Origin: Rhodospirillales bacterium
GTDB lineage: Bacteria; Pseudomonadota; Alphaproteobacteria; Rhodospirillales; Thalassospiraceae
Reading direction: 5' to 3'
NCBI GenBank assembly: GCA_019634165.1
Contig: JAHQVT010000007.1
Coordinates: 248,001 to 312,000 of the forward strand
DNA length: 64,000 nt
Below are positions 1-64,000 of the stretch, piece by piece; the first letter of the stretch is position 1; each line of letters begins with the position of its first letter. The notes under the pieces are model-generated. The model was not told where the DNA came from and made no database searches. It worked only from the letters and a program-made list of their open reading frames with translations. The translations under genes and the position numbers were made by a program.

Positions 1-588
1 GACCGAGAAACCTGCGGCCTCTATGGCATGAATAGCTTCGGAAAATGGACAAACCACACTATCGACACGTCCCGCAACCAGAAGCTTAAAACAGGTCTCC
101 ATATCGGGCGGCGACATTCGGGTTGCCTGTTTCGCCGAAAGCATATGCCTCGTGTTTCCAAGCTCAGCATAGCCCAAAGGCAGACAAAGAGTTTTACCCA
201 CTAGATCAAGATTATCGTCATAGATTCCCCGTTCTTTGAAGTACCAGCCATAGGCGGTCAAATTCGTGATCGGATCTGAAAACAGGACTGATTTGGCGCG
301 TTTTCGGGTAAAGGCATAAGGAAACGTGCCGTCAACCTCGCCCTCTACTGTCATCTCAAACCCTTTAAGCCAAGAACGCCAGATAACATCAGTATGATCG
401 TAACCGGCACGCTCAAAACTTTTGCGCACGATTTCGGTAACAATACCGCCCTGATGAAAACCACGGTCCGCAAAGGGTGGAAATGATTCGCCCGTCACAA
501 GACGCAGATGATCTGCTTGGGCCGGGGCGGCTCCCACAAAAGCGGAAATCGCCAAAAGCAATCCAAAAATGCACTTTGGCGTTGTCAC
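1..588 (-). CDS. Periplasmic solute-binding protein, family 3-like (3' end cut off)
   Basis: Minus-strand reading frame open from a GTG at 588 to the window edge (196 codons, no stop), so the C-terminus is missing. A GAGAGG ribosome site lies about 7 bases upstream. The N-terminus is a clear Sec signal peptide ending in the cleavage-type motif AQA, followed by LRLVTGESFPPFAD, the opening strand typical of amino-acid-type (SBP_bac_3) periplasmic binding proteins. Later segments (DGTFPYAFTRKRA, VLFSDPIT, LVAGRVDSVV) also fit this fold. No permease or ATPase is visible beside it, so its partner and ligand are unknown; many such orphan proteins occur in marine alphaproteobacteria. Family assignment is from motif style only. 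Confidence 0.75.
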   Translation of the reverse strand, partial: MTTPKCIFGLLLAISAFVGAAPAQADHLRLVTGESFPPFADRGFHQGGIVTEIVRKSFERAGYDHTDVIWRSWLKGFEMTVEGEVDGTFPYAFTRKRAKSVLFSDPITNLTAYGWYFKERGIYDDNLDLVGKTLCLPLGYAELGNTRHMLSAKQATRMSPPDMETCFKLLVAGRVDSVVCPFSEAIHAIEAAGFSV

Positions 589-760
589 AATCTGCCTCTC
601 ACTATCCCTATAAATATAAGATATAGATTTGGTGAGAGGCCTTCGTTTTCAAGGCAAAAAGGTGACTGGCATCAACTTTTAGATACATACTATAGCATTA
701 GGTAACCCTATACTAATGAATGAGTTGGAATTCCTCTAAAAACCGACGAGGCGACGGGGA

Positions 761-1624
761 TTAAGAAGCAGCCTTGCGCACGAAATTTCCGCTTTGGAAA
801 TCGTCAAATGCCTGCATCAATTCCTGTTTACTGCTCATCACGAACGGGCCATAACGTACGACCTGTTCATGGAGCGGACGTGCGGCAATCACAAGCATCC
901 GCCCGCCATCTTCCCCACCTTTAAGAGTGACGCTATCCCCATTGCGCAGAACAGCCAAATGATGGGTCGGAACATCTTTGCTTGCGATTATGGCATCCCC
1001 GATGAAAACATAGACAACGCTGGCATGGCCTTCGGGGATTGGGATGGAAACTTCTGCACCGGCATCAAGTTTGACATCGACAAACACTGGATCAGTGGAA
1101 ATCCCATTGATCGGGCCGGTTTTGCCAAACATTTCACCCGCGACAAGGCGCAGATCAACCCCATCCCTTACGGCAATCTCAGGAACGTCAGGCGCTTCGA
1201 TATTCTGATAGCGCGGATCAATCATCTTATCCTTGGCAGGCAAGTTGATCCAAAGTTGGAACCCCTGCAAAAGGCCGTCTTCCTGCTTTGGCGTTTCAGA
1301 ATGAATGATCCCGCTGCCTGCTGTCATCCACTGCACACCACCAGATCGCAACACACCTTCTGAGCCAATGCTGTCTTTATGGCCCATCGCCCCTTCAACC
1401 ATATAGGTTACGGTTTCAAAGCCACGATGGGGATGTTCCGGAAAACCCGCGATATAATCATCGGCATTGTCGGTCGAGATTGAATCAAGCATCAGAAACG
1501 GATCAAGCATATCAAGCTGCGGCGAACCAATAGAACGTTTCAGCGATACACCCGCCCCGTCTGAAGTATCCATGGCCCGCAAAACCTGCTTAACACCACG
1601 TGCTTTTGTAACCGCATCCGACAT
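761..1624 (-). CDS. Pirin family protein (cupin)
   Basis: A 287-residue protein with the bicupin pirin signature. The metal-binding residues expected from human pirin are present with matching spacing: H64 and H66 in HPHRGFE, then H108 and E110 in IIHSE. Characterised bacterial pirins have quercetin 2,3-dioxygenase activity or bind metabolic enzymes, so the exact role here cannot be read from sequence. Start codon ATG at 1624 is preceded by AGGAGATTGAA. The gene stands alone, with an 18-bp perfect palindrome about 90 bases upstream that may be an operator. Confidence 0.93.
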   Translation of the reverse strand: MSDAVTKARGVKQVLRAMDTSDGAGVSLKRSIGSPQLDMLDPFLMLDSISTDNADDYIAGFPEHPHRGFETVTYMVEGAMGHKDSIGSEGVLRSGGVQWMTAGSGIIHSETPKQEDGLLQGFQLWINLPAKDKMIDPRYQNIEAPDVPEIAVRDGVDLRLVAGEMFGKTGPINGISTDPVFVDVKLDAGAEVSIPIPEGHASVVYVFIGDAIIASKDVPTHHLAVLRNGDSVTLKGGEDGGRMLVIAARPLHEQVVRYGPFVMSSKQELMQAFDDFQSGNFVRKAAS

Positions 1625-1709
1625 TTCAATCTCCTGAGCTCACCGGTGCTGCGCACCAGACACAATTTCATGCTGTCACTTTCGCACAAAACTGTCTCCA
1701 AACAAGATG

Positions 1710-1727
1710 CAATCAGGCACCTGATTG
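1710..1727. promoter_or_regulatory. Perfect 18-bp palindrome upstream of the pirin gene
   Basis: CAATCAGG-CA-CCTGATTG: two 8-base arms inverted around a 2-base centre. It lies 86-103 bases before the pirin start and just past the stop of the upstream hypothetical gene. The short centre and absence of a following T-run favour a dimeric repressor operator over a terminator. Pirin genes are often controlled by a linked regulator, but none is adjacent here. Confidence 0.45.
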
Positions 1728-1752
1728 TTTCCTAAATGCACCCCAGACAGCA

Positions 1753-3072
1753 TCAGTCACCTTGAGCCGTCTTCTCGCTGCTCAGGTTGCCGTTCAAACT
1801 ACGTCGAATGCCCAAGATTGTATAGAAGACCAGAATTCCAGAAATCATCTGCGCGGAAAAGGATGCAAGAACCACGAAAAGATCGACACCAAGGTAGTTC
1901 GACAAAACAATGACCAACAATCCGCTCGGCAAGATAAAGAGTTGCAGGAAAACCAAAAATAGATTTTCAAATCCCGGATAAATTGCAACCCAGGTCGAAT
2001 GAATTGGGTCCGCGCTATGGGTCATTCTTCGGCGAAACTCTTTAAGGTGAAGCAGAACGTAAAGGAAGAACCCTGCTCCACCGCCAAATGCAACCTGAAG
2101 CAAAAGGTCGATATTCACCTGAGCGCCCAAAACACTCACCGTCGTCGGTGTTCTGTTTTTTTCTGTTTCCAGAACCTTGTAAAGGTCGTCAAACTGCAAT
2201 CCCGGATAAGGTGCTGCCAATTGGGCCAATTCCCTGTGTGCCACCTCGAAGTTGGCCTGTCTGAATGCAGGGATACTGACCATATCAAGCATTCTATCGC
2301 GGGTGACAACATCAATTGTGCTCTCTGCCTGCATGAACAGTCTTGCTGAATAGTCTGTACCTTCGTAATTCACACCAGCCACGTGGCACATAAAACCATG
2401 CACGTCATTTAGCTCTGTTCGTATGGGGGAAAGCTTGCATGTTTTTTCTGACGCCCCCTCTACCGGGTCTTTCAAGTCAATGGTTTCAATGATCTTGAAG
2501 CTATCAACCTTATCGATAGAAACCTGATCAATCACATTGAAGGCGCGTGAAGGCTGTCTGTAAAGTTCAGCCCGGATTGATTTGGTCAGTTCGGGAACGA
2601 AAGTTTCGAACCGCGCATCAAGCAACACCGTATCATGAAGCGGCATGTAATCGCGCAAAGAGGAAACCGGCTGCAACGGCGGAACAAACTCGACAACGCG
2701 CTCAAATTTCAAAAAGTCATCGGGGAATTCTTCTACGCTGCTGCGTGCAAACGAAAAACCATTCATACTTCCCTGCAATTCCGGGGGTGTGATTGAATAG
2801 TCAACATATCTGGAACTGTATTCGAAAATTACATTTTGATTGATCGCAGGAACAAAGAATTCTGCCTGCTTGGTTTGACGATCTTGGGGATTTGCAAGCC
2901 GTGTGAAGAAGTTTCCCTCAATTTTTGCTGTCAGCTTCTGAATTTCATCGACCGACAACAACGCACGATCATATTTTTCATGGTCGGACTGAATTATCGC
3001 AAACGCCAAAACCAAAAAAATTGACGAATACGCAAACAACAACCGCTTTATCGAAAGAATTGTTTCTTCCAT
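1753..3072 (-). CDS. Hypothetical membrane protein with large extracytoplasmic domain
   Basis: I do not recognise the family. The 439-residue protein has one hydrophobic segment near the N-terminus (about residues 11-28), a long polar stretch of roughly 300 residues, and three hydrophobic segments near the C-terminus (about 325-345, 368-395 and 398-420) followed by a basic tail. This predicts a large periplasmic loop between an N-terminal anchor and a C-terminal membrane bundle. No catalytic motif stands out. The loop has two cysteines in the segment CKLSPIRTELNDVHGFMC that could form a disulfide. It is flanked by gaps and is probably monocistronic. Confidence 0.75.
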   Translation of the reverse strand: MEETILSIKRLLFAYSSIFLVLAFAIIQSDHEKYDRALLSVDEIQKLTAKIEGNFFTRLANPQDRQTKQAEFFVPAINQNVIFEYSSRYVDYSITPPELQGSMNGFSFARSSVEEFPDDFLKFERVVEFVPPLQPVSSLRDYMPLHDTVLLDARFETFVPELTKSIRAELYRQPSRAFNVIDQVSIDKVDSFKIIETIDLKDPVEGASEKTCKLSPIRTELNDVHGFMCHVAGVNYEGTDYSARLFMQAESTIDVVTRDRMLDMVSIPAFRQANFEVAHRELAQLAAPYPGLQFDDLYKVLETEKNRTPTTVSVLGAQVNIDLLLQVAFGGGAGFFLYVLLHLKEFRRRMTHSADPIHSTWVAIYPGFENLFLVFLQLFILPSGLLVIVLSNYLGVDLFVVLASFSAQMISGILVFYTILGIRRSLNGNLSSEKTAQGD

Positions 3073-3252
3073 GGATTTTTCCAGATTTGGCCCCAGATTG
3101 CTACCAACCTTTGGAACAACCTAGCATCGCGACCGCACGCAACCAATAGAAGAACTTAGCGTCCATAAATTCGCGCCAAAACCCCAAAGCCCCAAAGACA
3201 TACGCATCGGAGGACAATCGATAACTTCGCGCGGCACCAGTACCTAGACGAA

Positions 3253-3284
3253 AAAGGCAACGCTAGACCCCCAACGCTGCCTTT
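3253..3284 (-). terminator. Rho-independent terminator after wrbA
   Basis: AAAGGCA and TGCCTTT arms enclose an 18-base loop that contains a further short CG pairing. Read on the minus strand the stem is followed by TTTTTCG, as expected for a terminator about 30 bases past the wrbA stop. Confidence 0.65.
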
Positions 3285-3315
3285 GATGTTCTTGCAGTAA
3301 AATCGTCGCTATCGA

Positions 3316-3918
3316 TCAGCTCGCTAATTTCGCGGCAAGTTCTGCAACATGTTTGCCTTGGAACTTGGCGATATCAAGTTCGTTTTCGGACGGCTGGCGC
3401 GAACCATCCGCCCCGGCAAGTGTTGATGCGCCATAGGGCGACCCGCCGGTGATTTCGTCCATATTTGTAAGGCCCGCACAGCTATAAGGCACGCCGACAA
3501 TCACCATCCCATGATGGAGCAACGTCGTATGGGTCGAGGTGATTGTGGTTTCCTGACCACCGTGCTGGGTGCCCGTGGAGGCAAAAACAGAACCGATTTT
3601 GCCGATCAACTCGCCCTTGGCCCAAAGACCACCGGTCTGATCAAAGAAGTTGCGCATCTGGGCTGACATATTGCCAAAGCGGGTTGGCACACCAAAAATG
3701 ATCGCATCATATTCCGGAAGATCAGAAACCTTTGCAATCGGCGCAACTTGGTCAAGCTTCGCACCAGCCGCCTTTGCCGCCTCTTCGGGCATGATTTCCG
3801 GAACACGTTTAACATCGACATGCGTACCGGCAACCCCGCGCGCACCTTCCGCCACGGCATTGGCCATGGTTTCGATATGCCCATACATGGAATAGTACAG
3901 AACAAGTACCTTGGTCAT
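3316..3918 (-). CDS. wrbA: NAD(P)H:quinone oxidoreductase, WrbA type
   Basis: Flavodoxin-like enzyme that reduces quinones by two electrons using NAD(P)H and FMN. The 200-residue length is typical of WrbA. The FMN phosphate-binding loop is [11 protein letters not shown] at residues 9-19; PTRFGNM at 78-84 and STGTQHGG at 114-121 are the other WrbA flavin-site motifs. I chose the start at 3918 (MTKVLVLYY) because AAGGAG lies just upstream and this is where homology to the family should begin; the open frame extends 16 codons further. Monocistronic, with a terminator downstream. Confidence 0.95.
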
Positions 3919-4045
3919 CACTAGCTCCTTGGTTGATGGATCAGAGCCCCATCGTGCCAATAACAATCATTGTTGAGAACGCGCAGGTTGGAAACAAACT
4001 GATGCGCGAAACGCAACAGATCCCAAACCAATCTATGGATTCAAA

Positions 4046-5092
4046 TCAAGCCCCCGGATTAGTGGCCAGATATTGCACAACCTGATCGGGGAAATCGGTG
4101 AAGATGCCATCAATCCCTGCATCTTCAAAAATCGCCTTTAGGGCAATATCCATATCCCCGGCCCATTTCGGCAATTGATCTGCACGCAGGGTATAGGGAT
4201 GGACCATAAGCTGTGCCCGTTGGGCCGCTATCAGGGTGGGTGTCATGATGGCTGTGCTATTCTCGCTCAGCCCTTCAATGACCTGGGGTAACCATGGTCC
4301 AATACCATCGACCACCTTGGCCATTTCAGCAACGCCATCAACAGATTTCAAATAGTCATAGTCCGTACCTTCTGGCGCCCCCCAACGGTTCTCGCCAATC
4401 AGTTGAACCAACTTGCCCTGATAGCTCAGTTCATTGCGAATACGCTGGGTTTCTGACCAGTCAAAGCACTGTACAAAGGCATTTGAAGACGGATTGTTAT
4501 AGCCCCATTTTTCAAGGACCGTGATGACGGTTTTGGCAATGTCCTGACCTTCCTCACGGTGGAAAGCCGGGTCTTTGATTTCTGGATAAATGCCAACGTC
4601 ACGACCGGTTGAATGGTTCAGTCCTTGAATAAGTTTGATTTCTTCTTCCAATGTCGGGACTTTGAATATGCCAAATTCGCCCGGAAACCGATCTGCATAA
4701 ACCTGCTTGCCGGTATCGGCCTTAAACCGTTCGGTGACGGTTAGGGTTTTGATTTCGGCCAATGTGAAATCAATTGCGTAATAACGCCCATCTTCGCGCG
4801 CACGTTCCGGGAATTTCTGTGCAACGTCGGTGGTGGTATCAAGGTGAATGTCATGCAGGATGACGGGAATGCCATCCTTTGACAGAACCACATCCTGTTC
4901 GATGTAATCGGCCCGCATGCCATAAGCCAGCGCCTTTGCCCCCAAAGTATGTTCTGGCAAATAGCCCGATGCACCGCGATGGGCTATGACCACCCTTTCT
5001 TGTGTGGCATCTTGGGCAAAGGGCGCATTCATACCCGCCAGCAATATGCCAACCGCCAGCACGCTTGACCGGATCATCTTTTTTACCAGCAT
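4046..5092 (-). CDS. glpQ: Glycerophosphodiester phosphodiesterase, periplasmic
   Basis: Hydrolyses glycerophosphodiesters to glycerol-3-phosphate and an alcohol. The 348-residue protein has a signal peptide (about 1-26, ending PFAQ), so it acts in the periplasm. Catalytic and calcium-site motifs are present: AHRGASGYLPEHT (H38, E47, H48), IEQDV (E65, D67) and ILHD (H80, D81). Length and motif order match GlpQ rather than the shorter cytoplasmic UgpQ. No glycerol-3-phosphate transporter gene is adjacent, so it appears to be a solitary scavenging enzyme. Confidence 0.95.
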   Translation of the reverse strand: MLVKKMIRSSVLAVGILLAGMNAPFAQDATQERVVIAHRGASGYLPEHTLGAKALAYGMRADYIEQDVVLSKDGIPVILHDIHLDTTTDVAQKFPERAREDGRYYAIDFTLAEIKTLTVTERFKADTGKQVYADRFPGEFGIFKVPTLEEEIKLIQGLNHSTGRDVGIYPEIKDPAFHREEGQDIAKTVITVLEKWGYNNPSSNAFVQCFDWSETQRIRNELSYQGKLVQLIGENRWGAPEGTDYDYLKSVDGVAEMAKVVDGIGPWLPQVIEGLSENSTAIMTPTLIAAQRAQLMVHPYTLRADQLPKWAGDMDIALKAIFEDAGIDGIFTDFPDQVVQYLATNPGA

Positions 5093-5234
5093 TCCTAAAT
5101 TCCTTTGATCATTGCCCGACTTGGGTTTTCAGGACTATAGGCGCGGTTTCAATGCACAGGAACGTCGGGTCATGGCCTGCCTGCAAACTTCATGAAACTG
5201 TTACGCGCAGGGTATGTACCCTGTAAACGCCCGC

Positions 5235-6422
5235 TTAGCGGTTAAGTTCCCCCGTCATGCGATCAAGTCCATCAAGGCTTAGGGGGAACATACGCCCACC
5301 CATTAGTTTATGCATAATCTGAATCGATTGATGGTGCGGCCACCAGTTTTCCGACTGCGGATTGATCCATGCGGCATGTTCGAAATGATCCAATAAACGC
5401 TGAAGCCAAACAGCCCCTGCTTCTTCGTTCCAATGTTCCACCGCCCCACCGGGATAGCTAATTTCATAGGGGCTCATGGTGGCATCACCCACAATCACCA
5501 GTTTGTAATCCGAGCCATATTTATTGATCACATCCCAGGTTGATACCTGTTCATTCCAACGCCGTGCATTATCCTTCCACAGCCCTTCATATGGACAGTT
5601 GTGGAAGTAATAATATTCCAGATGTTTGAATTCGGTTTTGACCGCAGAAAACAGTTCTTCGCAGACCTTGATATGATCATCCATCGACCCACCAACATCA
5701 AACAACATCAATACCTTGACCGCGTTATGGCGTTCGGGGCGCATCTGCACATCAAGCCAGCCTTGCCTTGCGGTTGATGTGATGGTGCCGGGCAGATCAA
5801 GCTCGTCCGCCGCCCCGGTGCGCGCCCATTTGCGCAACCGACGCAAGGCAACCTTGATGTTGCGCGTACCGATTTCAACACTGTCATCAAGGTTCTTGAA
5901 TTCGCGCTTATCCCAGACTTTCACCGCGCGGCGATGGCGGGATTTATCCTGCCCGATCCGCACCCCTTCGGGGTTATAGCCATAGGCGCCGAATGGCGAT
6001 GTGCCAGCGGTGCCGATCCATTTACTGCCCCCTTGATGGCGGCCTTTTTGTTCTTCCAAACGCTGTTTAAGCGTCTCCATCAGCTTTTCCCAGCCGCCAA
6101 GGGCTTCGATCTCGGCCTTTTCTTCGTCACTCAGGAATTTTTCGGCGAGTTTGCGCAACCATTCATCGGGGATTTCAGTTTGCCCGACTTCATCCATGCC
6201 TTCGGCAAGGTCAATCACACCTTTGAAATGTTCGGAAAAAACCCGGTCGAACTTATCAAGGTGGCGCTCGTCTTTCACCAAGGCCGCACGAGAAAGATAA
6301 TAGAAATCCTCGACCGAATATCCCGCCAATCCCTTTTCCACCGCCTCAAGCAGCAGCAAATATTCGCGCAAGGATACCGGAACGCGGGTCTCTTTAAGCT
6401 TATAGAAAAAGCCGGTGAACAT
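5235..6422 (-). CDS. VWA domain protein, CoxE-like
   Basis: A 395-residue cytoplasmic protein whose C-terminal half is a von Willebrand factor A domain. The metal-site motif is DVGGSMDDH at 242-250, a variant of DxSxS in which the first serine is glycine, as is common in CoxE-like proteins. The start lies 5 bases after the stop of the MoxR-family ATPase gene, so the two are surely co-transcribed. MoxR/VWA pairs act as chaperones that insert metals or remodel enzyme complexes. The target here is unknown because no oxidoreductase gene adjoins the pair. Confidence 0.9.
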   Translation of the reverse strand: MFTGFFYKLKETRVPVSLREYLLLLEAVEKGLAGYSVEDFYYLSRAALVKDERHLDKFDRVFSEHFKGVIDLAEGMDEVGQTEIPDEWLRKLAEKFLSDEEKAEIEALGGWEKLMETLKQRLEEQKGRHQGGSKWIGTAGTSPFGAYGYNPEGVRIGQDKSRHRRAVKVWDKREFKNLDDSVEIGTRNIKVALRRLRKWARTGAADELDLPGTITSTARQGWLDVQMRPERHNAVKVLMLFDVGGSMDDHIKVCEELFSAVKTEFKHLEYYYFHNCPYEGLWKDNARRWNEQVSTWDVINKYGSDYKLVIVGDATMSPYEISYPGGAVEHWNEEAGAVWLQRLLDHFEHAAWINPQSENWWPHHQSIQIMHKLMGGRMFPLSLDGLDRMTGELNR

Positions 6423-6427
6423 TCCGC

Positions 6428-7279
6428 TTAGCGCCCTTCGCGCCGGGCCATAAAGGCAAGGCGTTCAAACAAATGCACGTCCTGTTCATTCTTGAGCAAC
6501 GCACCATGCAATGGCGGAACAGCGGTTTTGGCATCTTTGGCCCGAAGTGCCTCGGGCGGCAAATCTTCGGCCATCAGAAGTTTCAACCAATCAAGCAGTT
6601 CCGAGGTTGATGGTTTCTTCTTTAGGCCCGAAACATCGCGCATGTCGTAAAACAGGTTCAATGCTTCGGCGACCAGACGTTTTTGAATGCCGGGGTAATG
6701 CACTTCGATGATCTCATTCATCGTATCGGCATCGGGAAAGCGGATGTAATGGAAGAAACAGCGGCGCAGGAATGCGTCGGGCAGTTCTTTTTCATTGTTT
6801 GATGTGATGATCACGATCGGGCGGTTGGTTGCCTTGATGGTTTCCTGTGTCTCATAGACAAAGAATTCCATGCGATCGAGTTCCTGCAACAGATCGTTGG
6901 GGAATTCGATATCGGCTTTATCAATCTCATCAATCAGCAAAACCGGTGCATCGTCACCTTCGGCCTCGAAGGCTTCCCACAGTTTGCCTTTGACGATGTA
7001 ATTGCCAATGTGATGAACCCGCTCATCCCCCAACTGGCTGTCGCGCAGGCGCGATACCGCATCATATTCATACAGGCCCTGCTGGGCGCGGGTGGTCGAT
7101 TTGATCGACCATGTGATCAGTTTTTTGCCAAGGGATTTGGCAATTTCTTCGGCCAGAACCGTCTTGCCGGTTCCGGGCTCCCCCTTGACCAAAAGCGGAC
7201 GTTGCAACGTGATGGCGGCATTGACCGCGACCATCAGATCTTCGGTTGCGACGTAATTTTCCGTACCCTGAAATTTCAT
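6428..7279 (-). CDS. MoxR-family AAA+ ATPase
   Basis: A 283-residue AAA+ ATPase with Walker A GEPGTGKT (33-40), Walker B LLIDEID (114-120) and a sensor-1 like ITSNN segment. This is the CoxD/MoxR group that works with a VWA partner, which is encoded immediately downstream. First gene of a two-gene operon. Likely role, inferred from the pairing, is ATP-driven maturation of a protein complex not encoded nearby. Confidence 0.92.
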   Translation of the reverse strand: MKFQGTENYVATEDLMVAVNAAITLQRPLLVKGEPGTGKTVLAEEIAKSLGKKLITWSIKSTTRAQQGLYEYDAVSRLRDSQLGDERVHHIGNYIVKGKLWEAFEAEGDDAPVLLIDEIDKADIEFPNDLLQELDRMEFFVYETQETIKATNRPIVIITSNNEKELPDAFLRRCFFHYIRFPDADTMNEIIEVHYPGIQKRLVAEALNLFYDMRDVSGLKKKPSTSELLDWLKLLMAEDLPPEALRAKDAKTAVPPLHGALLKNEQDVHLFERLAFMARREGR

Positions 7280-7435
7280 TTGTGCCCTGCAACAAAGGTT
7301 GACGTTTACGTTAACCTACGGTTTTGCCCGGCTGAGAGCAAGGGATCAAAAATTTCAGAGTGGAAAGTCGCCAAAATTGAAACCGGGTTTCTTGATTAAG
7401 GCTGTAAGGGCAAAATAAGTACGATCCTTCGAAGA

Positions 7436-8056
7436 CTAAGCCACTTGTGAAACCAGCATTGCGACGGGTGCGTTCTGTCGAGCGACTTCGGCCTTTAGCC
7501 CATCAATATCCATTTCTTCATCTTTAACGAACTCGATGAACATCATGTTCACATTGTTAAAGACAAGTTCGCCCGTCGCGTCGCAATCAACGTCCTTGCG
7601 CACGATCCCGCGTGTCTGTAGTGACCGGAAAAGATCACAGACCTGTTTGGACAGACGATGATCAAGGGCGGTATAGCGTTTTGAGAACGGCGTTTCAGGC
7701 TGCCCGATTGAAAGTGACATGGCGGTACGCCACATTTCTTTGGATAAATATGTCAGCGAATGGTCATAATATTTGCCGATCAGTTCTGATAATGCAGCGC
7801 CCACATTATCGAGTTCGCGACCAATCAATTCATCGCCTGCCGCAAGCACTTCTTCGACCTCCATCGAGACCGTGGCCATTAGCATATCGCCCTTGTTTTT
7901 ATAGTAATTATAAAACGTTCCGACCGACACACCCGCCATCTCGGCAATGTCTTCAATGCGCGCAGCATCATACCCGACTTTGCGAAACAACGTTGTCGCC
8001 GCTTCAAGAATTCGGCGGTTCTTGTCGGCTTTCTTTTGGGCGCGCAAACCTGACAT
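7436..8056 (-). CDS. TetR family transcriptional regulator
   Basis: A 206-residue repressor with an N-terminal helix-turn-helix (about residues 33-53, ending VSVGTFYNYYKNK, the TetR recognition-helix signature) and a helical ligand domain. I chose ATG at 8056 (MSGLRAQKKADK) because GGAG stands 5 bases upstream; a longer frame from 8086 lacks a ribosome site and would run through a palindrome. It is divergent from the ABC-importer operon starting at 8197, and two copies of TGAAC-N2-GTTCA lie between them. The simplest reading is that it represses both itself and the importer until an inducer arrives. Confidence 0.93.
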   Translation of the reverse strand: MSGLRAQKKADKNRRILEAATTLFRKVGYDAARIEDIAEMAGVSVGTFYNYYKNKGDMLMATVSMEVEEVLAAGDELIGRELDNVGAALSELIGKYYDHSLTYLSKEMWRTAMSLSIGQPETPFSKRYTALDHRLSKQVCDLFRSLQTRGIVRKDVDCDATGELVFNNVNMMFIEFVKDEEMDIDGLKAEVARQNAPVAMLVSQVA

Positions 8057-8073
8057 TGATGCTCCGGTAAAAC

Positions 8074-8085
8074 TGAACGGGTTCA
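8074..8085. promoter_or_regulatory. Palindromic operator 1 (TetR site)
   Basis: TGAAC-GG-GTTCA, an exact inverted repeat 18 bases upstream of the tetR start codon. The same arms recur at 8108-8119. Occupying this site would block transcription or elongation of tetR. Binding by the adjacent TetR protein is inferred. Confidence 0.75.
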
Positions 8086-8094
8086 ATTTTTATA

Positions 8095-8123
8095 TTGACT
8101 CAAAAAATGAACACGTTCAATAT
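8095..8123 (+). promoter_or_regulatory. Candidate sigma-70 promoter of the importer operon
   Basis: A TTGACT -35 hexamer (8095-8100) stands 17 bases from a weak -10 CAATAT (8118-8123). Operator 2 (8108-8119) occupies the spacer and the first bases of the -10, a classic repression geometry. The -10 match is poor (3 of 6), so the exact promoter is tentative. Confidence 0.4.
8108..8119. promoter_or_regulatory. Palindromic operator 2 (TetR site)
   Basis: TGAAC-AC-GTTCA, with arms identical to operator 1 and centre-to-centre spacing of 34 bases. It lies 78 bases before the importer start codon and overlaps the best candidate promoter. Two identical 5-base arms in the same divergent region are unlikely to be chance. 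Confidence 0.75.
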
Positions 8124-8196
8124 TTTTTCAACGGCGCCAGAATGAGTGCCGATACCCAATAAAAGGGAGGCCTCAATATGAAATCAGGGAGAGCCT

Positions 8197-9285
8197 ATGT
8201 TTCGTCACGTTTCCACGGGGAAAACCCGCAATAAGCTGCTGAGCGGTGCTGCGACCTTCATTCTGGGCGCGGTTGCCATCGCCCATAGCGCACAGGCCAC
8301 CGAAGAGCTGAATGCTCTTGTCTGGTGTGATCATACTGATCCGGCTTTGATCGAGCCGTTCGAAAAGAAATACGACGTCAAAGTCAATCTTAAGGAATAT
8401 GAAGGCACGGGTGCCGGCCTTTCTATCATTGAACAGTCCCGCCCGGGCGACTGGGATGTGTTTGTGATTGACGGCGTTGATGTCCATCGCGCTGTTGAAA
8501 TGGATCTTCTGGCCGAAATTCCGGCCGATGCCCTGCCAACTGCGGACCTATTCCCCGAAGTCGTGATGGCTGGAAACAATACGCTGGATGGCAAGACCTA
8601 TGCCGTGACCGAAAAGTTCGGCTACAACACCATTTCCTTCGACAAAACCAAAGTTGATCCCAAAGACATGGAAGACATGTCGGTGATCTGGTCGGACAAA
8701 TATGCCGGTCGCATTGCGGTTTATGATTATTACCTGCCGGTTATTGGTCTGGTTGGACTTGGCCTTGGCATCGACACAGCCGATCTTGGTGCGGACGATA
8801 TGGACGCGATCAAGGAAAAGCTGTTTGCGATGAAGAAGGTCTCCAAACAGGTTGGTGAAGTTGTCTCCTCCCAGACGGCTTTGGCCACGGGCGAGGTCGA
8901 CATCCTTGTTGGCGGTGGTGAGTGGATCACGGCGGTTCTGTCTGAAGACAAACCGAACCTTGATTGGGTCATCCCGAAACAGGGTGGACTTCGCTGGGCG
9001 CAGTCAATTGCGGTGATGAAAGACTCAGCCAAGCCAGACTTGGCCCTGAAATTCGTTCAATACATCATGAGCCCCGAAGGTCAGGCACGTCTTTCGACCT
9101 CATCTTGTTTTTGGGGTATGCCAGCCAATGCCAAGGCGGGTGCCAATCTAAGCGATGCACAGAAAGCGGCCCTTCGTTGGGACGATCAGCCAGCCTATCT
9201 TGCCAACTCGCAACTTTATCCGATCCCGGATGCCGATCTGGATGCCCAGATACAGGATGCCTGGGTCGAGATGCTGCAGCAATAA
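8197..9285 (+). CDS. ABC transporter substrate-binding protein, PotD-like
   Basis: A 362-residue periplasmic binding protein of the spermidine/putrescine group (SBP_bac_8 type). Residues 1-34 are a signal peptide ending HSAQA. The segment after cleavage (LVWCDHTDPALIEPFEKKY) matches the start of PotD, but the aromatic YNW box that frames polyamines in PotD is replaced by LVWCDHTD, so the ligand may not be a polyamine. First gene of an operon with two permeases, an ATPase, a metallo-hydrolase and an aldehyde dehydrogenase. Start ATG has GGGAGAG upstream. A short 18-codon reading frame with its own GGGAGG site (8178-8234) overlaps the start in another frame. Confidence 0.93.
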   Translation: MFRHVSTGKTRNKLLSGAATFILGAVAIAHSAQATEELNALVWCDHTDPALIEPFEKKYDVKVNLKEYEGTGAGLSIIEQSRPGDWDVFVIDGVDVHRAVEMDLLAEIPADALPTADLFPEVVMAGNNTLDGKTYAVTEKFGYNTISFDKTKVDPKDMEDMSVIWSDKYAGRIAVYDYYLPVIGLVGLGLGIDTADLGADDMDAIKEKLFAMKKVSKQVGEVVSSQTALATGEVDILVGGGEWITAVLSEDKPNLDWVIPKQGGLRWAQSIAVMKDSAKPDLALKFVQYIMSPEGQARLSTSSCFWGMPANAKAGANLSDAQKAALRWDDQPAYLANSQLYPIPDADLDAQIQDAWVEMLQQ

Positions 9286-9311
9286 GTATTCCCTTGCTTA
9301 TTGTTCACCCA

Positions 9312-9340
9312 CCATTGCCCCGCTTTTTGCGGGGCAATGG
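9312..9340 (+). terminator. Strong intercistronic hairpin (attenuator-like)
   Basis: A perfect 12-bp stem, CCATTGCCCCGC with its complement, closed by a 5-T loop. There is no T-run after it, so complete termination is unlikely. Its position between the binding-protein gene and the permease genes is typical of structures that keep the binding-protein message more abundant. Confidence 0.6.
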
Positions 9341-9449
9341 TTCAAACTTGCGCTAGAATTGCCAGAACGGCCGCGCCCCACCCAAATGTCACCGACTGAC
9401 AGCACCCCGGTCCGAACCGACCATATGGGTTGCGACAAAGGACACCGTT

Positions 9450-10313
9450 ATGGCGACTACCACCCTTGAAACACGCGAAAATCGCCGCGCCTGGGGGTTT
9501 GTGACCCCGGCTTTGCTGTGGACGGTCGCGTTTTTCGTTATCCCCTTCATCGTCATGGCCGCCATCAGCCTTGCCACCCGCAAAGGGCGCGAGTTGGTGA
9601 TGATGTGGAATTTGGATAATTACGTCACGTTTTTTGAAAAGGCCCATCTGCTTAAGGGTCTTTTTGTCTCGCTTGAGATCACCTTTACCGTCACCTTTAT
9701 TTCAATCCTTCTGGCCTATCCGCTGGCATGGATCATTGCCGAACGCGTGCCGCAGAAATGGCAACGCATGGCATTGATCATGGCGATCTTGCCGTTCTGG
9801 ACCAGCTATGTTGTCCGATCCTATTCATGGCTTCTGGTTCTGGCCAAAAACGGCGTGATCAACAATACGCTGATGCAGATCGGGCTGATTGCCGAACCGC
9901 TTGAAATGGCCAGCACACGTTCGGCGACCGTGATTGGCTTTGTGCATTTCTTTGTCATGCTTTTAACCCTGACGATTTATGCCAATCTCGTACAAATGCC
10001 GCCAAACTATCGCCGTGCAGCAGCCGATCTTGGCGCCAATGGCTTTCAGGTGTTCTGGCATGTTGTGTTACCGCTAACATTGCCCGGTATCATGGTTGGT
10101 GCCTTTCTGACCTTTGTTCTGTGTATTGGCGATTACATCACCCCACAGATTTTGGGCGGCAATAATGAACTTGCCCTGCCGCAGATCATCATGCTGCAGC
10201 TTGGCAGGCGGGCTGATTTCCCGATGGCAGCAACCCTTTCAATCATTCTGATGGGCGTTGTCACACTGGCCTATATTGCCTGTGCGCGCTGGCTAAAGAT
10301 GGAGAGAACATAA
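9450..10313 (+). CDS. ABC transporter permease, PotB-like
   Basis: A 287-residue inner-membrane permease with about six hydrophobic segments. The cytoplasmic EAA loop that docks with the ATPase is seen as YRRAAADLGANGFQVFWHV. It follows the binding-protein gene after a 164-base gap carrying a hairpin and is one base from the next permease. It should pair with the PotC-like subunit to form the translocation channel. Confidence 0.94.
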   Translation: MATTTLETRENRRAWGFVTPALLWTVAFFVIPFIVMAAISLATRKGRELVMMWNLDNYVTFFEKAHLLKGLFVSLEITFTVTFISILLAYPLAWIIAERVPQKWQRMALIMAILPFWTSYVVRSYSWLLVLAKNGVINNTLMQIGLIAEPLEMASTRSATVIGFVHFFVMLLTLTIYANLVQMPPNYRRAAADLGANGFQVFWHVVLPLTLPGIMVGAFLTFVLCIGDYITPQILGGNNELALPQIIMLQLGRRADFPMAATLSIILMGVVTLAYIACARWLKMERT

Positions 10314-10314
10314 A

Positions 10315-11106
10315 ATGATCTCTTCACGTTTTTCCAAAGCCCTGTCATGGGCCTATCTGATTGCGCTTTATGGCTTTATCTTTTTGCCGGTCGCGGTTCT
10401 TGTCCTGTTTTCGTTTCAGGATGGCCGCCTGCCCGTTCCGCCGTTTAATGGCGCAACGTTGAAATGGTATGCGCAAGTTTTTGCCGATGACCGCCTGATG
10501 TCCGCCCTTGGCAATTCCTTGATGGTTGCCCTTGGTTCATCGACAGTTGCCTGCATCCTTGGTTTTTGTGCCGCTTACGGCCTTGCACGCTACATCCTTC
10601 CGGCATCACGCTTGCAGCGTGGTCTTTTGGTTGCCCCCATGACAGTCAGCTACCTGATCATTGCCCTTGGGCTGCTATCGACCTTTAACTGGGTTGGTAT
10701 TTCCCTGTCGCTTTGGACGGTGGGCATTGGCCATGTGGTGATCAATCTGCCGCTGTGCTTTGCGATCATTTACGCATCAATGGGGGACCATCAAAAAAAC
10801 ATCGAACGGGCCGCCCGTGATTTAGGGGCCGCCGAATGGCAAGTCATGACGCAAGTCAGCGCACCGATGCTGATGCCATCAATCCTCGCGGCATTTTTCC
10901 TGTCGGTGACGTTTAGCTGGGATGAATTCATCATTTCATTCTTGCTGTCGCGCTTTGACGTGACCTTGCCGGTCGAAATCTGGAGCATGCTGCGTTCGGG
11001 CCTGAACCCCAAAACCAACGCGGTTGGAAGCATTGTCTTCCTTGTCTCAGTTGCGCTGCTTCTTATCCTTGAATTGATTGTCTTTAGAAGGACGGCAAAG
11101 AAATGA
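10315..11106 (+). CDS. ABC transporter permease, PotC-like
   Basis: A 263-residue membrane permease with an N-terminal hydrophobic anchor and an EAA loop IERAARDLGAAEWQVMTQV. Second channel subunit of the importer; its stop overlaps the ATPase start (ATGA arrangement), which implies translational coupling. Confidence 0.94.
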   Translation: MISSRFSKALSWAYLIALYGFIFLPVAVLVLFSFQDGRLPVPPFNGATLKWYAQVFADDRLMSALGNSLMVALGSSTVACILGFCAAYGLARYILPASRLQRGLLVAPMTVSYLIIALGLLSTFNWVGISLSLWTVGIGHVVINLPLCFAIIYASMGDHQKNIERAARDLGAAEWQVMTQVSAPMLMPSILAAFFLSVTFSWDEFIISFLLSRFDVTLPVEIWSMLRSGLNPKTNAVGSIVFLVSVALLLILELIVFRRTAKK

Positions 11107-12218
11107 CCGCCCCAGTATCCATACGCAACGCCACCAAAACCTTTGGCGACTTTACAGCCCTTAATGACGTTAGCCTTGAAATCGAAGCTGGCGAATTCAT
11201 CGTCCTTTTGGGTCCGTCAGGCTGTGGCAAGACCACTTTGCTATCGCTTCTTGGCGGTTTTTTATCCCCATCCAAAGGCACCATTGAAATTGCCGGGCGC
11301 GATATGGGCCAAGTTCCACCGTCCAAGCGCCCGACTACGACAATGTTTCAGGATTATGCCCTGTTTCCGCATATGACCCTGCGCGATAATGTCGCCTTTG
11401 GCCTTAAGATGCGCAAAATCGGCAAATCCGAACGCCACGCCAAGGCCGAAGAGCTTTTGGATATGGTCGGCCTTAAATCATCTGCGGACAAAAAACCGCA
11501 CGAACTTTCCGGTGGTCAGCGTCAGCGCATCGCCCTTGCCCGCGCCTTGGCAGTTGAACCTGATGTATTGCTGCTTGATGAGCCACTTGGCGCGTTGGAT
11601 TTAAAACTGCGCCGTCAAATGCAGGATGAGCTGAAAGCCATCCAGAAACGGGTCGGCACAACATTCGTTCACGTCACCCACGATCAAGAAGAAGCAATGG
11701 CGATTGCGGATCGGATTGTTGTGATGAATGGCGGCAAAATCGAAGATGTTGGTCGCCCGGAAGACATTTACATGCGGCCCAAGACCCTCTTTTCGGCAAG
11801 CTTCATGGGCGAGGTTAACTTCATCCCCGGCACTTTGGATGCCGCGACAGATGATGGGGTTCACATCAACACCATCCTTGGGGCTGTCAAACTGCCGGCA
11901 ACCGCCCTTTGTACCCCGCCAATAAAAGCTGGGGAAAAGATCACTCTTGCCATTCGCCCCGAACATTTCCGCGCCAGTACGGGCACAGGCCCGCGCATTA
12001 CACTTGGCGCGGCAAAGATCAGCGATGGCGCGTTCTTTGGTACCCATCACCGCGCCCATCTCAGCCCGGTTGACTATCCCAACATGACCATCACCGCCCA
12101 TATGCCGCAATCGGCCATCATTGAACCCGGTGCCTGGATTGATCTAACCATTGATCCTGCCTCCATCACTGTCCTGCCCGGTCATCCAAGTGCCGCAAAG
12201 CAAGAGGATGCGCCATAA
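11103..12218 (+). CDS. ABC transporter ATP-binding protein, PotA-like
   Basis: A 371-residue ATPase with Walker A GPSGCGKTT (38-46), signature LSGGQRQR, Walker B LLLDEP and H-loop VTHDQEE. The C-terminal 100 residues form the regulatory TOBE region found in PotA and FbpC types. It overlaps the permease gene upstream by four bases and the metallo-hydrolase start downstream by one base, so the operon is tightly coupled. Confidence 0.95.
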   Translation: MTAPVSIRNATKTFGDFTALNDVSLEIEAGEFIVLLGPSGCGKTTLLSLLGGFLSPSKGTIEIAGRDMGQVPPSKRPTTTMFQDYALFPHMTLRDNVAFGLKMRKIGKSERHAKAEELLDMVGLKSSADKKPHELSGGQRQRIALARALAVEPDVLLLDEPLGALDLKLRRQMQDELKAIQKRVGTTFVHVTHDQEEAMAIADRIVVMNGGKIEDVGRPEDIYMRPKTLFSASFMGEVNFIPGTLDAATDDGVHINTILGAVKLPATALCTPPIKAGEKITLAIRPEHFRASTGTGPRITLGAAKISDGAFFGTHHRAHLSPVDYPNMTITAHMPQSAIIEPGAWIDLTIDPASITVLPGHPSAAKQEDAP

Positions 12219-12949
12219 TGACACTGGAACGCGCCAACCCAAAAGACTGGTACAGCCTTAAGACAGTTGGCGATGACGTCACTTATATTGGCGAGCCGTT
12301 TATCGAAGAGTTTTATCGCTGCAATATCTGGCACATTCGCGGGCGCGATGGCGATATGCTGGTTGATAGCGGCATGGGCGTCGTATCCCTAAGTGAATGG
12401 GTACCCTTGGTTACCGAACGGTCGGTGCAGGCGGTTGCCAGCCACACCCATTTTGACCATATCGGGTGCCACCACGAGTTTCAAAATCGGATTTGCCATC
12501 GCTGTGAAGCAGACCTTTTGGCGGCACCAACGCGCAAAAATACGCTGGCTGATCCTTATGTCACCGACGAGATTTTCACCAAACTCCCGCCTCTTCCCTA
12601 TGCATCGACGACTTATGCGGTGAAGGCCGCCCCGGCAACCCGCATTGTCGAAGATGGTGATGTGATTGATCTGGGGGATCGGCATTTTGAAGTCATCCAC
12701 ACACCGGGCCATTCGCCGGGCGGTATTGCATTATGGGAAGCCAAAACCGGCATCCTGTTTTCCGGGGACATTGTTTATGATGGACCTTTGATCGAAGACA
12801 CTTATCATGCAAATGCAAATGATTACGTGCGATCCATGAAACGGCTTTATGATTTGCCCGTACGTGTGGTCCATGGCGGACATTTTGCCAGTTATGGCGG
12901 CGAACGCCACCGCGAGATTATAAAAAGCTGGCTGAGGGAACGGACCTGA
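12218..12949 (+). CDS. MBL-fold metallo-hydrolase
   Basis: A 243-residue metallo-beta-lactamase-fold enzyme. The zinc motif is HTHFDH at 76-81, with further ligands in HTPGHSPGG, FSGD and VVHGGH. The reaction is not predictable from the fold; glyoxalase II-like thioesters, lactones and other esters are all possible. Because it overlaps the transporter ATPase gene by one base and precedes an aldehyde dehydrogenase, it probably acts on the imported compound or its product. Confidence 0.92.
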   Translation: MTLERANPKDWYSLKTVGDDVTYIGEPFIEEFYRCNIWHIRGRDGDMLVDSGMGVVSLSEWVPLVTERSVQAVASHTHFDHIGCHHEFQNRICHRCEADLLAAPTRKNTLADPYVTDEIFTKLPPLPYASTTYAVKAAPATRIVEDGDVIDLGDRHFEVIHTPGHSPGGIALWEAKTGILFSGDIVYDGPLIEDTYHANANDYVRSMKRLYDLPVRVVHGGHFASYGGERHREIIKSWLRERT

Positions 12950-13018
12950 AAACAGGCAAGAAGAGTCGGGCACAAGGTGCCCCGACCAGTCACCATCATA
13001 CGATCAGGAAGGCTTCCT

Positions 13019-14443
13019 ATGGAAAACGCAGGTAAATTCTACATCAACGGCAAATGGATTGATCCGATCTCAAGCCAGAAAATGGATGTCATCAATCCCG
13101 CCACAGAAGAAGTCATCACCCAGATCACGCTGGCCAGCGAAGAAGATGTCGACCTTGCGGTTGCCGCAGCCAAGCGTGCCTTTGTGACCTATAGCCAGAC
13201 CACGATTGACGAACGACTTGGCATTCTTGAACGCTTGCTTGCGATCTATAAGCGCCGCTATGAAGAAGTTGCCCAAACCATCACGGCCGAACTTGGCGCA
13301 CCAATTACCATGTCGCGCGAACAGCAGGCCGATGCAGGCGTTGCCCATCTTGAAGATTTCATTGCCGTTCTGCGCGACTTCAAAACAGAAGAAACCCTGC
13401 ATAATAGTGAAACGCTTTTGCGTGAACCGATTGGGGTATGTGGCCTGATCACGCCGTGGAACTGGCCGATCAACCAGATCGTTCTTAAAGTCATTCCGGC
13501 CTTGGCTACGGGCTGTACCTGCGTTTTAAAACCATCTGAATTCACTCCGCTGAACGCAACGCTTTATGCCGAAATGATCCACGAAGCGGGATTCCCGGCA
13601 GGTGTATTTAACCTTGTTCAGGGGGCCGGTCCGGTTGCCGGTGCCACCATGTCGCGCCATCCTGATATCGCCATGATGTCCTTTACCGGGTCAACCCGCG
13701 CGGGCAAGGCCATTACAAGGGATGCTGCGGAAAACATCAAACGTGTCACGCTGGAACTCGGTGGAAAATCCCCCAACATCGTCTTTGATGATGTCGATAT
13801 CGAAGACCGCATTACCTTTAGCGTTCTGGACGTTTTCAACAATACCGGCCAAACCTGTGACGCACCGACCCGCATGCTGGTTCAACGATCAATCTATGAC
13901 GAAGCCGTAAAAGTTGCCAAAAAAATCGGCGATGCGGCAAAGGTTGGCGATCCAACAGTTGAAGGCGACCATATCGGCCCGCTGGTCAGTCACATTCAAT
14001 ATGACCGGGTTCAGACCCTTATTCAGGCTGGCATTGACGAAGGTGCCAAATTGCTTGTCGGCGGCGTTGGTAAGCCCGATGGCATCAACGAAGGATACTT
14101 TGCCAAACCAACCATCTTTGCCGATGTGAACAACAATATGCGCATCGCACGCGAAGAAATCTTTGGCCCCGTCGTGGCTATGATCCCGTTTGACACCGAA
14201 GAAGACGCCATCAAGATTGCCAATGACACGCCTTATGGGCTAGCGGCCTATATCCAGACCCCTGATGATGCCAAGGCCGACCGCGTCGCCCGCAAACTAC
14301 GTGCTGGCATGATCCGCATCAATGGTGCCTTCCCCCGTCCGGGAAGCCCGTTTGGTGGGTATAAGCAATCTGGTATTGGCCGTGAAGGCGGCCTGTTTGG
14401 CCTTGAAGACTTCATGGAAATCAAAATGCTGCATAAGCCGTAA
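13019..14443 (+). CDS. NAD(P)-dependent aldehyde dehydrogenase
   Basis: A 474-residue aldehyde dehydrogenase. Catalytic residues are visible: N148 in PWNWP, general base E246 in LELGGK and nucleophile C280 in NTGQTC. The start at 13019 (MENAGKFYING) is chosen for its AGGAAGG site and because ALDH homology begins there; the open frame runs 14 codons further upstream. The group resembles broad-substrate ALDHs. Last gene of the importer operon, it should oxidise an aldehyde formed from the imported substrate to the acid. Confidence 0.95.
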   Translation: MENAGKFYINGKWIDPISSQKMDVINPATEEVITQITLASEEDVDLAVAAAKRAFVTYSQTTIDERLGILERLLAIYKRRYEEVAQTITAELGAPITMSREQQADAGVAHLEDFIAVLRDFKTEETLHNSETLLREPIGVCGLITPWNWPINQIVLKVIPALATGCTCVLKPSEFTPLNATLYAEMIHEAGFPAGVFNLVQGAGPVAGATMSRHPDIAMMSFTGSTRAGKAITRDAAENIKRVTLELGGKSPNIVFDDVDIEDRITFSVLDVFNNTGQTCDAPTRMLVQRSIYDEAVKVAKKIGDAAKVGDPTVEGDHIGPLVSHIQYDRVQTLIQAGIDEGAKLLVGGVGKPDGINEGYFAKPTIFADVNNNMRIAREEIFGPVVAMIPFDTEEDAIKIANDTPYGLAAYIQTPDDAKADRVARKLRAGMIRINGAFPRPGSPFGGYKQSGIGREGGLFGLEDFMEIKMLHKP

Positions 14444-14459
14444 TTGCCTGAAACCTAGT

Positions 14460-14487
14460 CGGGCGTCATGCACCTGCATGGCGCCCG
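14460..14487 (+). terminator. Hairpin after the aldehyde dehydrogenase gene
   Basis: CGGGCG-T-CATGCA pairs with TGCATG-G-CGCCCG with one wobble pair and a minimal loop. It lies about 16 bases past the stop. No T-run follows, so it is either a weak terminator or a 3'-end stabilising stem of the operon message. Confidence 0.45.
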
Positions 14488-14582
14488 GCAATCAAACAAT
14501 CAGGCCGACGCAAAACGCTTGGCACTTAAACCTATACGCAACCTATCCGTCTGAGCGCCCTCCCCCAACTTTGGATAGTTTA

Positions 14583-14629
14583 CCCTTTTCCTACAGATAC
14601 TTAGAATATCTGCAGACGTGAGAAAAGGG
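14583..14629 (+). promoter_or_regulatory. Leader hairpin sequestering the lipoprotein ribosome site
   Basis: Two nested inverted repeats: outer arms CCCTTTTC (14583-14590) and GAAAAGGG (14622-14629), inner arms CTaCAGATA (14591-14599) and TATCTGcAG (14607-14615). The outer 3' arm includes the AAAAGGG ribosome site of the next gene, 6 bases before its ATG. Formation of the stem would hide the site, so this may be a thermosensor or protein-controlled switch. That role is inferred. Confidence 0.5.
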
Positions 14630-14635
14630 ACACAA

Positions 14636-15352
14636 ATGTATAAAAAACTCATCGTACTAGCAACTGCAGCGCTTCTGTCTGGCTGTGTTACGGCAACAAC
14701 CCAATTTGAAAATGAAATGCCTGTCGGAACAGTTTTAACCGATCGGGTCATAACACCGCAGGGCGATGTCTTGCTTCCGCCTGGTGAATGGACTGTGATC
14801 GGCAAAGACCTGTTTCGCAATAACAGTTACCACCCGTTCGGTCAGGTCGTGCTGGCAAAGATTGCCGACAACAACGAACTAGATGGTTTGGTGGTTTACA
14901 CCACCGCACTTGAAAGCCATGCGAACTATGGCTTTGTCGCGACCGGCGCATGTGATGCCACTGACGACGATCTGTATCATAAAAAATCCGCCAATCAGGA
15001 ACTAGGTACCCAGGCTTGCCTTTCGGTAAGTGACATGAATGTGTCGCTTAGCAACGCAATAGAAGGCCATCTTATTCAGGCGGGCACTTACCTTGATGTA
15101 CACGAAGTCGACAAACCGGAAACGATGCTGTTTAGCAAGTACCGTGTTGTACGCCGAAGTAAACTACTGATGGTTCAGTACGGGTTCAATTACCGCCAAC
15201 CAATCGGGGATGTCATCCCCGGTTTCACCCCGACGGATAAGTTCACATATGACCGCCAATTTGGGACCGAGTTGTGGAAATCAAATCTTGAAACAGTTGT
15301 TGCCTGGTCCAAGGAAAAAGAAGACCTGATCCGGTCGACCTTCCTTGATTAA
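14636..15352 (+). CDS. Hypothetical lipoprotein
   Basis: A 238-residue protein with a lipoprotein signal peptide: MYKKL, a hydrophobic stretch and lipobox LSGC (cysteine at about residue 17). The start at 14636 gives a five-base gap to AAAAGGGA; an upstream in-frame GTG at 14618 would spoil the signal peptide. The mature part is unrecognised; it contains PPGEWTVIGKDLF and several paired cysteines. The gene stands alone between a hairpin-bearing leader and a terminator, so it is an independent unit with probable post-transcriptional control. Confidence 0.85.
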   Translation: MYKKLIVLATAALLSGCVTATTQFENEMPVGTVLTDRVITPQGDVLLPPGEWTVIGKDLFRNNSYHPFGQVVLAKIADNNELDGLVVYTTALESHANYGFVATGACDATDDDLYHKKSANQELGTQACLSVSDMNVSLSNAIEGHLIQAGTYLDVHEVDKPETMLFSKYRVVRRSKLLMVQYGFNYRQPIGDVIPGFTPTDKFTYDRQFGTELWKSNLETVVAWSKEKEDLIRSTFLD

Positions 15353-15410
15353 CCACGTGGGTTTCAATCGTATTTACGCAAGTGAAATCATGTTGCATTA
15401 AACCTGACCT

Positions 15411-15440
15411 AAGGCCCCGGCTAAGACCGGGGCCTTTTGC
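15411..15440 (+). terminator. Rho-independent terminator
   Basis: AAGGCCCCGG and CCGGGGCCTT form a 10-bp perfect stem with a 6-base loop, followed by TTGCATTTT. It lies about 60 bases after the lipoprotein stop. Confidence 0.85.
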
Positions 15441-15590
15441 ATTTTATCGAAATCATGCCCCGCAAACGTCCCTTGCTATCCCCACATGATATAGGGCTGG
15501 TAATGATCCGACCGGCCTCTATAATCCCATCGTTAATCGATAAAACGAATGATCTGAACAACGGATCATCTACCGGTTTGGAGACCAGAA

Positions 15591-16433
15591 ATGAATGCAA
15601 TGTCCTTTTCCGACATGGGGCTTGCGGCCTTAAAAAGGCGCCAATTTGACGCCGCTATCAATATGCTGCGTCAGGCACTTAGCGAAGATATGGACAATCT
15701 TGATGCCCGATTTGGATTGGCGCGTGCCCTTCACGAAAAAGGTTCGATTGTCGAAGCACTTGGTGAATATCGCACGGTGCTGCAATCTGATGCGGGCCAT
15801 GAAGACTGCCTGTATCACATTGCACGCGCCCTGCTAGAAAATGGTGATCCGCGCAGCGCACTGAACCATGTGGATATCATTTTGCGCGCCAAGCCGACTG
15901 ATCCCAATCTTTTAACCCTGCGTGGTCAGGCATTACTGGACCTTGATCAAAGCGAAACCGCCCTGTCATCGCTTCAAACCGCAGCCCATCATAGCCCCGG
16001 CTCAGAAACCATTCATCGTCTTATCGCAGCCTGCCACCGCGCAAATGACGATATCGAAGGCGAACGCCGTGCTGTCGAACAGCTATTGCGTATTGACCCG
16101 ACATCCCAGACAGCATCGAACGATCTGGGTGTGATCAATCTGCGCGAAGGGCATCTGATTGCCGCATTTGAAGCATTTGAACAAATACTGGCACAAACCC
16201 CGGATCATTGCGAAGCAACCCTTAACCGGGCGATTACCCTGACGGTTATGGGCGGCATGGATCATCAGGCGATATGGGCGCGTGTTATGGAAGTGTGCCG
16301 TGATTTTGAGGGTCTAGATGAAATCCGCGCGCTTGCCGACGATCTTGCCAAACTGTCCGATGACAAACGCCAAGACAGTAAAGAAGCCAAGGCCCTAATC
16401 GCCCACGCTGCCCTTGCTGCTGCCGGGGTCTAA
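15591..16433 (+). CDS. TPR repeat protein
   Basis: A 280-residue soluble protein made of tetratricopeptide helices; repeated patterns such as LARALHEKGSIVEALGEYRTVL and LGVINLREGHLIAAFEAF run from about residue 10 to 220. No signal peptide. TPR domains mediate protein binding, and the partner is unknown. The sequence resembles TPR proteins linked to pilus or secretion loci in other bacteria, but nothing nearby supports that. GGAG precedes the ATG. Confidence 0.85.
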   Translation: MNAMSFSDMGLAALKRRQFDAAINMLRQALSEDMDNLDARFGLARALHEKGSIVEALGEYRTVLQSDAGHEDCLYHIARALLENGDPRSALNHVDIILRAKPTDPNLLTLRGQALLDLDQSETALSSLQTAAHHSPGSETIHRLIAACHRANDDIEGERRAVEQLLRIDPTSQTASNDLGVINLREGHLIAAFEAFEQILAQTPDHCEATLNRAITLTVMGGMDHQAIWARVMEVCRDFEGLDEIRALADDLAKLSDDKRQDSKEAKALIAHAALAAAGV

Positions 16434-16601
16434 AGACCTTCCTGATAAAACCGGCTGGTCATTCGACCATCTGCGCAAAGAAGCAAAAGAACATACGGAA
16501 CAGCTACCATCGTGATGCGTTTCCATCATAAGATCGCAGTGGCTGCTCCATCGATCGGACGGCAACGCACACCCGTTATCCTTTAAAGAGTGGTTGCCGA
16601 T

Positions 16602-17936
16602 ATGTTTCAGCGTTTCTTCCGCATATGGGAATTTCTGGCTTATAGCCTGTGGGTATCCCCGTTTCTTTTTGCCCTTGGCGGTGCAGCCTTTGCTGTTTTG
16701 GTGATCTCACTTCCGGCATATGGTCTGGGGGATATCCTGCCATCGTTTTGGCCGGGCTTTGATCAGTTGGCCAATATCCGTGATTTGCTGCAAACGCTGT
16801 TGGCTACCCTTGTCACCATGACGACCTTTGCCTTGTCGATCACGATGGTTGTCCTGACCTTGGCAGCCGGTTCCCTTGGCCCGCGCATGATCAGAAACTT
16901 TATGGGCGACAGCAAAACACAAAATGCCCTTGGCACATTTGTTGGCAGCATTCTTTTCCTGATCACGTCGCTTCTTTTGATGGGGGATATGCCAGAAACA
17001 GCCCCGATACCGCAGCTTAGCGTGACAATCGGGATCGCGCTTTTTGTGGTTTCTGTTTTCGTTCTGATCTTATTTGTCCATCATCTTGGACGGTCAATCG
17101 TTGCTGACGAAGTAATCCAGCAGGTTGGGGGCAACCTTGAAAACACCATCAAATCAGCCAGCAGCACGTTAAATGAGCCGATCCAAAAGGCCCAAAAGGC
17201 ACAAGTCGACCTTCCAGATAGGATGGAAATTTCAGATGACGAGGCCATCTATGCCAAATGTTCGGGATATGTGCAGGGTATTGATTATAAAAAGCTGTGT
17301 GATGTCGCAACTCAACACGATGTCTGCGTTTCATTGATTGTGCGCGCCGGACAACATGCGATTAAAGACGACATTATCGGCTGTATTTCACCGGCCCCAA
17401 ACAAAACACTCAAGGCAGATATCAGCGCCTGTCGCACAGCCATCAGCAATACGATCCTGATGGGCAATCACCGTACTGCCATGCTCGATGTTGAATTTGC
17501 CGTGCGCCAATTGGTCGAGGTTGCGCTGCGCGCTCTCTCACCGGGGATCAATGACCCGTTTACCGCGATTTCCGTGATTTATCGGTTAGGCCGCGCATTG
17601 CCGCATGCCATGATGTTTCGATATCCTGTTGGAATGTGGTGCGATGATCAAGACATCACCCGTGTTCAAGCATCCCTGTCAGATTTCACCGGTATGATTG
17701 GTGCTGCGTTTGATCAAATCCGCCAATCTGCAAGTGCAAAGCCCGATGTCTTACTGCCGATGGCAGAAGTCATCGAAAGCCTGATCAAACTGTCAAAATC
17801 AGACCATCAAACAACGACACTGCAAGATCACGCCCGCTTGATCCTGCGGGCGTCCGAACGTGACATCCCCGAACAGGTTGATCGCAAAACGGTTGAAACC
17901 GCAATTAACCGTGTTCTGCGGACCCATAAAAAATAA
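16602..17936 (+). CDS. DUF2254 family membrane protein
   Basis: A 444-residue protein with four hydrophobic segments in the first 170 residues, including VSPFLFALGGAAFAVLVI and TLVTMTTFALSITMVVLTLAAGS, followed by a cytoplasmic domain with LRALSPGINDPFTAI. This last motif and the overall plan match DUF2254 predicted membrane proteins, whose function is not established. Start at 16602 (MFQRFF) or a GTG four codons earlier; AAAGAG upstream is compatible with either. Monocistronic. Confidence 0.88.
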   Translation: MFQRFFRIWEFLAYSLWVSPFLFALGGAAFAVLVISLPAYGLGDILPSFWPGFDQLANIRDLLQTLLATLVTMTTFALSITMVVLTLAAGSLGPRMIRNFMGDSKTQNALGTFVGSILFLITSLLLMGDMPETAPIPQLSVTIGIALFVVSVFVLILFVHHLGRSIVADEVIQQVGGNLENTIKSASSTLNEPIQKAQKAQVDLPDRMEISDDEAIYAKCSGYVQGIDYKKLCDVATQHDVCVSLIVRAGQHAIKDDIIGCISPAPNKTLKADISACRTAISNTILMGNHRTAMLDVEFAVRQLVEVALRALSPGINDPFTAISVIYRLGRALPHAMMFRYPVGMWCDDQDITRVQASLSDFTGMIGAAFDQIRQSASAKPDVLLPMAEVIESLIKLSKSDHQTTTLQDHARLILRASERDIPEQVDRKTVETAINRVLRTHKK

Positions 17937-17951
17937 CCACGGCCCTGATGG

Positions 17952-18392
17952 TTATTTTGCCGTAAGGGGCGGCATCCGGCGTTCTACCGGTTTGGATTTA
18001 ACAATCGCGGTGTTGGTTTCGGCCTTATCGACAATCTGATCCAACAGCCCGTCCAATTCGCCCATCGAACGCACATAAAGCCGCGCGACAAAGCAATCAT
18101 CGCCCGTCACCTTGTCACATTCGCCAAATTCCGGAATTTCCGAGATCAATTGCTGCACAATATGAAGCTTTCCCGGAAGCGGGCGAATGCGGACAATCGC
18201 TTGTAACGGATAGCCCAATGCTTCGGGGTCAACATCAATGGTAAAGCCCCGAATGATACCGCGTTCTTCTAGCCGCCGCACCCGTTCGGCCGCACCGGGG
18301 GCCGAAAGCCCAACTTTGGCTGCCAGTTCCTTTTGCGAAATACGGGCATCGCGCATCAAGATTTTTAGAATCTTCTGATCTGTTTCATCCAT
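17952..18392 (-). CDS. Lrp/AsnC family regulator
   Basis: A 146-residue regulator: N-terminal helix-turn-helix (QKELAAKVGLSAPGAAERVRRLEERGII) and a C-terminal RAM effector domain. It is divergent from an EamA exporter gene and probably controls it, a common arrangement for amino-acid efflux. An ACAAAT-N7-ATTTGT repeat begins 6 bases upstream of its start codon and may be its own binding site. Confidence 0.94.
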   Translation of the reverse strand: MDETDQKILKILMRDARISQKELAAKVGLSAPGAAERVRRLEERGIIRGFTIDVDPEALGYPLQAIVRIRPLPGKLHIVQQLISEIPEFGECDKVTGDDCFVARLYVRSMGELDGLLDQIVDKAETNTAIVKSKPVERRMPPLTAK

Positions 18393-18398
18393 GACCTT

Positions 18399-18417
18399 AC
18401 AAATCTCATAAATTTGT
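18399..18417. promoter_or_regulatory. Inverted repeat, candidate Lrp operator
   Basis: ACAAAT-N7-ATTTGT immediately before the regulator start. AT-rich inverted repeats of this kind are common Lrp/AsnC targets. Only one copy is seen, so assignment is tentative. Confidence 0.4.
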
Positions 18418-18535
18418 CAATTTCACTTCGATAAAAAAGGCTACATCCAATAACTACCTTGTTCAAGTCATATAAAACCGCGGCAAAAAAGCGGAAAGTT
18501 ACGCAATCAAATGAAATTCAAGACGGAGCTTTCCG

Positions 18536-19432
18536 ATGAAAGAACAAGTACGCGGCACGGTCGAAATGACCGCCGCAATGACGATTTTGGGAACAATCGG
18601 CTGGTTTGTCGTGATGTCAGACCGCCCGGCTTTGGATGTTGTGTTCTGGCGCTGCGTCTTTGGCGCGGCCACTCTTTTGCTGATTTGTGCAGGGATGGGG
18701 CTTTTGCGTGGGCTTTTAAACATCCGCATGCTGGGCTGGGCGGCCCTTGGCGGGGTGGCGATTGTGACGAATTGGTTCATGCTGTTTCAGTCTTATTCAA
18801 TGGCATCGATCTCGGTTTCAACGGCGGTCTATAATACCCAGCCCTTTATGCTGGTGCTGTTTGGCGCGATATTTTTTGGCGAAAAACTGACGCTAAATAA
18901 ATTCGCATGGCTTGGCATTGCCTTTGGCGGGTTGCTTTTGATCATTGCTGGCAAACCGACCGGCGGCTTTACCGGGTCTGATTATGCTGGCGGGATTTTA
19001 ATGGCATTGGGGGCTGCGTTCTTCTGGGCGACCGCCGCCATTATCACCAAAAAACTGAAAGGCACCCCACCGCATCTGATCGCACTTATTCAGGTCTGTG
19101 TCGGTATCTTGATGCTGATCCCGTTTGCCGATCTGCATAACCTGCCAGACAGCGTACAAAGCTGGGGATCACTCGTCACGGTTGGCGTTGTTCATACCGG
19201 GATCATGTATGTGTTGATGTATGGCGCGGTTCAAAAACTACCGACCCACCTGCAAGGATCGCTGAGTTTCATTTATCCGGTTGTTGCCATCATTGTCGAT
19301 CTGATCGCCTTTGGCTATCGCCCGGATGTCGGTCAAATCATCGGTGCGGTTGCTATCCTGATTGCCGCTGCGGGCATGAATTTGGGGTGGCAGTTGATCA
19401 GACCGCGCGTATCGAAACATCTGGTAAGCTAG
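18536..19432 (+). CDS. DMT superfamily transporter, EamA type
   Basis: A 298-residue protein with about ten hydrophobic segments forming two EamA repeats (each with the pattern seen in RhtA and YdcZ-like exporters). Likely exports a small metabolite such as an amino acid, the guess being supported only by the divergent Lrp-type regulator. Start codon ATG with AAGACGGAG-like ribosome site upstream. Followed by a bidirectional terminator shared with alaS. Confidence 0.92.
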   Translation: MKEQVRGTVEMTAAMTILGTIGWFVVMSDRPALDVVFWRCVFGAATLLLICAGMGLLRGLLNIRMLGWAALGGVAIVTNWFMLFQSYSMASISVSTAVYNTQPFMLVLFGAIFFGEKLTLNKFAWLGIAFGGLLLIIAGKPTGGFTGSDYAGGILMALGAAFFWATAAIITKKLKGTPPHLIALIQVCVGILMLIPFADLHNLPDSVQSWGSLVTVGVVHTGIMYVLMYGAVQKLPTHLQGSLSFIYPVVAIIVDLIAFGYRPDVGQIIGAVAILIAAAGMNLGWQLIRPRVSKHLVS

Positions 19433-19459
19433 GACTTAAACCCAATCATCAGACAAAAT

Positions 19460-19486
19460 AAAAGGGCCCCGACAAAGGGCCCTTTT
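19460..19486. terminator. Bidirectional terminator between EamA gene and alaS
   Basis: AAAAGGGCCC and GGGCCCTTTT arms with a 7-base loop, T-runs on both strands. Positioned between convergent stops. Confidence 0.9.
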
Positions 19487-19507
19487 AATCTTCATACTAT
19501 TGAATAC

Positions 19508-22162
19508 TTAGCCCGCGACATGTGCTTCAATCGCGGCCAATGCGGCATCGGCCTGGGATGGGTCCGACCCACCACCCTGCGCCATATCCGGGCGGCCACC
19601 GCCACCTTTGCCACCAAGCTTTTCAACACCGATCCGAACAAGATCAACTGCGCTGAATTTGTCTTTCAGATCATCGGTCAGGCCGACAACAATGGATGCC
19701 TTGCCATTGTCGCCAGAAACCAGTGCGACAATACCTGAACCCATCTGATCACGCAGTTCATCGACCATACCTTTAAGGTCCTTGGCCGGAATGCCTTCAA
19801 GCGCACGAAGTGCCAGTTTGACACCGTTGACTTCCTTGAAGGCATCAGCGCCCGATGCACCGCCCGAACCAGCCGTTGCCAGCTTCTTGCGCAGGTCAGA
19901 CACTTCGCGTTCCAGACGACGACGTTCTTCCTGAAGCGCTTTAACGCGGGCCGGAACATCTTCTGGTGCGGCTTTAAGTTCAGATGCCACCGTGCTTAGA
20001 ACGTTTTCACGCGCCGTCATGTAGTTTGCGGCATCGTCACCGGTCAGGGCTTCGATCCGGCGGACGCCGCTTGAAACAGCCCCTTCGGAAACGATTTTGA
20101 ACATACCGATGTCACCAGTGCGCTTCACATGCGTACCGCCGCAAAGTTCAAGCGAATAGGCATGTTCGTTGGTTTCTGGCAGGCCCATGGAAACAACGCG
20201 GACTTCATCGCCGTATTTTTCGCCAAACAGCGCCATCGCACCCAGTTCAATCGCCTCATCCGGGGTCATCAAACGGGTGGTGACTTCGCTGTTTTCACGG
20301 ATCAAGCGGTTTACATCAGCTTCGATAACCGCGGCTTCTTCTGCCGTGACCGGCTTTGGATGCGAGACGTCAAAACGCAGGCGATCCTTGGCAACCAAAG
20401 ACCCCTTTTGGGTCACATGGCCGCCAAGATGCTTGCGCATGACCGCATGCAAAAGATGGGTTGCCGAATGGTTGGCTCGCAAGGATGAACGACGCGCATG
20501 ATCAACGCGGAATTCTGCGGCATCGCCAACTTTGACATCGCCTTCAACAACCTTGCCCAGATGAACATGCAAGGTGCCAAGTTTCTTTTGCGTAGCCGTG
20601 ATTTCGACCACGGCACCGCCTTCGGTTTTGATGATGCCTGAATCACCTTGCTGACCACCAGATTCACCAAAGAAGGTCGTCTGATTGGCAATCACGGCAA
20701 CTTCGTCACCCTTGGATGCGGTTTTAACCTCCGCACCATCCTTGACCAACGCGGTGATAACACCTTCGGCGGTTTCGGTTTCATAGCCCAAGAATTCAGT
20801 CGCACCGTCGCGGTCCTGAATATCGAACCAGACTTCTTCGGTTGCGGCTTCGCCAGAACCCGACCATGCGGCACGTGCCTTGGCCTTTTGTTCTTCCATG
20901 GCGGTGCTAAACCCGTCTTCATCAATGCCGATTTTGCGCGGTTTAAGCGCATCGGCCGTCAGATCAAGCGGGAAGCCATAGGTGTCATAAAGCTTGAATG
21001 CGACATCCCCCGAAAGGATCGCACCTTCGTCCATGCCATCGGTCGCGTCATCAAGCATCTTAAGCCCGCGATCAAGCATGGTTTTAAAGCCATGTTCTTC
21101 AAGCTTAAGCGTCTCTTCGATCAAAGCCTGTGCGCGGACCAATTCCGGGAACGCCCCGCCCATTTTGCGGACAAGGGCCGGAACCAGTTCATGCATGACC
21201 GGGTCTTGCGTGCCGATCATATGCAGATGGCGCATGGCACGGCGCATAATACGGCGCAGAACGTTACCACGACCGGCATTGGATGGTAGAACCCCATCGG
21301 CAATCAGGAAGCTGGTTGAACGCAGATGGTCGGCAACCACGCGGTGCGACACATTATGCGGACCATCGGGATCGGTATTGGTCGCATCTGCCGATGCTTC
21401 GATCAGCGCACGCATAAGATCGATGTCATAGTTATCGTGCTTGCCCTGCAAAACAGCAGCAACACGTTCCAGGCCCATGCCGGTATCAATTGATGGTTTT
21501 GGCAGATCAACGCGATCACCATTTGCCATCTGTTCATACTGCATGAAGACAAGGTTCCAGATTTCAATGAAACGGTCGCCGTCTTCATCTGCACTGCCCG
21601 GAGGGCCACCCCAGATGTGATCGCCATGGTCAAAGAAGATTTCCGAACATGGACCACACGGACCAGTATCGCCCATCGACCAAAAGTTATCAGAGGTCGG
21701 AATGCGAATGATGCGGTCATCGGTCAGACCGGCAATTTTCTTCCACAGGGCATGGGCTTCGTCATCGGTATGATAGACGGTCACCAGCAGCTTATCTGCC
21801 GGCAGGCCATATTCCTTGGTGATCAGGTTCCATGCGAATTCAATCGCATTTTCCTTAAAGTAATCGCCAAACGAAAAGTTGCCGAGCATTTCAAAGAAAG
21901 TGTGGTGACGGGCGGTATGACCGACATTTTCAAGATCGTTATGCTTGCCACCAGCACGCACACATTTCTGCGAGGTCGTCGCGCGCGTATAATCGCGGTG
22001 CTCCTGACCGGTGAAAACGTTCTTGAACTGAACCATCCCGGCATTGGTAAACATCAGGGTGGGGTCATTGCGCGGCACCAGCGGGCTGGAGGAAACGACT
22101 TCATGGCCGTTCTTGCGGAAGAACTCCAGAAATGTGGTGCGGATATCATTAACGGTCTGCAT
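19508..22162 (-). CDS. alaS: Alanyl-tRNA synthetase
   Basis: Charges tRNA-Ala with alanine. The 884-residue product has the class II catalytic core at the N-terminus (starting [15 protein letters not shown]), the editing-domain zinc motifs HSATHLLH and [13 protein letters not shown], and the C-terminal C-Ala region. The start at 22162 has GGAGAG directly upstream; a 14-codon longer frame is open but lacks a ribosome site. In many alphaproteobacteria alaS follows recA directly; here about 4 kb lies between them. Confidence 0.97.
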
Positions 22163-22329
22163 ATCTCTCCAACCCGGAAAACGCGGAACAAATGCACCCA
22201 CCATTCTGGCGGATGGACTGCACTATTTAACGGCTCGACCTCACGCTGTCCAGTCGGGCGAGAGATGTCAGGGGTAATTGTCTTATGTTTTGCGAATTTC
22301 GCAATCCGATCCGGTCATTTTTGCCAAAG

Positions 22330-22842
22330 CTACCCGCAAGGATGAAGCGATAAGCCAAACCGACCCCGGTTCATGCCCGGCACAAAATCAATATGCTTAA
22401 ACCCATGTCGCAACAATAACTTACGCGATGAAATATTTTCCGGGCGGGCAAAAGCCGTCAGCGTTTCAATCCCGCCAGAACCTTGGGCAACTTCAAGTGC
22501 AGCCTTGACCAGTTCAGATGCATATCCTTGCCCCCATGCTTTGGGGTGAAAGTAATATCCAAGTTCCGGTCCCCAGTCCGGATCAAACGGATCAACATAG
22601 AGTCCGCCCCAGCCAATAACATCTTCCGCCTCCCGCCGTCGGACAACCCATGGGGCAAACCCGTCATGGCGGCGTCGCCATTCACGAACCAGAACGCGTT
22701 CACGACAAGCCGCAAAACTTTCATCATGGTGGGTATGCTGCATAGCAACCCGATCCCCCAGAAATGCGAACAGATCAGGAATGTCAGACAGGCTGGGCCG
22801 CGACAGTATTAACCGTGATGTTAAAACGGGTGGAAGAATGAT
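22330..22842 (-). CDS. GNAT family N-acetyltransferase with non-ATG start
   Basis: Acetyl-CoA-dependent acetyltransferase of the RimJ/RimL-like group: EDVIGWGGLYVDPF, then the acetyl-CoA loop GYYFHPKAWGQGYASELV. The first ATG (22743) would give 137 residues and delete the first strand and helix. In the same frame, upstream codons read LTSRLILSRPSLSDIPDLF, the standard GNAT beginning, with no stop until a TGA at 22848. The only codons left for a start near the ribosome site AAGGAG (22850-22855) are ATA, ATC or ATT at 22845, 22842 and 22839. I take ATC at 22842 (spacing 7, 170 residues), but cannot choose between them. The AAGGAG lies inside the last codons of the upstream entericidin gene, whose stop is at 22842-22844. 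Confidence 0.8.
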   Translation of the reverse strand: MILPPVLTSRLILSRPSLSDIPDLFAFLGDRVAMQHTHHDESFAACRERVLVREWRRRHDGFAPWVVRRREAEDVIGWGGLYVDPFDPDWGPELGYYFHPKAWGQGYASELVKAALEVAQGSGGIETLTAFARPENISSRKLLLRHGFKHIDFVPGMNRGRFGLSLHPCG

Positions 22843-22982
22843 TATTCAGCTCCTTCCTGAATTTTCTCGCCAAGCTTTTCGACATCGCGGCCAAAACCGG
22901 CTGCTGTTTCACAGGCCGCAAGCGAGAAACCAAACCCGGCAATCAGCGCCAATGCGAAAATGCGTTTCACAAGGATCGGCAT
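22842..22982 (-). CDS. Entericidin-like small lipoprotein 1
   Basis: A 46-residue lipoprotein: MPILVKRIFALALIAGFGF, lipobox LAAC, then CETAAGFGRDVEKLGEKI, the entericidin A/B tail. E. coli entericidins are envelope lipoproteins with antidote/toxin-like activity; their role in alphaproteobacteria is unclear. The start at 22982 has GGAG upstream; longer frames exist but lack the signal peptide. Co-directional with, and overlapping, the GNAT gene. Confidence 0.88.
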   Translation of the reverse strand: MPILVKRIFALALIAGFGFSLAACETAAGFGRDVEKLGEKIQEGAE

Positions 22983-23160
22983 CGTATATTTCTCCTGCCT
23001 TTTAAAGCTTGTTGATGTTGATTTTATAGCGTGCGGCTTCATCAATAGGCACGACTTAACCGTCATCTATCATGCCACAAAACAACGAAAATCAGATGCT
23101 TATCTTATCAAAGCGATAAGCGTCCCACCTGCTCAAGGCTCACCTGCCCCCATACATGAC

Positions 23161-23188
23161 AAAACGGGCACGCCTTGGCATGCCCGTT
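23161..23188 (-). terminator. Terminator after the DUF1328 gene
   Basis: AACGGGCA and TGCCCGTT arms, with a T-run on the minus strand. About 30 bases past the DUF1328 stop. Confidence 0.65.
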
Positions 23189-23217
23189 CTGGTTTGCTCG
23201 TATTCTTTTGGTCTTAA

Positions 23218-23394
23218 TCAGACCGGCGGACGGCGCCCGCGAAGTGCGTTTATCAGCAGTGAAATGACAAACAGCACGATAAAGACAAAGAACAGTATCT
23301 TTGCGATCCCAACAAAGGTCCCTGCCAAACCGCCAAAGCCAAGTACGGCTGCGATCAGCGCGAGGATAAGACAAAAGACAGCCCAACCTAACAT
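23218..23394 (-). CDS. DUF1328 small membrane protein
   Basis: A 58-residue protein beginning [20 protein letters not shown] and ending RGRRPPV, with two hydrophobic segments around [12 protein letters not shown]. This is the full-length DUF1328 (YtjA-like) pattern; function unknown, often stress-induced. GGAGAA stands before the ATG. It lies between two entericidin genes on the same strand. Confidence 0.9.
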
Positions 23395-23423
23395 GGTTCA
23401 TTCTCCTTTTTTCAGCCCGCCTT

Positions 23424-23467
23424 CAACGCCAGTACAGACGGAGGGGAGGACATCTGTACTGGCGTTG
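23424..23467 (-). repeat. 15-bp perfect inverted repeat with anti-SD-like loop
   Basis: CAACGCCAGTACAGA and its exact complement enclose a 14-base loop. On the minus-strand transcript the loop reads CCTCCCCTCC, which could pair with purine-rich ribosome sites. It separates the second entericidin gene from DUF1328. No T-run follows, so it is not an ordinary terminator. Confidence 0.7.
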
Positions 23468-23489
23468 AGAAACGTTAAGGACCGAACTG

Positions 23490-23630
23490 TTATTCAGCTT
23501 CTTCCTGAATGGCTTCGCCGGCATTTTCCATGTCCTTGCCAAAGCCTTCTGCGGTTTCACAGGCAGCAAGGCCAAGGCCCATACCCGAAATCATCACAAC
23601 AGCGAAAATCTTTTTCAAAAGATCTGACAT
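23490..23630 (-). CDS. Entericidin-like small lipoprotein 2
   Basis: A 46-residue paralogue of the upstream-reading entericidin: MSDLLKKIFAVVMISGMGLG, lipobox LAAC, then CETAEGFGKDMENAGEAI, ending EEAE. Same length and tail as copy 1, so the two arose by duplication around the DUF1328 gene. AGGAG precedes the start. Confidence 0.88.
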   Translation of the reverse strand: MSDLLKKIFAVVMISGMGLGLAACETAEGFGKDMENAGEAIQEEAE

Positions 23631-23813
23631 CTTGCTTACTCCTGTTTGGTCGCGGTGTTCATCTTCGTGAATGTGTTCTCACAGGAATAAACGGGATAGG
23701 TGCAAACTTGTTCCCACATCATTTTCCAAATGCGGCGGAGGCAGCGCATAAAGGCAAGTGCGGAAACGCAGCATGTTTTGCCGCGCTCCCGATATTAGGC
23801 CAGCGCATGCCGA

Positions 23814-24860
23814 TCAGAATTTTTGCAGCCCAAGGAACGCTGTAACCTCATCTACAATCTGACGATGGATCGCACCACGATCGGTTCCTTTGGGGTCTGA
23901 GCAAATCGGATCATCATCCATTTCTTCAAGCAGCTCGACCGCACCGGGTACGCATTCCGCCAGAAATGTCAGATGATCGGCCGGGGCAAACACCGCCATC
24001 TTGGCATTTTCCATCCGGGCTAAAAGGTTGCTGCCTGTCTCGCTTAGATCACTTGCCAACCAGCCATGTTCGATGCCCAAGCGGATAAACAAGACAGGGT
24101 TTGAAACCGACTTGATGGTGCTTTCGTTGACCGCATAGGTCATGCCCGGTTCAATCGCGACAATTTTTGATATGCGCGGATCATGGGCATCGGCGCCAAA
24201 ATCGTCGGGCAGATGGGCAAAATTGACACCGCCCTTGCGATAGAAGGCGCAATCCTGTGCTTTGTTTTGGTATTGATCGCAAAAATCGCGATACGCATCC
24301 CGATCAAACCGCATCCCGGCAAGGTTAAGAACCGTTGTCCCGCCCAGAGAAAATCCAACTGCGGAAATCTGATCTGTATCGATATAGGGGGCAAATTCAG
24401 GGTTGGCCAAAACCTGATCAAGGGCCGCTTTCATATCGTTTGAGCGTTGCCCAAGATACATCGTGCGGCGCGGTGATGAATCACCTGATGTCGTTCCGGG
24501 GTGATTGACGGCCAAAACCATCGCACCGCGCAATGCCAGTTGCGATGACAACCAGCCAATGCCGTCCATATTGCCCCCTGACCCGTGGGATAACAGAATA
24601 AGCGGATGTTTCCCCGGTTCGATCGCAGCCCCGATATAGGCATCTGTGCTTTGCCAGATCGCGCCTCTTCCAACCGGGGCACGATATATGTGCGTCCCCG
24701 CCGGATACCAGATTGATGCGGCAACCGGCATAGATCGATGTGCTGCACGCACATCAAAGCGATCATAACCGGCATAATCATCAGCAGCCTGTGCCCCACC
24801 AAATGCCAAAGCTGTGAAAAGCCCCGAGGCAAGAACCATCGCAGAAGTTACATGTTTCAT
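23814..24860 (-). CDS. Alpha/beta hydrolase, secreted dienelactone-hydrolase-like
   Basis: A 348-residue protein with a signal peptide (MKHVTSAMVLASG to about residue 26, cleavage near AQAAD) and an alpha/beta hydrolase fold. The nucleophile elbow is GFSLGG, preceded by ILLSHGSGG for the oxyanion region; the C-terminal FAPADHLTFL supplies a histidine candidate. Similar to PAF-acetylhydrolase-like esterases; substrate unknown. Start 24860 is chosen for GGATGGA upstream and for the signal peptide. Divergent from an AraC-family regulator with two direct repeats between them, so it is probably that regulator's target. Confidence 0.85.
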   Translation of the reverse strand: MKHVTSAMVLASGLFTALAFGGAQAADDYAGYDRFDVRAAHRSMPVAASIWYPAGTHIYRAPVGRGAIWQSTDAYIGAAIEPGKHPLILLSHGSGGNMDGIGWLSSQLALRGAMVLAVNHPGTTSGDSSPRRTMYLGQRSNDMKAALDQVLANPEFAPYIDTDQISAVGFSLGGTTVLNLAGMRFDRDAYRDFCDQYQNKAQDCAFYRKGGVNFAHLPDDFGADAHDPRISKIVAIEPGMTYAVNESTIKSVSNPVLFIRLGIEHGWLASDLSETGSNLLARMENAKMAVFAPADHLTFLAECVPGAVELLEEMDDDPICSDPKGTDRGAIHRQIVDEVTAFLGLQKF

Positions 24861-24928
24861 GATTTCCATCCGTGTTTTAATGTTGAGTGGATTGAAATTG
24901 CTCCTGCTTTTGGGGTGTGGCGTCCTCG

Positions 24929-24967
24929 AACCGGTTTAAGGACGTGCAAAACCGGTTTTCGGACATG
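24929..24967 (+). promoter_or_regulatory. Two 18-bp direct repeats, candidate AraC binding sites
   Basis: AACCGGTTTAAGGACGTG (24929-24946) and AACCGGTTTTCGGACATG (24950-24967) agree at 15 of 18 positions and repeat every 21 bases, two helical turns. Direct repeats in phase are the usual AraC-family target. They lie in the divergent region between the regulator and the hydrolase gene. Confidence 0.65.
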
Positions 24968-24978
24968 TTGGTTGTGAA

Positions 24979-26082
24979 TTGAGTGGCCCCGTGATCGTTT
25001 TACCTGTTCCGATGGTTGTGGCCTTGCTGCTTGGATTTTTATTCTTGCGCGCAACGCTGTTTTCCAACACGCCACGACTGCTTGCGGCCTTGCTTCTGGC
25101 CTGTGCCTGCCAAAGTATCACCGTATCGGTGGTGCAATATTACGGGGTGGTTGAACTGCGCCTTTTGCAGCCAATTACCGCATCACTCATCCCGGCACTG
25201 GCCTGGATCGCCTTCCTTGATGGCGGCATACGTGCACGCCACCACACCACCGACCTTCTTCATTTTCTTGTGCCTGTTGGCATGGCCTGCGCTGTCATTG
25301 CTGCGCCAATCATGATTGATGCATTGCTGGTGATTGTATTTGTCGGCTATGGAGCCGCAATCCTTGTGATGCTGCATCGGCACGGAAATGACCTTGCCCA
25401 CGCGCGTCTGGCATCAGGGCATGTTCCGGCCTTAATCTGGCGGGCGATTGCCATTGCGCTGATCGCATCAGCCATCAGTGATGTTTTTATCTCGCTCGCA
25501 CTTTCCTTTGGCTATGACAGTGCGCCGGGTTTGATTCTCAGCGTCTTTTCATCACTGGCCTTGCTGACCATTGGGTTTCTGTCCCTTTCGCCCGATATCG
25601 CGACAGAACCCGAATATGCCGGATATAGCGGGGATGAAGTTGAAGATGGTCCTACATCAAATAGAGATGGCATACATCCGCCATCATCCACTTCAAAAAC
25701 CAATGATGATGTGCCAATTGATGAAATCATGGGGCAGCTTGAAACATTGATCGCAGACAAGAAACTATATCTTGATCCCGATTTAACGCTGGCGCGCCTT
25801 GCCCGGCGGTTGGGCTATCCGTTGAAACAGGTTTCTACCGCAATCAATGCAGCGACAGGCGAAAACGTGTCGCGCTATATCAATAAATACCGGGTCGAAC
25901 ATGCCTGCCGCGAGTTGGAAAACGGACAGAATGTAACCACCGCAATGCTGGCCAGCGGCTTTAATACCAAATCAAACTTCAATCGTGAATTTTTGCGCAT
26001 TACCGGCAACACGCCAAGCCAATGGCTGCAACAGGCCAGCACAAACGCAAGCTCATCCCAAGAAACCCAAAGCCTGTCATAA
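24979..26082 (+). CDS. Membrane-anchored AraC-family regulator
   Basis: A 367-residue protein with seven or so hydrophobic segments over the first 200 residues, then a polar linker and a C-terminal AraC helix-turn-helix pair (TLARLARRLGYPLKQVSTAIN ... AMLASGFNTKSNFNREFLRITGNTPSQWL). The membrane part suggests it senses an envelope or lipid signal. The start is a TTG at 24979; a GTG at 24991 is a possible alternative. It probably controls the divergent hydrolase and itself through the direct repeats. Ends at a terminator shared with recA. Confidence 0.88.
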   Translation: MSGPVIVLPVPMVVALLLGFLFLRATLFSNTPRLLAALLLACACQSITVSVVQYYGVVELRLLQPITASLIPALAWIAFLDGGIRARHHTTDLLHFLVPVGMACAVIAAPIMIDALLVIVFVGYGAAILVMLHRHGNDLAHARLASGHVPALIWRAIAIALIASAISDVFISLALSFGYDSAPGLILSVFSSLALLTIGFLSLSPDIATEPEYAGYSGDEVEDGPTSNRDGIHPPSSTSKTNDDVPIDEIMGQLETLIADKKLYLDPDLTLARLARRLGYPLKQVSTAINAATGENVSRYINKYRVEHACRELENGQNVTTAMLASGFNTKSNFNREFLRITGNTPSQWLQQASTNASSSQETQSLS

Positions 26083-26143
26083 GATCAGGCCGGCGCCTTA
26101 AAAGCTTTGCCTAACTGCGTTTACCTTCACATCCGGCCAAATA

Positions 26144-26170
26144 AAAACGGGCGCACACAGCGCCCGTTTT
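26144..26170. terminator. Bidirectional terminator between AraC gene and recA
   Basis: AAAACGGGCGC and GCGCCCGTTTT form an 11-bp stem with a 5-base loop and T-runs on both strands. Confidence 0.9.
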
Positions 26171-26192
26171 CACATTTTATATGTGCAGTCGA

Positions 26193-27227
26193 TCAATCGT
26201 CGTTAGACGGATCGTCTTCGCTCATATTGGTCATTTCTTCTGCAATCAAACCGGCACTTTGACGAATGCTGGTTTCGATTTCCTTGGTCATTTCCTGATT
26301 TTCACGCAAGAAGGTTTTGGCGTTTTCGCGGCCCTGACCAATACGGGTCGAATTATAAGAGAACCAGGAACCTGATTTCTCGACAATGCCGGCCTTTACA
26401 CCAAGATCAAGGATTTCACCCATCTTGGAGATACCTTCGCCATACATGATGTCAAATTCGACCTGTTTGAACGGCGGTGCCATTTTGTTTTTAACAACTT
26501 TGACACGGGTCTGGTTGCCAACGACTTCGTCGCGATCTTTGATCTGACCGATACGACGAATATCAAGACGAACCGAAGCATAGAATTTAAGCGCATTACC
26601 ACCGGTCGTGGTTTCCGGGCTACCAAACATCACACCGATCTTCATACGAATCTGGTTGATGAAGATCACCATGCAATTTGACCGGGAAACTGAACTGGTC
26701 AGTTTACGCAGGGCCTGGCTCATCAGGCGGGCCTGCAGACCAACGTGGGTATCGCCCATTTCGCCTTCAAGTTCGGCACGCGGCACAAGGGCGGCAACCG
26801 AATCGACGACCAGAACATCAATCGCCCCGGAACGGACCAACGTATCGGCAATTTCGAGTGCCTGTTCACCGGCATCCGGTTGGGAAATCAACAGATCGTC
26901 AGTATTTACACCCAATTTCCGGGCATATCCCGGATCAAGAGCGTGTTCTGCATCAACAAAGGCACAGGTTCCGCCAAGCTTCTGTGCTTCGGCGATCGTA
27001 TGCAGAGCCAATGTGGTTTTACCCGAACTTTCCGGGCCATAAATTTCAACAATACGGCCACGCGGCAGACCACCAATTCCAAGCCCGATATCAAGGCCCA
27101 GCGATCCGGTTGAAATTGAAGAAATATCAACGGCGCTATCGCGCTGGCCGAGCTTCATGATCGAGCCCTTGCCAAATGCCCGTTCGATCTGCCCAAGGGC
27201 GGCTTCGAGTGCCTTCTGCTTATCCAT
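26193..27227 (-). CDS. recA: Recombinase RecA
   Basis: DNA recombinase and co-protease of the SOS response. The 344-residue product has Walker [10 protein letters not shown] (64-72) and an acidic C-terminal tail ending SEDDPSNDD. The start at 27227 ([10 protein letters not shown]) has AAGGA upstream and is where RecA homology begins; an in-frame ATG 13 codons earlier is possible. A GAAC-N7-GAAC box lies about 180 bases upstream, so LexA control is expected. Confidence 0.98.
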
Positions 27228-27406
27228 AGTATCCTTATCCACCAAATGCAGCGCGGTCTGAATCATTGCTCGAACTCTCTTATTCCACAGGGCCGGGTAG
27301 GATGCAACGCAGGCGGTTCCCCGGACCTAATTGCGGAACGCCACCGCTAAAAGAACCTGCTGCCTTAACAGATTGAAAACCCTGTACATGTCAGCAGAAC
27401 GTTTGA

Positions 27407-27421
27407 GAACATAATGCGAAC
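27407..27421 (-). promoter_or_regulatory. LexA/SOS box upstream of recA
   Basis: GAAC-ATAATGC-GAAC, the direct-repeat form of the alphaproteobacterial LexA box (GTTC-N7-GTTC on the recA strand). A further GAAC at 27397-27400 with 6-base spacing gives three half-sites in a row. Repression by LexA is expected from family knowledge. Confidence 0.8.
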
Positions 27422-27494
27422 ACTGTCATAATTTTTCGGATGTTGCAAGTTTGTTCTCATCGCTGATTTGAAAGATTAAAGCCGAAAACAACAA

Positions 27495-27518
27495 ACCCGG
27501 CCAAATTATTGGCCGGGT
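27495..27518 (-). terminator. Terminator after nikR
   Basis: ACCCGGCCAA and TTGGCCGGGT arms with an ATTA loop, followed on the minus strand by TTGTTGTTTT. About 35 bases past the nikR stop. Confidence 0.8.
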
Positions 27519-27552
27519 ACAGCAATCATAAAAGCAAAAAGCCGTTTCACGA

Positions 27553-28032
27553 TCAGGTGGTAATTTTTAAATGCTCATGCTTATGGGCATGCGCTTCGTC
27601 GCCTTCGCCGTGCTTATGGGTTTCGACATGCAATTCGCCCGGCACAGAATAAAGCTGTCCATGGCGGACACCGGGCTGCGCCAGCACCTTATCGGCAAAG
27701 GCCCGAATTTCAGAAAGACTTCCGCGCAAGGTCACACTTTCAAGGCAGGTGTCATGGTCAATGTGGAAATGCACGGTTGATACGGTAAGGTTGTGGTGTT
27801 CGTGCTGGGTGCTCATCAAGCGCGATGCCAGCATGCGTTCTTCATGGTCATAGACATAGTTTAGAACCGCAATCCCCACCCCGTCAGCATCTTCATCACG
27901 TTTGGTGTTTTGCAGTTTTTCGCGGATTAAATCGCGAAATCCCTCGGACCGGTTGGTATAGCCGCGACTGTCAAGGAAGGCGTCAAACGCCTCCATCAGG
28001 TCATCTTCGATGGAAACAGTTACACGGGTCAT
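27553..28032 (-). CDS. nikR: Nickel-responsive regulator NikR
   Basis: A 159-residue ribbon-helix-helix repressor with a C-terminal ACT-like metal domain. The N-terminus (MTRVTVSIEDDLMEAFD) is the DNA-binding ribbon. The four nickel ligands of E. coli NikR map to H77, H88, H90 and C96, all present. The C-terminal tail is histidine-rich (ETHKHGEGDEAHAHKHEH), an extension absent from E. coli that may buffer metal. No nickel importer gene is adjacent, so its targets are elsewhere. Confidence 0.94.
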   Translation of the reverse strand: MTRVTVSIEDDLMEAFDAFLDSRGYTNRSEGFRDLIREKLQNTKRDEDADGVGIAVLNYVYDHEERMLASRLMSTQHEHHNLTVSTVHFHIDHDTCLESVTLRGSLSEIRAFADKVLAQPGVRHGQLYSVPGELHVETHKHGEGDEAHAHKHEHLKITT

Positions 28033-28126
28033 GGCTTTGTCCTGATGGTCTTTTGATATAGTAGCGCAACCTTATCCGATTGACCGAAAAGTCAAAAGGC
28101 CGAACACAGATTAGGCGCACATGCAA

Positions 28127-29026
28127 TTATTGGGCAAACAACAATGCCACCCCAGCAAAGGCAAGACAGGTGCCCGCAACGGCCTGCCAGCCAACGGATT
28201 TGCGCAAAATGACACCTTCATAAACAATCAGTAAGACTGGCGGCAGAGCCATCAAAGTCGATGCAATCCCGACATTGGCATTCTGAACGGCAAACATTGA
28301 AAGCCACACCCCGATTGCCGGCCCGATCAACGCACCAAGAAACAGCCATTTTCCGACACTAGGAGCAATGCATGCGATCACGGTTCGGCGCAGACGGCCA
28401 AGCAACAACGCCATCCCCCACATGACAATGACCGCCACCAATGTTCTGATCCAGGTTGCCGAAAGTGCCGAATATCCGTCAATCAGGGCATATTTTGCGG
28501 TAATCAGGTTCGCCACCTGCCCGACGGCCCCGCCCAGACCAAACAGAATTCCCAACACATAATTACGCCCATCAACCCCAACCGGGCGCCCCTTCTTACC
28601 CAAGATAACAAGCAGCACCCCACCAATACCAAAGGCAATGCCGGTCATTTCGATCGGGCGCAGGACTTCATCAAACAGCACCCACGCCAAGATCGTGCCC
28701 ATGACCGGCACCGTTGACATTAACAGCATGGAAAGTCGCGCACCGATCATGACAAATGCCTGAAACAGCATGGCATCACCAATCACCAGCCCAAGTACGG
28801 ATGACAGCGATAACCACCCCAACTGTTCCCAACTAACGGCGCTCGGCCAAGGTTGCCCTTCAAGTATCCAGTGTAAAATGGTCAGGCAAAAGATCGAGCA
28901 AGCCAAGCGTCCGCGATTAACACTTTGTGCGCCTGCCTTTCCGCCGATATTGGAAAAGATCATGCTTGACGTCGCCCAACAGAGCGCGGCGGTAAGGGCA
29001 GCAGCCTCACCAAACAATGGGATCAT
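28127..29026 (-). CDS. DMT superfamily transporter, EamA type
   Basis: A 299-residue membrane protein with ten predicted segments and two EamA repeats, as in the copy at 18,536. Substrate unknown. Co-directional with nikR but separated by 94 bases, and in a family rarely linked to nickel, so functional linkage is doubtful. Confidence 0.9.
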   Translation of the reverse strand: MIPLFGEAAALTAALCWATSSMIFSNIGGKAGAQSVNRGRLACSIFCLTILHWILEGQPWPSAVSWEQLGWLSLSSVLGLVIGDAMLFQAFVMIGARLSMLLMSTVPVMGTILAWVLFDEVLRPIEMTGIAFGIGGVLLVILGKKGRPVGVDGRNYVLGILFGLGGAVGQVANLITAKYALIDGYSALSATWIRTLVAVIVMWGMALLLGRLRRTVIACIAPSVGKWLFLGALIGPAIGVWLSMFAVQNANVGIASTLMALPPVLLIVYEGVILRKSVGWQAVAGTCLAFAGVALLFAQ

Positions 29027-29271
29027 GGGGCGCGTTTCCAGATATTGGGATTAGAACCGACTTTGCCATCGGCTTTTGGCACACGTCTATAGTGGCGTAA
29101 ACCTCGAAAGGTTAAGCGCTATTTTCAAATAAGTTCAACAGCAATTGATAGATATGTCACCCCGGCCCAACGCCATTTCACCCCATAAGGTTCTTGGTTT
29201 TAGGCATCCAAAAGCATTCAGAATAGTTTGAAAAGCCATTGCGATCAGAGATCGTCGCAATACGGAAAGCT

Positions 29272-29299
29272 AGCCGCCCGTTCAATCAATCGGGCGGCT
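29272..29299 (-). terminator. Hairpin after the first binding-protein paralogue
   Basis: AGCCGCCCG and CGGGCGGCT arms around a 10-base loop, just past the stop at 29307 on the minus strand. The following T-run is weak, so efficiency is uncertain. Confidence 0.55.
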
Positions 29300-29306
29300 C
29301 TAAAAT

Positions 29307-30023
29307 TCAGGAATTTGTCTCGGATAAATCTTCGCGTGCAGCTTGGAAAATGTCTGTTCCGTGATTGAACTGAGGTAAAAGCGCCTCATATTCCTTACGC
29401 AGCCAGCTATAGTTGGTCAGGGATTCGACCTCTATCGCATAATAGCCAGCAGGGATGCCCCCTGTTAGAAGAAGCGAATGGTCATCTATCAGAACTCCGT
29501 CTAAACGCCCTTGGCGCATCATCGCCATCATCATGTCGGCACCGCCGGGCACGGTTACGATATCAGCGTACCCTGAAAGTTTATCAAGCCCCCAACTGGC
29601 GCCAAGCCAAACGCCAATTTCCTGATTTCGAAGATCGCTTAGCTTTTGGACATCTTTGTCCGCTGTCACCAAGACCCCTTTGGGCCGACCAACAACCGCA
29701 CCATGAACCAAGGGTATTCCGACAGACGTTCGGAAATCCGACACGCCAGAAAAAACCCCGTCAATCTCACCGCGCCGCAGTAAATCTGTCATGCGCTTGT
29801 TGGGTAGCCACACCGTATCAACACAGAGCCCAGCCTTGGCCATGGCCGCGCGATATTGCTCAGCCGAACGGTCCTGGTCTGCCATTTTTGGCAGAGCTAT
29901 TCTTAAACATACCTCGTCAGCATTGGCTGACGGCAGCAATTTGAAAGACAGAAAAAACGCCATCATCATAATGATGGCTCCCAGACAGGACCGAATGATC
30001 CCATTCGGCTTACGTGACGCCAT
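29307..30023 (-). CDS. Periplasmic binding protein-like, paralogue A
   Basis: A 238-residue protein with a signal peptide (hydrophobic core to about residue 30, ending LLPSANADE) and a short periplasmic-binding fold of the amino-acid type: VCLRIALPKMADQD, RRGEIDGVFSG, LRNQEIGVWLGASW, MRQGRLDGVLIDD. It is shorter than usual SBP_bac_3 proteins. A tandem paralogue follows at 30508. No permease is nearby, so it may be a sensor or orphan scavenger rather than a transporter part. Confidence 0.8.
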   Translation of the reverse strand: MASRKPNGIIRSCLGAIIMMMAFFLSFKLLPSANADEVCLRIALPKMADQDRSAEQYRAAMAKAGLCVDTVWLPNKRMTDLLRRGEIDGVFSGVSDFRTSVGIPLVHGAVVGRPKGVLVTADKDVQKLSDLRNQEIGVWLGASWGLDKLSGYADIVTVPGGADMMMAMMRQGRLDGVLIDDHSLLLTGGIPAGYYAIEVESLTNYSWLRKEYEALLPQFNHGTDIFQAAREDLSETNS

Positions 30024-30507
30024 TTATTCCCCCCAAGTCAGCAATAAATCCCTGCTCTATCCTGAGCAGTGGAAAATGTGCCGCTTCTCGCCTGTATGCC
30101 CGCCATCATTATCGTGTGGTCGAGTCATTATCGTTGGTTTTATAGCCCAGCTTTGTCACTGAGGCGAGGCAACTATAGAACCATAGGAAAGCCCGGCACA
30201 AGAGGGGCTGCTAGGGCACGAAAAGCGCACAGACCATTTAAATACAGTGCAACATTTCGAAATATCGGACAAACCTATGTAATGATTTGCGATTTGTGGC
30301 TTTGTGCGATGAGCTTGCTGCCCTGCAGCACCCAATACAGCCTTTAGTCTTATTGCTTTGACGCCCCGCAAACATTCGCACCCAAACCGATATGTGCCGT
30401 CACAAGCACTAAGAATCGGCTAAATATCTGATCAACGATCCGGCTGAAGGATCACGTTCGAAAGATGTAATAAATGCAGTCCCTTGCAGCCAAACTGACC
30501 TTTAAGA
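30024..30507. other. Gap between the two binding-protein paralogues
   Basis: 484 bases with no convincing gene. Short open frames on both strands lack ribosome sites and homology. I see no terminator, tRNA or clear operator; the promoter of the first paralogue must lie in its right part, but no hexamer pair is convincing. Confidence 0.5.
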
Positions 30508-31227
30508 TCAGTTCGTGACCCAATCGCCAAATCGCTTGCGGTAAAGGTCAATGCCCGCATTAAACGTCACCATATGCGATCGGTGCTCTTCTCTTAGCCA
30601 GCTATAGACCTTGTTATTTTTCAACACAGTCGCTGCAAAACCACCGATATCATGCATTTTGGAATATGAATATCCGTCTACCAGCATCGCATCAATGCGC
30701 CCCGCCAAAAGCATTTTTTCCATGATGACAGGACCACCGGGAATCTCGACTGTGTGTTCGTGGCCAAGGCTAACCTGCTTGGCCCAATCAAACCCAAGCC
30801 AAATGCCAAGAACCTGATCTTTCAAATCCTTGATACTGCGAACAGATGGTTTACGGGCAACCAACAATACCGGCACTTCCAAGACGGGAAAGCTTGATCG
30901 CAGCAATGGGACATTGACCAAACTTGGTAAATCGTCCGTCCAGCCAAAAATACCGTCAACCGAACCATGATCAAGTTCAACCACAGACCGGTTCAAAGGC
31001 ATCATCACTGGAACAACGCATTGCCCAGAAGCGGCCATATCTTGGCGAAAAAGTTCTGCTCCGCTTACAATTTCGTCATTGCCGATAACTTCGGGAAACA
31101 CAATACGAAGGCATCTTTCATCGGCAATTGCAGATGGCAAAAGACGAAACGAAAGCACCAAAGCGACAATTACAATAACAGTAGTCAAACCGGCCCGTAA
31201 AAGGCCGGTTATCTTCCCCTTAGACAT
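30508..31227 (-). CDS. Periplasmic binding protein-like, paralogue B
   Basis: A 239-residue paralogue of the protein at 29307, with matching plan: hydrophobic N-terminus ending LLPSAIADE, CLRIVFPEVIGND, LDHGSVDGIFGW, LKDQVLGIWLGFDW, LLAGRIDAMLVDG, VYSWLREEHRSH. Start at 31227 has GGGAGCAGGG upstream and gives the signal peptide; the frame is open 24 codons further. The two genes are close duplicates that have diverged substantially. Ligand unknown. Confidence 0.8.
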   Translation of the reverse strand: MSKGKITGLLRAGLTTVIVIVALVLSFRLLPSAIADERCLRIVFPEVIGNDEIVSGAELFRQDMAASGQCVVPVMMPLNRSVVELDHGSVDGIFGWTDDLPSLVNVPLLRSSFPVLEVPVLLVARKPSVRSIKDLKDQVLGIWLGFDWAKQVSLGHEHTVEIPGGPVIMEKMLLAGRIDAMLVDGYSYSKMHDIGGFAATVLKNNKVYSWLREEHRSHMVTFNAGIDLYRKRFGDWVTN

Positions 31228-31446
31228 CCCTGCTCCCTGACTTACGTTATAGTGTAAGCCCTTAAACCTCGTAGAACAGCTTGCCGACCCCGCCCCCAAA
31301 GCAGGTCAACACCCGATTTTCCTGATACGGAACAGCTTATCGGATTCGTCAGCCTGTGTGCAAAAACAAATCCCGCCAAAACAATACGTTAAAATACGTA
31401 CATCGGTGGCATGCGGGGAGAGGCTAAACGCGCTAAGAACTTGCCC

Positions 31447-34059
31447 CTAAAGGACTTCCTTAACCTTGGTTGCAAGGTCTTTTAAAGAAAATGGCTTAGG
31501 CAAGAAATGCACGCCATTTTCTTCGTCCAACTCGTCACGATAGGTATCTTCGGCATAGCCCGAGATAAAGATCACTTTAAGTTCCGGCTTTTGTTCGCGC
31601 AGCATTCTGATCAAGCTTGGCCCGTCGATACCGGGCATCACAACGTCCGAAATCACCAGATCAATCGTCTTGTCGGTATTGTTCAATACCTCAAGCGCAT
31701 TCTCGCCGTTATTGGCCTCCAGCACGTCATAACCCTTGCTGCGCAGCGCACGCGCACCAAAAGTTCGAACTGCGTCTTCGTCTTCAACCAAAAGGATGGC
31801 ACCCGTTCCCGTCAAATCACGTGACGGCAATTCTTCTGCCACTGCCTGGGTTTCAGCAAGTTCTTTTTCGGTTGCCTCATAGCGCGGCAGATAGATGGTA
31901 AAGGTCGTGCCTTTGCCTTCTTCGCTGTTCACCGCAATGAAACCGCCGGTCTGTTTGACAATGCCATAAACCGTCGACAGACCAAGGCCTGTCCCCTCGC
32001 CGCGCTGCTTGGTCGAAAAGAAGGGCTCGAAAATACGTGTCAGGTTATCCTTGGGAATCCCAATGCCCGTATCCGTCACCTTGATACCAATATAATCCCC
32101 CGGCGGGATAATTTCGGTCCCGGTTGCCGTTGGCTCGTCAACGATTTCGGTACTGGTTTGAACGGTTAATGTGCCGCCCTCACCTGCCATCGCATCGCGG
32201 GCATTGACCACAAGATTAATGATCACCTGATCAAGCTGGCCCGGATCGACCTTGACCAATCCAATATCGCGGCCATGGGTGACTTTAAGGTCGATCTTTT
32301 CACCAATCAGACGGCGCAAAAGGTTCGACATCTCAGCCAACGCATCGGTGATATTGATGATTTTTGGCTGCAAGGTCTGACGACGCGAAAACGCCAAAAG
32401 CTGCCGGACAAGATTGGCAGCACGATTGGCATTCTGTTTGATCTGCATGATGTCGGCAAAGCTGGGATCACCCGGTCCGTGACGCGACAGCAACAAATCA
32501 CAGAACCCGATCATCGCAGTCAGAAGGTTATTGAAGTCATGCGCAACCCCACCGGCAAGCTGACCAACAGCCTGCATTTTCTGGGACTGGGCAAATTGTT
32601 CCTCAAGGTTCTTTTGTTCAGTCGTATCAAGGAAGTTCAAAAGCAACGCGCCAGCTTCGCCAGAACGCCCGGCAACCCGCTGCAGATAAATCTGCGCAGC
32701 AACGCCGCGTGCCCCGGCAAGACGGGCTTCGATCTGACCGCCCTTGCCCATGCCCATCACGGCCTTAGACAAATAGCGCGCCACTTCGTCACGGTCTTCT
32801 GGCAGGATCAGCTCCAAGATCGAGCGACCAACAACCTTGTCGTGATTTTGCCCCGCCGTATCAATAAAGGCGCGGTTGGCATCGGTCACCGTGCCTGACA
32901 TATCCGCCAGAACGATCGAAAGCGGGCTTTCATCAAAGAACCAGCGCACCCGACGTTCGGTTTCCGCCAATGCATGTTCCCATTCATGGGCCGGCATCGG
33001 ATCCGGGAAAATCACCGCCTGACTGCGAACAGGCCCAGTGCCCGGCGCATTTATCGAATGGGTGACAAAACAACGGATCGGCTCGCCGCCATTGACCTTG
33101 AATTTGACCTCGCCGTTGATGCCATCACCAACAATCAGGTCTGCAAGTTCGACTGTGCCATTGTTGAATTCTTCGGGCTCCCCGCCAAGCCAACTGGCCA
33201 GACGACGGTTGAGATAAAGAATACGACCTTCTTCATCAAGCCCACACACACCAACGGGCAAGCGTTCGATCATCTGATCGGCATGTTCAAACCCGCCTGC
33301 AGCGGCTGCCACCGGAAGGGTTGCAGCCATTTCAGAGGCCATTTCAGCAGAAAGAGGTGCTGAAAGCGCAAAGCTTGGCTGCTCATCTTCGGAGGTTAGA
33401 AGAAGCGAGCTTTCCCCATCACGCATGACCGATGCATCGACCCCGTCCACCGTCCACAACATCTGCCCGGCCCGTGCGTTGGCGGCTGTGACGGAAACCC
33501 GCAAACACGGCCCCTTTGATGTGGGCTGCGAACCTTCTGCTTCTTTCGCATCTTCTGCTTTGGTTTCTTCTGAAACCTGATCATTGCCTTGTTCGGCGTC
33601 TGCAAACTTTTCAGACCGCGACAGATCAATAAACATCTGCCCGCTTTCGCCCCGCATTGCACGGGTACGCATTTCGGCAAGATCATCGCTGCCGATGCCA
33701 AGGAACGACAGCCGCGCTTCAAGCGCGGAAAGCATGTCCGATCCCGGTTCGATACCAAGTTTGTGAGAAAAGGCAGGGTTGGCATAAATCGTTCTGCCAT
33801 ACGCATCAATCAGCGCAACGCCAATATCAGATTTTGCAAGTCCGGCAACCAACGGGCCCAGTTCAGCATGACCGCCATTTCGCCAGCGCGCCGACAGTGC
33901 CAATGCCGCCACGGCAACAATGGCCACCCCTGTGACCATCCCGCCGATGATCCACATTAAACGCGCGTCAAGACCTGCCTTTGCCAGAACATCCATAAGG
34001 ACGAAGACAAACGCAACGAATGCGACACTTACAGCAAGGATGAGCCCCCGAAACAGCAC
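31447..34059 (-). CDS. cckA: Hybrid histidine kinase CckA
   Basis: Master cell-cycle kinase of alphaproteobacteria that phosphorylates CtrA through ChpT. The 870-residue protein has two N-terminal membrane segments (about 5-28 and 34-57), PAS-like sensing regions (about 75-400), a HisKA/HATPase core with H507 in GGVAHDFNN, and a C-terminal receiver with D805 in ISDVVMPG and K855 in PKPF. The start is GTG at 34059. It lies 106 bases beyond flhB on the same strand, as in several relatives, so its transcription may partly follow the flagellar genes. Confidence 0.93.
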   Translation of the reverse strand: MLFRGLILAVSVAFVAFVFVLMDVLAKAGLDARLMWIIGGMVTGVAIVAVAALALSARWRNGGHAELGPLVAGLAKSDIGVALIDAYGRTIYANPAFSHKLGIEPGSDMLSALEARLSFLGIGSDDLAEMRTRAMRGESGQMFIDLSRSEKFADAEQGNDQVSEETKAEDAKEAEGSQPTSKGPCLRVSVTAANARAGQMLWTVDGVDASVMRDGESSLLLTSEDEQPSFALSAPLSAEMASEMAATLPVAAAAGGFEHADQMIERLPVGVCGLDEEGRILYLNRRLASWLGGEPEEFNNGTVELADLIVGDGINGEVKFKVNGGEPIRCFVTHSINAPGTGPVRSQAVIFPDPMPAHEWEHALAETERRVRWFFDESPLSIVLADMSGTVTDANRAFIDTAGQNHDKVVGRSILELILPEDRDEVARYLSKAVMGMGKGGQIEARLAGARGVAAQIYLQRVAGRSGEAGALLLNFLDTTEQKNLEEQFAQSQKMQAVGQLAGGVAHDFNNLLTAMIGFCDLLLSRHGPGDPSFADIMQIKQNANRAANLVRQLLAFSRRQTLQPKIINITDALAEMSNLLRRLIGEKIDLKVTHGRDIGLVKVDPGQLDQVIINLVVNARDAMAGEGGTLTVQTSTEIVDEPTATGTEIIPPGDYIGIKVTDTGIGIPKDNLTRIFEPFFSTKQRGEGTGLGLSTVYGIVKQTGGFIAVNSEEGKGTTFTIYLPRYEATEKELAETQAVAEELPSRDLTGTGAILLVEDEDAVRTFGARALRSKGYDVLEANNGENALEVLNNTDKTIDLVISDVVMPGIDGPSLIRMLREQKPELKVIFISGYAEDTYRDELDEENGVHFLPKPFSLKDLATKVKEVL

Positions 34060-34165
34060 GCGACCGCCTTTAGCACCAATAACTTAACAATATAGTCTAT
34101 ACTTTTAGCTGCTTATCGCCCAACTGGCTACCGACAAGTTTGCAGCCTGCAACCAAGCTTGAAAA

Positions 34166-35236
34166 TCAGCCAAGCTTCTTGCCCTTTTGGCGAAACACGA
34201 AGGATATGATTTCAGCAACCGCCTTGTAATGTTCTGGCGGAATTTCCTGATCGACCTCAACCGTTGCAAACAGGGCACGTGCCACCGGCGGGTTTTCCAT
34301 GATTGAGATGTTGTGTTCTTCGGCAACCTCACGAATTTTAAGCGCGATATTATCCTGACCTTTGGCCACACACATCGGGGCGGCCATTTCGCCAACGTCA
34401 TATTTCAGGGCAACAGCGAAGTGCGTCGGGTTTGTGATCACCACATCAGCCTTGGGAACGTTTGACATCATGCGCTGTTGCGCACGTTCCATTCTGATCT
34501 GACGCACCTTGGCCTTGATTTCGGGGCTACCTTCGGTCTGCTTGAACTCGTCCTTGATCTCCTGCTTGGACATTTTCATCTGCTTGGTGAATTCATAGCG
34601 TTGATAGGCAAAATCAAGCCCGGCAATCACCGCTGTGAGCGAAATTGTCGCAATCATCAAGATCACGATCATGTCGTATAACCGCTCAAGAGTTAGTGTG
34701 AGTGAAAGCTGGGGATAAAGCTCGATATCAAGCATTTCGGGCATGATCACCAATGTAAGGACAACACCGACCAGAATGATCTTGCTGACATTCTTGATGA
34801 ACTCGACCATCGTTTTCATCGAAAACTGGTTTTTAAGCCCTTTCAATGGATTGAGTTTCTCGGGTTTTGGTTCGATCCGATCAAGTGAAACCACAAGGCC
34901 GTTCTGCACCAGATGCCCCGCAGCAGCAAAAAACACCAACAACACAAACGGAATACCCAGCACCCACAGCATGCCAATGATGACGTCTTTGAACAGCAAA
35001 GGAAGCCCGGCATCAGAGACATCAAACATGTGCGGGTGTTCGACGAAACCAAAAGCCAAGTCACGTACACCTTTGGCCATTTCTGGCCCCATCATGATCA
35101 TGACAAGACCACCACCAAACAACAGCATGAAGTTGCCGACTTCCTTGGAAACCGGCACCTGACCCTTTTTTCGGGCATCCTCAAGCTTTTTACTTGTGGG
35201 GTCTTCTGTCTTTTGGCTGTCGTCTTCTTCTGCCAT
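34166..35236 (-). CDS. flhB: Flagellar export switch protein FlhB
   Basis: Membrane gate of the flagellar type III exporter, switching substrate class after self-cleavage. The 356-residue product has four membrane segments and a cytoplasmic domain with the self-cleavage motif NPTH (about 269-272) in ITNPTHFAVALKY. Start at 35236 (MAEEDDSQ); a GTG four codons earlier is less likely. Follows fliR by about 50 bases. Confidence 0.97.
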   Translation of the reverse strand: MAEEDDSQKTEDPTSKKLEDARKKGQVPVSKEVGNFMLLFGGGLVMIMMGPEMAKGVRDLAFGFVEHPHMFDVSDAGLPLLFKDVIIGMLWVLGIPFVLLVFFAAAGHLVQNGLVVSLDRIEPKPEKLNPLKGLKNQFSMKTMVEFIKNVSKIILVGVVLTLVIMPEMLDIELYPQLSLTLTLERLYDMIVILMIATISLTAVIAGLDFAYQRYEFTKQMKMSKQEIKDEFKQTEGSPEIKAKVRQIRMERAQQRMMSNVPKADVVITNPTHFAVALKYDVGEMAAPMCVAKGQDNIALKIREVAEEHNISIMENPPVARALFATVEVDQEIPPEHYKAVAEIISFVFRQKGKKLG

Positions 35237-35288
35237 TGGCAAACCCACTTTTGGCTGATACGGGCAAACACGTGCCGGTGATCAGGCC

Positions 35289-36053
35289 TTACGGATTGAG
35301 AAACGCCTCAAGCCCGTTCTCGAAATATCCAAGATACACCATCATCATGGATGGCAGAGCCAAGGTCAATAAAAGCAGTGCAAGTGCAATTTGGATCGGC
35401 ATTGCGACAAAGAATACCGGCAATTGCGGCATCAATTTATTAAGCAAACCCAACGCGATCTGCAGACAGATCGCAACAATCAGAAACGGTGCGGATAGCT
35501 GGGTCGCGATTGCAAAACTGTCAGTGATGGCGGTGGCGAAAAACTCGCTCATATCCCCAACAGGTAAGATCCCACCGGGCGGAAACAAGGTATAGCTTTC
35601 AAACACAGCCTGAATCATTAAATGATCCATCCCGGTCGTAAACAGCAACACCAGCCCAACCTGCAGCAAAAAGTTTCCCGTCACCGCACTTTGCGCCCCA
35701 GACAATGGATCGGCACTAAACGCATTGGCCATAGATGACAGGTAGGCAATAATTGACCCAGCCGTTTGCAGGCCCGCCATCATGACCTGTGCAAACAGCG
35801 CAAAGAACAGTCCCACAGTGACTTCATAGGTAATCTCGACAAGAAGTGAAGTCGCATCTGCCGGTTGCGGCGGGAAGAGTGGTCCGGCCAATGGCGAAAT
35901 CACGACAGCGACCCAAAAGGCAAACAAAAGACGCGCACGGGCAGGCACCGCGCGGGCACCAATACCGGGCATAAAGGCAAATGCTGCCCCCACCCTGGCG
36001 AAAGTCATCAGGACGACATAGACGTTAAGGGTAAGTAGTTCCTGAAGATCCAT
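35289..36053 (-). CDS. fliR: Flagellar export protein FliR
   Basis: A 254-residue membrane protein with about six segments, starting MDLQELLTLNVYVVLM. FliR-type motifs include LLFTTGMDHLMIQAV and the N-terminal FARVGAAFAFMPG. Part of the FliPQR export gate. Between fliQ and flhB in the usual order. Confidence 0.96.
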   Translation of the reverse strand: MDLQELLTLNVYVVLMTFARVGAAFAFMPGIGARAVPARARLLFAFWVAVVISPLAGPLFPPQPADATSLLVEITYEVTVGLFFALFAQVMMAGLQTAGSIIAYLSSMANAFSADPLSGAQSAVTGNFLLQVGLVLLFTTGMDHLMIQAVFESYTLFPPGGILPVGDMSEFFATAITDSFAIATQLSAPFLIVAICLQIALGLLNKLMPQLPVFFVAMPIQIALALLLLTLALPSMMMVYLGYFENGLEAFLNP

Positions 36054-36105
36054 TTTGTCTTCGGCTGCCTTACATCAGCGCAACAAACGCACTGTATTTT
36101 CGTCG

Positions 36106-36375
36106 CTAATTGGGTAGGCCAATGAAATGGTCAACCATACGCCCCATGAATTCGGTGAGTTCCGTAATCATCCACGGCAACAGAACCAAAAGGGCCATGA
36201 ACATTACAAGGATTTTGGGCACAAAAGTCAGGGTCATTTCCTGAATCTGTGTCAAAGCCTGAAACAGCGCAACAATCAGACCAACACCAAGTGCGATCAA
36301 CATCAGCGGCGTGGTCACCTTCAGCAGCGTCCAAACTGCGTCATAGGCCACATCCATGATTTCCGCTTGATCCAT
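36106..36375 (-). CDS. fliQ: Flagellar export protein FliQ
   Basis: An 89-residue, two-segment export gate subunit (MDQAEIMDVAYDAVWTLLK ... GVGLIVALFQALTQIQE). Start at 36375 has GGAAGA upstream and gives the family length; the open frame is 20 codons longer. It follows a strong terminator, so fliQ-fliR-flhB may have their own promoter. Confidence 0.96.
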   Translation of the reverse strand: MDQAEIMDVAYDAVWTLLKVTTPLMLIALGVGLIVALFQALTQIQEMTLTFVPKILVMFMALLVLLPWMITELTEFMGRMVDHFIGLPN

Positions 36376-36495
36376 CTGGTCTTCCCGCCTCGCCTTCACA
36401 TCCATGCAGTACATTGAAGTACCGACATTATTCATACAGGATTTGACAAGCCTATTGCCATAAATTCCTGCTTTGTCTTGTGGATATTAAAACTA

Positions 36496-36523
36496 AAAAA
36501 GCCGCACGAATACGTACGGCTTT
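36496..36523 (-). terminator. Terminator between fliE and fliQ
   Basis: AAAGCCG and CGGCTTT arms with an inner ACG/CGT stem and AATA loop; on the minus strand it is followed by TTTTTT. A strong terminator inside what is usually one operon. Confidence 0.85.
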
Positions 36524-36560
36524 GCCACATGTTCACAATCACAAAGATCTGACACAAAGA

Positions 36561-36887
36561 TCAGACCGGCATATTCAGAATACTCTGATAGGCTTCAACA
36601 GCCTTGTCGCGAACCGAAACCACCGTACGCAAGGTCACTTCGGCTGCTGAAACAGCCGTGACAACTTCGTGAAGTTCGGCATCGCCCGAAATGGCCTTTT
36701 GGGTCATCTGTTCACTTATCGTCATTGTGTCGCGGGCATCATGTGCCGCGCCACGAACCATATCGGCAAAACTTTCCCCCGGGTTCACAGCCGTGCCAGT
36801 ACCAGTCACTGTTTCAGCGACGGTATTTGTCTTGCCTGCTGCCGCATTGCGGTAGGCAGAAACGGCATCGTTAAAGCTAGAAACCAT
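36561..36887 (-). CDS. fliE: Flagellar hook-basal body protein FliE
   Basis: A 108-residue protein joining MS ring to rod. The C-terminus (VSAAEVTLRTVVSVRDKAVEAYQSILNMPV) is the FliE signature. Third gene of flgB-flgC-fliE, followed by a terminator. Confidence 0.96.
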   Translation of the reverse strand: MVSSFNDAVSAYRNAAAGKTNTVAETVTGTGTAVNPGESFADMVRGAAHDARDTMTISEQMTQKAISGDAELHEVVTAVSAAEVTLRTVVSVRDKAVEAYQSILNMPV

Positions 36888-36932
36888 CGGTCTTATTCCT
36901 TAAACGTGTTCAGCACCTTTGATATCGACTTC

Positions 36933-37340
36933 TTACTGCAGAATATCAAGGGTCTTGAGCAACATACTCCGCGAAGACTGGATCACATTGAGGTTGGCCT
37001 CATAGGAACGCTGTGCTTCGCGCATATCCATCATTTCAACCAATGTTTCAACATTCGGGGTCTGAACATAACCCTGATCGTTGGCAGCCGGATGGCTTGG
37101 TTCGTATTTCATACCAAAATCTGAACGATCTGGCATTACCTTATTAACCTTGACCATCTCGGCACCAACTTCGCGGTCCATGACATTCTTGAATGTCAGG
37201 AGCTTACGACGATAGGGTTCCTGCCCCGGCGCGGTCGGAAGACTGTCAGCGTTGGCAACGTTTTCTGCAGCAATACGAAGACGGGTCCCCTGTGCACGCA
37301 TACCAGCAGCAGAGATTTTGAAAGCCTTGTAAAGTTCCAT
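36933..37340 (-). CDS. flgC: Flagellar proximal rod protein FlgC
   Basis: A 135-residue rod subunit beginning with the rod/hook N-terminal pattern (MELYKAFKISAAGMRAQGTRLRIAAENVANADS) and ending with the conserved C-terminal helix (EANLNVIQSSRSMLLKTLDILQ). Follows flgB by 22 bases. Confidence 0.97.
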   Translation of the reverse strand: MELYKAFKISAAGMRAQGTRLRIAAENVANADSLPTAPGQEPYRRKLLTFKNVMDREVGAEMVKVNKVMPDRSDFGMKYEPSHPAANDQGYVQTPNVETLVEMMDMREAQRSYEANLNVIQSSRSMLLKTLDILQ

Positions 37341-37362
37341 GATCTTAACTCTCTACTATCGG

Positions 37363-37764
37363 TTACACGCGGCCAAGGGCCGAAATGAACATTGATTTCT
37401 GTTTGGCATAAAGACGGGTCATGGTCTGATAATCGACTTGGTTTTCGTTCATCTTGACCATCTGTTCTTCAAGGATGACGGCGTTTTTGCCCGGCGCGAC
37501 TTCATAGTTCTTGCGCACTTCTTCGTCTTTGAAGTTCTGTGGTTTGTTCAGGCCCTGACTATGGCCCGGCGTGGTCGCCTGCATCGCAAGGATGAACTGG
37601 CGGTCGCGGCCGATATTCTTTGGGTCGAATTCTTTAAGGTCGTTGGCGCGGTAATTTGGCGTATCGGAGTTGGCAATATTCTGCGCGATGACTTCCTGGC
37701 GTTGGGTAAGCCAGTCCATCTTCTCTTTGAGATTGGCGAACATGCCAAGTTTGCCGATATCCAT
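37363..37764 (-). CDS. flgB: Flagellar proximal rod protein FlgB
   Basis: A 133-residue rod protein: LTQRQEVIAQNIANSDTPNYRA at the N-terminus and QTMTRLYAKQKSMFISALGR at the C-terminus are the FlgB pattern. First gene of flgBC-fliE; a sigma-54 element lies about 135 bases upstream. Confidence 0.97.
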   Translation of the reverse strand: MDIGKLGMFANLKEKMDWLTQRQEVIAQNIANSDTPNYRANDLKEFDPKNIGRDRQFILAMQATTPGHSQGLNKPQNFKDEEVRKNYEVAPGKNAVILEEQMVKMNENQVDYQTMTRLYAKQKSMFISALGRV

Positions 37765-37898
37765 TGCCTGCTCCTTGTCTGCGCTTTTTCGAGTATTGAT
37801 TGCGCGGGTAAAGCCGAAGTTAACGTCTGCGCCCTTGTTGGGCCGGGATCATTCGAACGGATGTTTTTGCCGTGTCGATTAATCCTGCCAAACAGAAA

Positions 37899-37914
37899 TG
37901 CATGAAGCGTGCCA
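37899..37914 (-). promoter_or_regulatory. Sigma-54 promoter of flgB
   Basis: TGGCACGCTTCATGCA on the minus strand; GG at 37913-37912 and GC at 37901-37900, 12 bases apart, matching the -24/-12 pattern. -12 reads ATGC rather than TTGC. Long leader to flgB. Confidence 0.7.
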
Positions 37915-38048
37915 AACGCGACAAAATCTTTGTTTCCCATCACATTTCACACAATTCACTGCGGGTACTAGACCCCACGTTTGAAAGCGGGCATATTGTG
38001 AGCGATCTGGTAAATTTTATTTGCCATCTATCGGAACCGGGACACTAC

Positions 38049-38327
38049 ATGCTCTATCTCACACGAAAAGTTGGCGACTCCGTTGTCATTGACGACAATA
38101 TCGAAGTCACCGTCGTTGAGGTCCGTGGCAAGACCGTAAAGCTTGGCTTCACTTTCCCCGAAGATGTTCAGGTTCTTCGACGTGAACTCTATGACCGCAT
38201 TCAGGAAGAAAACCGTTCTGCTGCTGTCAGCGAAGATATTATTCGTCATCTCGGGGGAACGGCCAGTCCGGCCAAGGACGCCAACGAAAAAGAACCTGAT
38301 GCCGGCGAGAATGCCGACAACAGTTGA
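38049..38327 (+). CDS. csrA: Carbon storage regulator CsrA
   Basis: RNA-binding regulator that usually represses flagellin or hook translation. The 92-residue product starts MLYLTRKVGDSVVIDDNI and contains the conserved core; residues past about 60 are a polar, acidic tail (ANEKEPDAGENADNS) longer than in E. coli. The frame is open far upstream but the CsrA start at 38049 is certain by homology. FliW, its usual protein antagonist, is encoded at 63,558. Confidence 0.95.
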   Translation: MLYLTRKVGDSVVIDDNIEVTVVEVRGKTVKLGFTFPEDVQVLRRELYDRIQEENRSAAVSEDIIRHLGGTASPAKDANEKEPDAGENADNS

Positions 38328-38340
38328 ATAATCAGGGCGA

Positions 38341-38358
38341 TGCCGGCAACAACCGGCA
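38341..38358 (+). repeat. TGCCGG inverted repeat downstream of csrA
   Basis: TGCCGG-CAACAA-CCGGCA, 14 bases past the csrA stop. No T-run follows, so it is not an obvious terminator. The arms resemble the CGGCA half-sites seen upstream of flgF, so it may be a flagellar-activator site or a short 3' stem. Confidence 0.45.
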
Positions 38359-38575
38359 GCCACCCTAAAACACAATGCTTGGCAACAAGCACGGGCATCT
38401 CCAGACAGGTAGCCGGGACATTGCCCCCCATATCGCTCTTACCTTCGTTTCTTCTTGTTTGAATTGCCCGACCTGAACTGGACCTGTGTCGACAACGATT
38501 TGTTGACCATCTTTGTTCTATGGTCGACGCTAAGTTAAGCAAGTCAGATACAAACGTCCTGAATTGAAGGGCCGT

Positions 38576-38992
38576 ATGAGCGGGAAAAAGCCCACTTATG
38601 ACATTACCGATACACCGGCAAGCAAGACGGACAATCTTGCCGCACCGGCCAGCCGCGAGCAAAAAGCGGTTGCACTTCGGTATGCGCATGGTCGGGACAA
38701 TGCCCCAACCCTAAGTGCAAAAGGCGAAGGCAGTGTTGCGGAACAGATATTGCAGGTTGCCTTTGCCAATGGAATACGGGTTCGTAAGGACACCGATCTG
38801 ACAGAAATTCTGATGGCTGTAGATGTTGAAAGCGAAATCCCGCTTGAAGCCTTTGCCGCCGTCGCAGAAATTTTAAACTATATATATCGGATCAACCGTA
38901 TTTACGGTGGTTCATCTCGCAGCCAAACCGAACCAGCCGATCAGGTCACGGCGGCAACAACAGTTGATCGAAACGCGGAAGGCCAATCATGA
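38576..38992 (+). CDS. FlhB C-terminal-domain-like protein
   Basis: A 138-residue protein matching only the cytoplasmic part of FlhB after the NPTH cleavage point: VALRYAHGRDNAPTL, then the helix and AVAEILNYIYRINRIYG. It has no membrane segment and no NPTH. Proteins of this type in other bacteria can replace or modulate the FlhB C-terminal fragment. It overlaps the next gene by four bases (ATGA) and precedes fliO-fliP. Confidence 0.9.
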   Translation: MSGKKPTYDITDTPASKTDNLAAPASREQKAVALRYAHGRDNAPTLSAKGEGSVAEQILQVAFANGIRVRKDTDLTEILMAVDVESEIPLEAFAAVAEILNYIYRINRIYGGSSRSQTEPADQVTAATTVDRNAEGQS

Positions 38993-39324
38993 GCCCTGAA
39001 CAATTCAAGCCCGATCAGTTCAAGAAAGACCTTAAACGTGTTCTGTCTTTGATAAGAACCGGTCAGCGTTATCTTGACGACGGCAAGGTTGTAGAACTTT
39101 CTGCCCTTGAAAGCCGTATTTCCGATCTGTGTGACCAAGCCCGCGCAATGCCGCCAGAGCAACGCCGGGACGCCGCACCGCTTTTGGCTGCATTGACCGA
39201 CGAACTTGGTCAGCTCGAAGCCAACATGCAGCAGGAGCATTCTGATATTCAGCGTCAGCTACGTGGGATCAGCAACACAACTCAGGCAACCAATGCCTAT
39301 GCGCAGGCCGCCCGGACCAAATAG
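38989..39324 (+). CDS. Small helical protein in the fliO-fliP operon
   Basis: A 111-residue all-helical, hydrophilic protein (LKRVLSLIRTGQRYLDDGKVVE, LLAALTDELGQLEANMQQEHSDIQRQL) without a recognised family. Size, charge and position suggest an export chaperone of FlgN/FliT style, but this is inference only. Overlaps the FlhB-like gene by four bases. Confidence 0.75.
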   Translation: MSPEQFKPDQFKKDLKRVLSLIRTGQRYLDDGKVVELSALESRISDLCDQARAMPPEQRRDAAPLLAALTDELGQLEANMQQEHSDIQRQLRGISNTTQATNAYAQAARTK

Positions 39325-39498
39325 GCGCGATATCGCTCAAAGCGCTGATTTTCAAGAAATCACTGAAGGGTGTTTCCGAGATGTCAGCTTGCCTGCTGAT
39401 CTGTGCCGCGCTAAACAGAAATACCGATGGCGAACACAAAACGATGACAACCAATTAGCAGACAATTGTCGCGGGTTGTTCACGGGGAACCTTACCTG

Positions 39499-39900
39499 AT
39501 GGAACTAAGTGCCTATTACCGGTTTGTTGCAGCCCTGATCTTCGTGTTGGGGATTATTGGCGTATTTGCCTTGGTCGCGCGGCGTATCATTCCCGGCGCA
39601 CGCAACATCAATCGCCGGGGCATCAAACGCCGCCTGTCCGTGGTTGAAGTCGTTCCTGTCGATACCAAAAGACGTCTGGTGTTGCTTAAACGCGATGACA
39701 CAGAACATCTTGTGATGCTTGGCCCGCAAGGCGACACCGTGATAGAGCGCAATATCGGCACGCATTTTTCAGACTTGCTGGAACCAAGTGCGGAATCTGA
39801 CGGCACGACAAACACCCAGACCGACGTCATCGGTCAAACCAGCAATACGCCTTCGAGCGCGCCTAGCTTGGATATCAACGACAGGAAAAACCCTGCATGA
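39499..39900 (+). CDS. fliO: Flagellar protein FliO
   Basis: A 133-residue protein with one membrane segment (about 8-26), then basic NRRGIKRRLSVVEVVPVDTKRRLVLLKRD, the FliO core that assists assembly of FliP. The tail is variable. Its stop overlaps fliP by four bases. The start at 39499 (MELSAYYRF) is preferred over the longer frame. Confidence 0.93.
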   Translation: MELSAYYRFVAALIFVLGIIGVFALVARRIIPGARNINRRGIKRRLSVVEVVPVDTKRRLVLLKRDDTEHLVMLGPQGDTVIERNIGTHFSDLLEPSAESDGTTNTQTDVIGQTSNTPSSAPSLDINDRKNPA

Positions 39901-40715
39901 GCCGCCTTGAGAACCCAATGCACGCTTCCCGACAAAAGGAAGTGACCAAAACCGGGTGGCGCGCACCGCGCTGGCTCACACTCTGTGCCATCTGGTCGTT
40001 GTTCCCGATGATTGCCCTGATGGCCGGTGGTGACACTGTGCAGGCCCAAACATTTAATTTCGATCTGGGTGATGGCCCCGGTGTTACGTCGTCTGGTCGA
40101 TTGATACAGCTGATTGGCCTGATTACGGTCTTAAGTATCGCGCCAGCCATCTTAATGATGGTGACGTCCTTTACCCGGATCATCGTTGTTCTAAGCTTGC
40201 TGCGAACGGCCCTTGGTATTCAGCAATCCCCGCCAAACCAAGTCTTGATCAGTCTGGCGATGTTCCTGACATTGTTCATCATGATGCCGACGCTTGAACG
40301 CGTTTGGGACGAAGGTCTTGAGCCGATGATTAACGGCAATATTGATGAATTCGAGGGATTTGAACGTTCTGTCCGTCCGGTCCATGATTTCATGATGACC
40401 CAAGTCCGCGAACGCGACCTTCAATTATTCGTCAATTTGGCCGGTGTTGAAGTCACGACCCCCGAAACCATTCCGTTACGCTCGCTAATTCCGGCCTTTA
40501 TGATCAGTGAATTGCGCCGTGCGTTTGAAATCGGCTTCTTACTGTTTATTCCGTTCCTGATCATTGACATGGTTGTTGCCAGTATCCTGATGTCGATGGG
40601 CATGATGATGCTGCCGCCAGTCATTATCTCCCTACCGTTCAAGCTGATCTTCTTTGTCATGGTGGATGGCTGGTATCTGATTGCAGGATCGCTGGTCGAA
40701 AGTTTCGGGCGTTAG
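39897..40715 (+). CDS. fliP: Flagellar export protein FliP
   Basis: A 272-residue export gate subunit with an N-terminal signal-like region, then TSFTRIIVVLSLLRTALGIQQSPPNQVLI, the FliP signature, and FVMVDGWYLIAGSLVESF at the end. Start overlaps fliO; a strong terminator follows. Confidence 0.97.
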   Translation: MSRLENPMHASRQKEVTKTGWRAPRWLTLCAIWSLFPMIALMAGGDTVQAQTFNFDLGDGPGVTSSGRLIQLIGLITVLSIAPAILMMVTSFTRIIVVLSLLRTALGIQQSPPNQVLISLAMFLTLFIMMPTLERVWDEGLEPMINGNIDEFEGFERSVRPVHDFMMTQVRERDLQLFVNLAGVEVTTPETIPLRSLIPAFMISELRRAFEIGFLLFIPFLIIDMVVASILMSMGMMMLPPVIISLPFKLIFFVMVDGWYLIAGSLVESFGR

Positions 40716-40740
40716 CGAGCGCGTTGCGCCATTACAATCA

Positions 40741-40786
40741 CACATAAAAAATGCCGCCAGCATTTGCTTGGCGGCTTTTTTATGTG
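40741..40786. terminator. Strong bidirectional terminator after fliP
   Basis: CACATAAAAAA and TTTTTTATGTG flank GCCGCCA/TGGCGGC arms with a 9-base loop, an extended hairpin between convergent fliP and the Sel1 gene. Confidence 0.9.
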
Positions 40787-40842
40787 GCGACAGTCAAACC
40801 TTACGACCGGAACCTTATAATCTCAATCTTATGACCCCAGTC

Positions 40843-42165
40843 TTAAGACCGGCGATGCCCGACATTTAGAACACCCTGTTCCAGCGGCTTTAAGCCAAAA
40901 CTGCCACGGCGCGGGCCCGGATGTTCAGAAACATATTTCTCGGCCTCTTGGCGTTCGCTTTCGGTCATGCGGGCAAGAATAGCCCCCATTTCGCGCTGCG
41001 CCTGACTGCCCTCTGCCGGTGCGGACATCCGCAGCCAGTAATAAGCAAGAATATTGTTTTGGTCGACACCGCTGCCAATCGCATAAAGCCGCCCAAGGGC
41101 TGCTTGGCCGTTGGCCGACCCTTTTCGCGCTGCCCGCTCATACCAGGTTGCTGCACGCAGCATATCCACCGGCACGCCAAGTCCATGTTCGTACATCACA
41201 CCAATAAGGTGATAGCCACCCGGATGCCCCAATTCGGCAAGATCCATGGCCAAATCAAGCGCGCTGGCATAATCAGGTTCGCGATGAGGCACACCAAAGA
41301 TCAGGATTTGGGTCATCTGGTATTTGGCCGATGCATCCCCCTGATCACAGGCATGGGTCAACATCGTCCAACCGCGATTAAACAGTTTCAGGTCAGATGA
41401 ATGGCTGAAATACATCGCAAGGTTGGCTTGGGCATATGCATCCCCCTCGCTTGCAGCGAGTTCAAACCAACTAATACTTTCGGCAATATTGCGCTCTGCG
41501 CCAAGGCCCACGCCAAGCGCATAGCCAAGGGCGGATGCGGCCTCGACACTTCCGGCACGCGCAGCACGCATGTTGTATTCAAATGACTTGGCCGGGTCCC
41601 GGCTTACCCCGCGCCCTTCAAGATAAAGATAAGCAAGAACACTTGCCGCAGACGGATCATTTAGCTCGCTTGCGCGCTCAAAATACTCGACCGCCTTTTC
41701 GTCATCTTGGGGAACACCCCAACCGTTCAAATAACAGACGCCAAGGTTATAAAGGGCTGCGACAGAACCGAACTCGATCGCTTCCTCGAACCAATGGGCC
41801 GCAGTCTGAGCATTTTCCTGAACACCAAGTCCTTTGGCATACAGGTAACCAAGATTGTTCGCTGAAATCGACCCGCCAGAAGATGCTTCGTCGTGGAACC
41901 AATAGGCGGCTTCACGGTACCATTGCTGGCCTTCGCCAAGATCCTCGGAAACGCCGAGTCCCTTGCTGCGCATGTACCCATAGCAAACAGCAGCAAATGC
42001 GCGGCTTTGGCGGTGAATTTGGTCTAAAATGCGCCGGGTCGCGGACTCATCACGCGGCATCCCGTCGCCGTCAAAATGCTTTTGGGCAAGTGAAAGCTGC
42101 GCGAAAATGTCTTTTTCGACATTCGCTTCATCGTAATAGACCATTTTAAGTGCACGATCCATCAC
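40843..42165 (-). CDS. Sel1-like repeat protein
   Basis: A 440-residue protein built of Sel1-type helical repeats (LGYLYAKGLGVQENAQTAAHWFEEA, LGVCYLNGWGVPQDDEKAVEYF, and several more) from about residue 25 to 400, no signal peptide. Such repeats bind proteins. It lies at the end of the motility run on the same strand, separated by 96 bases from the AMIN/TPR gene. Possible motor or polarity role is inference. Confidence 0.85.
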   Translation of the reverse strand: MMDRALKMVYYDEANVEKDIFAQLSLAQKHFDGDGMPRDESATRRILDQIHRQSRAFAAVCYGYMRSKGLGVSEDLGEGQQWYREAAYWFHDEASSGGSISANNLGYLYAKGLGVQENAQTAAHWFEEAIEFGSVAALYNLGVCYLNGWGVPQDDEKAVEYFERASELNDPSAASVLAYLYLEGRGVSRDPAKSFEYNMRAARAGSVEAASALGYALGVGLGAERNIAESISWFELAASEGDAYAQANLAMYFSHSSDLKLFNRGWTMLTHACDQGDASAKYQMTQILIFGVPHREPDYASALDLAMDLAELGHPGGYHLIGVMYEHGLGVPVDMLRAATWYERAARKGSANGQAALGRLYAIGSGVDQNNILAYYWLRMSAPAEGSQAQREMGAILARMTESERQEAEKYVSEHPGPRRGSFGLKPLEQGVLNVGHRRS

Positions 42166-42261
42166 AGCACTAAACCCATCAACCCGTTCTTAAACCAAGA
42201 CAAATCGGTCGCGCCCCACTTTTTCTAAGCGAAGCTAACTCCACGATAAATTTATTGAACG

Positions 42262-45200
42262 TTAATTTATAGCACTAAGTTGGGATTTTTCCAACTGATC
42301 GCGATAGGTCGCAAGGAAGCCCTGAAAGCTTTCAACTTCATCAACTTTATCGGCAAGGGTGCGATAGTCTATCAGGCCTTGTGTTGGCGAAGACGTAATC
42401 AGGCTAAATGCCTGTGCATACGGGGTCTGAGACATACCCTCGCCATAACGGCGCTTAAGCATATTAAGGGTTCTTTCCTGACCTGCCATCGCCAGATTGA
42501 CCGCCCAATTCAGAAGATAACGCCCACGTTCGTCTGAAATACCTTCAACCGCGCTTTTCGGATCATCGCCAACCAGACGCTGGAACGTTTCGGCAGCCGA
42601 CAGGTAATCTCGATCATCACGATAATAGTCGACACGCAACAGTTCCGCATTCCGCGAGAAATCACCCTCAAGTGATGCAATTGCTTCGGCCCCGCGATCG
42701 GTATCAAGCAGCGCGCGCGCCTTAAGATGCCGCCTTTGAGTGGTTAGTTCCTCTGACAATCCCGGTTCTTCGGTTTCATCAATCACCCGAATGGTTTCTT
42801 CAGGCTTGCCATCAAGCAGATAAACCAAGCCAAGTCGCGCACCAACGCGGGATTTTTCAACACCAGAAAGACGGAAGTTAACCTGATGTTCCAAAAGTTC
42901 TTCTGCGCGTTCAAACAGTTCCACACTGACCATGCGATCGGCTAGACGGCGGATCAATTCATCGCCCTTTTCGCCCGCCGGTGTGAGTTCACGGAATTCG
43001 TCATACAGCGCAACGGCCTTAATAGCCGAGATATTGTTGATGTCATCGCCAAGATACAGGTTCTCGAACGTTTCATGCATCATGTCGGTTGCTTCGGCTG
43101 CTACTGGCTTATTCGGGAAGAATATTGCAGCCTGCCGCAAGGTATTCAAACCTTCGCGGAAATCTTTATTCTCGATCTGCAACTCGCCAATCCGTTTGAG
43201 CAACGCCATTTCAAAGGCATCACCACGCCAAGCAAAGCGCAATTTTTGCAGTTGCTCGATCGCGTCCTCAACCGTAAGGCGCTGCAAGCGCATCAGAAGT
43301 TCTGTCCGATCAAATATCGCGTGTGCACGGGCTTTGCGGTTGTCGCCATCTGCAACCTGATCCCATGTCGCGACCGCTTGTTCCAATTCACCGGCTTCTT
43401 CTTCGAAGATACCTTTAAGATACTGAATATCCATGACCTTGCTTTCGGCCAGACCACTGGTCACCAGCATCTTTTCAATCAAATCCATACCCGCTTCGGG
43501 GTTGCCAACAATCAGCGCCTGCTCTGTCGCAAGCGGCCCAATGCGGCCCAGAAGTTCCGGCGGATAAAAATCAAGAATATGAACGCTTTCCAGCAGGTCA
43601 CGCGCGCCCTCATTGGGGCGCCCGCGTGCCGCCAATGTGACCGCACGCCAAAGTTTCATTTCCGGAATGGCCTGCAGACGTTCATCTTCGAGCAGGCGCT
43701 CGGCTTCTGCATAGTCCCGATCAAGAAACTTCACTGCTGCCTTCAATGCACGGAATTGAAGTTTTTGCGCAATTAGCGGGTCATCATCTTCCATTGCGGA
43801 AACAACAGCATTTGCTTCTGGACCCAAGCCGTTCGCCAAATAATATTGGGCAAGACCAAGGCGCGCCTTGTTGCGGTGCTCGTCGCCACTTTCAGCGACC
43901 TTCAAACGTAGCTTCCGAATGGCCTTGTTAAAGTTATCAAGCCCACCTTGACGCCAGTCATCAAGTTCAAAGATCAAACCTTCCCGACCGTCCCCAGTAC
44001 TTGCCCGCACCCCTGTCGCAGACGCCAATAGGCGCGCCCCTTCGGGCGAGATATTAAGACCATCTTCTGCGGTAACAATCACGGCTTGCCCATCGTCACG
44101 ATCAGCAACCTGAACACTTTCATTCATTGGTGCCACGACAACACCTTGGACGGAAGGCAGTACTTCAAATTCAGGATAGCGAAGGGCAACTTCAATGCCG
44201 TAACCAGATTGCGTAGTTGTTACGACGCGCAAGGTATCGCCAACTTCCGGGTCATCAACCGGAATGATTGGACCAACCTCTGCAAGCGGAACAATCAGGC
44301 GGGCACGGGTTTGGTCATCAAGCTCGATGGATGGGCCAAGCTTTTCTATTGGTTGCATCACACCTTGCTGGAACGTCACCCGCCAATCGCCGGCACTGGT
44401 GTTGGTTGTGTATAATCCAACCCCTTCGGGGATCGTCATCCGCAACACGGTCGCATATGGGCTATCAATCTGTTCAATAACCCCGATGATCTGGGCGGCT
44501 TCCTGCCGCACTGTATCCAGATCAAGGGCCGCGCGCACATCAAAGGCCATCCAAAGGAACCCGGCACGCGACCAAACCGCCGCCCCGCCCGGCTGCCCAA
44601 ACGGGAAACCAAGCGAAAGTTCCGTCGCGGTTTGATCAACGGTTACCTGAAGATCACCGACATCAATACGTTCGGCTGTGGCAGCATCACCATTTTCGGT
44701 CGCAGCGCTGCTCGCCTCGGCGGCGTCTTGTGCCATTGCCTCGGGCGAATTTGGGTCAAGGTTTGCATTAGCGGTTTCTTGCCCGCCATTTGCATTGTCA
44801 GCCTGTTGCGTGTCAGGTGAAGGTACCGCTGCAGGCGCAGGTGGTGCACTTGGCGTCGCAGGTGCAGAAACGCCGTTCGATGAGGTTTGTCTATCTGGTG
44901 TCGTTGTTGGGCGTGTTCCGGCACTTGAAGTTGCCGGGGCACGTTGCGCCCCCATAATATCAACCACCACCTTATTTCCTGACCGGAAATGGCGAAGCGA
45001 TCGTGCAGGTGTTGTTTCAATCACCACATCTAGCGGACGTGTCTCACCCTGCCGAATACGCACACCTTCTGGCAGACGCCGCGAAATTCCGGCGGCATCA
45101 ATGCGTGCAGGCGCCTCAAATGCGATTGTTTGCGATCCTTGTTCCCCCTCAATCGCATAATCGGTGCGGTTGGGCCAATCAAAGACCAGCCGATAGAAAG

Positions 45201-45774
45201 TCGGATGACGCCCCACCCGTACATCAAGAGTCGCAAGCTGCTGGGCAGGGTTTTCGGTTGCGATGACTTCAACCGGACTGGTTGGTGCCGGTGTGATTTG
45301 CGGCGTTTGATTTGCTTGTTCAACGGCTGGTGCGGCAGCAGGTGCAGGCGTTGGTGCTGGGGCCGGAGGTGTTGGCTGTGGCTTATCAAGGATATCAAGC
45401 ACCACGTTGCTGCCAACATTAAAGGCACGCACTTCGTAGTCATCACTTAAGACAAAGGCGACCGTCTGCCCGTCCGGGTCAAAAAAACCATCTGAAATAT
45501 ATTTGGAAACAGGGGCAAGCACGCCGCGCAACGAGGCAACAAGCGGCTGATCAAAACGCACGACAAGCTGATCGCCGATAATCTCGGCGTTGTAATTGAC
45601 CGGCTTGCTCCATTGCAGAACAATTCGTCCATAGCCGCTATGCAGCCCCGAGCGGATGATGACTGGATCCACCACTTGGGCTATTGCTGGGCGCATTCCG
45701 CTGTAAGGCAAAAAAATTGCCGTGGTGGCTGCAATAACAACCGCCAGCAGGACGCGCACGGCAAGTTTCGCCAT
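42262..45774 (-). CDS. Large periplasmic AMIN-like/TPR protein
   Basis: A 1170-residue protein with a signal peptide (about 1-33, ending PAIAQ). Residues about 37-131 and 183-275 are two copies of an AMIN-like beta domain, both with R.G.H..YxRxVxxW at the start and RxFxxGxxVVxDI at the end, joined by Pro/Ala-rich linkers (132-180 and 276-370). A third related region lies around 370-480. The C-terminal half (about 620-1150) is TPR-like. AMIN domains bind cell-wall material, so this is likely a wall-associated scaffold. It begins two bases after the second MotB-like gene, suggesting coupled production with the stator proteins; MotC of rhizobia is a functional parallel, without clear homology. 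Confidence 0.85.
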   Translation of the reverse strand: MAKLAVRVLLAVVIAATTAIFLPYSGMRPAIAQVVDPVIIRSGLHSGYGRIVLQWSKPVNYNAEIIGDQLVVRFDQPLVASLRGVLAPVSKYISDGFFDPDGQTVAFVLSDDYEVRAFNVGSNVVLDILDKPQPTPPAPAPTPAPAAAPAVEQANQTPQITPAPTSPVEVIATENPAQQLATLDVRVGRHPTFYRLVFDWPNRTDYAIEGEQGSQTIAFEAPARIDAAGISRRLPEGVRIRQGETRPLDVVIETTPARSLRHFRSGNKVVVDIMGAQRAPATSSAGTRPTTTPDRQTSSNGVSAPATPSAPPAPAAVPSPDTQQADNANGGQETANANLDPNSPEAMAQDAAEASSAATENGDAATAERIDVGDLQVTVDQTATELSLGFPFGQPGGAAVWSRAGFLWMAFDVRAALDLDTVRQEAAQIIGVIEQIDSPYATVLRMTIPEGVGLYTTNTSAGDWRVTFQQGVMQPIEKLGPSIELDDQTRARLIVPLAEVGPIIPVDDPEVGDTLRVVTTTQSGYGIEVALRYPEFEVLPSVQGVVVAPMNESVQVADRDDGQAVIVTAEDGLNISPEGARLLASATGVRASTGDGREGLIFELDDWRQGGLDNFNKAIRKLRLKVAESGDEHRNKARLGLAQYYLANGLGPEANAVVSAMEDDDPLIAQKLQFRALKAAVKFLDRDYAEAERLLEDERLQAIPEMKLWRAVTLAARGRPNEGARDLLESVHILDFYPPELLGRIGPLATEQALIVGNPEAGMDLIEKMLVTSGLAESKVMDIQYLKGIFEEEAGELEQAVATWDQVADGDNRKARAHAIFDRTELLMRLQRLTVEDAIEQLQKLRFAWRGDAFEMALLKRIGELQIENKDFREGLNTLRQAAIFFPNKPVAAEATDMMHETFENLYLGDDINNISAIKAVALYDEFRELTPAGEKGDELIRRLADRMVSVELFERAEELLEHQVNFRLSGVEKSRVGARLGLVYLLDGKPEETIRVIDETEEPGLSEELTTQRRHLKARALLDTDRGAEAIASLEGDFSRNAELLRVDYYRDDRDYLSAAETFQRLVGDDPKSAVEGISDERGRYLLNWAVNLAMAGQERTLNMLKRRYGEGMSQTPYAQAFSLITSSPTQGLIDYRTLADKVDEVESFQGFLATYRDQLEKSQLSAIN

Positions 45775-45776
45775 AC

Positions 45777-46505
45777 TTACGTGCCTCCGATCCCACTTCC
45801 CCCATGAGGTTCGATAACAATATCGACACGGCGCGCCATTGAAAAACGCGCCTCCTCATCTAGCAACTTAGGAAGCTGGTCGTATCTTGATGCAGCAAAT
45901 CCGTAAATATTTATGTAATCTGTATAACCTGATTTTTTTAACTCGTTGGCAACAGCACCGGCACGGGCCAAAGAAAGTTCCCAGTTCGATGCATATTTAC
46001 CACGACCACTCAGCGGTCTTGGGTCCGTATGGCCCTGCACACCTATGCGGTTACCGATATTTCTAAGCACACCACCCAACACGAACAAGGCCTGCTGTGC
46101 CTGTGTGGTCATGTCCGAGCTGCCCGCAACAAATAAAATATCGCCTGGCAACGAAATCACCAGTTTATCAGCGTCGCGCGACATACGTGCGTCACCCAAA
46201 ACCGGATTATCATCAATTGCATCATCAATCACCGCACTGAGATAATCCAAGTTCATCGCAGGTTTACGATAAACACGTGGAATATTCAGACTGGCCATTG
46301 GCTCGTCGTTTTCTTCCTTCGGTGCAGGCTTGATGCTTTGTGACAGTGAATCAACAACTTCGTCCCAACGGTCAACCTTGACCTTGGACATCGCAAACAG
46401 CATCACAAAGAATGTCAGCAACAGCGAAATCAGATCGGCAAGGCTCAGCATCCAGACAGGTGGTCCGGTTGGACCATCGTCTTTTTTAAATTCTTCTTCT
46501 GCCAT
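45777..46505 (-). CDS. MotB-like stator protein (aspartate present)
   Basis: A 242-residue protein with one membrane helix bearing the stator signature LADLISLLLTFFVMLFAMS, in which D24 is the proton-carrying residue of MotB, and a C-terminal OmpA-like peptidoglycan-binding domain (VQGHTDPRP, SNWELSLARAGAV). The ATG at 46505 overlaps the stop of the preceding gene (TGATG). No motA is in the window, so its channel partner is encoded elsewhere. Named MotB-like because motB itself may be a different gene. Confidence 0.9.
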   Translation of the reverse strand: MAEEEFKKDDGPTGPPVWMLSLADLISLLLTFFVMLFAMSKVKVDRWDEVVDSLSQSIKPAPKEENDEPMASLNIPRVYRKPAMNLDYLSAVIDDAIDDNPVLGDARMSRDADKLVISLPGDILFVAGSSDMTTQAQQALFVLGGVLRNIGNRIGVQGHTDPRPLSGRGKYASNWELSLARAGAVANELKKSGYTDYINIYGFAASRYDQLPKLLDEEARFSMARRVDIVIEPHGGSGIGGT

Positions 46506-47380
46506 CAACTGCCTCCCCCGGCTTGCGGTCCAAGCGGTATAGGCTGATTAGCAGAAGGCTGACCAGCGCCAGGCAAAGGAATTGTCATTCTTTGCGGAAT
46601 TAACTGCGCTGGCGCAGGTATGTTGCTGCCGGTTGTACCGTTGGCCCCGCCATCTTGCGCTGGCGTTTGTGGCTGACCATTGCCGTTTCCATTGGTTCTT
46701 TCAATCGGCTCTGGCGGTTCTTTCGGACCATAGTTCCAGAAGAAACGGAATGTCACAATGAACGGATCAGCGCCGGGATCGATACCGACATACAAGCGGT
46801 CTTGTGGCGCGCCAACATCAATGAGTTCGCGCGCGAATGAACCTGCCCGTGCAATTTGCAGATTGTTTTCAATCTCGATCGCACCTTTTGAACCAATCTG
46901 ACTGCCCATCACCATTTCCATCTCATAGGACGCATAGCCTTCATCGTCGCCCAGCACTTCTGCCAGTTGCTTCATGAAGTCGGCCTGCCGTTCACGAATC
47001 AGGATGGAATTGGGGTCAAACAATTGTTCAACATGCATGATGATTTCCATCAACTTTCCCGGCTGGATCACTTGAACACGCACCACTTTAATGGCGGTTT
47101 CAAACAGATGGCCAAGTTTTTCCTGCATGTCTTCAGCCGCAACAACCGGTCCCTCGATCGAGGTCACGGTTTGCAGACTGGTGGTCGGCGGAAGGATTGC
47201 CGCGAATGCAGAAGACAGACTTTCTTGCACTTCGCGGGTTTTGACCTCTTCAAAGGTCGAAATGGTGTTTAGAAGAATAAAGAAGGCAAGCAGCAAAAGA
47301 TAGAGAGCCAGGAACAGGGCCACCGCCCCATTAGAAGGGGGGGATGGTGGTGTAGGTCCGTCATCCTCTATCTCCGCCAT
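46505..47380 (-). CDS. Degenerate MotB-like protein (aspartate replaced by alanine)
   Basis: A 291-residue protein with the same plan as its neighbour: one N-terminal membrane helix (GAVALFLALYLLLLAFFILLNTI, about 18-40), coiled region, and an OmpA-like domain (LFDPNSILIRERQADFM ... IARAGSFARELI). Aligned on the shared FF pair, the stator aspartate is replaced by A25, and the HTDxxP peptidoglycan motif is lost. A Pro/Gly/Gln-rich tail ends the protein. It should not carry protons; a structural or regulatory partner of the neighbouring MotB-like protein is likely. Follows cheZ by 11 bases. Confidence 0.88.
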   Translation of the reverse strand: MAEIEDDGPTPPSPPSNGAVALFLALYLLLLAFFILLNTISTFEEVKTREVQESLSSAFAAILPPTTSLQTVTSIEGPVVAAEDMQEKLGHLFETAIKVVRVQVIQPGKLMEIIMHVEQLFDPNSILIRERQADFMKQLAEVLGDDEGYASYEMEMVMGSQIGSKGAIEIENNLQIARAGSFARELIDVGAPQDRLYVGIDPGADPFIVTFRFFWNYGPKEPPEPIERTNGNGNGQPQTPAQDGGANGTTGSNIPAPAQLIPQRMTIPLPGAGQPSANQPIPLGPQAGGGS

Positions 47381-47391
47381 ATCAACGCCAC

Positions 47392-48033
47392 TTAATTAAA
47401 CATCGCGTCGATGTCAGCTTGCGATACGCCTTTGCCTTCAAGTTGAGGCCCGTTAAGCAACGCAGCTTCGCCTTCGAGTTCTTCTTTCTTCTTGGGATTG
47501 GCGGCGGCAAATTTGGCAATTTCCTCACCAAAGGCAGCCACAAGTCCCTCAACGCGTTCTTCGATAGATTTCAACGCCTTGATAACTTTGGTCGTCCGTT
47601 GCCCGGTAATATCCTGGAAGTTACAGGCTTCATAAACCCGCATGGTCGCACCGGTCACAATTTCTGCCTGTTCAGGCGGCAATGTAGCGGCGAATTCTTC
47701 CAAGGCATCCATGGCATCAAGGATTTCATGGGTGGCCCCGGCTGCTGCTTCCACAATGGCGTCCAACTCATCGGTCGCATTGGGAATGTATTCAGCCTTG
47801 ATATCGTCTGGACGAAGGGATGCAATCTCGGACTTCATCTGATGGATGATGCCCGAAAGTTGATCCAGCTCGCCAAACAGGCGCTGTTGGTCCGCTGACG
47901 GCTTGTCACCCATAAAGCGTGACAATTGATCCATCAGACCAGACAGTTGCTCCACCTTCAGATCATCGCCATCAAGGCGTGCCTGAAGCTCATTTAACAA
48001 CTGCCGGAGCTCGTCCTTCGACGCTTTGGACAT
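47392..48033 (-). CDS. cheZ: CheY-P phosphatase CheZ
   Basis: A 213-residue chemotaxis phosphatase. The catalytic motif QDITGQ gives D141 and Q145, the same 4-residue spacing as D143 and Q147 of E. coli. The C-terminal GVSQADIDAMFN is the CheY-binding tail. Follows cheY by 36 bases. Confidence 0.92.
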   Translation of the reverse strand: MSKASKDELRQLLNELQARLDGDDLKVEQLSGLMDQLSRFMGDKPSADQQRLFGELDQLSGIIHQMKSEIASLRPDDIKAEYIPNATDELDAIVEAAAGATHEILDAMDALEEFAATLPPEQAEIVTGATMRVYEACNFQDITGQRTTKVIKALKSIEERVEGLVAAFGEEIAKFAAANPKKKEELEGEAALLNGPQLEGKGVSQADIDAMFN

Positions 48034-48069
48034 AGGCGGTATCGCGGGACAATTGTCCCGCGCTCCTAA

Positions 48070-48456
48070 TCAGAAATCACCAATAACGGTCTTCATTTTA
48101 CCCTTCAACGTCTCAGCGTTGAACGGCTTGACGATGTAGTTGGATACACCAGCTTTTTTCGCCATGACGACGTTTTCGGTTTTGGCTTCTGCGGTAATCA
48201 TGATGAAGGGCATATCCTTCAACTTCGCATCTGCACGGACTTCTTTCAAAAGCTGAAGACCGGTCATCGGCTCCATATTCCAGTCAGAAATAACAAGACT
48301 GAACGGAGCTTCGCGCAGTTTACGAAGCGCCATGCTACCATCGGTCGCTTCTTCAATATTCGTAAAGTTGAGCTGCCGCAGAAGGTTACGGATGATACGC
48401 AACATTGTTTTGTAATCATCCACAATCAGGATCGGCATATTCGGATCGACGGCCAT
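48070..48456 (-). CDS. cheY: Chemotaxis response regulator CheY
   Basis: A 128-residue single receiver domain: acidic pair D13/D14, phosphorylation site D58 in VISDWNM, T in MITAEA and K in IVKPF. Binds FliM when phosphorylated and reverses rotation. Next to cheZ, its phosphatase. The leader (48457-48676) contains an imperfect hairpin (CCTTGCC arms). Confidence 0.94.
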   Translation of the reverse strand: MAVDPNMPILIVDDYKTMLRIIRNLLRQLNFTNIEEATDGSMALRKLREAPFSLVISDWNMEPMTGLQLLKEVRADAKLKDMPFIMITAEAKTENVVMAKKAGVSNYIVKPFNAETLKGKMKTVIGDF

Positions 48457-48676
48457 TCACAACTCCATCAGCTATCTGATCTCCCACCCTTGCCACATAT
48501 TGATATGTAAAACGGCAAGGCCCCTAATAATCGTGATGTACATATTTAATAATGGTTAATCAAGATTTTTAACCGATCATCAAAATGTACCATCACATTG
48601 ACTATTCACGAAAAACTGCCCGCTTTCTCTCTTTTAAACTCTCAAACAAAGCGGTCAATCATTTGTTATCCTGCCC

Positions 48677-49396
48677 CTATTGCAGCGGCAGCATATTAAT
48701 ATCTTGTTTATAGGCGAGCTCGGTGGTCAACGCCCGCGCCCGATCTGGTGTCATTTGTGACAGGACTGCAGCGGTATTTGCTTCGCGCATGCCCAAGGCC
48801 ACTTGCAGAAGGATATCCATATCAAGATCGTTCCAGATACGAGCAGCGTCTTTTGGCTTCATCTTCTCATAAACACTGATCAGCTTTTTGATACGATCAT
48901 CTTCCTGCGCTTCCTTGGTCTCGACCAAACCTTCTATGGCCGTCTTCAAGGATTTCATCTCTTCAATTTTTGCATCAATCCGGGCTTCAGCAGCCGCAAT
49001 CAAGCTTTCACGTTCGTCAAGGCGTTGTTCTTTGCGATCCAGTTCTCCGCGTCGTACGGAAAGGTTCTGCAACAGATCGATTTCTTCCTGGGTGAACAGG
49101 GTCGGGTCCCCACCAAGTGTCGGCGCAATATCTGAGTCCCCGTTTAACGGATCACCTTCCATCGTCAGCCCAGCGGGATCGTCAAGACCAGGGTCGCCAT
49201 TTTCTGGCGTCGCTGCCTGTTCGGCGGCGGGTTCCGTTGCCGGTGCCTGCGCCTGTGCGGTTTGCACCATGCTCACAGCCACTGGCTCGGAAGTTACGGC
49301 AACATCCGAACTTCCGGAGAACAGGTTTACCACCCGCATTGACAACACCATCAGCCCAACAAGGACAACCAATGGCAAGATACGCACACCAGACAT
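48677..49396 (-). CDS. MotE-like protein
   Basis: A 239-residue protein with an N-terminal membrane or signal segment (about 6-24), a Pro/Ala/Glu-rich stretch, a coiled coil (about 103-168) and a C-terminal MgtE-N-like region (VYEKMKPKDAARIWNDLD, AAVLSQMTPDRARALTTEL). This is the plan of rhizobial MotE, the periplasmic chaperone for MotC. Gene symbol withheld because the match is by architecture. 148 bases from the DUF6468-like gene. Confidence 0.8.
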   Translation of the reverse strand: MSGVRILPLVVLVGLMVLSMRVVNLFSGSSDVAVTSEPVAVSMVQTAQAQAPATEPAAEQAATPENGDPGLDDPAGLTMEGDPLNGDSDIAPTLGGDPTLFTQEEIDLLQNLSVRRGELDRKEQRLDERESLIAAAEARIDAKIEEMKSLKTAIEGLVETKEAQEDDRIKKLISVYEKMKPKDAARIWNDLDMDILLQVALGMREANTAAVLSQMTPDRARALTTELAYKQDINMLPLQ

Positions 49397-49544
49397 TTAC
49401 CACCTAAGCAATTTGGCACACCGTGCCCATGCTCCTTCCCACTTCAATTCTCTTTATTCTATCAGAACGACATCACTCTCTTTAGATATAAAGTAATGTC
49501 ACGATGACAAGGGTAAGAAGACCATGCTTCTTACACAAAAACAA

Positions 49545-50306
49545 TTATCTCACTGACCGCAATGCTGCGAGCAGTTCTCGTTCAGCCTCAGAACGACCAG
49601 CATCTTCGTCTTGGTCGTACAGATCAGCCCCAGATGGGCCATTACTTCCCGCGCCAGAAAAGCGGTCAGATTCACCATAACCACCAGTACTACCGCCAAG
49701 CGATACATCATCACGATCAAGGCGATCATTGCTTGGTCCTTTTGAACCACGCTCGATCTCGCCAACCATACGGGCTGCCAGTTCTTCTGCGCGGGTTTCA
49801 ACCCCGACCCGGTCGCGGTCGCGGTCATGATCATGGCCACGGTCATCAATTATATCAGGGCGGTCTTTTCCGCTGCCACGTAAGCTGCCATTACCAGCAC
49901 CTGACGGGCTGCTCATCGTGCCACTGTCTGCGCCGCCAACAACCGGTCCCTGACCTGCTTGAGCATTCCCCGACCGCCGAACAGCATTAACGTCACTTGC
50001 TGCTTTCTCAAGACGATTGGCAATGCTTTCGCCGCGATCGGCCATAAAGGTCAGGTCTTCGTTAAGTGCACTGGCCTTTTCAATATCTTCACGCAGACGT
50101 TCACCAGACTGTTCTGCCATATCCTTAAGGGCCATGATTGATGTTTCGGCCCGTTCGTTGGCGGCATTAAAAGCCGTTAGGAAATTTTGCATGTCTTCGC
50201 GGCTGCGGCGAAATGCCGCAAGCTTGCGGTTTAAAATCACCGCATAAACAATCGTCGCAACAAGCAGGACGATCATTAAAAGATCCAGATAGAACGCGAA
50301 GTCCAT
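49545..50306 (-). CDS. DUF6468-like membrane protein
   Basis: A 253-residue protein with one N-terminal membrane helix (about 7-24), a helical segment RRSREDMQNFLTAFNAANERAETSI that resembles the alphaproteobacterial DUF6468 region, and a Gly/Asp/Arg-rich tail. Its start overlaps the fliM stop by one base. Function unknown; position ties it to the motor switch. Confidence 0.75.
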   Translation of the reverse strand: MDFAFYLDLLMIVLLVATIVYAVILNRKLAAFRRSREDMQNFLTAFNAANERAETSIMALKDMAEQSGERLREDIEKASALNEDLTFMADRGESIANRLEKAASDVNAVRRSGNAQAGQGPVVGGADSGTMSSPSGAGNGSLRGSGKDRPDIIDDRGHDHDRDRDRVGVETRAEELAARMVGEIERGSKGPSNDRLDRDDVSLGGSTGGYGESDRFSGAGSNGPSGADLYDQDEDAGRSEAERELLAALRSVR

Positions 50307-51442
50307 CAGCTTTCTTCCTCGTTTATGCGCGCGCGATCTCGAACCTGAATTGCGATCCGGTCCCCTTTACGCCCCATCATCCCCTTGAACAGCGGAACGT
50401 CTCCGCACCTTACTTCAACAGGGGATGTCGGACTGGTATTAAGAACCAGACGGTTGCCCACTTCAAGATTGATGACATCACCAAGTGGCATCACCTGCTC
50501 GTCAAGGACGGCTAATAGGTTAACATGGGTCTGCCACAGTTCGTTTGCGAGATGGTTTTCCCAGATTGAGTCACGACCGAACTTTTCCCCCATGAACATC
50601 TGAAGCAGAAGCTCACGTACAGGCTCAAGCGTTGCGTATGGGATCAGCAGTTCAAGGCGTCCACCGCGATCTTCCATATCAATACGCAGTTTCGCGACAA
50701 TCGCAGCATTCGCATGGCGGGCAATCGTTGCAAAACGTGGGTTTGTTTCAAGACGCTCGAAACGGAACGTTACCGGGCTTAACGGGTCAAACGCGGCCGA
50801 AAGGTCACCAAGGACCACATGGATCATACGTTCAACAAGGTTACGTTCAATCGTGGTATAGGGGCGACCTTCAATACGCATTGCTGCAGTACCACGGCGC
50901 CCACCAAGCAGAACGTCCACGATAGAATAAATCAGGGCCGAATCAACGGTCAGAAGTCCGTAGTTATCCCATTCCTCAGCCTTGAAAACACCCAACATTG
51001 CTGGCAACGGGATCGAGTTCAGATAGTCCCCGAAACGCAGCGACAAGATGTTATCAAGCGAAACTTCAACGTTGTCCGATGTAAAGTTACGAAGCGATGT
51101 CGACATCATACGTACAAGACGGTCAAATACGACTTCAAGCATCGGAAGTCGTTCATAAGCCACCATTGACGAGTTGATGATGGCCTGAATGCCCGACTGG
51201 TCACCAGCACCTGATCCGTCATCAAAGCCCAGAAGACTATCGATCTCGTCCTGGTTTAGAACACGCGCAGATGTACCGCCGCCGACAGCAGGTTCTTCGT
51301 CGCCTTCCTCTTCATCATCGTCGCCGAGCATGGATTCCCATTCGGCGGCCATATCCTCGCCGCCGTCATCTCCGCCGTCGTCGTCACCCGCCATGGCTTC
51401 CCATTCAGCGGCGAGTGCATCATCATCGTCTTCATCAGCCAT
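50306..51442 (-). CDS. fliM: Flagellar motor switch protein FliM
   Basis: C-ring switch component that binds CheY-P. The 378-residue protein has a long acidic N-terminal extension with two AAEWE(A/S)M repeats at 11-17 and 32-38, then the CheY-binding-like NQDEIDSLLGF at 63-73, the central FliM domain and a C-terminal SpoA domain (ending LFKGMMGRKGDRIAIQV). In E. coli the EIDALL motif is at the very N-terminus, so 60 extra residues are unusual. Follows fliL by 42 bases. Confidence 0.97.
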   Translation of the reverse strand: MADEDDDDALAAEWEAMAGDDDGGDDGGEDMAAEWESMLGDDDEEEGDEEPAVGGGTSARVLNQDEIDSLLGFDDGSGAGDQSGIQAIINSSMVAYERLPMLEVVFDRLVRMMSTSLRNFTSDNVEVSLDNILSLRFGDYLNSIPLPAMLGVFKAEEWDNYGLLTVDSALIYSIVDVLLGGRRGTAAMRIEGRPYTTIERNLVERMIHVVLGDLSAAFDPLSPVTFRFERLETNPRFATIARHANAAIVAKLRIDMEDRGGRLELLIPYATLEPVRELLLQMFMGEKFGRDSIWENHLANELWQTHVNLLAVLDEQVMPLGDVINLEVGNRLVLNTSPTSPVEVRCGDVPLFKGMMGRKGDRIAIQVRDRARINEEES

Positions 51443-51484
51443 CAGCGATTGCTTCCTGATTTTGGCATTCGGGCTGTTACAAGC

Positions 51485-52021
51485 TTATTGTACCAGCATT
51501 TCCTTGAACAAAACGTCGTTAATTTTCGCCGGTTTTGCAGCGGCACTAACACGTATCAGCAATTCTTCGCGTAATCGGAACATCCCCTCCGATCCCGACA
51601 GATCTTCTGGTCGCAATTCACGAAGGTAAATCTGGAAATTATCAACGATCCGCGGCATCATTGTTTCGACTTGCGGCAGCATTGCCTGATCCGCAACTTC
51701 AAGACTGACACGAATTTTCAGATAACTTTGCTTGCCGCCGCCTGTATTCAGATTGACCAGAATTTCAGGAAGATCGACAAAGCCAACATTCTCGGGGACG
51801 CCTGGCGCCTCTTCGATTGAATCTTCCGAGATAACTTCTTCGGTCTGCGCACTATCGCCACCGGTCAACATATCAATCACTGGCTGAAGCATCCCGGTAA
51901 AGTATGCTGCGGCCGCACCGCCAAGCAAAAGCAGCACAAGCAAAATGACCACAACCAGCATCTTCTTGCTGCGGCCACCGCCACCTTCGTCCATTTCAAT
52001 TTCGTCGGCTTCTTCGCCCAT
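51485..52021 (-). CDS. fliL: Flagellar basal body protein FliL
   Basis: A 178-residue inner-membrane stator-associated protein with one membrane helix (about 21-41) and the FliL periplasmic domain (KQSYLKIRVSLEVADQ ... LRPEDLSGSEGMFRLREELL). Start 52021 is chosen because a sigma-54 promoter at 52064-52080 would begin transcription near 52053, downstream of the alternative GTG at 52072. Confidence 0.95.
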   Translation of the reverse strand: MGEEADEIEMDEGGGGRSKKMLVVVILLVLLLLGGAAAAYFTGMLQPVIDMLTGGDSAQTEEVISEDSIEEAPGVPENVGFVDLPEILVNLNTGGGKQSYLKIRVSLEVADQAMLPQVETMMPRIVDNFQIYLRELRPEDLSGSEGMFRLREELLIRVSAAAKPAKINDVLFKEMLVQ

Positions 52022-52063
52022 CGCTTCGCAAATTCCTGCGTTTGAAGTTCCGCCTTCACATAC

Positions 52064-52080
52064 AGCAAACACTGTGCCGG
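52064..52080 (-). promoter_or_regulatory. Sigma-54 promoter of fliL
   Basis: CCGGCACAGTGTTTGCT on the minus strand; GG at 52078-52077 and GC at 52066-52065, 12 apart. Matches GGCAC-N5-TTGC with C in place of T at the first position. Confidence 0.75.
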
Positions 52081-52440
52081 ATTAAAAGCCATAACGCTAT
52101 CACGTTAAAAATCCGTTTCGCTTCTGGTTGCTAAGGCCAATATCAGGTTTCACCCTGTGTGTTATCTGATGTTCACGACAATAATCGAAAAGCCCCGAAG
52201 CCAGATAAACCGAAATATCTTGGCGCGTTCTCTGGTTAACTTTGCATTTTACCCGACACCTTTACAGGAAAAACACCGAAAACCTCTATTATTTCCAATA
52301 CTCTGCAGTGCTGCCCCGCTTGGCAAGCGGCGCTTACCTAACCAGTCCCCTACGATCTTCCCAACCGCAAGTACCCGGAAACTTTATCCTCTCGTGGCAA
52401 GGCCGTTGCGGCACTTTCTGCCAAATACGCCAAAAATCGC

Positions 52441-52457
52441 TCGGCAACAAATGCCGA
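52441..52457 (+). promoter_or_regulatory. Inverted repeat upstream of the flgF promoter
   Basis: TCGGCA-ACAAA-TGCCGA, about 41 bases before the -24 element. Placement and CGGCA half-sites resemble the FlbD-type enhancer sites of Caulobacter. Assignment is by analogy. Confidence 0.45.
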
Positions 52458-52497
52458 ACACAGTTTTTTATAATTATTTTCAATAACTTAACAATAC

Positions 52498-52513
52498 TGG
52501 CATGGCTTTCGCA
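52498..52513 (+). promoter_or_regulatory. Sigma-54 promoter of flgF
   Basis: TGGCATGGCTTTCGCA; GG at 52499-52500, GC at 52511-52512. The -12 reads TCGC. Confidence 0.7.
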
Positions 52514-52554
52514 TTTGTGTAGGGCAAATTACAGCCCCACAAGGGAAACCGACC

Positions 52555-53319
52555 ATGGAAAATATTTCATATATCGCGCTGTCTCGGCAATCGACGCTTC
52601 GCAGCATGATGAATAACATCTCGCAGAATCTGGCGAACATGAACACGACCGGATACAAAGAACAGCGGATGATGTTCACCGATTGGGTTGCGAAAAACGG
52701 TGATGCACCTTTCCGTGGCGAGCGCGAGATTTCCCTTGTGCAAGACATATCACAGTACCGGAACACAACGGTCGGCAATATCGAACATACCAACCGGCCG
52801 CTTGATGTCGCATTGAGCCAGCCAGACATGTTCTTTGCCGTCGAAACACCGTCAGGCACGCAATATACCCGCAATGGCAACTTCTCCCTCGATCCGGGCG
52901 GCCAGTTGATCACCAATGATGGTTACCCTGTACTGAGTGATGCAGGCCAGCCGATTTTCTTCAACGAAGCCGATGGTCAGATTGAAATCAAGGGCGACGG
53001 CACCGTTTCGACTGACACCGGTCAAATCGGAAAATTGCAAACCATTACTGTTGACAACGTCCAACGCATGATTGTCACCGGCGACACACTTTATAGCGCC
53101 CCAGACAATCAAGACGGCAACAATGGTGTCACCATTCAACAAGTTGACAACCCTGGAATCGTACAGGGCGCACTTGAAAAATCCAACGTCAATCCGATCA
53201 GCGCCATGACGCAGATGATTGATGTGCTGCGCACATATCAATCGGTCACCCGTTCGGTGGAAAGCGAGAATGAACGCATGCGCAACATGGTCAACAAACT
53301 TGGGGATATTCGCGCCTAA
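52555..53319 (+). CDS. flgF: Flagellar rod protein FlgF
   Basis: A 254-residue proximal rod subunit: N-terminal ALSRQSTLRSMMNNISQNLANMNTTGYKEQR and the closing FlgF/G/E helix (TYQSVTRSVESENERMRNMVNKLGDIRA). First gene of flgF-flgG-flgA-flgH. AAGGGAAACC precedes the ATG. Confidence 0.97.
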   Translation: MENISYIALSRQSTLRSMMNNISQNLANMNTTGYKEQRMMFTDWVAKNGDAPFRGEREISLVQDISQYRNTTVGNIEHTNRPLDVALSQPDMFFAVETPSGTQYTRNGNFSLDPGGQLITNDGYPVLSDAGQPIFFNEADGQIEIKGDGTVSTDTGQIGKLQTITVDNVQRMIVTGDTLYSAPDNQDGNNGVTIQQVDNPGIVQGALEKSNVNPISAMTQMIDVLRTYQSVTRSVESENERMRNMVNKLGDIRA

Positions 53320-53385
53320 CCGGTCGCTGAAACCCGATTAAACGAAATTCTAGCGCAAGCTTCGCGCAATCGAAGGAGAAGACAG

Positions 53386-54171
53386 ATGCGGTCACTTGAT
53401 ATCGGCGCCTTGGGGATGCAGGCTCAGTCCACCAACGTGGATGTAACGTCGCACAACATCGCCAACATGACGACGACCGGCTATAAACGCCAACGTGCAG
53501 AATTTCAGGATCTTCTGTATCAAGACCTGCGTCGTGCGGGATCACCGTCATCAGATACCGGAACCATCGTCCCAACCGGCGTTCAGGTTGGTCTCGGTGT
53601 AAAAACAGCCGCCATTGGTCGTTACATGGGCCAAGGCACGTTGCAGTTGACCGAAAACGAATTGGACCTTGCCATTCAGGGCCGCGGTTATTTCCAGATT
53701 GATCTTCCAAGTGGCGAAACCGCCTATAGCCGCGATGGTACGCTTAAGCTTGATGCGACGGGTGCTCTTGTCACCAAAGATGGCTATGCCGTTCAGCCAG
53801 GCATCACGGTGCCCAATAACGCAACTTCTGTCGCAATCAACTCAAGCGGCGAAGTTTACGCTGAAATCGATGGTCAGGTTGCCTTGCAGAATCTTGGCCA
53901 GATTCAGCTCGCTACGTTCATCAACCCACCGGGTCTTGACGCACTTGGCGATAACCTGTTCCTTGAAACTGAAGCATCCGGTCAGGCAAATACCGGGGTT
54001 CCGGGCGATGTTGGGGTTGGTACAGTCCAGCAAGGTTATCTTGAATCATCAAACGTCAACGTGGTTCAGGAGATCACCAACCTGATCAAGGCACAGCGTG
54101 CCTATGAGATGAATTCAAAATCAATCTCGACCACCGATGAAATGATGAGCGCAGTCAGCAACCTGCGTTAA
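53386..54171 (+). CDS. flgG: Flagellar distal rod protein FlgG
   Basis: A 261-residue distal rod subunit: LGMQAQSTNVDVTSHNIANMTTTGYKRQR, LYQDLRRAGS (the FlgG-specific region), and the C-terminal LIKAQRAYEMNSKSISTTDEMM. Preceded by AAGGAG. Confidence 0.98.
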   Translation: MRSLDIGALGMQAQSTNVDVTSHNIANMTTTGYKRQRAEFQDLLYQDLRRAGSPSSDTGTIVPTGVQVGLGVKTAAIGRYMGQGTLQLTENELDLAIQGRGYFQIDLPSGETAYSRDGTLKLDATGALVTKDGYAVQPGITVPNNATSVAINSSGEVYAEIDGQVALQNLGQIQLATFINPPGLDALGDNLFLETEASGQANTGVPGDVGVGTVQQGYLESSNVNVVQEITNLIKAQRAYEMNSKSISTTDEMMSAVSNLR

Positions 54172-54198
54172 TAATCGCGGCTTTGATACAGTCTTTGT

Positions 54199-54240
54199 TT
54201 TGCGCAAGGCGCGGTCTTACCGGTCGCGATCTTGCGCAAA
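54199..54240 (+). repeat. Inverted repeat between flgG and flgA
   Basis: TTTGCGCAAG and CTTGCGCAAA arms enclose a 22-base loop that has its own short CG/ACCGGT pairing. No T-run. Possibly an attenuating or RNA-stabilising stem between flgG and flgA. Confidence 0.55.
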
Positions 54241-54283
54241 CTGTATTTACGCGATGTATACCGTTACGTGGTATAGTAGGTGC

Positions 54284-55279
54284 ATGAAGATAAAGAAAAT
54301 AATCCTCACCCTCGCAATATTGACCCTTACCCTTTCGGCAGAGGGCGCTTTTGCGCAATCCTCGCAGGGAATCAATTCGCGCAACAGTCAGCAGATGAAT
54401 GAAAACATCCTGCTGAAACCTGATGCCTTGATTAATGGACAATATGTAACACTTGGGGACTTGTTTTCCGGTATAGATCCGCAAATGGCCGATATTGCCG
54501 TTGCCCATGCACCACAGCCCGGCAAACAGATTATCTTGGATTATCGCTGGCTCTATGGCATCGCCCAGCGCCATGACGTTAACTGGCGTCCGCGCACGAC
54601 CGCAGATCAGGTTCTTGTCACACGTGCAAGTCAGGTCATCACGATTGATGAAATCCGTGATTATGTTGAAATCGCACTGATTGACCACGGCATTCAAAAG
54701 CCCTTTACGGTTGATCTTTCAAGCGAGAACTTCCAAATCCACCTTCCGGTTGACGCCCAAAACGACATTACGATCAGCAGCATCGAGGTCAACTCACGCA
54801 CGCAACGATTTGTCGCCGGGGTCACGACTGGCGCACATACAGCCCAGCAGCGCACATACCGGATCAGCGGCAAATATTACCCTATGTCAACCGTTCCAGT
54901 ACTGGTTGAACCCGTCTCGCGTGGGCACATTATTCGCCCTGATCAGGTCGAGTATCGCGATTTTCGAACTGAACGTGTTCCATCCAATGCAATTCGGGAC
55001 ATCAATGATGTCATCGGCAAGGAAGTCATTCGTCCAACCAATCCGGATGAACCAATGATGTTCCGCGACTTGACCAATCCAATTCTTGTCAGACGCGGCG
55101 CATTGGTCATTATCCGGCTGGTCACGGCCAATATGTCACTTACGGCACGTGGCAAGGCACTTGAAAACGGATCAAAGGGTGATGTGATCCGGGTGGTAAA
55201 TCAAACAAGTAACAAAACCATTCAAGTCGAAGTTGTCGCCGAAAATGAAGTCCGCGCCCTACCCGCCATGTCGCAGTAA
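54284..55279 (+). CDS. flgA: P-ring chaperone FlgA
   Basis: A 331-residue periplasmic protein with signal peptide (about 1-23, ending GAFAQ) and the SAF-like domain near the C-terminus (VSRGHIIRPDQVEYRDF, GKEVIRPTNPDEPMMFRDL), as in FlgA that assists P-ring formation. Longer than E. coli FlgA because of an added N-terminal region. Start at 54284 (MKIKKI) has AGGTG upstream. Confidence 0.93.
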   Translation: MKIKKIILTLAILTLTLSAEGAFAQSSQGINSRNSQQMNENILLKPDALINGQYVTLGDLFSGIDPQMADIAVAHAPQPGKQIILDYRWLYGIAQRHDVNWRPRTTADQVLVTRASQVITIDEIRDYVEIALIDHGIQKPFTVDLSSENFQIHLPVDAQNDITISSIEVNSRTQRFVAGVTTGAHTAQQRTYRISGKYYPMSTVPVLVEPVSRGHIIRPDQVEYRDFRTERVPSNAIRDINDVIGKEVIRPTNPDEPMMFRDLTNPILVRRGALVIIRLVTANMSLTARGKALENGSKGDVIRVVNQTSNKTIQVEVVAENEVRALPAMSQ

Positions 55280-55348
55280 ATCGCGGGCTTCTGCGCCACA
55301 CCAACCCCAGTCAATCCGGCAATATTTTCCTCAAAATCACCATCTGAA

Positions 55349-55365
55349 CTGGCACGATCCTTGCG
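55349..55365 (+). promoter_or_regulatory. Sigma-54 promoter of flgH
   Basis: CTGGCACGATCCTTGCG; GG at 55351-55352 and GC at 55363-55364. The best consensus match in the window (TGGCACG-N4-TTGC). Confidence 0.85.
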
Positions 55366-55395
55366 TAGACACGGGCAGGAACCCAGGAGGAACTT

Positions 55396-56169
55396 ATGCC
55401 CGGCAAAAATGCTCAGAATTCATGGCGGAGTATCGCCATTGTCACAGGATTGATCGGCGCGACGGCCTTTCTTTCAGGCTGCAACGCGATGAAACGACTT
55501 TCTGAAGTTGGCGAACCGCCGAAATTATCGTCAATCGACAACCCGACCCAGTCAGAAAGCTATCGACCGGTCAGCCTGCCAATGCCTGCTCCGCAGGTCG
55601 CAGAGCGCAATCCAAACTCGCTTTGGCGCTCTGGTGCACGGTCATTCTTCAAAGATCAGCGCGCCAATCAAGTTGGCGACATCCTGACCGTTGTTGTTGA
55701 AATGGAAGACAGTGCGGCCCTTGCCAACAGCACGGAACGGTCGCGCGCGAACTCCGAAGATCTTGCTGTTCCCAATCTGTTTGGCCTTGAATCCGAACTG
55801 ACCAAAGTTCTGCCTGAAACCATTGATCCATCTTCGATGTTTGATATGGACAGCAACACATCAAACAAAGGCTCGGGAAAACTTGATCGAAACGAGGCCA
55901 TCAACCTGCGTGTTGCCGCTATCGTTATTCAGGTTTTGCCCAACGGGAACTATGTCATTCACGGCCGTCAGGAAATCCGGGTTAACAGCGAAGTTCGCGA
56001 AGTTCAGATTGCCGGCGTGATCCGCGCTGCTGACATTAGCTCGGCCAATGAAGTCGGCTATGACAAAATTGCCGAGGCCCGCATTTCCTATGGCGGTCGC
56101 GGTACGATTTCCGATGTTCAGCAACCACGCTATGGCAGTGAAGTTCTCGACATCATCTTGCCGTTCTAA
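55396..56169 (+). CDS. flgH: Flagellar L-ring protein FlgH
   Basis: A 257-residue outer-membrane lipoprotein with lipobox LSGC and the FlgH body (SLWRSGARSFFKDQRANQVGDILTVVVE ... GNYVIHGRQEIRVNSEVREVQIAGVIRAADIS). GGAGG precedes the ATG. Followed by two terminators. Confidence 0.97.
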   Translation: MPGKNAQNSWRSIAIVTGLIGATAFLSGCNAMKRLSEVGEPPKLSSIDNPTQSESYRPVSLPMPAPQVAERNPNSLWRSGARSFFKDQRANQVGDILTVVVEMEDSAALANSTERSRANSEDLAVPNLFGLESELTKVLPETIDPSSMFDMDSNTSNKGSGKLDRNEAINLRVAAIVIQVLPNGNYVIHGRQEIRVNSEVREVQIAGVIRAADISSANEVGYDKIAEARISYGGRGTISDVQQPRYGSEVLDIILPF

Positions 56170-56248
56170 ACAAGCTCGATGCGCGCATAGGCTGATCCTT
56201 CTGCCTGGTTCCGATCAGCCTCATTGCCAATCGCAAAATACCGAATGC

Positions 56249-56275
56249 AAAAGGCCGCACAAAGGCGGCCTTTTT
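56249..56275 (+). terminator. Terminator after flgH
   Basis: AAAAGGCCGC and GCGGCCTTTTT arms with a 6-base loop and T-run. Confidence 0.85.
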
Positions 56276-56299
56276 GTTTAAAACAAATGGCTAACAAGG

Positions 56300-56331
56300 A
56301 AAAAGCCCGGCCATTGTGACCGGGCTTTTTT
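56300..56331. terminator. Bidirectional terminator between flgH and dksA
   Basis: AAAAGCCCGG and CCGGGCTTTTTT arms with a 9-base loop; T-runs on both strands. Confidence 0.9.
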
Positions 56332-56433
56332 GATTTTGGTTATCCCTAACCAGTAATCTCCCACAAGGTCATGACGTTGCATGACATGGATCCGCCGAAG
56401 CCAGATCTCTTTATTTTTTATCACCCGGCGCGA

Positions 56434-56850
56434 TCAATCGTCGCGACGTGTGCGCTCCATCCGTTCATGACGTTCCTGGGCTTCAATGCTCAGGGTCGCA
56501 ATTGGACGAGCTTCAAGTCTTTTCAAGCTGATCGGCTCGTCGGTTTCTTCGCAGTAACCATATGATCCGTCTTCAATTCGACGCAAAGCAGCATCAATTT
56601 TTGAAATTAGCTTGCGCGCCCTGTCTCGAGTACGAAGCTCAAGTGCCCTGTCCGTTTCAGCCGACGCACGGTCGGTCAGGTCAGGTTCTTGCAGCCCGCC
56701 ATCTTGCAGGTTCGCTAATGTTTCCGAAGATTCGTGCAGAAGCTCTGCTCGCCAAGCGAGTAGTTTCTGCCGGAAATATTCCCGCTGGCGCGGGTTCATG
56801 AACTCTTCGCCCTCTGCAGGACGATAGTCTGGTGGTAATGTGATAGTCAT
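56434..56850 (-). CDS. dksA: RNA polymerase-binding factor DksA
   Basis: A 138-residue coiled-coil factor that works with ppGpp. Coiled-coil residues include the DxxDxA-type tip (LTDRASAETDRAL). The zinc finger, normally four cysteines, keeps only one (YGYCEETDEPISLKRLEARPIATLSIEAQERHER), a loss known in alphaproteobacterial DksA, so it should not bind zinc in the usual way. Monocistronic between terminators and fliX. Confidence 0.95.
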   Translation of the reverse strand: MTITLPPDYRPAEGEEFMNPRQREYFRQKLLAWRAELLHESSETLANLQDGGLQEPDLTDRASAETDRALELRTRDRARKLISKIDAALRRIEDGSYGYCEETDEPISLKRLEARPIATLSIEAQERHERMERTRRDD

Positions 56851-57000
56851 GTATGCCCTCTATACAGGACTCATCGATCGCGCGGCAATATAGAGGCAGC
56901 ACGCTAACGGTGCAAGATGATTGAACAAATAAATCTCAATTTGCACAAAATATGGCTAAATTCTGCGGATTTTCAGTGGGAAACACTAGAAATTAAAGAC

Positions 57001-57447
57001 CTAAATCAGACCTGAAACTTCTAGTTTCGCAAGTTCGACCCGAGCGCGTAGATCAATCTCGTCTAACACTGCTGAAAGTTCAGGATCATCAATTGTTTCG
57101 CGCTGTTGATCCATCAGCTCAACAAGTTGTTGCAATCGCGGACCTGATATTGCACCGCTCAGCAAGCCATCCCGAACAGATTCAAGTTGTTCAAGCAGAC
57201 TTTTCGCCCGCAACACTGCAGCTTTTTTCGGAGAATCCAGTGCATCACCGCTTTGCTGCAAAGCCAGCAGCGCGTCAAGCGCACTGACAGACCCCGAACT
57301 GTGAACGCCTGCTGAACCACCCGCCTCACCAGCAGAGCCGACAGAACGCATGGCGTCGGCAAAACCACCGCCCCCACCAGACGAGCCCGATGATTTTTTG
57401 CGTGATGTTCCGCCCGCATTGGTCGCCTTGGAACCGCTAACCTTCAT
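57001..57447 (-). CDS. fliX: Flagellar assembly regulator FliX
   Basis: A 148-residue protein: Gly/Ser-rich N-terminus, then ALDALLALQQSG and the conserved C-terminus LLEQLESVRDGLLSGAI ... DDPELSAVLDEIDLRARVELAKL. FliX couples basal-body assembly to the sigma-54 activator FlbD in Caulobacter. It is divergent from flgI as in that organism. Start at 57447 (MKVSGSK) is by homology. No flbD is in the window. Confidence 0.92.
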   Translation of the reverse strand: MKVSGSKATNAGGTSRKKSSGSSGGGGGFADAMRSVGSAGEAGGSAGVHSSGSVSALDALLALQQSGDALDSPKKAAVLRAKSLLEQLESVRDGLLSGAISGPRLQQLVELMDQQRETIDDPELSAVLDEIDLRARVELAKLEVSGLI

Positions 57448-57819
57448 GACCCGTTTCCGTTCTGTTGTGGTACAATCTTTCAAACGCCAAGGCTAGCTGC
57501 GCAAACAGCTTGACCTAACTTCCGACTAAATCAGGAACAATCCCGATCCGCACGCAGGCGTTATTTAGTGAGTCTCCCTCAATCACGGGAACCGCGCAAC
57601 GGGAAAAAAATGCCGGGTAGACTTAAAAACAGGACTGCAGAGGTCTGGATATCTGCGTTTAGCGACGTTTTACCTTATTTTCCGGCAACTTCAGCAGAAC
57701 CAACCCCGGAAAGCCTCACTTGGCACGGTTTTCGCAAATAAGCTGACAAACGCGGTTCAATGATCAATCGCACCATTTGCCGGATGCATGCCATCCCAAG
57801 TCAAAGCGGAACAGAGAAT
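57448..57819. other. Divergent region between fliX and flgI
   Basis: 372 bases without a gene. Contains the flgI sigma-54 element (57721-57736) and half-sites TGCCGGG near 57,609 and CCGGCAA near 57,681 that resemble activator sites. The fliX promoter is not evident. Confidence 0.6.
57721..57736 (+). promoter_or_regulatory. Sigma-54 promoter of flgI
   Basis: TGGCACGGTTTTCGCA; GG at 57722-57723, GC at 57734-57735. -12 reads TCGC, as at flgF. Confidence 0.75.
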
Positions 57820-58962
57820 ATGATCACAGGTCTTGGCAAAATAGCACGTACAGCGACCCTAACAGTCGCGCTGGGAATGCTTGCCCTGTCGCAGCTAAAC
57901 CCCGCACATGCACAGTCACGGATTAAGGATATCGCCGACTTCGAAGGCGTCCGTGACAACATGCTGGTTGGCTATGGTCTTGTGGTTGGCTTGAATGGCA
58001 CGGGTGACGACCTTGGCGATGCAGAATTTACCCGCCAAAGCATGGTCGCCATGCTGGAACGCCTAGGCATCAACGTCCGTGAACAAATCGAAGATGTTGA
58101 TTCTGACAATATTGCTGCCGTTATGGTCACAGCAACGCTTCCGCCATTTTCGCGTCAAGGTGCGCGTATTGATGTCAGTATCAGCGCAATCGGCACCTCC
58201 GAAAGCCTACAGGGCGGCACCCTTCTGGTGACCCCGATGGTCGGTGCGGACGGCGAAGTTTATGCTGTTGCACAGGGCAACCTTGCGGTTGGTGGTTTCT
58301 CGGCAGGCGGTAATGCAGAAACCATTGTAAAGGGTGTTCCTACATCGGCACGTATCGCAAGTGGCGGCATCGTTGAACGTGAAATCGACTTCAACCTGAA
58401 TTCCATGCAGGACATGTCCGTTATCTTACGTAACCCGGACTTTACGACTGCACGTCGCGTTTCCGATGCAATTAATGCCTATCTCGGCGAAGTTTCTGCC
58501 CGCGCAAGCGACCCAGGTACCGTTCGCCTGAATATTCCAGAACGTTACAATCAGAATGTCGTCGCACTTTTGACCGACATTGAACAGCTTCGCGTCGAGC
58601 CAGATCAGATTGCCCGTGTTGTCATCGACGAAAACACCGGCACGATCGTTATGGGTGAGAATGTCCGGATTAACCGTGTGGCAATTGCCCAAGGCAACCT
58701 GACCATTCGCGTTACCGAAAGCCAACAGGTTTCACAGCCTTCACCGTTTTCCGATGCAGGCACAACCGAGGTTGTGGATCGCACCAACGTTCAGGTCGAT
58801 GAGGGCGAAGACAACCAGCTTGGCGTTCTTAATAGCGGCGTCAGCCTGCAAGAACTGGTCAATGGCCTTAACAGCCTTGGCGTTGGACCACGCGACATGA
58901 TCACGATTTTGCAGGCCATTAAAACATCCGGTGCCCTTCAGGCTGAAATCGAGGTGATGTGA
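57820..58962 (+). CDS. flgI: Flagellar P-ring protein FlgI
   Basis: A 380-residue periplasmic P-ring subunit with signal peptide (about 1-31, ending AHAQS), then RIKDIADFEGVRDNMLVGYGLVVGLNGTGDD, the FlgI hallmark. The start at 57820 follows GGAACAGAG; an in-frame ATG at 57760 lacks a ribosome site. Overlaps flgJ by one base. Confidence 0.97.
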   Translation: MITGLGKIARTATLTVALGMLALSQLNPAHAQSRIKDIADFEGVRDNMLVGYGLVVGLNGTGDDLGDAEFTRQSMVAMLERLGINVREQIEDVDSDNIAAVMVTATLPPFSRQGARIDVSISAIGTSESLQGGTLLVTPMVGADGEVYAVAQGNLAVGGFSAGGNAETIVKGVPTSARIASGGIVEREIDFNLNSMQDMSVILRNPDFTTARRVSDAINAYLGEVSARASDPGTVRLNIPERYNQNVVALLTDIEQLRVEPDQIARVVIDENTGTIVMGENVRINRVAIAQGNLTIRVTESQQVSQPSPFSDAGTTEVVDRTNVQVDEGEDNQLGVLNSGVSLQELVNGLNSLGVGPRDMITILQAIKTSGALQAEIEVM

Positions 58963-59309
58963 TGATGACCGACGGCTCAACCGCATTGATGGCGCAGGCA
59001 CAGGCCAGCGCCCAATACGGCTCACAAAACAATATGTCTTCACGGGTGAACGCGCTAACCGACGGCCACATCAAGACCGAGGCAGAAGCCCGTGAAGCCG
59101 GCGAAGAATTCGAATCAATGTTTCTTGGTCAGATGCTTAGTCACATGTTTGAAGGTGTTCAGACCAACGAGCTTTTTGGCGGCGGGCATGGCGAGACAAT
59201 GATGCGCTCCATGCTGGTAGATGAATATGCCAAAGAAATGACCCGCGCAGGTGGCATCGGAATTGCAGATGCTGTCACACGTGAAATCCTCAGAATCCAG
59301 GAGGGGTAA
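58962..59309 (+). CDS. flgJ: Rod-binding protein, FlgJ N-terminal type
   Basis: A 115-residue protein equal to the rod-capping half of FlgJ: EAGEEFESMFLGQMLSHMFEG, GGHGETMMRSMLVDEYAKEMTRAGGIGIAD. The muramidase half found in E. coli is absent, as usual in alphaproteobacteria. Start ATG at 58962 overlaps the flgI stop (TGATG); another ATG follows at once. Confidence 0.92.
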   Translation: MMTDGSTALMAQAQASAQYGSQNNMSSRVNALTDGHIKTEAEAREAGEEFESMFLGQMLSHMFEGVQTNELFGGGHGETMMRSMLVDEYAKEMTRAGGIGIADAVTREILRIQEG

Positions 59310-59312
59310 AAA

Positions 59313-59774
59313 ATGACCACTCAAGAGTTGGTTACAGAACTGAAAAGCGTCACTTACGACCTTATGTCCCTACTGGAACGTGAAACCACGGGCCTGCGGA
59401 CATTGGCACCGGCAGAATTTGAACAGTTCGTGTCGGAAAAATCTGCCTTGTCGATGCAATACGAACAATTGGTCGTTAAATTGCGCGGTCGTGGCGATGA
59501 ACTTCGTTCCATGCCCGAAGAAGAGCGCGCCGAACTGCGTGAACTTCAAGCCGAGTTTCAGGAAATGGCACGTCGCAACATGATTGCCCTTCAGGCGGCA
59601 AAAGCCACCAATGAGCGGATGGTTCAGGCGATTGTCCGCGCGGTCAACGACAAGTCCAAAGAAGAATGCACGACATATAACCGTTCAGCCAAGACCGGCA
59701 AAGCATCACTGGGCGGCTATGGACGGACGATCAACAAACCCGGCGGCGCATATAGCGTCAATGAAACGCTCTAA
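59313..59774 (+). CDS. flgN: Flagellar chaperone FlgN
   Basis: A 153-residue helical protein with the FlgN pattern (LVTELKSVTYDLMSLLERETTGLRTLAPAEFEQFVSEKSAL), a chaperone for FlgK and FlgL, which are encoded directly downstream. Basic, Gly-rich tail. Confidence 0.85.
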   Translation: MTTQELVTELKSVTYDLMSLLERETTGLRTLAPAEFEQFVSEKSALSMQYEQLVVKLRGRGDELRSMPEEERAELRELQAEFQEMARRNMIALQAAKATNERMVQAIVRAVNDKSKEECTTYNRSAKTGKASLGGYGRTINKPGGAYSVNETL

Positions 59775-59791
59775 GGGCAAAGGCACGTATC

Positions 59792-62200
59792 ATGTCACTG
59801 ACCCAGGCACTTAACACTGCGATTACTGGCCTTAACACGGCACAGAGCCGTATTGCGATCACGTCTTCGAACATTTCGAACGTGAACACCGAAGGCTATT
59901 CCAAAAAGATCGCAGGTCAGGAAACCCTGACACTTGACGGGACCGGTGCGGGTTCGCAGGTTGCCGATATCTATCGCAACGTCAACGAAGGCTTGGTACG
60001 TGAGGTTCGCGGCGAACTCGGCAAAGCAGGTCGCGAAGAAGTCCGCTTTGAGTTCTTCCAGCGTGTTCAAACCCTGTTTGGAACCCCGCAATCTGATGCC
60101 GCGATCAGCCAGCGCATCAATGACCTTGCAGATGCGTTCGAGCAACTTGGCGTTACGCCGGACCAAACCTCTCCGCGTATCGAGGCAATTGAAAGCGCCA
60201 TCCAGGTGATGGAGTCCTTTGAAAACCTTTCAACCCAGCTTCAAGACATCCGTGATGATATTGACGATCAAATTACTGATGAAGTTGACACTGCAAACAC
60301 CCTGTTAAGCCAGATTGCAGATCTCAATACGGGTATCATTCGCCTGAAAAACCTTGGGCAGCCTACGACCGAACTTGAAGATCAGCGCGATCAGAAGCTT
60401 AATCAACTGTCAAAAATCATTGATATTACGACCTTCTCGCGCAGTGATGGCTCAATGGTGATCTATTCGGCTGCTGGTGCAAATACGCTGCTTGACCGAA
60501 CACCACATTCGCTCACCTTCACCCAGACGGCAGGCTTTGAACCGGGAACGGGTGGTTCTGGTTTATTTTTGGGCGACGACGACATAACAGACACACTGCG
60601 TACCGGCACACTTAAAGGCCTATTTGAAATGCGGGATTCGGAAATTCCCGCATTGAATGACCAGATCAACGAACTTGCTGGTGAGTTGCGTGATGCCTTG
60701 AACGAAGAACACAACAAAGGTACCGCTTTTCCACCGCCGGCCAACTTGTCGGGTAATCGTACCGTTGCGACTAGTGATCCGCTGACTGCTACCGGCGCGT
60801 TCCGTGTTGCTGCACTGGATCAAGATGGGCAGCTTATTGCGGCGGACAGTTGGTCGGACATCACCCTTCCGACCACACCAGCAACTGTTCAGGGCATTAT
60901 TACAGCAATCAACAGTTCTGATGCCAGTTCTTATCTGACGGCATCATTGATTGACAACAAGCTCGTTATCGAAGGTCAGGACGGTAACCGTGTCGCCATC
61001 AACGAACTGGACAGCCAGATCACCACGGGTGACGGCCGCCAGCAAGGCATGTCACATTATTTCGGCCTAAATGATTTTGTCGCGACAGTCAAAAGGTCTG
61101 ACACAATCACCTCAATGGCTCAAAGCAGCTCAACCACGGCACTCAATGTCACCGCAAGCTCGCTTACCATCTCGGCAGGTTCGGGGGTTCTGGTTGGCGG
61201 GGTCACGGTCAACTATACTGCAACTGATTCCCTTGAAGACGTTCGTGACAATATCCGCACAGCTCTTCAAGGGGCTGGTATGACGGTTGCAGATTCGGAA
61301 AGTGCCGCCTTCATCGTCGAAGATGGCAACCGATATCGTCTGGTTGTTGAATATGGCTCTAACATATCGATCAACGATTCCGGCACAATGTCGGCCAAGA
61401 TCGGACTAACCGAAGATCAACCAAACCTATCTGGTAATATGAGCATTGCAGCTGCCATTCAAAATGATCCGTCACGTATCGTGCGCGGTCAGATGAATGC
61501 CGATACTTATGAAACAACGACTGCAGTCGTTGTTCCGGATTCAGCCATCCCAAACCTTGGCCCACTTGTACCGCCCCCCCTAAACTATACTCTAACGGTG
61601 AGTGGTGACTTTACGGATGTTGATATTGATTATGATAGTACCAGCTCGCTGCAGGACATCGCCGACGCAATCAATAACAGTGCAACCCTGACCGACAACA
61701 ATATCACTGCTGAAGTTGTCTTTGATAGCCAGATTGGCGGATACAAGCTCAATGTTACCGATGCCGACGGCGACCCATTCTATTTCAGTGACGATGGTTT
61801 GCCCAATGCAGACGCACTTACTACGGTGATTGGTCTTGGTATTCAGTTTGGCGTCCACGAAGGTGACAACAGTGCCGCACAATCGCTCAGCCACACCTTT
61901 GAACGAACAGATATCGCGTTTGAAGCAACTGATGGGCTTTCGAGTGAACGCACGTCTTTGACCGACTACGCCGCAGGAATTGTTGCAACAGCTGCGACCA
62001 GAACAAAAGTTGCTGAAAACGCCTCTGAATTCCAATCCAACCTTGTCACCGATCTGAGCACCCGCATCCAGAACGAGGCTGGAGTGAACCTTGATGAGGA
62101 AATGTCAGATCTGATCATCTTCCAGCGCGCCTACACCGCATCAGCCCAAGTCATTTCGACGGTTGATGAAATGTTTGATGCATTGCTCAATGCAGTTTAA
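59792..62200 (+). CDS. flgK: Hook-filament junction protein FlgK
   Basis: An 802-residue junction protein: N-terminal ALNTAITGLNTAQSRIAITSSNISNVNTEGYSKK and C-terminal LIIFQRAYTASAQVISTVDEMFDALL. Longer than E. coli FlgK (about 550) because of an extended central domain, about 300-700, with repeated beta-rich segments. Follows flgN by 17 bases. Confidence 0.96.
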   Translation: MSLTQALNTAITGLNTAQSRIAITSSNISNVNTEGYSKKIAGQETLTLDGTGAGSQVADIYRNVNEGLVREVRGELGKAGREEVRFEFFQRVQTLFGTPQSDAAISQRINDLADAFEQLGVTPDQTSPRIEAIESAIQVMESFENLSTQLQDIRDDIDDQITDEVDTANTLLSQIADLNTGIIRLKNLGQPTTELEDQRDQKLNQLSKIIDITTFSRSDGSMVIYSAAGANTLLDRTPHSLTFTQTAGFEPGTGGSGLFLGDDDITDTLRTGTLKGLFEMRDSEIPALNDQINELAGELRDALNEEHNKGTAFPPPANLSGNRTVATSDPLTATGAFRVAALDQDGQLIAADSWSDITLPTTPATVQGIITAINSSDASSYLTASLIDNKLVIEGQDGNRVAINELDSQITTGDGRQQGMSHYFGLNDFVATVKRSDTITSMAQSSSTTALNVTASSLTISAGSGVLVGGVTVNYTATDSLEDVRDNIRTALQGAGMTVADSESAAFIVEDGNRYRLVVEYGSNISINDSGTMSAKIGLTEDQPNLSGNMSIAAAIQNDPSRIVRGQMNADTYETTTAVVVPDSAIPNLGPLVPPPLNYTLTVSGDFTDVDIDYDSTSSLQDIADAINNSATLTDNNITAEVVFDSQIGGYKLNVTDADGDPFYFSDDGLPNADALTTVIGLGIQFGVHEGDNSAAQSLSHTFERTDIAFEATDGLSSERTSLTDYAAGIVATAATRTKVAENASEFQSNLVTDLSTRIQNEAGVNLDEEMSDLIIFQRAYTASAQVISTVDEMFDALLNAV

Positions 62201-62227
62201 ACTGCAGCTTAGAATAGTGAGGACGTG

Positions 62228-63457
62228 ATGGTAACTCGTGTCGCAACCTATACAAATCATACTTTGCTTTCGGATCTAGCGATCCGGAATGCAGCGCGTG
62301 TAACTGATCTGCAAAACCAAGCATCAAGCGGTTATAAATCGCGTAATTATGCGGGTATTGCGGACAGTACACAGCGCCTACTGAATCTCGAGGGCGAATA
62401 TACCCGTACCGAGCAGTATCTGCGCAATACAACCCAAACCAAATTGCGCCTGCAAAGCATGGAGACATCTGTGGACAGCATGTTGACCATTGCAACACAG
62501 ATGAAATCATTGCTGATTCAGGCAAGCTCTGCAAATCAGGCCGATGACGTCAACATCCAAGACGAAGCAAGTCAGGCAATGGCGCAGGTCGCAAACCTGC
62601 TCAACACCAATCTTGATGGTCGCTATCTTTTTGCTGGCGGTCGATCTGAGGAACCTGCTGTCGACATCGAGAAGATCTATGCACCAGACAACTATCTTAG
62701 CGATCTTGACGTAACTCTTACCGGCACCACAACACTAGCATCACTAGGCGTCACCACAGGTCAGTTGCAAATCGTCAGCACGGATGTAGATGGCAATAGC
62801 GTCACCACTAACGTGAACTACAATGCCGCAACTGATGACATTGATGACATTCTTGATGCAATCAACAGCGTCACCACCAACGGTGCAATCGCCTCATTGC
62901 GTGGGTTTGGCGACACCGGGGCACCGCTTTTGAACATCGAAAATGTCGGCAATGGCTCAATCACCATCACTGAAAGCGGTGCAGGCGACTTTCTCTCCCA
63001 GCTTGGCATGGAAAAAATCCCCAACCCACGGGCTGATGCAGATTATTACGATGGTGACAAGCAGATCCTTGAAGCACGTATCGATGACGAATACAGCGTC
63101 TCATACGGTATTCTGGCCGACAACCCAGCCTTCCAGAAACTGGTTCAGGGTCTTGGCATCGCAGCTGGCACTGATAATCAGGATGCAATGTCAGTTGCAC
63201 TTGGCTTCATCAACGACGCCATCAATGAATTGCCAAATGTACAGGGTCAGATTGGCCTCGACATTTCAAATATCGAGCGCTTTGAAACACGCCATGAAGA
63301 CTTTAAAATCTTTGCGGCACAGGCCATTAGCGACATTGAAACCGTTGATGTGCCGCTGACGCTTGCCGAACTCACTCAATATGAAACCGCATTACAGGCA
63401 AGTTTTATTTCCATCTCACGGGCCGCAGATTTATCTTTGGCTAACTATTTGCGTTGA
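62228..63457 (+). CDS. flgL: Hook-filament junction protein FlgL
   Basis: A 409-residue flagellin-like protein: N-terminal MVTRVATYTNHTLLSDLAIRNAARVTDLQNQASSG and C-terminal LAELTQYETALQASFISISRAADLSLANYLR. Start ATG at 62228 with GAGGA upstream. Follows flgK. Confidence 0.95.
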   Translation: MVTRVATYTNHTLLSDLAIRNAARVTDLQNQASSGYKSRNYAGIADSTQRLLNLEGEYTRTEQYLRNTTQTKLRLQSMETSVDSMLTIATQMKSLLIQASSANQADDVNIQDEASQAMAQVANLLNTNLDGRYLFAGGRSEEPAVDIEKIYAPDNYLSDLDVTLTGTTTLASLGVTTGQLQIVSTDVDGNSVTTNVNYNAATDDIDDILDAINSVTTNGAIASLRGFGDTGAPLLNIENVGNGSITITESGAGDFLSQLGMEKIPNPRADADYYDGDKQILEARIDDEYSVSYGILADNPAFQKLVQGLGIAAGTDNQDAMSVALGFINDAINELPNVQGQIGLDISNIERFETRHEDFKIFAAQAISDIETVDVPLTLAELTQYETALQASFISISRAADLSLANYLR

Positions 63458-63557
63458 TTATCTTATATATTGAATTGCGTCTTTAACCGTTTTGTCTACT
63501 TTATACTGTAAGCAGTCCGTACAGACAGAACCTTTCGACCGTCGGAGTATTGCGGGA

Positions 63558-64000
63558 ATGGAAACCGAAAACGTCGCCGAAAACGAAACGCCTGAATCCG
63601 TCACCGTGGAGACACGCTTCGGCGATATTGAGTTCAGCTGGGATAAGGGCATTTATATGCCTGTCGGTCTCCTTGGCTTTCCGGAACATCATGCCTTCGG
63701 GCTGGCAAATATCCCAAATGCTTCTCTTGATCAGTTCAAGCTCTATCAAAGCCTGACGGACGCCAATCTTTCGTTCATTGTCGCGCCATACAACATGGAA
63801 AGCGGCGTTTATGCTGATAAAGACCTGACGAATGCGCAAAAAAGTCTTGCCATTGATGCTGCAGACATGGCCATTCTGATGGTGGTCACCATTCGCAGCG
63901 CACCAGGTGGACAGGGCATCACGATGTCCACAAACCTGCGCGCCCCGATTCTCGTTGATACTGGCCGACAAGTCGCATGGCAGCACATTTTGCCGAATGA
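63558..64000 (+). CDS. fliW: Flagellar assembly factor FliW (3' end cut off)
   Basis: Binds CsrA and flagellin to couple flagellin level to translation. From ATG at 63558 the frame is open to the window end (147 codons). Conserved elements: FGDIEFSWDKGIYMPVGLLGFPEH, FIVAPYNM, ILMVVTIRSAPGGQGITMSTNLRAPILVD. The missing part should be short. The window's csrA at 38,049 is its likely partner. Confidence 0.93.
   Translation, partial: METENVAENETPESVTVETRFGDIEFSWDKGIYMPVGLLGFPEHHAFGLANIPNASLDQFKLYQSLTDANLSFIVAPYNMESGVYADKDLTNAQKSLAIDAADMAILMVVTIRSAPGGQGITMSTNLRAPILVDTGRQVAWQHILPN

Follow-up and report, generated by a model that had tools for sequence, protein, structure and literature searches.

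An aspartate-free MotB-type protein paired with an aspartate-bearing one across the alphaproteobacteria: probable axle subunits of a heteromeric flagellar stator with one ion site

Two overlapping flagellar genes in the 64,000-nt stretch of alphaproteobacterial DNA analysed here (the window) encode MotB-type proteins, B1 and B2; B2 carries the ion-binding aspartate of a stator, B1 has alanine in its place, and the pair is kept across the class in genomes that mostly also encode a PomA-type MotA (P0003) with no MotB gene of its own beside it. B1 and B2 are probably the two axle subunits of one MotA5-B1-B2 stator built with P0003 and holding a single ion site. The observed basis of this reading consists of the sequences themselves and how they are conserved, the order and co-occurrence of the genes, the folds predicted for single chains, and the rows of three adjacent genes found outside the class; from these we infer a physical B1-B2 heterodimer, its single ion site, a cost of five ions per turn, the use of Na+ and docking to MotK and MotE.

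The pair lies in a cluster on the minus strand (Table 1), transcribed in the order fliL, fliM, DUF6468 gene, MotE-like gene, cheY, cheZ, B1, B2, MotK-like gene and Sel1-repeat gene. An earlier note made from the letters of the window had described two overlapping MotB-like genes in a cluster with cheY, cheZ, a MotE-like gene and an AMIN/TPR gene, and both descriptions hold: the two reading frames are as it gave them, the stop codon of B1 sharing one base with the ATG of B2 (TGATG), and the named neighbours are all present around them. The label MotK-like denotes architecture and gene position only, the AMIN and TPR matches being below cut-off. The cheY and cheZ genes (47392-48456) separate the MotE-like gene from the MotB pair. 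The best named-contig matches to B1 come from Thalassospira. Rfam gave no match within 40-56 kb of the window, and P0002 gave no plasmid match and no PHROGs match.

Table 1. Genes of the B1-B2 cluster, in window coordinates.
Feature	Position	Strand	Remarks
Sel1-repeat protein	40843-42165	-	after the MotK-like gene
MotK-like protein, 1170 aa	42262..45774	-	weak AMIN and TPR matches; directly 3' of B2
B2, MotB/PomB-like, 243 aa	45777..46508	-	TTG start, ATG at 46505; stator Asp codon 46434-46436; S27 (counted from the ATG, as in PomB); HTD motif
B1, MotB-like, 291 aa	46505..47380	-	TM helix with A25 (codon 47306-47308) replacing the stator Asp; periplasmic part with predicted OmpA/MotB-type fold, no HTD motif and a low-confidence C-terminal tail
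CheZ-type phosphatase	47392..48033	-	PF04344
CheY-type response regulator	48070..48456	-	
MotE-like protein	48677..49396	-	weak MgtE_N and FlbB-collar matches, both below curated cut-offs
DUF6468 protein	49545..50306	-	PF20072; upstream of the MotE-like gene
FliM, flagellar switch protein	50306..51442	-	PF02154
FliL	51485..52072	-	PF03748

Conservation was read in three sets of loci: set A (61 loci), made up of the window and 60 loci picked from B1 or B2 matches in a 150-genome sample of the order; set B, the best 80 of 138 named-contig matches; and set C, 60 loci of the class chosen for family spread, from a profile search of 385 genomes that matched 144 at E<=0.001. Residue counts for B1 (n=119) are taken from sets A and C, both collected without a motif filter; the search pattern of set B ([AGS]L[YF]LL...) itself demands A, G or S at the site, and its 80/80 A/G/S is excluded from them.

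The second protein of the pair, as the earlier note had it, keeps D24 and the HTDxxP motif: B2 has the aspartate at position 24 when numbered from the ATG (D25 should translation begin at the upstream TTG) and the motif GHTDPRP, with domain matches to MotB_plug (6.4e-14) and OmpA (5.6e-10). B1 has A25 at the stator-aspartate site, a marginal MotB_plug match (24.2 bits vs a cut-off of 24) and, in the domain search, no OmpA match. The register from which the earlier note read this position, set by a shared FF pair, is correct, since A25 lands in the aspartate column when 58 B1 and 61 B2 proteins are aligned together with three canonical MotB proteins of the same genome. The alanine and the missing wall motif that it reported are moreover general features: the site holds A, G or S in 114 of 119 B1 proteins, D in three, P in one and N in one, and the H[TS]D wall-binding pattern, searched as a simple pattern, occurs in 1/119 B1 vs 56/117 B2. 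The B2 site is Asp in all 197 proteins of sets A, B and C, and tryptophan stands six residues before it in 118/119 B2 vs 5/119 B1. Judged from these aligned sequences, the split between A/G/S in B1 and D in B2 is not due to chance. An aspartate elsewhere in the B1 helix, which that note had named as grounds for abandoning its claim, was looked for and not found: between positions -3 and +15 of the site, 116 of 119 B1 proteins have no acidic residue, and in the other three it is the D at the site itself, so that a misaligned helix is rejected. The H[TS]D pattern is also gone from B2 in many lineages (for example L086, L087 and L091-L097), which reads as if the scaffold, and not the wall, anchored the stator there.

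The three aspartate-bearing B1 proteins (L069, genome G092; L209, G189; L223, G270) are natural two-aspartate versions of the pair. Their sequences indicate that Asp at the B1 site is tolerated in some lineages, where it has been kept or regained. The trees do not establish an ancestral aspartate in B1: L209 and L223 are basal to B1 in the tree built with the helix and fall inside B1 when the helix is left out, and L069 lies deep within B1 in both trees. The P0003-type MotA orthologue is absent from two of these three genomes (G092 and G270), a small number from incomplete assemblies.

Its transmembrane helix is the best-conserved part of B1, with a mean of 3.15 bits vs 1.58 for the remaining well-filled columns of a 117-row alignment; F33 and F34 are each kept in 115/117, and F33, F34, L31 and L37 stand in register with F32, F33, L30 and L36 of B2. 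Small residues are common in this helix only at the aspartate site (offset 0, 114/119) and at +7 (109/119), occurring elsewhere in at most 11/119; sequence positions 0 and +7 share one helix face, which suggests tight packing against a partner. In a tree of 48 B1, 48 B2 and 18 other MotB rows, the B1 proteins form a single clade that excludes all the others (support 100/100), and the clade persists with the helix cut away (SH-aLRT 99); because B1 is a single separate clade, the loss of its aspartate is old and has been kept.

The single-protein structure prediction that had been proposed as a check was run on both proteins. AF2 (with 70 B1 sequences) gave for B1 a long N-terminal helix and a periplasmic domain (mean pLDDT 75.7, pTM 0.53), which Foldseek matched to domains of PA0833, YiaD, MotB and PomB (6.5e-7 to about 1e-5) and VIA-align to structures including MotB, PomB, MotS, YiaD and OmpA-like proteins (Z 14.3 to 11.8 over the first seven rows), so that B1 is predicted to have a MotB/OmpA-type fold; a profile of 70 B1 sequences likewise matched MotB and PomB chains of known structure in the PDB, the best of them at E = 4.9e-9 to 9.2e-5. 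B2 was predicted with a transmembrane helix and the OmpA-like order of elements (pLDDT 84.6). Of the features that define a stator B subunit, B2 thus has the Asp-bearing transmembrane helix, the plug and the OmpA-like periplasmic domain; B1 has MotB-type helix and plug homology and the OmpA-like fold, and lacks the aspartate and H[TS]D.

The two genes are rarely seen apart. B2 lies beside B1 in 57/57 loci of the order read with B1, in 78/80 named contigs (the best 80 of 138) and in 58/60 loci of the class; three of the four misses (L127, L164 and L214) reach a contig or locus edge and one (L239) does not. Three loci of the order were first seen with B2 only; two of them (L100 and L101) end at an edge, and the third (L099) has B1 by profile. 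B1 and B2 are on the same strand in all 174 loci with measurable spacing, with a median overlap of 4 nt, an approximate figure for which the start was set at the earliest Met within a window preceding the helix. A MotK-like homologue follows the pair in 58/58, 76/78 and 51/58 loci of sets A, B and C, and a MotE homologue precedes it in 52/58, 74/78 and 45/58, the misses being partly edges and the stretches scanned short. CheY and CheZ genes, like the MotE-like gene, are often upstream of the pair in relatives. A Sel1-repeat homologue lies downstream in 21/78 named contigs. MotB-type genes without the aspartate occur in many alphaproteobacterial genomes and should not be annotated as ordinary MotB.

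The earlier note had stated that no motA is present, which is true of the window and fails for the genome, where four MotA-type genes are found, P0003 among them; a true lack of MotA is therefore rejected. The six PF01618 proteins of the genome are three MotA with adjacent MotB, one TolQ (in a tolQRA-like row), one ExbB-like protein and the unpaired P0003, and its five MotB_plug proteins are the three MotA-paired MotB, B1 and B2. P0003 is thus the only MotA-type gene without a MotB beside it, and it belongs to the same flagellar supercluster as the pair. The three complete MotA-MotB pairs lie at C5:47 kb, C6:199 kb and C6:639 kb of this genome (G000), so that one cell may hold up to four stator types.

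The contig of the window (C7) ends 3,985 bases beyond it, among flagellin genes, and comparison with a relative (G029) indicates that contig C1 continues from that end; by collinearity with G029, P0003, on C1, stands about 34 kb upstream of B1, past the contig break. It is flanked by fliN on one side and by a sigma-54 activator and then flhA on the other, with fliF and fliD near. Flagellin genes are found on both sides of the break (L242:138-3223, at the end of C7, and L243:749-2095; 87-88% protein identity), and G029 has several tandem flagellin matches; such near-identical genes may lie behind the break.

P0003 matches a PomA chain at 5.5e-64, and its best NCBIfam model is PomA, below that model's cut-off. 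PomA residues T158, T185 and T186, which the available part of one study ties to sodium (PMC10374538), are kept in P0003 and in 21/21 orthologues; because P0003 has these three sodium-type threonines, Na+ is, from its sequence, the likely ion of the stator. The same three are kept in P0004 and P0005 of the genome and hence are not special to P0003.

Among the 150 genomes of the order sample, B1 and a P0003 orthologue (a match at E<=1e-60) occur together in 93, B1 only in 12, MotA only in 4 and neither in 41. Two of the MotA-only genomes, when read, proved to have a member of the pair, one (G115) having B1 (L090) and the other (G007) B2 at a contig edge (L100); of the 12/105 B1 genomes without the MotA orthologue, seven are less than 90% complete and five are not. 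Across the class, the orthologue was found in 34 of 36 pair-bearing genomes tested (absent in G207 and G270), in 15 of those 34 on the contig of the pair and 18-45 kb away from it; no P0003-type MotA adjoins the pair in any of the 194 alphaproteobacterial loci scanned. At least three MotB_plug proteins are present in 34 of 41 pair-bearing genomes scanned, and so the motor may not depend on the B1-B2 stator.

Outside the class, motA itself adjoins both MotB-type genes. A phylum-wide sample of 398 genomes searched at E<=1e-10 gave matches in 49 genomes, 39 of them outside the class and mostly in one family (f216), and 32 of these 39 loci were read. In 26 of the 32 (within L287-L295 and L302-L321), motA, a MotB-like gene with Glu (24 rows) or Gln (2 rows) at the site and an Asp-bearing motB stand in a row, and the Glu- or Gln-bearing MotB-like protein has no Trp. 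The other six are one pair at a contig edge, three loci with motA and a single MotB, one incomplete locus and L290, in which motA is followed by two Asp-bearing motB genes in tandem. Of the signs that both MotB-type proteins work with one MotA, this adjacency is the strongest. Glu at the site may still carry or bind the ion; Gln would not be expected to. As to a common origin of B1 and the E/Q proteins, B1 stands apart in one tree, and a smaller, quickly built tree joins it to them (support 86).

A second motor family of the 5:2 type in this genome also has a paired axle protein without the aspartate. An ExbB-like gene (G000 contig C8, L003:1081-2781) is followed by two ExbD genes (PF02472, 2.1e-20 and 1.1e-18) whose products differ at the corresponding site, where the first has Asp and the second Asn; in E. 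coli, ExbD(D25N) is described as an inactive mutant in the part of the source available (PMC11658791). The Asn-bearing ExbD matched in 70/150 genomes of the order, the weak matches including ordinary ExbD and TolR. In the best 30 loci (L322-L351), to which no motif filter was applied, the row ExbB, ExbD(D), ExbD(N) occurs 28 times; of the other two loci, one has both ExbD genes but no recognised ExbB, and one has an unclear second open reading frame.

The arrangement that we favour for the flagellar pair can be set out against the two-site model. In that model, in one full turn every A subunit moves past every B subunit a single time, which makes ten ions (PMC9389320), and in Vibrio PomAB the two D24 residues are reported in different states, one engaged and one disengaged (PMC10374538). 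Here the overlapping genes would supply B1 and B2, and both would sit inside a pentamer of the unpaired PomA-type MotA, B2 as the sole carrier of the ion-binding aspartate. The B1 helix, with Ala, Ser or Gly at the place of the aspartate, would fill the second axle position and make of B1 a passive bearing and docking arm; its periplasmic domain, without the wall motif, would probably be held, together with that of B2, by the MotK/MotE-type scaffold of the cluster. A single aspartate would lower the cost to five ions per turn instead of ten. In Cereibacter sphaeroides, MotK and MotE are reported to bind MotB2 and to be required for rotation (PMC10954123, in the portion available), and an excerpt of another source has MotE as likely forming the E-ring (PMC13023049). 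The earlier note had thought a mixed stator with one inactive arm possible, and this is the best-supported reading of the pair, given its class-wide occurrence, the conserved B1 helix, the co-occurring MotA and the rows outside the class; that B1 and B2 sit together within one MotA pentamer is the part of it that we infer, from gene order and conservation. B1 may instead be a motor regulator, which that note had also thought possible, or an accessory protein.

Unlikely, and the better placed of the alternatives, is the view that B1 is an accessory or scaffold protein of MotB ancestry that stays outside the MotA pore and helps a MotK/MotE/FliL scaffold to recruit or unplug a MotA5-B2(2) stator. 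B1 does share its cluster with MotE- and MotK-like genes, the homologues of which in C. sphaeroides, as far as the text available goes, bind MotB2 and are needed for rotation (PMC10954123), and it has lost the wall motif (H[TS]D in 1/119); however, its helix and not its periplasmic domain is the best-conserved part, in the L/F/F register and with a small residue at the aspartate site, a helix that a protein serving only as an anchor would not obviously need to retain, and outside the class the B1-like gene lies between motA and the Asp-bearing motB. Two homodimeric stators sharing one MotA, a conducting MotA5-B2(2) and an inert MotA5-B1(2) that acts as brake or spare, with the ratio of the two setting torque, seem quite improbable: both proteins keep a MotB-type helix and overlapping genes permit co-production of either form, but overlapping and probably coupled genes are ill-suited to a variable ratio, and the fixed pairing in nearly all loci fits an obligate partnership better. 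A decaying duplicate without function, for which the loss of both aspartate and wall-binding motif might speak, can be dismissed as extremely improbable, B1 being open and conserved over dozens of families as one clade, with A, G or S in 114/119 and a strongly constrained helix.

The heteromeric MotA5-B1-B2 reading can be widened, tentatively and with somewhat less than an even chance of being right, to an obligately heterodimeric, one-site axle that makes a natural 5:1:1 motor, with five ions per turn, in the alphaproteobacteria and, by a related or separate route, in other members of the phylum, with ExbB-ExbD(D)-ExbD(N) as the same half-axle solution in Ton-type motors. Such a motor would have lower torque and a higher gear than one of the 5:2 type, its second arm being bearing and scaffold-docking arm, and living genomes would preserve a graded series of axle pairs, D/D, D/E, D/Q and D/(A,S,G). 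Models of the 5:2 stator have two equivalent aspartates alternate and predict ten ions per turn; a one-aspartate stator would test the need for both sites, the step size and a genetically built asymmetry of the axle. If the reading is true, a half-powered rotary motor may help to settle the ion cost per turn. A search of the open-licence literature, by title and the start of the abstract, found no report of a MotB pair with one aspartate lost, which is weak evidence of novelty.

Several known systems share parts of this arrangement. Genomes with dual stators (MotAB with MotCD, or MotAB with MotPS), as far as the sources available describe them, resemble the present one in having more than one stator set, three other MotA-MotB pairs being found here. 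In dual stators as usually described, every MotB comes with a separate MotA and has an aspartate. Here, in contrast, a single MotA appears to serve two MotB-type proteins, only one of which has the aspartate. The AglR/AglQ/AglS gliding motor of Myxococcus xanthus likewise combines one MotA homologue with two MotB homologues; this likeness is by description only, and the system differs in driving gliding and in that the conserved aspartate is predicted for AglQ and AglS alike, while the part of the source available does not decide whether these two form a pair (PMC9389320). The Fla2 system of C. sphaeroides (MotA2/MotB2) is also alphaproteobacterial and has fliL, motE and a motK-type AMIN/TPR gene clustered together, and the DUF6468 gene of the window holds roughly the place of pflI in the Fla2 operon, likened by position alone; in the text available, however, one MotB2 is named and motA2 lies within the operon, whereas here there are two MotB-type genes and the MotA is about 34 kb away (PMC10954123). 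The 5:2 stators PomAB and MotAB have in common with the present system a single PomA-type MotA, along with MotB-type subunits that comprise a plug and an OmpA-like domain; the likeness to PomAB extends to Asp24 and S27 of B2 and to the sodium-type threonines of P0003 (PMC10374538, as far as available). The putative B1-B2 stator would be a variant of the MotAB/PomAB stator.
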